21,803 nt of DNA from a virus, in IMG/VR virus record IMGVR_UViG_3300017951_000164, positions 1 to 21,803 of that record; one strand, 5' to 3'. Shown in pieces: positions 1-21,803 of this stretch; positions within the stretch are counted from its first letter, which is position 1; every line of letters begins with the position of its first letter. Made by a program: the position numbers and the translations under genes. The notes below the pieces were generated by a model. The model was not told where the DNA came from. It did no database searches and saw only the letters and a list, made by a program, of their open reading frames with translations.

Positions 1-1779
1 AGAGATTCCTACACACATTTCTCCGTTTAACGCAGTCATAGAAAGCACATCTGCATTGCCTATTGCACGAGCGCTACCCTTGTTGAACACCATCCACATC
101 GGCAAATCAGGGTCATCACCATCATAGATCGTAACAGTATCAATCTCAGCCACAATCACAGCAACCGATGGAAACTCCTTTCGTGATCCACGAGTAGCAG
201 TGTTCAGTGTTTCGTTGTACCAGCTTGTGTTCTGAGTACGGTGTCTCCACGCTCCACCGTCGCTATCCTTGCTAGTGTCATAGACAAATACATCCACCGC
301 AGTGTCAGTCGTAGAAGCTGAAATAGCTGCTAATGCGGCCTCAAAGTCTGTGCTGTCAGCAACAGCAGCAGAACCAAGACCAAGATTAGTTCTTGAGTCA
401 GTAGCGCTAGAAACATCAGATAGGTTGTTCGTAGCAATCAAACCGCCTGAACTGTCGATTGTCGTATAAGCAGTTTGCCAAGTACTGCCGTCATAAGCCT
501 TCATGGTATCGGCTGTGGTGTTCCAATACAAAGCACCAGTCAGCAAAGCATTGCCGTCGTTATCGAGTGTTGGATCGTTTGTTTTGGCACCGAGATAACG
601 ATCATCGAAACTATCGTAAGCAGCTTCAGCACCTACCCGCGCTGCTTGAGCATCCGCAACATCTCCTGTGATGGACGCTGCGCTTGCAGCCGCGGATGTA
701 GCAGAAGAGGCCGCAGCAGCCGCACTTGCTGAAGCGCTAGTTGCAGACGCAATCGCACCAGTAACGCTCGACATATTCGAAGACACGTTACTGACAGCAG
801 ATATATTGTCTGAAACGGTAACGACATCAGTGATATTGTCGGCCAATGTGCTTAGATCAGCAGCATCTATAGCAGCCGCAGCGGTCACATCAGCGCTAAT
901 ACCAGCCACTGTATTTACGTTAGTAATGTTCGAAGCAACGGTTCCAATATCTGACGCATCAGCTGCAACAGCAGTTATGTTCGCATCATTGGTGGCCACC
1001 GTCGTAACGTCTGAGCTAATCCCACCAACCGCGTTTACGTTAGCAATGTTCGAAGCAACGGTGCCGATTGTGTTTGCACCAGTTAAGTTAGATGAAACCG
1101 TGTTAATGTTGCTTGTATTGCTAGAGACCGCAGTAACGTCAGAGGAAATGCCAGCTACTGTTGTTACGTTCGCATTGTTTCCAGAGACAGTTGTGATCGC
1201 GTTGGTTGCGAGTGTACCGTCCTCGATGTCCGCCAGGAGCGCAATATCTGTTGTGATATCTGCCAAAGAAGAAACATCTGTTAGCTCAGGCCCAGCTTCC
1301 GGATTACCTGTGGTTGCGTTAAATCCAAGAACGCGACCCAGACGCGCAGATTTTAGAGGTATTTCAAGATCACCATCAGCATCACCGGCGCTTGCTTTCA
1401 GTGATCGATCAATCTTTTCATCGAGCTGCTGTGCCATAACGGTCAGGCTGTCGAGATCTGTATTCAAGCTCGAAGCAAGAAGATCTCCAGCAGTCACAAA
1501 ATCAGTCACGCGAGACAACTCACGTCCACCAATAATGGTCAAGATGTCAGTCAGGATCAGCGCAGTGCCATTGCCAGAGCCCGTAAGCGTAACAGATCCA
1601 GTGCCGTTGGCATTGATCGAAACTGTATAATCAGTGGTTAAAGTCAGAAGTGTCGTGTTTTTATAAACAGCGATATCGGTGTCACCTAAAATATTGAAGG
1701 TGAACGCGAATGGTCCTGTTCCAGTATTGCCAGTAAACTGAACTCGACGTGTTACTGGGTTGATTGCGATATCGGCCAT
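1..1779 (-). CDS. Tail fibre protein, T7 gp17-like N-terminus (3' end outside window)
   Basis: The reading frame is open for 593 codons from an ATG at 1779, preceded by GGGAGAAG as ribosome binding site, and runs off the left edge. Residues 1 to about 128 resemble the T7 tail-fibre N-terminal domain that docks the fibre on the tail: the start MADIAINPVTRRVQF, a predicted beta-rich part, then a helical part ending DEKIDRSLK. Residues about 195-335 are degenerate repeats of the type 'NITNVNTVAGISADVT', expected to form a trimeric coiled or beta shaft. Residues about 335-375 are almost only Ala and Ser. From about 390 comes a module starting FDDRYLGAK that I recall from many marine phage fibres. 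From about 494 comes another (VFVYDTSKDSDGGAW) that I recall from larger marine phage structural proteins. It likely recognises the host surface. The missing C-terminus would hold the receptor-binding tip. Confidence 0.85.
   Translation of the reverse strand, partial: MADIAINPVTRRVQFTGNTGTGPFAFTFNILGDTDIAVYKNTTLLTLTTDYTVSINANGTGSVTLTGSGNGTALILTDILTIIGGRELSRVTDFVTAGDLLASSLNTDLDSLTVMAQQLDEKIDRSLKASAGDADGDLEIPLKSARLGRVLGFNATTGNPEAGPELTDVSSLADITTDIALLADIEDGTLATNAITTVSGNNANVTTVAGISSDVTAVSSNTSNINTVSSNLTGANTIGTVASNIANVNAVGGISSDVTTVATNDANITAVAADASDIGTVASNITNVNTVAGISADVTAAAAIDAADLSTLADNITDVVTVSDNISAVSNVSSNMSSVTGAIASATSASASAAAAASSATSAAASAASITGDVADAQAARVGAEAAYDSFDDRYLGAKTNDPTLDNDGNALLTGALYWNTTADTMKAYDGSTWQTAYTTIDSSGGLIATNNLSDVSSATDSRTNLGLGSAAVADSTDFEAALAAISASTTDTAVDVFVYDTSKDSDGGAWRHRTQNTSWYNETLNTATRGSRKEFPSVAVIVAEIDTVTIYDGDDPDLPMWMVFNKGSARAIGNADVLSMTALNGEMCVGIS
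914..1062 (-). repeat. 120-bp-period direct repeat within the fibre shaft
   Basis: The 29-base segment 914-942 recurs at 1034-1062 with a single difference (T/C), exactly 120 bases (40 codons) apart and in frame. A weaker, related segment (plus-strand text like 'gctaataccagcc') also recurs near 889, 1009 and 1139. This indicates that the fibre shaft grew by duplication of a 40-residue unit, itself built from shorter units. Confidence 0.8.
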
Positions 1780-1818
1780 TTACTTCTCCCGCACATCTGT
1801 GCTTGATCTATACCACAT

Positions 1819-4299
1819 TTAAGGTCTTGACTCCAGAATATTTCCGTAATTCGGCGCCCTGCCCGGTTCTGTCGATCCTGGTTTCCACCAGTATTTCTGT
1901 CCGTACTCTCTACGATATCGGCTCTCGAGGCGTCGCATATTCGATCGCGCCTTTGGATCCGCCATCAGTTGCAGCTGATCGATGACCATACGCTCGAGGC
2001 CGAGGCGCGTATACCAGAGGCTCGAGCCTGGTGTGTAACGTGCAGCAAACCGGATAAGTTCCCGAGCCGCGTTAGTGTCTTCGCCTTGAGCTGCTTCCAC
2101 CAGGTTGCCAACTGTCAGTTTGCGTAGATCATCAGCAAAACCAACAACAGGACCAGCGACTGTTTCAGCCAGTCCTCGATCGAAACGGTTTACGTCTGAG
2201 AACATGAAGTCGCCATAGATACCTAGACCACCACCCTGAAGGAAGGCTGCCAGCCAAAAAGAATTATCTGTCATTGGACGCGGATCTCGGCCTTTGCTCA
2301 TTTCTTTGAGCTGCAACGCCAAAGCGCCCATGATAGTGGTTGATATGATAAGGTCAGCGAAATAACGTCCCTTACCTTTTGCTCCTGGTTGAGACATACC
2401 GCGCATCAAATGCGTGTTTACTAAGGTAATCCCGAAATTCTTATACATTGCAAAAGATCTAGTTAGCTCACCAGATATTGTTCCTGGACGGGTTTCACCT
2501 GTTAGGGCAACACGACCACGCAAGCTCGAAGATGGCACAGCAAAGTTTGTTTCTGTCTCGACCATCTCCATCAATCTGGTTCCCAGATCTCTAGCTAGAC
2601 CAGGAGCAATATCAGTACGAGCCTCGATGTCTTCCGCTCGAAGGAAACTTGCACCCTCATGCTCATACAATGGAGAGCTGCGCATTACATTCCAACGATC
2701 TTCATCGATCCCATAACGCTCGAAGGTCTTACGCATAGGCGCATCAAGCTCATCGAAGCGCTTTCCTACGTTATCAGCCAGTGTTCCCAGGAACTCCATG
2801 CCGAACGCCCAGCGTCCTGCTTGCGTCATTGGAGACAATAAAGAGGCACGCATTACAAAATCTGAAACACGGCGCGTTATCTCAGGACCAGATATATCTC
2901 CAACATAGCGCATCTGAGCTGATGCCAGGCTTGACCAACCTTCAGCAATCAATCCAAGGCGAATGGCTAACTTGCCTTTTTCTTCAGCTCCTAATGGCGA
3001 CAACAACTTTAGATATTGATTAATCGTACTTGCCTGGGGTAAGCCGACAAAACTTCTAGCCATACGTTGAAAGTTTACGTCAGTGATTGCAGAGATCGCG
3101 GCAGCACCTAGCTGTGCAGATTGCAACACCTGGCGCAGGCCAGCAAATGTATTGCCAAATTTACTATCGATTGGCGCATTATTAGCGCCAGTAACAGCCA
3201 TATAAAGATTGTCGAGACGAGCGGAAGCGCGAGTTGCAGCCCTTTCAGCTGCTTCATCAGCGGCCATACCAGCTTGTTTTTTTATGGTTTGTTTTATGAA
3301 ATTAACTGTTGCTCTGGGATTTGGCCCCAATATTTCCATCAATGCAATGTCTTTAGACATCTGCTTGATATGCCCGAACATCGTATCAAAAGAATTAGCA
3401 TTGCCAAATTTCTCTTGATACTGCATCCAAGCATCTGCGTTTTTGAACACCAGGAAGCGATGATCGAGGCGACGATTAGCAATCGCCTTACCTTGACCAA
3501 CCGCACCAGGAATCAATTTATTCATGCCATCAGTGCGGATCGACTCATATACATCTCGTAGAGCGAGTTCCATGCGTTCTGGTGTAAATTGCAAACCAGT
3601 ACGCTCATCGATCATTTTTAAACTATCAAGACGAGGCTGGATGAAATCCCGCCATTCTTCAAATGTTACTCTGCGAACAGCAAGAGTATCATGTATCTGA
3701 GGCAGCCCCCAATCTTTGCGCTTTGGAATACGGCCACCGGCTGCATTAAATCGCTGGCGCAAATAATCAGCTGCTTGCGTCCAAGCTTCAGCCATTTCTC
3801 TGGCGCTTGCGCTACCAGTGCTGCCAGGCTCGAATATTTCACGCACCATTTCTTTCAGCTGCGCTTTGTTCCTGGTTTCACCAAGCAAATTACGGCGGAA
3901 CGTAGCTAATACATCATAAAGTTTTCTTGTGGCTGCGCGTTCAACAGCTGCTTCTCTCTGAACAACGCTCGAGTATTTAGATAAACCATCGCTATCGAAC
4001 AGCGCTTGAGCTGCTTTTGCATAGTCTATCTCACCCCTTAGATTACGATATTGATCGAGATTGTATTTAATTTCCTGCCAATTTTGGATTTGCAATAACT
4101 TACGGCGCTTGCGCTCAAACACTTCACGCTCGAGAGCATCGAAGGCATCACGCGCCGCTTTGGCACTAGCAGCAGCTCGGCCCATTTTGCCTGTGTATTC
4201 TTGCTCAAGATCATCGAACAGATCCCGCGCCTCTCGAGCTTGCTCTGGGGTTATAGTGCCTTCAGCCTCGGCGTTTATAATACATTCCCGCAAACTCAT
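1819..4299 (-). CDS. Large internal virion (ejection) protein candidate, 826 aa
   Basis: This is a long, mostly helical protein with an Ala/Arg/Glu-rich N-terminal 130 residues. I chose the ATG at 4299 because its ATGA overlaps the TGA stop of the upstream gene; a GTG three codons earlier (4308) is possible. It sits between the gp16-sized ejection protein and the tail fibre, where marine podoviruses often carry an additional large internal protein. The C-terminal part has two hydrophobic stretches, around residues 645-665 (ADLIISTTIMGALALQL) and 680-700 (FWLAAFLQGGGLGIYGDFMF). The second is a motif I recall from such phage proteins. They could contact or cross the host inner membrane during DNA entry. 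No peptidoglycan hydrolase or nuclease motif was seen. The virion role is inferred from size, position and composition. Confidence 0.65.
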   Translation of the reverse strand: MSLRECIINAEAEGTITPEQAREARDLFDDLEQEYTGKMGRAAASAKAARDAFDALEREVFERKRRKLLQIQNWQEIKYNLDQYRNLRGEIDYAKAAQALFDSDGLSKYSSVVQREAAVERAATRKLYDVLATFRRNLLGETRNKAQLKEMVREIFEPGSTGSASAREMAEAWTQAADYLRQRFNAAGGRIPKRKDWGLPQIHDTLAVRRVTFEEWRDFIQPRLDSLKMIDERTGLQFTPERMELALRDVYESIRTDGMNKLIPGAVGQGKAIANRRLDHRFLVFKNADAWMQYQEKFGNANSFDTMFGHIKQMSKDIALMEILGPNPRATVNFIKQTIKKQAGMAADEAAERAATRASARLDNLYMAVTGANNAPIDSKFGNTFAGLRQVLQSAQLGAAAISAITDVNFQRMARSFVGLPQASTINQYLKLLSPLGAEEKGKLAIRLGLIAEGWSSLASAQMRYVGDISGPEITRRVSDFVMRASLLSPMTQAGRWAFGMEFLGTLADNVGKRFDELDAPMRKTFERYGIDEDRWNVMRSSPLYEHEGASFLRAEDIEARTDIAPGLARDLGTRLMEMVETETNFAVPSSSLRGRVALTGETRPGTISGELTRSFAMYKNFGITLVNTHLMRGMSQPGAKGKGRYFADLIISTTIMGALALQLKEMSKGRDPRPMTDNSFWLAAFLQGGGLGIYGDFMFSDVNRFDRGLAETVAGPVVGFADDLRKLTVGNLVEAAQGEDTNAARELIRFAARYTPGSSLWYTRLGLERMVIDQLQLMADPKARSNMRRLESRYRREYGQKYWWKPGSTEPGRAPNYGNILESRP

Positions 4300-7200
4300 T
4301 GGACGCACCCCCGCAAGCGATCAAGCATCTTTACATCTTGCTCGATATCATTTTGTATCTGCCTTAATGAGACTGTTTGTGCTACGATCTCACCAGTTTC
4401 TGGATCAACGCGGAGATCGACAGGTATCTCCTCATCTAAATCCAGCTTGATATTCTGGTTAGCGATATCTATATTGTCCGAGGAGGATTCAATGAGGTTC
4501 TTTTTAGTAGACGGATCCATACCAGCCATCGAGACATCGAGCGGCGATATGGTGTCTTTATCAACCACAGGTAGCTGGTCGCCTATTAAGGCTTCAGAAG
4601 TGCTAGGTGACGAAGGATCGCCGGAGGTCACACGCGACCTGGTAGCTTCGTTGACGGCTCGGCTTGGTGCATCCATGCCCGATGGCGTTTGACGCGCTAG
4701 AATTGCTTTCCAGCTATCGGATAATTTATTAGCTACATTGCTATAAAGCTGCTGCATATCCGCAACAGCCTTTGCTCTAGCTTCCTCTGGCTGTGATAGA
4801 TCTCTGGCTATACGATAAAGCGCATGGCCTCCGCCCACGCCCTTTGCATCCAACATCCCAAGTGGCCAGATCTGGATCTCGCCTATCTGTCCATCGTCAA
4901 AGATGACCGACAGTTTGCGATCGAAGTATCCTTCGGGCGTGAAATTATATCCTTCATCGATGACCTTATAGCGTTTGCCGATGGCAGCGACAAAGGCATC
5001 CGCGATCTCATTTGTTTCAACCTCGATCCCGCCACGGGCGACATCGGTGACGCGGTTAATATCTCCAGCGTACTTATCGCGGATTTTCTCATCCACACGT
5101 TTACGCTCTTTCAAGGAAGCGACCTTCTGCTTTGCCCCTACAGCATCCGCAATACGACCAATTTCGGCAGTCAAATCACTGTGGTTTCGAGCGGCACGCT
5201 CCATTAGCTCATCAACAGATTGAATATTCTGGTTTGCTCTAGCTTGCAGCCCAATGGCTTTTGCTTCAGCAAAATCAATATCTTGAAGACGAATTACCTG
5301 GTCATCTGGAATCCTTACTTCTATTTGAGCAGGAGACTCTATACGAACAGACATAGGTTCGCCTTGAAAGCGAACAATCAATTCTTTTTCTGCATCATAT
5401 CCTGCAAAAAGAACGTCTTTTTTATCAACATCAAAAAAGCTTTTCGGACGACCTTCTGGCCCTGGTCTTAGATCTGCATAACCTTCTGTTCGTGAAACAG
5501 GGATTTTTTCTCCTGGAAATAATCTATCTAAATTAGCCCGTAAAACATCTGCATAATCAGAGTACTCATCAGAGCGCATAGCTACATCTAATGCTTTTCT
5601 GTCTACATCATAAATGTATTTATTTATGTTTTCGCTAATTGTTGGAAACTCTAAAAGAGCCCCTTCATCGCCCATAGAATCAAAAAAACCTTTTAGATTA
5701 GCATCAGGGATATCGGCCTCTCGCACAGGCTGCGGCGCTGGATCCGCAGCGCCAAAGATATCTTGCTCAAGCTGATCGCCCTGTTGTCTTACGCCTGCTC
5801 CGCCTGGCTCATCGAAGTCCTCGACTGCGCGTTCTGCAAGCGGAGGCGTTCTGCCTTCCGTTGGAGCATCGATAAGCTGTCCAACATCGCCAGTTGATAT
5901 CCTGTCGATATCGCCTGATTCAGCTGCGAGTCTGACAGAATCGACGAAATTTCTAGTAGGTTCTGCGTAGCTCCCGCTTTCTCGAGCTGCTCTTGCTGCT
6001 GCATTGAGGGCATCAGAGACTGGGCCTTTGCGGTTTGCGAGGGCTTGGAGGATCGCAATCGTTTGCGCGTCATTAGCAGCTCTCCTTTCATTTGCGTTCT
6101 TAGCCAGCTGATTGCCTTCGGCCTCGAGGCGTTCAGCATTGTTGACCAGGTTTTGAAATGCGTTTTTATCTTGGCGTAATTGTTTTTGTGCGCGGTCCAG
6201 GATCCTGGCGCGTTCTGCAAAGTAACTTTCTGTTATGACTTCTTCGCCAAATAAACTATCTTGAGTTACTCGCTCACCGCCTGCTTCTCGAACCTGGCGC
6301 ACGATTGCTTCGGCCTGGAACTCATTGGCTGGATCGGTCTTTGCTAAAACAGATATGGCGTTGTTCTGTAGCCCTTCATCTTCTGGAATAAGTCTTCCAA
6401 CCAGAGCGGCATAATTCGCCGGCACAACATTATTTACAACGGCGCCAAAAGCCTCGTCAGAGAGCATGGTTAATCCCTGGGCCTGACGTACCAGGGCGGA
6501 TCGAGGTGGCAGCTCACCAACGCGCTCAGGCGCCACACGCAGAACTTTAGCTGCATCGATGGCCGTTCCTGTTCCTTCTGCAATGTTTTTTACTGCCGCA
6601 ATGACCCTGGCCATCTCTGGTGTCACGCCATCGACTTCACGAAGCAGATGTCCATACAGCCGAACATCCTGGTCTGGATCCTGGGATTTAATGCGTTTAG
6701 CCAATCCTAGACGTTGATGGCCGTCTGCAATGAACCGACTGCCATCAGCGTATTCAAACACTGTAATCTGTCCGGCCTTGATTGGATCCCATTGGGTAAC
6801 ACCTTGGAGCCGCTCACTTACGCCAAATTCATCGCCACCGGCTTTAAACTGAAACGTCTGCGCATCGACCTGGATTTCAGTTGGATCAAACCTATAGATA
6901 AGGCCATCAATATTATCCGCATCGTAAACGCTTTCCTTAGCCCGTACAGGTGCAGGAGGCGTATCTGGCATTGCTGGTGGCTCTGCGTTCTCAGCTGCCA
7001 CTGTGGCAAGATCTAAACGCTCCTGGTGCGCTAATTCATCTGTTAAAGGATTGTTTGCCGCATCACCTTCGAGGATTTCAGCTTGACGCTCCGCTGTGCG
7101 TGTAACCGACGTTGGTTTAAAAGCACCACTCTCAACTAACGCTTTATAACCTTTTTTAAACTGATCCGCAGTTAATGAAATCGTCCTGCCGCCAGCACGA

Positions 7201-7961
7201 AATGCAACAGGCATTGCGCCACCAAACGCACCGCCCATAGCCACCGCTGTCCAAAATTGTTCTGGTGTGTATTTGAAACCTAATTTTTTGTACCATTCTT
7301 TAACACCGGTCTGAGACATAGCCTCAACACCAGCTCCGAGCATCGCCTCACGGAAGATTGCGCCATATAAAGTCCGCGCCCCACCGGCAATAAAAACTGT
7401 TTCAACATTGATCGGATCTGTGGCAACGCCCCCCATACCACCTATAAATCTAGCAATAGTATTAAGAGCTCCAGGAGACCGCCCCTCTAATTCTTGCAAG
7501 GTTTCTCTATCTTGCTTTGCTTGCTCCATTCCACGGCGCAAAATTTCTTCGTGCGTTACCCATTGCAGATCTGGAAAGATGTCTTTGTTTTCTTTTATGT
7601 AATCGACAATTTTTTGTGCATTTATCATGTATTGATGCTGAGAAGCACCTGGCGTTGCAGTCGCGTTCAACATACTAGAACTGATTACATTGGCTGGATT
7701 ACTAAAACCATCATGCATAAACGTGCGTATTTTAACGCCAAGAAATTCACTATGGGAATCCATACCTGTACGTTCATTGATAGTATCAACAACAGTAGCC
7801 CATTGATCTCTTAGAACAGTCGCTTCGCTATAAGCCTGATCGTTCGATCTTGCTACATTGAACGCAGCAGACAGATTTTCCATAACGCCACCGATGGGCT
7901 TATCAACGCCATCAGACGGAACTAAATCTAGCGGATCCTGTTTCTGGAATAGAAAAGTCAC
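4296..7961 (-). CDS. Multi-domain ejection protein (gp16-sized) with ParB-like and RelA/SpoT-like segments, 1221 aa
   Basis: Position after the gp14- and gp15-sized genes and a length close to T7 gp16 (1318 aa) point to an internal core protein ejected with the DNA. The start is GTG at 7961, overlapping the previous stop as GTGA, with GGAGGAGAG just upstream. Residues about 180-260 are Gly/Ala-rich and hydrophobic. Residues 355-425 contain a ParB-like core, with DGHQRLGLAKR at 413-423 after an IQVD strand. Residues 580-690 are charged and helical, followed by a disordered, Pro/Asp-rich linker. Residues 932-1088 resemble RelA/SpoT synthetase-like domains: a basic SLKERKR helix, TDVARGGIEV (D973, R976), GEIQIWP (E1028, Q1030) and K..GGGHALY (H1046). 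The last 130 residues are Ser/Asp-rich. The best description is a polyvalent protein of the kind known from phages and conjugative elements. Enzymatic activity is inference. Confidence 0.75.
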   Translation of the reverse strand: MTFLFQKQDPLDLVPSDGVDKPIGGVMENLSAAFNVARSNDQAYSEATVLRDQWATVVDTINERTGMDSHSEFLGVKIRTFMHDGFSNPANVISSSMLNATATPGASQHQYMINAQKIVDYIKENKDIFPDLQWVTHEEILRRGMEQAKQDRETLQELEGRSPGALNTIARFIGGMGGVATDPINVETVFIAGGARTLYGAIFREAMLGAGVEAMSQTGVKEWYKKLGFKYTPEQFWTAVAMGGAFGGAMPVAFRAGGRTISLTADQFKKGYKALVESGAFKPTSVTRTAERQAEILEGDAANNPLTDELAHQERLDLATVAAENAEPPAMPDTPPAPVRAKESVYDADNIDGLIYRFDPTEIQVDAQTFQFKAGGDEFGVSERLQGVTQWDPIKAGQITVFEYADGSRFIADGHQRLGLAKRIKSQDPDQDVRLYGHLLREVDGVTPEMARVIAAVKNIAEGTGTAIDAAKVLRVAPERVGELPPRSALVRQAQGLTMLSDEAFGAVVNNVVPANYAALVGRLIPEDEGLQNNAISVLAKTDPANEFQAEAIVRQVREAGGERVTQDSLFGEEVITESYFAERARILDRAQKQLRQDKNAFQNLVNNAERLEAEGNQLAKNANERRAANDAQTIAILQALANRKGPVSDALNAAARAARESGSYAEPTRNFVDSVRLAAESGDIDRISTGDVGQLIDAPTEGRTPPLAERAVEDFDEPGGAGVRQQGDQLEQDIFGAADPAPQPVREADIPDANLKGFFDSMGDEGALLEFPTISENINKYIYDVDRKALDVAMRSDEYSDYADVLRANLDRLFPGEKIPVSRTEGYADLRPGPEGRPKSFFDVDKKDVLFAGYDAEKELIVRFQGEPMSVRIESPAQIEVRIPDDQVIRLQDIDFAEAKAIGLQARANQNIQSVDELMERAARNHSDLTAEIGRIADAVGAKQKVASLKERKRVDEKIRDKYAGDINRVTDVARGGIEVETNEIADAFVAAIGKRYKVIDEGYNFTPEGYFDRKLSVIFDDGQIGEIQIWPLGMLDAKGVGGGHALYRIARDLSQPEEARAKAVADMQQLYSNVANKLSDSWKAILARQTPSGMDAPSRAVNEATRSRVTSGDPSSPSTSEALIGDQLPVVDKDTISPLDVSMAGMDPSTKKNLIESSSDNIDIANQNIKLDLDEEIPVDLRVDPETGEIVAQTVSLRQIQNDIEQDVKMLDRLRGCVQ

Positions 7962-10162
7962 ATCTCTCCTCCAGGATCACTTTGACGCAAATTAAAATAT
8001 TTTAAGGCATCCAAAATGATCGGATTGCCATGTTTGTCCGTAAAATATTTGCGCCCTGTGCTATATGCGTTGCTAGTTTCGAACATCAAATAGTAACGTC
8101 CTTCATCTAATAGGACGGGGAAAATATCATTATCGTCATTTATCTGTTTGACGATTTTTGGATCGATATCAATCAATCCTGTGTTTTCTTGCAATTCATC
8201 AATCGTTATTTTATCGAGCATCTTGTTAAGATCGTTTTTATTAAGAGCTGACGGCAACAATATTTTTTGATCGCGTATCTCATCAAAACCACCGTTCCCT
8301 GTGTATGGGTTACGGCCAAACGCCTCATTTATAGCTTCATTGTATAAGCGACCATCAAACTCCTCGACGCCTTTATCAAAAGCCTTTTTTGTATAAATAG
8401 CCTCGACAACCTTACGCCCCGTGGCCAACGCCTGAGATTGAAACAACAAAGCCTGGCCAACTTCGCTCATATAAAAACTTTTTGCTTCATCAGAGTTTAT
8501 TCCTGGCGGCTTATTCCCTTGTTTGAGGAGATCAAAACCAGCAAGAGCAAAATTGGCCGCATCTTGCGCACCTAAAGAAAGCAAACCGCCAACATGGGCC
8601 ATTTGATCTGATTGCTTTGAAACTTGTTCCAATATGTCTGGAGCAAGACTTCCAGCATATCTGTTAATTTCTTGCAAAAGATTCAGACGAGCTCCGCGAT
8701 CGCCTTCTTCGAGGATATTGCTAAGAACAGAAATTTCTTGATTCGTTAATAATTTGAGAGGACCGCCATATATTCTTTGAACACGTCTTGCTGCTTGGAT
8801 GCGATCCAACCACGATGCAGATGCCTGTTCTTCTGTAACTCGACCAGGCTCATTCATAGCCGGCAATAAAACCGGTTTGAAATCAATTTGGCCAGCTCGA
8901 ACAGCATAAGAGACAGGATCTTCTTCGAGTCCTCTCACCATATTATTATAAAGAGCTTGAGCGCTGTTAAGGATTGCGACCTCAACCTTGGTATCTAATC
9001 CCTTTGCTCCAGCACCAGGAATACCATCAGACATCTCTTTTATTGCAAGATCGAGCTCGACTGGCCCCATCTTACGAAACCCAACCATTTGCGTTCGTAT
9101 TTGATAGAACTCATTTAACTTATCTTCTGCCGGCCCTCGATATTCTTCTGGCAGTTGCAAAATACGTTGAGCCATTTGAATTATTTGAGCTTCCCCAGGA
9201 TCTCCGCCTTTTTCAAGGATCTGTTGAAGATCACCAATATCTCTTACCAAATCGCGGCCTTCGCCTTTTAAAAACGATCGAGCATTGTTTGTTTCTGCAT
9301 TAAGAGATCGAACTAGGCTCCGTGTTTTTTCAACACCCAATTCTTTTGGAGGATTCTTCGTAAGATCCGCAAGGAACGCTTCTTGATCTTTAAGATTACC
9401 AAGGCGCTGAAAATCTGCGATTGTTCCATCAATAACTGATTGTTCTGTGGTGTGAATAACTATCTTGCTAATTGCAGCTTCATCGCTGCCATTGTCTCGC
9501 ATGTAAGTAGCAAGGTTTTCTAAACCGATAGAAACCGCGACTGATCGCATGTTTGGATCAGCTATGCTTGAAGCATTTCTAAATATTTCTTTTTGACGCT
9601 GATCGATGCCAATTATCGCACGACCTCTAGCATCGTCTTCGAGCTTTTTGCTCCAATAATTAGAATATCTAAAACCAGCAGTAGCTGCGTGCGACCCTAG
9701 TTTGGTCTGTAGAACGCCGGCAACCTCTGGATCCAGGTCCGACAAAGCAGCGGGAAAGCCGTCAACAACATCGGTTAGACGTGTTTGTATTTCTGCTAAC
9801 GGTGTTTCACTATTTTGGCCTTCAGTAACAATACGATCGATCTCGAGCATTGCATCAGTTTCAATTTCTGAAGATGCAATTCGATTAGCAATCTCATATG
9901 CTTTGCGCTCACCGGCTGTTGTTGGCCCTCCAGCTGCACGCAATTTGCCTAGAACTGGCTGCGCACCCATTTCTCGAACTATTTCACCAGCCTGTTGCTC
10001 GTCTTTTTTGATCTGTTCCCGATACAAGAAATCAGACATTTGATCGACGGTCTGGCTAATCGTTTGACCAAATCGAACATTTTCACGAAAATTTGCAAAA
10101 TCAACATTTGCAGGCTGTGCAGATCTAACGCCAAGACGTTGATATGTAGGAAGTCTAGCCAT
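7958..10162 (-). CDS. Internal virion protein, T7 gp15-like position and size, 734 aa
   Basis: The protein is a soluble, charged and largely helical chain without clear transmembrane segments. Its 734 residues are close to T7 gp15 (747), which forms the periplasmic part of the DNA-ejection conduit. It lies directly between the gp14-sized and gp16-sized genes, as in T7. I chose the ATG at 10162 (starting MARLPTYQRLG), which has GAGGT five bases upstream and lies 7 bases after the preceding stop. An earlier in-frame start at 10216 would reach back into the upstream gene and add a low-complexity MAAWVTMAAAW leader. No catalytic motif was recognised. The role is inferred from order, size and composition rather than from a clear family signature. 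Confidence 0.7.
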   Translation of the reverse strand: MARLPTYQRLGVRSAQPANVDFANFRENVRFGQTISQTVDQMSDFLYREQIKKDEQQAGEIVREMGAQPVLGKLRAAGGPTTAGERKAYEIANRIASSEIETDAMLEIDRIVTEGQNSETPLAEIQTRLTDVVDGFPAALSDLDPEVAGVLQTKLGSHAATAGFRYSNYWSKKLEDDARGRAIIGIDQRQKEIFRNASSIADPNMRSVAVSIGLENLATYMRDNGSDEAAISKIVIHTTEQSVIDGTIADFQRLGNLKDQEAFLADLTKNPPKELGVEKTRSLVRSLNAETNNARSFLKGEGRDLVRDIGDLQQILEKGGDPGEAQIIQMAQRILQLPEEYRGPAEDKLNEFYQIRTQMVGFRKMGPVELDLAIKEMSDGIPGAGAKGLDTKVEVAILNSAQALYNNMVRGLEEDPVSYAVRAGQIDFKPVLLPAMNEPGRVTEEQASASWLDRIQAARRVQRIYGGPLKLLTNQEISVLSNILEEGDRGARLNLLQEINRYAGSLAPDILEQVSKQSDQMAHVGGLLSLGAQDAANFALAGFDLLKQGNKPPGINSDEAKSFYMSEVGQALLFQSQALATGRKVVEAIYTKKAFDKGVEEFDGRLYNEAINEAFGRNPYTGNGGFDEIRDQKILLPSALNKNDLNKMLDKITIDELQENTGLIDIDPKIVKQINDDNDIFPVLLDEGRYYLMFETSNAYSTGRKYFTDKHGNPIILDALKYFNLRQSDPGGEM

Positions 10163-10169
10163 TTTTACC

Positions 10170-10676
10170 TCACGTCCAAGCTGCCATGCCGCCGCCATAG
10201 TTACCCATGCCGCCACTTAAACTAAGAGCTGGGAAACCAGTTTGCTGACTTCGTTGATATCCACCATAAATAGTTCCAGCAGCATTTATATAAGCTGTTG
10301 CCATAGCGGTACGGCCAGCATCTTTATAGATTTTGGACTGATAATCAGCCATTCCCAAAGCCATCTGAGAGTTATCAAGCGAGGTGTTATATTCGCGGAT
10401 GCCTTCTTTCATAGATCTATTCTGTAATGCCTGAGCAGATCCGGATGATGGATCGATATTGCCAGCCGCAGCTCCAGTTATGATTGCCGCATTTGTTTCA
10501 TTTATCCGACGAAGAACATCAGCCGCTTGCTGTTTGTAAGCGATTGCTTGACTGCGACCTTGAATACGCGCCTGGGCTGCTTGAGCGTTATATGCTTTTT
10601 GCTGTTGCCGGCCAGAATAAAGCTGACCAGCAGCAGACACGGCGGTCATTGCAACTAATGATATTGCTGCTGACAT
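10170..10676 (-). CDS. Internal virion protein, T7 gp14-like, 168 aa
   Basis: The N-terminus (MSAAISLVAMTAVSAAGQLY) is a hydrophobic, small-residue helix. It is followed by a long Gln/Ala-rich helical stretch (SGRQQQKAYNAQAAQARIQG), a Gly/Ser turn (AAAGNIDPSSGSAQA) and a Gly-rich tail. This pattern is typical of gp14-type proteins, which in T7 (196 aa) are ejected first and line the channel at the outer membrane. The ATG at 10676 lies one base after the stop of the tail nozzle gene and has GTGGGG upstream. An alternative start at 10712 would overlap that gene by about 35 bases and lacks support. It is the first of three consecutive genes matching gp14, gp15 and gp16 in order and size. Confidence 0.7.
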   Translation of the reverse strand: MSAAISLVAMTAVSAAGQLYSGRQQQKAYNAQAAQARIQGRSQAIAYKQQAADVLRRINETNAAIITGAAAGNIDPSSGSAQALQNRSMKEGIREYNTSLDNSQMALGMADYQSKIYKDAGRTAMATAYINAAGTIYGGYQRSQQTGFPALSLSGGMGNYGGGMAAWT

Positions 10677-10677
10677 A

Positions 10678-12873
10678 TCAATTCCCCACTGACATACGAT
10701 ATTCGATACCAAGTAACGTCATTTTTAATGGCGCGGTTTGGCTAATCGTAATTTGACCGGTGTTAGTAAAACCTAAGAGTCCGCTGACTGTCTTGGTTCC
10801 TGTAAATTCTTCAACAGCAGTATCAAGAACACCTTCACCAAATTGTCGGAACGCAATTTCTTTTCCATTGATCGTCATGTTTTGCGTTTCGTACACGACG
10901 GCATCCACCTGGAGGATCCGCTTTTTTGTGCCTAACAATGTACCCTGAGCCAATCTTGGCTCGGCAGGCATGGTTTTGAGGGTTACGTCGTAATTCAGCC
11001 CGATTTGATAAGACGTTGTTGCTGGTGTATCAAAAGAAACATTACTAAAAAAATGCGTAACTTCTTGATCCGCCTCGATTATACCATCTCGAATAATTTT
11101 AACTGTTTCATCGTGTAAATGAACCACATAAACACTTGACGCCGCCCCACCACTTAAAGCGCTATCAAGTTGTAAATCTGAATCAAATTTCTCTAAATAA
11201 TACCGAGTTTGACCCTCTACTACACGTTTTACAATTACATAGATCGAATCAATCTCGCATCCGATCGCTATAAATTCTCCATCAGTTGTAAATGCACTGG
11301 GCGCAATAACATTTTGTGTGGCAAGTATAGAGTAAACCGTCATCGTTCCATCGCTATTTACGATGAACATTCTATCGGTTTCATCTGTCGACGTTGCGCG
11401 TCGAACCGCTAAATCAACAGGGTCTTTAATTAAATGCGAACTAAGAACAGACAGCATCTGCGTGTTATATGATGCTGTAGCGTCTGAAAACTGAAAGCTA
11501 ACAAGCGATTTACCTTGCCGCTGCACAAAAATCGTGGCGCCATTCAAGTCATCGATGGGAACGCCAGGTTTGCTGCCCAATCTAGTTTGTGGCTTCACCA
11601 AAAAACTAGAAGGTGTAATCGGATCATTCGGACCCTGAGAAACAACAAACTCGCCACCAGAAGTAAAAATCTGAAGCTCGGGGCCGCTAAACATATGAGT
11701 AATAACATTCAGCTGATTGGTATTGATTGTTGCTTCCACTGAATCATCATCCAATGCAGATCCAGGATTGAAGTTAAAGAAATCAATAACCCTCGAACCC
11801 CAAACCGTATTCGGCCTGGATTTAGCCCCACCAAAATATAAACGCCCTTCATGGAAGGTTGCTGATCGAGGCCAGCCTCTGGTGTCTGACCAGGTGTCCT
11901 CGTACCCATGCTCACTTTCCCACTCACCAGCAAGAATGTCAGATGTATCAAAAAAGTCTATTTCGACATACGCCTTCATCTCTGTATGGCTAACGTATTC
12001 TGTATATCGAGCACGACCAAAACCATTTAATACATTTAGGTATTCGCCCACAGCTGCCGGCTCGAACGGATTTATTGTATATTGAGATGTGTTATCTGGG
12101 GCCGTATCCCAATCAGGATAGACCGTAAGAACCTTCGATGACGCAACATAGTCTTCGACATGCCGCGTTTGTCCCGCTCCGGTTCCAGCTGTTATATGTA
12201 TGAACATACCATTGGGTTCATCATCCGCGGTAAAGCTCGAAGCAGCTTTAAGAGTTATTGAAGCAGAGCTTCCAGCTTGAGCCGTTCCAGTGTCTGTTGT
12301 TGCGGCAGAAGCTGTAATCGTTATGTTTCCAGTAACAGCAGATGGCGTAATCGTGAACTGCGGTTCATGTGTATCTATAGCATAGGCATACTGCGGAATA
12401 AAACTTATAGGCAGAGCGCCAATCGTCCAGCTTGTATCGCTATTCCTTATAATTCTTTGCGGCTCAAGATCCTCATGCACCAGGATAAGAGTATCAACAG
12501 CTTGCGTATAATTAAGCTCATCGAGCATCGCTGCCGTTATTGTAGTTGTGGCATAGACATTACCGCTACCATTTATGTTTGTTTGCAGCACACCGTCTTT
12601 AAAAATGTACATACGCAAATCAACAAAAACCAACGTATAGCTATCGGTCGTATTGAACTCGAATGGAATTATTTTAAAGTCTGTAAAAGACGTACCAAAA
12701 TTATGGATAAATCTTAGACCATCTCTGCGCCTTACACCGCCTTGAGGCTGGACATATACATTCGTCGCAGTCTCTAGTGCGTTCTGATATTGCTCGAGAT
12801 CAGTACGCGCCTTGAGAAGCGGATCCAGCTCTCCGACTGAAAAGTTGGTTTGAAACTGAACAATCCGCGTCAT
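10678..12873 (-). CDS. Tail tubular protein B (T7 gp12-like nozzle), 731 aa
   Basis: The N-terminus (IVQFQTNFSVGELDPLLKAR) and the following NALETATNVYVQPQGGVRRR carry the recognisable pattern of podovirus tail nozzle proteins: a short strand, the 'G-E-L-dP' motif, then a helix and an Arg-rich 'GGvrrRpG' turn. The rest is beta-rich, consistent with the beta-propeller-containing nozzle. Its length is near that of T7 gp12 (794). The protein would form a hexamer below the adaptor ring, hold DNA in and serve as platform for the fibres. It starts one base after the adaptor stop, with GAGG in the junction (AGAGGATAACATG), and is followed with a 1-base gap by the gp14-like gene. Confidence 0.9.
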   Translation of the reverse strand: MTRIVQFQTNFSVGELDPLLKARTDLEQYQNALETATNVYVQPQGGVRRRDGLRFIHNFGTSFTDFKIIPFEFNTTDSYTLVFVDLRMYIFKDGVLQTNINGSGNVYATTTITAAMLDELNYTQAVDTLILVHEDLEPQRIIRNSDTSWTIGALPISFIPQYAYAIDTHEPQFTITPSAVTGNITITASAATTDTGTAQAGSSASITLKAASSFTADDEPNGMFIHITAGTGAGQTRHVEDYVASSKVLTVYPDWDTAPDNTSQYTINPFEPAAVGEYLNVLNGFGRARYTEYVSHTEMKAYVEIDFFDTSDILAGEWESEHGYEDTWSDTRGWPRSATFHEGRLYFGGAKSRPNTVWGSRVIDFFNFNPGSALDDDSVEATINTNQLNVITHMFSGPELQIFTSGGEFVVSQGPNDPITPSSFLVKPQTRLGSKPGVPIDDLNGATIFVQRQGKSLVSFQFSDATASYNTQMLSVLSSHLIKDPVDLAVRRATSTDETDRMFIVNSDGTMTVYSILATQNVIAPSAFTTDGEFIAIGCEIDSIYVIVKRVVEGQTRYYLEKFDSDLQLDSALSGGAASSVYVVHLHDETVKIIRDGIIEADQEVTHFFSNVSFDTPATTSYQIGLNYDVTLKTMPAEPRLAQGTLLGTKKRILQVDAVVYETQNMTINGKEIAFRQFGEGVLDTAVEEFTGTKTVSGLLGFTNTGQITISQTAPLKMTLLGIEYRMSVGN

Positions 12874-12874
12874 G

Positions 12875-13492
12875 TTATCCTCTTACGTCTATAAGCGAAT
12901 AATCCTCGATAACGTGCGATGGCTGGCCACGACTGTCGATGTTCATGGCTTCACGAAACAAACCGCCTCGGCCATTTTCACCAGGAGTGCCAAAAGCCAA
13001 TGAACGATAGTAATCAGCTTTGCTTATCTGATCTGTGATAATCATACCAAGCTCACCGGCCATAGCCGTCCTAAGCAGATGCACAAAATAATATGGCATC
13101 TTGGACTCACTCACCGTTGCCTGATAATCGATGTAGACATTTTCCTCATTGGTATAGACCTGATCGCCGTAGAGCTCCCAGCCATATCGGAGAGGCATAC
13201 CAAATGTATCAGCGGTATTAAAAAGCGCTCGAACACCAGAAATAATATCACCTGGTAACTGATAGGCATAATTCCATTCAGTAACCGGAGATGTTGCTAG
13301 ACGCGCTAATTGTACTTTTTTATAGCTCCAAGACCACGGATACCTAGAAAGCAAAGAATCCCGAAGATCGGGATAAAGGCGGTCGCAAGCCTGCGCAGCA
13401 TCAGACCCTTCTGTGAAGGATGATATCGGTTGAGCTCCCAGGATAATAAGTGCATCAGAGCATATAGATAGGCTAGTATCACCTGCTGCCAT
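12875..13492 (-). CDS. Tail tubular protein A (T7 gp11-like adaptor), 205 aa
   Basis: The N-terminal half has the pattern of podovirus head-tail adaptors: 'S.CSDALIILGAQPI.SF.EGSDAAQAC..LYP..RDSLLSRYPWSWSYKK', where the Trp-containing 'YPWSW' segment is diagnostic to my eye. Length is close to T7 gp11 (196 aa). Twelve copies would form the ring between portal and nozzle. The ATG at 13492 is preceded by AGGGGG (13498-13503), which also lies inside a hairpin, so initiation may be controlled by RNA structure. It follows the capsid and small structural genes after a 51-base noncoding gap and is followed at once by the nozzle gene. Confidence 0.9.
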   Translation of the reverse strand: MAAGDTSLSICSDALIILGAQPISSFTEGSDAAQACDRLYPDLRDSLLSRYPWSWSYKKVQLARLATSPVTEWNYAYQLPGDIISGVRALFNTADTFGMPLRYGWELYGDQVYTNEENVYIDYQATVSESKMPYYFVHLLRTAMAGELGMIITDQISKADYYRSLAFGTPGENGRGGLFREAMNIDSRGQPSHVIEDYSLIDVRG

Positions 13493-13497
13493 GCGGA

Positions 13498-13536
13498 CCC
13501 CCTAGTCTAGGAGGGGACCAGATTTCCCTGATCCCC
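13498..13536 (-). promoter_or_regulatory. Two mutually exclusive RNA hairpins before the tail adaptor gene
   Basis: On the minus-strand transcript, hairpin 1 pairs GGGGATCAG (13528-13536) with CTGGTCCCC (13513-13521) across a 6-base loop: nine pairs including one G-U. Hairpin 2 pairs CCC (13513-13515) and CCTA (508-511 region) with TAGG and GGG (13498-13504), with one bulged base and a 3-base loop. It covers the AGGGGG ribosome binding site of the adaptor gene. Both need bases 13513-13515, so they cannot coexist. Hairpin 1 has no following U-run, so it is not a standard rho-independent terminator. It may limit read-through, stabilise the capsid message or expose the adaptor start. Confidence 0.55.
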
Positions 13537-13543
13537 GTCCGTC

Positions 13544-13783
13544 TTAGATAACTGCCGTTGTAATAACGCCAGCAGTATTGGTGGCAACCAAGGTTTGACC
13601 GCCGTCGGAGCCATAGGTGTAAATCCAATCACCAGTGTTGATTAGACCTTCCACGCTATTGAAATAGCCCGAGCCAGCGATCGTTGCTTTGGAATCTCCA
13701 GCTGATTTATAGCTGTAGATACTTGGAGCCTGTCCAGCTTTGGAAGCCGCTACAGTTGCCCAATTTGCTTGTGCAAACGCCAT
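13544..13783 (-). CDS. Small structural protein candidate (capsid decoration or head protein), 79 aa
   Basis: The protein starts MAFAQANWATVAASKAGQAP, then has a beta-rich body with Gly turns (YSYKSAGDSKATIAGSGYFN, then GDWIYTYGSDGG) and a Thr/Val-rich end. It lies 11 bases downstream of the major capsid gene with its own GGAG site, so both are probably made in large amounts from the same message. The same place holds a cementing protein (Bbp16) in Bordetella phage BPP-1. Short proteins of the 'APslYSY.t.D..a.v..sGYFN' pattern are common next to capsid genes in podoviruses. A head decoration or stabilising role is inference from place, size and composition. Confidence 0.65.
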   Translation of the reverse strand: MAFAQANWATVAASKAGQAPSIYSYKSAGDSKATIAGSGYFNSVEGLINTGDWIYTYGSDGGQTLVATNTAGVITTAVI

Positions 13784-13794
13784 TAGTCAGTCTC

Positions 13795-14628
13795 CTATTC
13801 TGTACAGCTTATCTTAACGATGCCCTCATCATCGATGGCCACTGCGCCAGCGGAGAACATGGAGCTAACGAGGAAAGATGTCTTTTCTGGGACATAATTC
13901 ACTTCGCTTTTTTGCGCCATTGACTCAGCATAGCCCAGGGCATCTTTGTGCCAGGCAAAGCAAGTACGGGTTGTTGGTTTTGGAATACCGCCTTCATCAC
14001 GATCACCCATAGTCAACACCGTGAAACCCATGAACTGATTGATTTCACCTTGAACAAGGGCTTTTACAGATGCGAAATCGGAGGAAGTGACTTCGGTTTC
14101 ACCAAGCAGAGCATCGAGCTGAGATGCGTGCATGAGAAGATAACGACCCTCGGAAGGGACGTTGTTCTCATTCATAGCCTTAGCAGTTGCACGAAGCTTC
14201 TCGATGTTCATGTTAGATGCCGCACCACCGATCGAGGTTGCAACGGTCGATGGGGAAGCAGCTGCATCGAGAGCATCGATGACGATCTGATCCATGCGAC
14301 GTGCAATCGACTTGGATACGACTTCAACCAATTCACGACGCTCATCGAAGTTGATGTGTGACTGATGGAAGATATCGCTGTACTCAGCAGCAATATAATC
14401 GCTCATCGTCGCAGTGACTTGGCTGTAGGTTACATTGAGAGGAGTAACGTCTGTTTGCGGAACGCGAACAGTTGCTACGCCTTTACCGATTTTTGGAAAC
14501 TTTACAGTATTTCCTTGAACGCCTGTGCGTGTACGGCAAGTACCGCGCAACAGAGATTCAGCTTGATAAGCCTGCTTTACCTCTGACTCAAACAGGGTAA
14601 CGAAGGCCGTTGTGACATTCTGCGCCAT
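13795..14628 (-). CDS. Major capsid protein, 277 aa
   Basis: Context (portal, Bbp19-like protein, scaffold, then this gene, then adaptor and nozzle) and sequence fit a compact HK97-fold shell protein. Residues about 30-60 form the extended region with VKFPKIGKGVATVRVP. A helix with DERRELVEVVSKSIARRMDQ gives the long spine-helix pattern. Later come an A-domain-like RYLLMHASQLDALL and GFTVLTMG, and the end is beta-rich (SMFSAGAVAIDDEGIVKI). The length is short but within the BPP-1-like range. The perfect AGGAGG site (14637-14642), 8 bases before the ATG, is the strongest in the window and fits very high expression. A separate promoter seems to sit upstream. Confidence 0.9.
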   Translation of the reverse strand: MAQNVTTAFVTLFESEVKQAYQAESLLRGTCRTRTGVQGNTVKFPKIGKGVATVRVPQTDVTPLNVTYSQVTATMSDYIAAEYSDIFHQSHINFDERRELVEVVSKSIARRMDQIVIDALDAAASPSTVATSIGGAASNMNIEKLRATAKAMNENNVPSEGRYLLMHASQLDALLGETEVTSSDFASVKALVQGEINQFMGFTVLTMGDRDEGGIPKPTTRTCFAWHKDALGYAESMAQKSEVNYVPEKTSFLVSSMFSAGAVAIDDEGIVKISCTE

Positions 14629-14767
14629 AGCAGAATCCTCCTAAAAAGAGTTTTCGACCAAGCGCGATCCGTTATCCTGAGAGGGCGGTCGCTTGCGCGG
14701 TTGTGGCCGCGCCACCAGCGGGTTCACCGCAGTAGACGGGCCGCACAAGCGGTTATCCGACATTAAG
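14629..14767 (-). promoter_or_regulatory. Structured untranslated leader of the capsid gene
   Basis: This is the larger part of a 172-base noncoding gap (14629-14800) in an otherwise packed cluster. On the transcript it can form GCGCGG-CCACAA-CCGCGC (14695-14712; 6-bp GC stem, 6-base loop) and a smaller CCGC-TTGT-GCGG (14741-14752). No U-run follows either, so these do not look like terminators. They may protect the capsid message from decay or mark an RNA processing site. No small open frame with a good ribosome site was seen inside. Confidence 0.5.
14637..14642 (-). promoter_or_regulatory. Consensus Shine-Dalgarno of the capsid gene
   Basis: Plus-strand cctcct reads AGGAGG on the transcript, 8 bases before the capsid ATG. 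It is the full consensus, stronger than at other genes here, most of which rely on overlap with the upstream stop. Confidence 0.85.
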
Positions 14768-14796
14768 AATATAAATCAAAGCAATCGCTTTTGCAA
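14768..14796 (-). promoter_or_regulatory. Sigma70-like promoter candidate for the capsid gene
   Basis: Read on the minus strand, TTGCAA (14791-14796, 4 of 6 to the -35 consensus) is followed by a spacer of exactly 17 bases and TATATT (14768-14773, 5 of 6 to the -10 consensus). It begins 5 bases after the scaffold stop codon and points at the capsid gene, giving a leader of about 130 bases. It implies use of host RNA polymerase at this late gene. Confidence 0.5.
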
Positions 14797-14800
14797 TAAT

Positions 14801-15589
14801 TTATGATTGCGATGCCATCCATTGCTTTTCAATACGTGTTCTAAACGCTGTATCTGTAGTCCATCGAGGATCCGCTATCGCAGCTTCGAGGTCAGCTCGA
14901 GTCATTTCTGCTTGCTGCGGAGTAATCTGCGTTGGAATACCTTCGTTCGTTAACGCCTGATGATACTTCAAGAACGCATTGATTGCGTCTGCGGTATCCA
15001 AACTATTTGCGATGGCATCACGTTCGTTATTGTTAAGCGGCGCCTTCATCAACAAACGCTCCGCCATTTGGATCTTTTCTTGCGCACGCTCACCAAGCTT
15101 CGACATTTCCGCCTGGCGATCATATTCGAGCTCTTGATTGTGATCCGCTCCTAATCGAACCACCTTCGAGGCAAGATCTTCGAAAGCTGCCTGGCTAATG
15201 CCGTTCTCTTTAGCCCACTCCATATATAAACGTGAAACAGGATCCTCAGAGTCAAAACCCTGATCAATAAGATCTTCAACCTTATAATCACCCTCTGGAG
15301 CCTTATGTTTTCCCTGGCTGAATTGCTTGCGCAATTCGTTATAGCTTTTCGCCAGCTTCTCAACATCTGGGCCATCATCATCCCAAAATTGTTGAGGAAA
15401 ATAATCAGGCCGCTCCAAAGGCTCTTTATTTTCATCTTCATTGCTTTGAGCAGCATATTCTGGCTCCTCTGCGTGTAATGGTATTGGAGCCTCTTGAGAC
15501 TCTACAGAAACGTCTTCTTGGGCCTGGGTATTGAGCAACGGGGCATCGTTATTGATGTTCTCCTGTTGAACGGTTTCCTGGTTATCCAT
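14801..15589 (-). CDS. Capsid assembly scaffolding protein, 262 aa
   Basis: The protein is acidic and rich in Gln, Glu and Asn over its first 70 residues and looks disordered. A conserved-looking block follows, with RPDYFPQQFWDDDG, VEKLAKSYNELRKQ and KAPEGDY, typical of podovirus scaffolds. A helical middle and a basic C-terminal helix ending TAFRTRIEKQWMASQS follow; the latter is the usual capsid-binding end. It would fill the procapsid and leave before or during packaging. It lies immediately upstream of the major capsid gene. I chose the ATG at 15589. A GTG two codons earlier (15595) is equally in frame, and both overlap the end of the Bbp19-like gene. Confidence 0.85.
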   Translation of the reverse strand: MDNQETVQQENINNDAPLLNTQAQEDVSVESQEAPIPLHAEEPEYAAQSNEDENKEPLERPDYFPQQFWDDDGPDVEKLAKSYNELRKQFSQGKHKAPEGDYKVEDLIDQGFDSEDPVSRLYMEWAKENGISQAAFEDLASKVVRLGADHNQELEYDRQAEMSKLGERAQEKIQMAERLLMKAPLNNNERDAIANSLDTADAINAFLKYHQALTNEGIPTQITPQQAEMTRADLEAAIADPRWTTDTAFRTRIEKQWMASQS

Positions 15590-15839
15590 TGTCACTTCTC
15601 TCTATTCGTTTTTCGATCATGCGGACAATCTCAGCCATACCTGTCCGGACATAGCCATAACTGGCGTCTTCTCCAGGGTTCCAAGTAGGACGTTCAATAG
15701 TAATTGAGCGAAGATGCTCAAACACCTTGCGCCCTTCTTCGGATTTAAAAACACGCCCATACAAGATGTCGAGATCGTCCGCTTTGACGAACCCATCAGA
15801 AGACGCTTCCGTTAATCCTTCCCAGCCATCATCGACCAT
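15582..15839 (-). CDS. Bbp19-like phage protein, 85 aa
   Basis: The small protein has the pattern of the family named after Bbp19 of Bordetella phage BPP-1: 'LYGRVFKSEEGRKVFEHLR', then Trp/Asn and aromatic residues, then 'SYGYVRTGMAEIVRMIEKRI'. In BPP-1-like phages it also sits next to the portal and scaffold genes, as here. Its function is unknown; a head assembly role is inferred from position. The ATG overlaps the portal stop (TAATG), and its own end overlaps the scaffold start by 8 bases, suggesting coupled translation. Confidence 0.7.
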   Translation of the reverse strand: MVDDGWEGLTEASSDGFVKADDLDILYGRVFKSEEGRKVFEHLRSITIERPTWNPGEDASYGYVRTGMAEIVRMIEKRIERSDNG

Positions 15840-17401
15840 TATCTCATCGCTTCCATAACAGCACCGCCATCATCGACCTGCTGCGGCTCCTCCGCAGCCA
15901 TCATTTGCTGTTGCATTTGCATCATAAATTCTTGCTGCTCTTCTGGGTTATTCAATATGTTTTGATCGATGCCCAGCCGCTGCGCGATAAACGCAAGAAC
16001 ACGCGGCACTGAGACTGTTGCTTGACCCTGCGGACCCATTTGGTTTGCGATCTGCATATATTGAACAACGTCATTGATCTCCTGTAGCTTCTGCGCTTGA
16101 GCAAGAGGAGACACTGGCGTCACCTTTACTTCCGCGCCATTCACTTTCAATGGTAGATCAATCAGGCCTTGCTGGTCCATAACGAACAATGTTCGAGAAA
16201 TTATCGGAACCATCGTTTCAGTAATGAGACGACCAAAGGCACTGCCTAAATTAGTAGCAAGCTCCCTGGTGCGCTCCGATATCTCTGTCGCACTCCTCGC
16301 AGACATATTGTCTGGAGGAAGTGTATCGTCCATCAGGATCTTTTTAATATTCATTCGCAGGTCGTTTATCACGATCTGACTGGTATTGAAGTCACCAGCC
16401 CGAGGCAATGGAGCTAGAGATGCACCATTTGGGCCGCCATTCCTGGCCACCGCAACAACAGCACCTGGTTGGATCTTAATGTTCTGCGGATTTAGAACGC
16501 CATCATCCGCAGCTGTATAAACACCCGCGATCGAGAGAGATGCGTTTTTCAGCACTAGCTCAAGTGTTTTATTCAGCGTTTTGATGTCTGCAATGGCAGT
16601 AACGAGAGGGCCACGACCATACACTTCGCCGGCCACTTTCATGTAACGAGCCACAACAAACGGGCTCGATCGCATGTCTCGATGTACAAGTTCTTGTTTT
16701 TTTGCTGGCCATATAACGTGATAGTGATATCTGCCGGTAATTTGATCGAAGATGACGCAATCCATTAGATCAAGCTCTTGATCCGGACGACGCTCGATGG
16801 CGTCAACAAGATCAGCTGTCATCTGCGCATCAGGAAATTCACGCTGAACAGCTTCTGCCTTTACTCGAAGCTTTCGATATACGTTATCGACATTACCGTT
16901 TGCACCTTCCTCGATGCACACCAGGTACTGAGGAATAGGCATAAAACGAACAGGCGTAACCTCATCGCCTGGCGTAATCATCATCACACCAGTGCCGACC
17001 GCTAGATCGAGCAGAAACTCACCCATAGCTAGATCAAAATTGGTTTGACGCAGTGTTTCAAACAGACGATCGGTATATTGATCGAATATTTCTTGCGCTC
17101 GAACCCTGTCTTGCTCTGGGATCTGCGATCCTGGCTCAAGCCTTGCCCATGTTTTATATGGCGGGAAAAGACCAGCTTGCAGGCGATTAGCAAAACGCTG
17201 AGTAGCGTGAATGGCTGTGCTGTCGAATACACGGGCCATCTTAGACTTGCCTGCTACACGGCCTTCGTAATACCCCGAATATAGATTGCGTTGTGGTAAA
17301 GCAAATTCGTAGCAGTCCTCGTAAATAGAACGCCACTCGTCTTTTCGAGCTTGAGCCTTAGCTTCACGCTCCATCAATTCTTTTACGTTCAATCTAGGCA
17401 T
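15839..17401 (-). CDS. Head-tail connector (portal) protein, 520 aa
   Basis: The N-terminus (REAKAQARKDEWRSIYEDCYEF, then ALPQRN and an aromatic Gly-rich turn) and 'ARVFDSTAIHATQRFANRLQ' match the podovirus head-to-tail connecting family. So do the loop GLFPPYKTWARLEPG and the later 'VARYMKVAGEVYGRGPLVTA'. Length is near T7 gp8 (536 aa). Twelve copies form the channel at one vertex through which TerL pumps DNA and to which the adaptor binds. The C-terminus is a Met/Gln-rich stretch (QQEFMMQMQQQMMAAEEP) predicted to be the barrel or crown helix. The ATG lies within the last codons of the upstream small gene (8-base overlap). Confidence 0.93.
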   Translation of the reverse strand: MPRLNVKELMEREAKAQARKDEWRSIYEDCYEFALPQRNLYSGYYEGRVAGKSKMARVFDSTAIHATQRFANRLQAGLFPPYKTWARLEPGSQIPEQDRVRAQEIFDQYTDRLFETLRQTNFDLAMGEFLLDLAVGTGVMMITPGDEVTPVRFMPIPQYLVCIEEGANGNVDNVYRKLRVKAEAVQREFPDAQMTADLVDAIERRPDQELDLMDCVIFDQITGRYHYHVIWPAKKQELVHRDMRSSPFVVARYMKVAGEVYGRGPLVTAIADIKTLNKTLELVLKNASLSIAGVYTAADDGVLNPQNIKIQPGAVVAVARNGGPNGASLAPLPRAGDFNTSQIVINDLRMNIKKILMDDTLPPDNMSARSATEISERTRELATNLGSAFGRLITETMVPIISRTLFVMDQQGLIDLPLKVNGAEVKVTPVSPLAQAQKLQEINDVVQYMQIANQMGPQGQATVSVPRVLAFIAQRLGIDQNILNNPEEQQEFMMQMQQQMMAAEEPQQVDDGGAVMEAMR

Positions 17402-17687
17402 CTTTTTTCGCCTTTAATCTTTTACTGATTGCCGCAGACTTGCTTCGAGCATCAGATTTTGAGGACGCACCCCAGGCACGCAAAGACAATAAAAGCCTAG
17501 TGGGCCTGCCTTTCTCGTCACGCTCAGGACCAGGATTGCCGGCCATACGCGCCAGAAAAGACGCTCTACGCGGGTTGTCACCGCTCTTTACCGGCCTTTT
17601 GAGGTTAGCACCTTCTGTGCGCTTGAAGTATGCGCGACCAGCTGCATTAAGACCGCCGCTTGGATTCTGGTGCTTCTTTGCGACCAT
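17394..17687 (-). CDS. Small basic phage protein, DUF6321-like, 97 aa
   Basis: It contains 'NPSGGLNAAGRAYFKRTEGANLKRPVKSGDNPRR', 'SFLARMAGNPGPERDEKGRPTR' and 'LLSLRAWG'. This pattern is very frequent in marine phages and cyanophages, and I recall it as DUF6321. Its function is unknown. It is strongly basic, so nucleic-acid or capsid binding is plausible. I chose the ATG at 17687, which has GAGGGG upstream; a TTG four codons earlier (17699) is less likely. Its first 41 bases overlap the end of the 50-residue gene in another frame, and its last 8 bases overlap the portal start. Confidence 0.75.
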   Translation of the reverse strand: MVAKKHQNPSGGLNAAGRAYFKRTEGANLKRPVKSGDNPRRASFLARMAGNPGPERDEKGRPTRLLLSLRAWGASSKSDARSKSAAISKRLKAKKDA

Positions 17688-17799
17688 CGCGCCCCTCAAT
17701 CTTTCTCATGGTTCCAAAAATATAGGCTTGCTTACGCTTTCCCTTTAGCCCTAGTCGCTCTGCGCTTAGGAGCAGCTTTCGGTGCATCTTTTTTGGCAT
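17647..17799 (-). CDS. Small basic protein, 50 aa, overlapping both neighbours
   Basis: An ATG at 17799 with GAGGAG nine bases upstream opens a 50-residue frame: MPKKMHRKLLLSAERLGL, then KGKRKQAYIFGTMRKIEGRD, ending at TAA 17647. The pattern 'a.klGLkG.r...YiyGTl.KiE' is one I recall among tiny proteins in marine podoviruses. Together with the strong ribosome site, this makes it credible despite its size. It overlaps the end of the 48-residue gene by 68 bases and the start of the DUF6321-like gene by 41 bases, each in a different frame. Function unknown; the net charge is strongly positive. Confidence 0.6.
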   Translation of the reverse strand: MPKKMHRKLLLSAERLGLKGKRKQAYIFGTMRKIEGRDGRKEAPESKRRS

Positions 17800-17878
17800 C
17801 GACTTTCTCCTCTACTTCTGGAGCTGGCGCTGCTATTTCTTTACGGAAAACGCGGGGATCTTGCTTGAGCTTTGTCAT
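17732..17878 (-). CDS. Small Lys/Ala/Pro-rich protein, 48 aa
   Basis: An ATG at 17878, one base after the upstream TGA, opens 48 codons: MTKLKQDPRVFRKEIAAPAP, an acidic EVEEK patch, then a Lys/Ala/Pro-rich histone-tail-like end with KRRATRAKGKA. The low complexity suggests a disordered, nucleic-acid-binding tail. There is no clear ribosome site, so translation would be by coupling to the gene upstream. Its last 68 bases are also read in another frame by the 50-residue gene. No family was recognised; it could be a spurious frame filling the gap, but the tight junction argues for it. Confidence 0.5.
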   Translation of the reverse strand: MTKLKQDPRVFRKEIAAPAPEVEEKVDAKKDAPKAAPKRRATRAKGKA

Positions 17879-17879
17879 A

Positions 17880-18155
17880 TCAGGATCCAGGTCCAAGGGT
17901 TCGACGCATACCAGTTTGCGGTCCTTCCTGACGCGCTGGAGACATCAGAAGCCGCAGACCACCTGTTCGGCGTGCTCGGCGCCTAGCTGCCATCCTGGAA
18001 GCCTCTTCACGGGTTTGAGCTTCAGCCCTGGCTTCTGCACGCTCTTGAGCCGCAGTAACTTGAGGTGACGGAGCTGGTGCTCTTGGAGAGCTTCCAGCCA
18101 ATGCGTCAACCGCGCCGCCTATCACTCGAGAAATTGCTCTAACAGGTGCTCCCAT
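17880..18155 (-). CDS. Small Arg-rich phage protein, 91 aa
   Basis: It begins with a hydrophobic, Ala/Gly/Val segment (VRAISRVIGGAVDALAG), followed by a Pro/Ser/Ala linker. A long charged helix of Ala, Glu and Arg comes next (AQERAEARAEAQTREEASRM), then an Arg cluster (AARRRARRTGGLRLLMSPAR). Similar 'RRR.GG.RLL.SP' tails occur in small head-region proteins of podoviruses as I recall. Function unknown. The ATG has GAGG eight bases upstream and lies within the last 17 bases of the gp13-like gene. Confidence 0.65.
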   Translation of the reverse strand: MGAPVRAISRVIGGAVDALAGSSPRAPAPSPQVTAAQERAEARAEAQTREEASRMAARRRARRTGGLRLLMSPARQEGPQTGMRRTLGPGS

Positions 18156-18630
18156 TTCGAATCCTCACCATTAAGTAATAATCATCGCCTTCTGGACCAT
18201 AGCGTTCCATTAGACCTTCAGTTTTAAAATACATTTTTTCAGCGTACTTGTAAGCTGTCTCGTTAGACGATCGAACGGTGATTTGCAGGCGCCTAACATC
18301 GTACTCATCTTGAATATGGTCTAATATATGCCTTCCGCCTTTTATGAGTGCTATCGCACTACGGTTCACATGGACCGTTGGAATCATCCAAACCTCTCCG
18401 ACGCCTGGCCATAATGGTCGAACACCGAACATGCAGGCAACCTGGCCCAAACGAAGAAAAGTCCAGGACAGATCCTCGAAGGCCATTTCGATGGTATATT
18501 CATACCACTCTGGCAAAACTTTAGTGTAATTCAGCTCATCGCCTTTTAATTCAGCTTTGAGGAGATGCTCTGGTCGAAACGGCACTAATTGTTGATCTTT
18601 GCCATGCCAATGCTGTCCAAGATTCATCAT
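18139..18630 (-). CDS. T7 gp13-like / GNAT-fold phage protein, 163 aa
   Basis: The central part, 'YTIEMAFEDLSWTFLRLGQVACMFGVRPLWPGVGEVWMIP', followed by a helix and 'RRLQITVRSSNETAYKYAEKMYFKTEG', is the strand-helix layout of GNAT acetyltransferase-fold proteins. Phages carry such proteins as the gp13-like family, named after T7 gp13, which assists virion assembly. An acyl-CoA-binding Q/R-x-x-G-x-G/A loop is not evident, so it may be a non-catalytic member or act on an unknown substrate. The start ATG overlaps the TerL stop by one base (TAATG); a second ATG follows immediately. Confidence 0.7.
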   Translation of the reverse strand: MMNLGQHWHGKDQQLVPFRPEHLLKAELKGDELNYTKVLPEWYEYTIEMAFEDLSWTFLRLGQVACMFGVRPLWPGVGEVWMIPTVHVNRSAIALIKGGRHILDHIQDEYDVRRLQITVRSSNETAYKYAEKMYFKTEGLMERYGPEGDDYYLMVRIRNGSTC

Positions 18631-20147
18631 TAGAAAATTTCAAACTCCGTGTTTGCCGTGTAGGTTCCACCTTTACCAGCATAGGATCCACGGCGCAGCC
18701 TACGCTGCTCACCACCGCCAAGCATCAAATAACCAAAAGCATCGCCGCAGTGAGAGTGTTCGTTCTTAACCGGACTATCTTTAAACCTTTCCTGACCAGC
18801 TCCGAGACTTTGGCGCTTGAAAAAATAGCCGCCAGACAGACTTTTACGCAGTCTCAGGCATTTTTTGTCAATCATCAACCCTGGCTTGCCGGAGATCAAC
18901 CTGGACATAGGCGATGCTCCAGCCTCTCGGCGTACCTGGAACGCATTGCTATCAGTCGGCTGCGCCTTAAATCCTAGCGATCGAAGATGATCGAAGGCCG
19001 TAACCTCGTAGATCTCATCGCGTTTGTTACCCGCAGGATCACCCCATATCAAAATATCATGCTTAGAATATCGTTCCGCAATCCTTCCCAGCAATTCCTG
19101 GCCAAACCGCTCGAGGCCCATATCGAACGTCACTAGCTCATCGCAGATGCGCCAGGCTCCACCTGTTGTTCGCTGCCCAAAGATCGCCGCAGGCGTCAGT
19201 CCAAAGTCCACCCCGATTTGTATCGGATAATAGGGATCCACCTCGACATCGCCGCTCATCAGCTCGTCATCATACTCCGGCCAGACCGGACGGCCTTCCT
19301 GGACAAACGTGTACATTCCCTGGGCATAGCAACGGATCCAGTCGGCGTTCTTACCGCCTAACAGCTGCTGATAGTATCCAGGCGGTAGATTATGCCGGTT
19401 CTCTGCTTTCGGATTGACTTGCCACCATTTACCGCCAGAAAACATAAATCCCTGGCTCTCAGGATTATTTTCCGGCACTTCATCGGGACTGGCCTGCAAC
19501 ACTCCACCTGGCTGGCGATGGAACGTCCAGGGATATTCACCCTTGATTGGGTTTTTCTCAGCAAGATCATGCCACCAATGGTCATTATCTGGCGGGTTTG
19601 TATCCATCCAGATCCCGTACCAGGTCGGGCCACCGTCTTTTTTCGTTGGATATCTTCCAACTCGGTGCGTTAAACCATCGATCACGGCCTTCGGCAGCTC
19701 TCGAGCCTCATTGACCCAAGCCCCAGTAAGCTCAAGCGATAGCAATTTCCGAACATCTTGTGGCGACGTAAGCGCCATAAAGATAACTTCGCAGTCAATT
19801 CCGGCGGCATCACCTCGAGCAGGCAGCTTGATATGGTGCGTAATCGGCGGCTGCCAGCGTATTCCACCCCAGATATCCTCGGGAAACAGCTCTTGCCAGG
19901 TCTTGATGGTAGTGGTGCGCAGCTCGGGATAAGTATTCCGAACAATCACGAAACGCGAATAGCGTATGCCATCGCGCGGGCTGGGCTTCTGACGGACTGC
20001 TCGAAGCATTATCTCAGCTGCGCAACCATAGGACTTACCGGAACCAACCGGTCCCATCAAGCCTCGAACGAAACTTTCATCGTGTAAAAACTTCCAGACC
20101 GTTGGACTATTGGAGAAATCCAAATCCATCGATGGCAAATTACTCAA
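18630..20147 (-). CDS. terL: Terminase large subunit, 505 aa
   Basis: This is the packaging motor ATPase and DNA-cutting nuclease. Residues 32-39 are the Walker A GPVGSGKS, and residues 139-149 hold a Walker B-like ELTGAWVNEAR with catalytic E147. MDTNPP (181-186) is the coupling motif. The RNase H-like nuclease follows, with D314 in IGVDFG, D370 in IWGDPAG and D469 in HCGDAFGY as metal ligands. All key residues are present and the length is normal. The start is a TTG at 20147 overlapping the upstream stop as TTGA. An ATG six codons later (20129) is a possible alternative. The TerS-like gene lies two genes upstream. Confidence 0.95.
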   Translation of the reverse strand: MSNLPSMDLDFSNSPTVWKFLHDESFVRGLMGPVGSGKSYGCAAEIMLRAVRQKPSPRDGIRYSRFVIVRNTYPELRTTTIKTWQELFPEDIWGGIRWQPPITHHIKLPARGDAAGIDCEVIFMALTSPQDVRKLLSLELTGAWVNEARELPKAVIDGLTHRVGRYPTKKDGGPTWYGIWMDTNPPDNDHWWHDLAEKNPIKGEYPWTFHRQPGGVLQASPDEVPENNPESQGFMFSGGKWWQVNPKAENRHNLPPGYYQQLLGGKNADWIRCYAQGMYTFVQEGRPVWPEYDDELMSGDVEVDPYYPIQIGVDFGLTPAAIFGQRTTGGAWRICDELVTFDMGLERFGQELLGRIAERYSKHDILIWGDPAGNKRDEIYEVTAFDHLRSLGFKAQPTDSNAFQVRREAGASPMSRLISGKPGLMIDKKCLRLRKSLSGGYFFKRQSLGAGQERFKDSPVKNEHSHCGDAFGYLMLGGGEQRRLRRGSYAGKGGTYTANTEFEIF

Positions 20148-20302
20148 GATATCGTTCCTCGATATGGCACTCGCCTCTGTTTCATATCTGGTTGATCCAG
20201 CATCTCTTCAATTCTGGTGCGCAAATATATTAGCTCACCATGAAGATACCTTATGTCATCGCGTAATTGAATAATCTCGACGCGCAAATCTTCCTCGCTC
20301 AT
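20144..20302 (-). CDS. Small helical protein, 52 aa, upstream of terL
   Basis: The ATG at 20302 has GGAG eight bases upstream and lies one base after the stop of the gene before it. The protein starts MSEEDLRVEIIQLRDDIRYL, and its first 35 residues show a heptad-like spacing of Ile/Leu, suggesting a short coiled coil. It is followed by a basic Pro-containing tail. Its TGA overlaps the TTG start of terL, so it may set the level of TerL translation. No family was recognised. Small coiled-coil proteins next to terminase genes occur in several podoviruses. Confidence 0.65.
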   Translation of the reverse strand: MSEEDLRVEIIQLRDDIRYLHGELIYLRTRIEEMLDQPDMKQRRVPYRGTIS

Positions 20303-20303
20303 C

Positions 20304-20696
20304 TTATTTTCTCCCGTAACCGCGTTCTCGAGCCAGCTTCCGACGCCGGATTATGACCTTCGCCTCCTGGTAAACCTTGGTCGGACAGCTCAAGATCCGG
20401 CAAATATCATCTCGAAGAACACCTTCAGACATCAAACGCTCGACATCTTCCCAGACATCCTCCGCACTGACCGGCAGCTTCCCACCACGACCATAAACAC
20501 AGACCGTTCCATCAACACTTCGATCGATCTGCGGATAGACCAACGTAAACTGGACCGAATCTTTGGCGCGTTTATGAACCACCACCTGGCGCCCAGCCGC
20601 CTCATTGCGCTCAACTAAATCATCAACCGCAGTCCACAGATTAGGAAACGCCGAAAGCTCCGATATCCGGCCATGCAATTCCAACTTATAAATCAA
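20304..20696 (-). CDS. Unrecognised 130-aa protein with possible C-terminal helix-turn-helix
   Basis: The start is a TTG at 20696 that overlaps the TerS-like stop as TTGA, with GGAGAAGG just upstream. Residues 1-75 look alpha/beta with strands such as QVVVHKRAK and VQFTLVYPQ. Residues 80-130 are helical: WEDVERLMSEGVLRDDICRI, then LSCPTKVYQEAKVIIRRRK. The 'Lrddi.rilscptkvyqeakviirrrk' spacing resembles a helix-turn-helix with a basic recognition helix. Placed between the TerS-like gene and terL, it could help recognise the packaging site. This is inference; no family was recognised. Confidence 0.65.
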   Translation of the reverse strand: MIYKLELHGRISELSAFPNLWTAVDDLVERNEAAGRQVVVHKRAKDSVQFTLVYPQIDRSVDGTVCVYGRGGKLPVSAEDVWEDVERLMSEGVLRDDICRILSCPTKVYQEAKVIIRRRKLARERGYGRK

Positions 20697-21115
20697 TCCT
20701 TCTCTCCATCTTCTTTGTTTTCTATTTCTTCATACTCGGCCACGACCGGACCCTTCATATTAATCCCAACAATGCTGGGCTTCTCCTGGTTGGCCTCGGC
20801 GTCCAGCAAGCCAGATGCCTTCGCCAACACCCGCAACGTCGCAACCTTATCGTGCATCTCGATCGTGACACCGTTCTGACCAGCAGTGATCTTCTTGATC
20901 GCACGCAAAGCATGTTCCGGAATCTCGTCAATCGGTTTGACCGTACCATCCAAATTAACAATATCCGTAATGTTCGCCGTTCCCAGAGCCAGCAACTCCG
21001 TCGCAACCATCTCTTTGTTCTGATAGAGCGTTTCAGACCGACCGATCCGACGCTGCACAACACGTACACCGCCGAACCGACCAATCGGAGGACGCTTGTC
21101 TCCGCCCTTAGCCAT
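20693..21115 (-). CDS. Terminase small subunit-like protein, 140 aa
   Basis: The segment 'ITDIVNLDGTVKPIDEIPEHALRAIKKITAGQNGVTIEMHDKVATLRVLAKASGLLD' (shown with its key residues: D-G-V at the turn, P-E-H-A-L-R-A-I, the V-T-I-E-M-H-D-K strand-helix and L-A-K) matches the C-terminal half of small terminase subunits, which bind DNA at the packaging start. The N-terminus is short and basic (MAKGGDKRPPIGRFGG), and the usual N-terminal helix-turn-helix is not obvious. It lies five bases after the SSB-like gene without a strong ribosome site, and two genes before terL, which supports the assignment. Confidence 0.7.
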   Translation of the reverse strand: MAKGGDKRPPIGRFGGVRVVQRRIGRSETLYQNKEMVATELLALGTANITDIVNLDGTVKPIDEIPEHALRAIKKITAGQNGVTIEMHDKVATLRVLAKASGLLDAEANQEKPSIVGINMKGPVVAEYEEIENKEDGEKD

Positions 21116-21120
21116 CTAAA

Positions 21121-21390
21121 TCACCACGGAACATCGTCATCAAGATTGCTCTTAATCGGAGATTGATCATACCCAGACGGCGTAAACCCGTCTCCAGAGC
21201 CCTGAGAGCGCTCACCAGTCTCCTCGAACAACGTGAGCCATATCTCACCATCACGATTAGCGACAGGCAAGCTCTCGAGCTTTATACGCACCGGCTTGTC
21301 GTCCTTCTGGAAAGCAATCCCGTGACGCAGCCAGATCGGCTTGTCTCGACCCTCCACGTCCTTGGCTTGACTGACAGTAAATCTTTTCAT
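21121..21390 (-). CDS. Small protein with SSB-like acidic C-terminal tip, 89 aa
   Basis: Residues 17-56 (KPIWLRHGIAFQKDDKPVRI, then KLESLPVANRDGEIWLTLFE) look like a compact beta domain. It is of the type 'kp.W.kiGvAF...d....l.ldalPv.dG.i.l', which I recall from small proteins of phages and other mobile elements. Residues 58-82 are a Gly/Ser/Gln/Pro linker, and the protein ends L-DDDVPW. This layout copies bacterial single-stranded DNA-binding proteins, whose linker and DDDIPF tip recruit repair and replication enzymes. The start has GAGGAG eight bases upstream. A ssDNA-related role, or capture of host SSB partners, is inference. Confidence 0.65.
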   Translation of the reverse strand: MKRFTVSQAKDVEGRDKPIWLRHGIAFQKDDKPVRIKLESLPVANRDGEIWLTLFEETGERSQGSGDGFTPSGYDQSPIKSNLDDDVPW

Positions 21391-21586
21391 GGGTTTTCTC
21401 CTCTTTCATGAAAAACTGGAAAATATTTTTGTGGGCCCCCCATACACGAACGCGCGGGGGCGGGGGCGCATGGGTGGGTGTGCGCGCGTATGCGTGCGCG
21501 TGCGTACACCCGTGCATGTGCGCGCGTGCGCGAGGGGCGACACGTTCTACAGGCCATACGACCGTTTGGCTCGTTTACACCTGGCA
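21391..21586. other. Noncoding gap with GC-rich alternating tract
   Basis: I see no credible gene in this 196-base gap; frames through it read as low-complexity Ala/Arg/His/Pro. It holds a poly-G/C segment near 21431-21466 (including GGGCCC), a long alternating purine-pyrimidine tract, and an AT-rich stretch next to the downstream ribosome site (about 21405-21430). No convincing promoter or terminator hairpin was found. Confidence 0.6.
21478..21532. repeat. Alternating purine-pyrimidine (Z-DNA-prone) tract
   Basis: Bases 21478-21509 alternate purine and pyrimidine without a break for 32 bases, and 21511-21532 for another 22. Both are mostly CG and TG/CA steps. The 11-mer TGTGCGCGCGT occurs at 21479-21489 and again at 21517-21527. 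Such runs are known to favour left-handed Z-DNA under negative supercoiling. Confidence 0.75.
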
Positions 21587-21803
21587 TCATGCCTTCAGCT
21601 TCCTGGCTAACTTGCCGACCATCTTGTTGACTGCTGGGTTCTTGCTCCTGGCCAGCTCTCGTTTGACTGGCTCGGTAAAGTATCCGATACCTCGAGCCAT
21701 GTCCCTGGCGTTCTCCCTGCACCAGCTGACATGATTCTCCAGGATCCTGCCCCATGCTTCCGGATCCAGACCCTGACGGATCCAGGATTCCATCACCTGC
21801 TGG
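21587..21803 (-). CDS. C-terminus of an unrecognised protein (5' end outside window)
   Basis: The frame is open from the right edge to a stop at 21587, giving at least 72 residues ending NPAVNKMVGKLARKLKA. A GTG (21796) and ATG (21793) near the edge could be starts, but no ribosome site is visible before the edge, so I treat it as partial. Recognisable pieces are GLDPEAWGRILENHVSWC and a basic GYFTEPVKRELARSK helix. The basic, helical end would fit a nucleic-acid-binding protein, but I do not recognise the family. Confidence 0.5.
   Translation of the reverse strand, partial: QQVMESWIRQGLDPEAWGRILENHVSWCRENARDMARGIGYFTEPVKRELARSKNPAVNKMVGKLARKLKA

Follow-up and report, generated by a model that had tools for sequence, protein, structure and literature searches.

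A putative RelA/SpoT-type synthetase domain in an exchangeable slot of a short-tailed phage ejection cassette

Apk1/Tas1, a (p)ppApp synthetase of the Pseudomonas aeruginosa type VI secretion system (T6SS; PDB 6ox6), is delivered by the PAAR/T6SS route, is paired with an immunity protein, carries the sequence GxN in its Syn3 motif and apparently has extra residues before its G-H motif. Its active-site set consists of R330, E382, Q384, K353 and N370 (PMC12691689, which prints 'Q382' for the glutamine; we take it as Q384 from the E-x-Q spacing). The Syn3 signature is GxN among enzymes that make (p)ppApp and SxH among those that make (p)ppGpp (PMC12226406). SaEAS (PDB 8vx3; PMC12691689) is a Sec-exported, single-domain enzyme. 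In temperate phages, Apk2 enzymes are MuF-(p)ppApp synthetase polymorphic toxins, with the immunity genes iapK and aph1 located downstream, and their activity has been proven biochemically (PMC12226406). Iyer et al. (2017) reported that polyvalent proteins of phages can contain RelA/SpoT domains, naming prophages of Spirochaetes and epsilon-Proteobacteria as well as MuF fusions, and proposed an alarmone-like response on invasion (PMC5512222). Finally, the gp14/gp15/gp16 proteins of podoviruses can carry enzymatic domains, as in the case of the T7 gp16 lysozyme and the K1E gp15-like lysozyme (PMC8954989), the known cargo being a peptidoglycan hydrolase.

We analysed a 21,803-nt stretch of viral DNA (the window; IMG/VR record IMGVR_UViG_3300017951_000164), in which a multidomain protein of 1221 aa is encoded on the minus strand (4296-7961, GTG start) between a gp15-like and a gp16-like gene. 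With Apk1/Tas1, this protein has in common the best sequence match, the SYNTH (RelA/SpoT-type pyrophosphokinase) fold and the active-site D, R, E and Q, but it is encoded by an ejection-cassette gene, has no immunity gene and carries DRK in Syn3. SaEAS is the best match by fold and shares the active-site Arg, Glu and Gln, despite only 16% identity to the phage domain. The fusion of SYNTH to a phage head protein is a feature in common with Apk2, whereas none of the other Apk2 hallmarks applies here: Pfam gave no match to an N-terminal MuF domain in the 1221-aa protein, adjacent iapK and aph1 genes were not found at the locus, where the gp16-like gene abuts or overlaps, and proven activity is a property of Apk2. 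The multidomain organization, the virion-gene setting, the RelA/SpoT-type domain and the proposed host reprogramming at entry are all shared with the cases of Iyer et al., from which the present proteins differ in belonging to a short-tailed phage gp14/15/16-type cassette and in forming a distinct, compact subfamily. Gene order and the exchange of enzymatic modules are as in podoviruses, but the cargo here is a nucleotide pyrophosphokinase-like domain. Thus, the idea is not new: it was outlined in 2017 (PMC5512222), and the MuF-linked Apk2 enzymes are proven. Our search, which covered open-access literature, yielded Iyer et al. 2017 as the only work on virion-delivered RelA/SpoT enzymes. New are the ejection-cassette setting, the absence of immunity, the compactness of the domain with its unusual DRK acceptor motif, the conservation of the subfamily and the modular slot. 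The subfamily comprises about two dozen contigs in the podovirus ejection cassette.

Sequence matches and predicted fold of the SYNTH domain

The SYNTH domain occupies residues ~914-1090 (4692-5222, minus strand), as delimited by sequence and fold matches. A preliminary description had aligned residues 932-1088 with landmarks of RelA/SpoT synthetases; its numbering is exact, both for the ORF (7961 to 4296, minus strand) and for this segment (5168 to 4698), and D973, R976, E1028, Q1030 and H1046 lie at the positions it gave. The likeness goes beyond chance. When residues 900-1110 were compared with 177,635 PDB sequences using phmmer, Tas1/Apk1 was the sole significant match (E 8.6e-7; second-best, E 0.11), and one relative (L001) matches Tas1 independently (E 3.6e-4). 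Profiles built with 3 and 20 relatives improved the Tas1 match to E 6.2e-8 and 1.6e-8, respectively. Up to E 10, the latter profile retrieved nothing besides Tas1 from the PDB sequences, and a second weak stretch of the alignment covers Tas1 G-x-GHKYYE, the counterpart of GGHALY.

The domain went undetected by Pfam RelA_SpoT (PF04607) in all 20 members of the family, which places the family pattern in the divergent Tas1/EAS branch. The earlier reading of this pattern therefore stands for a RelA/SpoT-type SYNTH domain but not for RelA itself. When hhalign was used to compare the family directly with RelA/SpoT of E. coli, the match fell short of significance; the short alignment obtained is in register across G-Y...E-x-Q. 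A link is provided by a solo protein of 239 aa encoded on an Azospirillum plasmid, which matches the family (hhalign, 96% probability, E 1e-9) and, at the same time, Pfam RelA_SpoT (E 2.9e-4, score 21.5 against a cut-off of 27). Judging from these alignments, this protein bridges the phage family to Pfam RelA_SpoT. Given the non-significant direct comparison, the case for homology is built on the Tas1 match, the fold and the bridging Azospirillum protein. The Azospirillum oryzae plasmid protein (L055:2839-3558) is itself unannotated and displays Tas1-like SYNTH motifs, with RelA_SpoT just below the cut-off; none of its annotated neighbours is an obvious immunity gene.

Pfam, NCBIfam and PADLOC offered no informative family for the SYNTH domain, and tblastn against the INPHARED phage records recovered none with the domain. 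The HD hydrolase, TGS and ACT domains of canonical long RSH (RelA/SpoT/Rel) were not found in the 1221-aa protein. All 20 members show a weak match to phrog_7625 ('head morphogenesis'), at the C-terminal end of that phrog. Weak Pfam matches, for example to AIRS_C (E 0.005) or, within the insert, to KTSC (E 0.0024), were rejected, being below cut-off and not common to the relatives.

The AlphaFold2 model of the domain, based on the 20-sequence alignment (pLDDT 87, pTM 0.84), is predicted to adopt the SYNTH nucleotidyltransferase fold. Foldseek matched the model to 33 PDB chains at E <= 0.001, every one of which is a RelA/SpoT-type synthetase, led by Tas1 (7.4e-8) and SaEAS (1.8e-6), followed by small alarmone synthetases, Rel and RelA. 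In VIA-align comparisons, SaEAS ranked highest (Z 14.9; 172 residues, rmsd 2.8 A), with Tas1 at Z 14.7 and SAS1/SAS2/RelP at ~14; CapRel scored 11.7, FaRel2 7.0 and unrelated nucleotidyltransferases 7 or less. The best viral structure matches (BFVD) lie in other large phage proteins of ~1000-1300 residues described as ART-PolyVal-like, DdrB-like or RelA/SpoT. Collectively, residues ~914-1090 almost certainly represent a SYNTH domain of RelA/SpoT type that belongs to the branch of Tas1(Apk1) and the exported alarmone synthetases. A chance or low-information resemblance could appeal to the absence of any Pfam match, but it is contradicted by independent evidence from sequence, profile and fold; this reading has a negligible probability and is already refuted.

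Active site and selection

The active-site residues were mapped onto Apk1 through the HMMER alignment with Tas1 (chain offset 21), whereby R330, E382, Q384, K353 and N370 correspond to R976, E1028, Q1030, R997 and K1016, respectively. The basic helix K951-K959 (5085-5111; all motifs on the minus strand) is the equivalent of the ATP-binding IKSRERAMQK of Tas1, and the D973-V-A-R976 motif (5034-5045) contains the putative metal-binding Asp along with the R330 equivalent. R997 (4971-4973) stands in place of Apk1 K353. The Syn3-like acceptor motif G-Y-F-D-R-K (1011-1016; 4914-4931) has K1016 at the position of N370, the E-x-Q catalytic motif is E1028-I-Q1030 (4872-4880), and the K..G(H).lY motif is represented by K1040...G1045-H1046..Y1049 (4815-4844), with G1045 invariant. 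Eleven further positions are invariant in 20/20 sequences (K951, R955, K959, D973, R976, R997, Y1012, K1016, E1028, K1040 and Y1049), and Q1030 is kept in 19/20 relatives. Position 1046, by contrast, is H in 10, T in 9 and A in one of the 20 sequences. The claim that the key positions are retained thus holds for D973, R976, E1028 and, with one exception, Q1030, including the Glu/Gln pair, but not for H1046. Four further relatives retain D, R and E, and one has R in place of Q1030.

Syn3 of the family reads DRK (D1014-R-K1016, the lysine being present in 20/20), which is neither GxN nor SxH. Furthermore, the family lacks a stretch of ~25 residues between K1040 and G1045 that the Azospirillum relative, and apparently also Tas1, possesses. 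Owing to these two features, the nucleotide acceptor is not predictable from sequence.

The members compared share 51-80% identity, with the catalytic residues kept, and dN/dS ranged from 0.06 to 0.24 in 11 pairwise comparisons, the values with dS above 1 being rough. By this measure, the SYNTH domain is under purifying selection. Relative to the L016 group, identity amounts to 53% for SYNTH, compared with 40% for the ParB/DdrB-like region of the same protein, 40% for the gp16-like protein, 26% for the N-terminus and 27% for tube B; relative to the L007 group, identity is ~63% for SYNTH and ParB, 61% for the gp16-like protein and 31% for the N-terminus. Conservation of this kind speaks in favour of an enzyme that is active, and we regard catalysis by the domain as quite probable.

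The ejection cassette and its variable slot

On the minus strand, the genes follow the order tube B (phrog_376), gp14-like, gp15-position, SYNTH protein, gp16-position and tail fibre, which agrees with the arrangement of ejection cassettes in podoviruses (tube B - gp14 - gp15 - (cargo) - gp16). The gp14-like internal virion protein (10170-10712, minus) matches phrog_418, with T7_gp14 sub-threshold; the gp15-position protein of 752 aa (7958-10216, minus) matches phrog_992 ('head protein'), and the gp16-position protein of 829 aa (1819-4308, minus) matches phrog_684 ('virion structural protein'). Because the gene for the latter and the SYNTH gene overlap at the 3' end of SYNTH, there is no space for an immunity gene. 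In those relatives' loci that are long enough, the gp16-like gene likewise overlaps the SYNTH gene or starts within a few bases, except in L021 (2-4633), where the SYNTH and gp16-like proteins lie in one frame of 1543 aa, through either fusion or sequencing error. Nine records, several of them fragmentary, contained no HD_4 hydrolase genes and no matches to the tyrosine-integrase family.

The N-terminal region of the SYNTH protein (residues 1-340; 6942-7961, minus), mildly hydrophobic at ~170-255, diverges fast (25-35% identity to distant relatives) and is partly common to the counterparts in Dunaliella viridis virus SI2 and L027. It is followed by a ParB/DdrB-like region (residues 341-700; 5862-6941, minus; phrog_10691, phrog_21) whose conservation in the nearer relatives is approximately that of SYNTH and which is also found, at 44-49% identity, in Ruegeria phage 45A6, as part of an exceptionally long, 11.7-kb ORF, and in SI2 (L024, L025). 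An extra module inserted beside SYNTH (residues 752-885; 5307-5708, minus) is absent from the 80%-identical relatives but has a counterpart with 55% identity in an unrelated phage (L026:3251-3610), where it forms part of a 721-aa protein encoded between terL and portal-like genes. The structure prediction for this module (residues 745-900) reached a pLDDT of 51. Its pattern VSR...KSFFDVDK.DVLF.G.DAE.ELI.R recalls R-S-E ADP-ribosyltransferases, for which it is a candidate only. The C-terminal tail (residues 1111-1221 plus stop; 4296-4631, minus) ends similarly to the counterparts devoid of SYNTH. The presence of two or more disparate domains (ParB/DdrB-like, SYNTH and the mobile module) in one virion-region polypeptide fits the definition of polyvalent proteins; the HExxH motif of the zincin metallopeptidase, a domain that is frequent but not universal in such proteins, is absent from the 1221-aa protein.

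The same slot holds different proteins in other phages. In SI2, it encodes a protein of 792 aa that has the ParB region and resembles the window's protein at its C-terminal end, yet lacks SYNTH; the adjacent gp16-like gene is 40% identical. In MT835618 (L027:4828-8007), the slot protein has 1059 aa, a weakly similar N-terminus (E 8e-5) and a GH108 lysozyme domain above cut-off, and the adjacent gp16-like gene is 42.5% identical. The occupation of one slot by a protein lacking SYNTH or carrying a lysozyme, along with the mobile module, indicates that the middle of the protein is exchangeable, and the SYNTH domain accordingly looks like exchangeable cargo of an ejection-cassette protein. The label 'ejected virion protein' in the preliminary description is supported by gene order and by module swapping in the slot, the protein being a putative virion component.

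A possible role at entry and alternative readings

Based on established podovirus biology (PMC8954989) and the properties of the SYNTH family, we infer the following course, which runs from packaging through arrival in the cytoplasm to catalysis and the acceptor used. By analogy, the SYNTH protein would be packaged with the gp14/15/16-like proteins and enter the host with the DNA; with ATP as the donor, the SYNTH domain would then pyrophosphorylate a nucleotide at its 3'-OH, generating (p)ppApp and/or (p)ppGpp, and host metabolism would be lowered or redirected ahead of phage gene expression. Delivery with the DNA is probable, and the product may well be a mononucleotide alarmone. For the complete chain, from a Tas1/EAS-branch SYNTH cargo through packaging and delivery at entry to alarmone synthesis, we put the chances slightly below even. 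The earlier interpretation along these lines, in which activity was put conditionally, is, overall, supported. None of the outcomes named as refuting it occurred: a RelA/SpoT-type sequence match exists, the predicted fold is that of SYNTH nucleotidyltransferases, and relatives retain the Glu/Gln pair (E in 20/20, Q in 19/20).

Assuming 3 mM ATP, 4-10 copies of the protein and a toxSAS-like turnover of ~1e5 per min, we estimate that an enzyme as fast as Apk1 could spend the ATP of a small cell in no more than a minute; the output of a slow one would be micromolar signalling amounts. Fast ATP use would harm the phage too. The actual enzyme may have a lower turnover or be kept in check, which would fit a phage that depends on its host cell. 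A more specific version, which we put forward tentatively and regard as somewhat doubtful, is that a short-tailed phage lineage injects an active alarmone-type pyrophosphokinase that has no immunity partner and acts on host nucleotide metabolism before phage expression, and that the invariant DRK may give it a product or target other than (p)ppGpp and (p)ppApp.

The same active-site peculiarities invite other explanations. A catalytically dead SYNTH fold with a structural role, such as nucleotide or DNA binding in the ejection apparatus, would account for the replacement of N/H by K1016 at the acceptor site, for the variability of H1046 and for the ~25 missing residues, and would be in line with the mosaic nature of podovirus ejection proteins (PMC8954989). 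It is, however, improbable, considering that D973, R976, E1028, K951, R955 and R997 are invariant, and Q1030 nearly so (19/20), at 51-80% identity, that omega is 0.06-0.24, that SYNTH is better kept than the adjoining structural parts in distant relatives, and that the SI2 cassette does without the domain, which implies that SYNTH is not needed for ejection. An acceptor motif outside both the (p)ppGpp and the (p)ppApp types would also suit an enzyme that, like FaRel2 and CapRel, adds pyrophosphate to the 3'-CCA ends of tRNA and stops translation in the host; several phage- or defence-linked SYNTH enzymes modify tRNA (PMC11559606, PMC11782079). Yet the nearest proteins by both sequence and fold are the nucleotide-using Tas1 and SaEAS (Z 14.7-14.9, against 11.7 for CapRel and 7.0 for FaRel2), and translation of phage proteins would be blocked as well, so that we consider a tRNA target quite unlikely.

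Timing is a separate issue. Virion operons are expressed late, and the SYNTH protein might act late in the producing cell, in host shut-off or in the timing of assembly, its position in the virion operon being incidental. This scenario, too, has a low probability: the gene adjoins the gp15-like and gp16-like ejection genes in those loci that extend to them, the lysozyme in the same slot of MT835618 has a role that is sensible at entry, and the nine records, some of them fragmentary, yielded no immunity or HD_4 hydrolase gene. Should delivery at entry by the ejection cassette prove correct, the particle itself would bring an enzyme making signalling or toxic nucleotides ahead of gene expression, the stringent-response enzyme family would be tied to a DNA-ejection machine, and the gp15-gp16 slot would be an exchangeable cargo bay holding nothing, a lysozyme or an alarmone synthetase. 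A clean test follows from this reading, as an active-site change should spare the particle and alter only early host physiology.

Several minor observations concern the surroundings of the gene. A fragment of the same phage protein occurs amid bacterial oxidoreductase-like coding pieces in a contig of the Rhodobacteraceae MAG UBA7951 (L028, DOIS01000399.1); this contig is probably chimeric and was kept out of any host assignment, as it can at most hint at a roseobacter. At the end of the window beyond the gp16-position gene, a tail-fibre-like ORF (1-1779, minus) contains many imperfect repeats, e.g. 'NITNVNTVAGISADVT'. At the opposite end, positions 21430-21540 form a G+C-rich tract of alternating purines and pyrimidines (GCGCGCGTATGCGTGCGCGTGCGTACAC...), which is unusual for the window.
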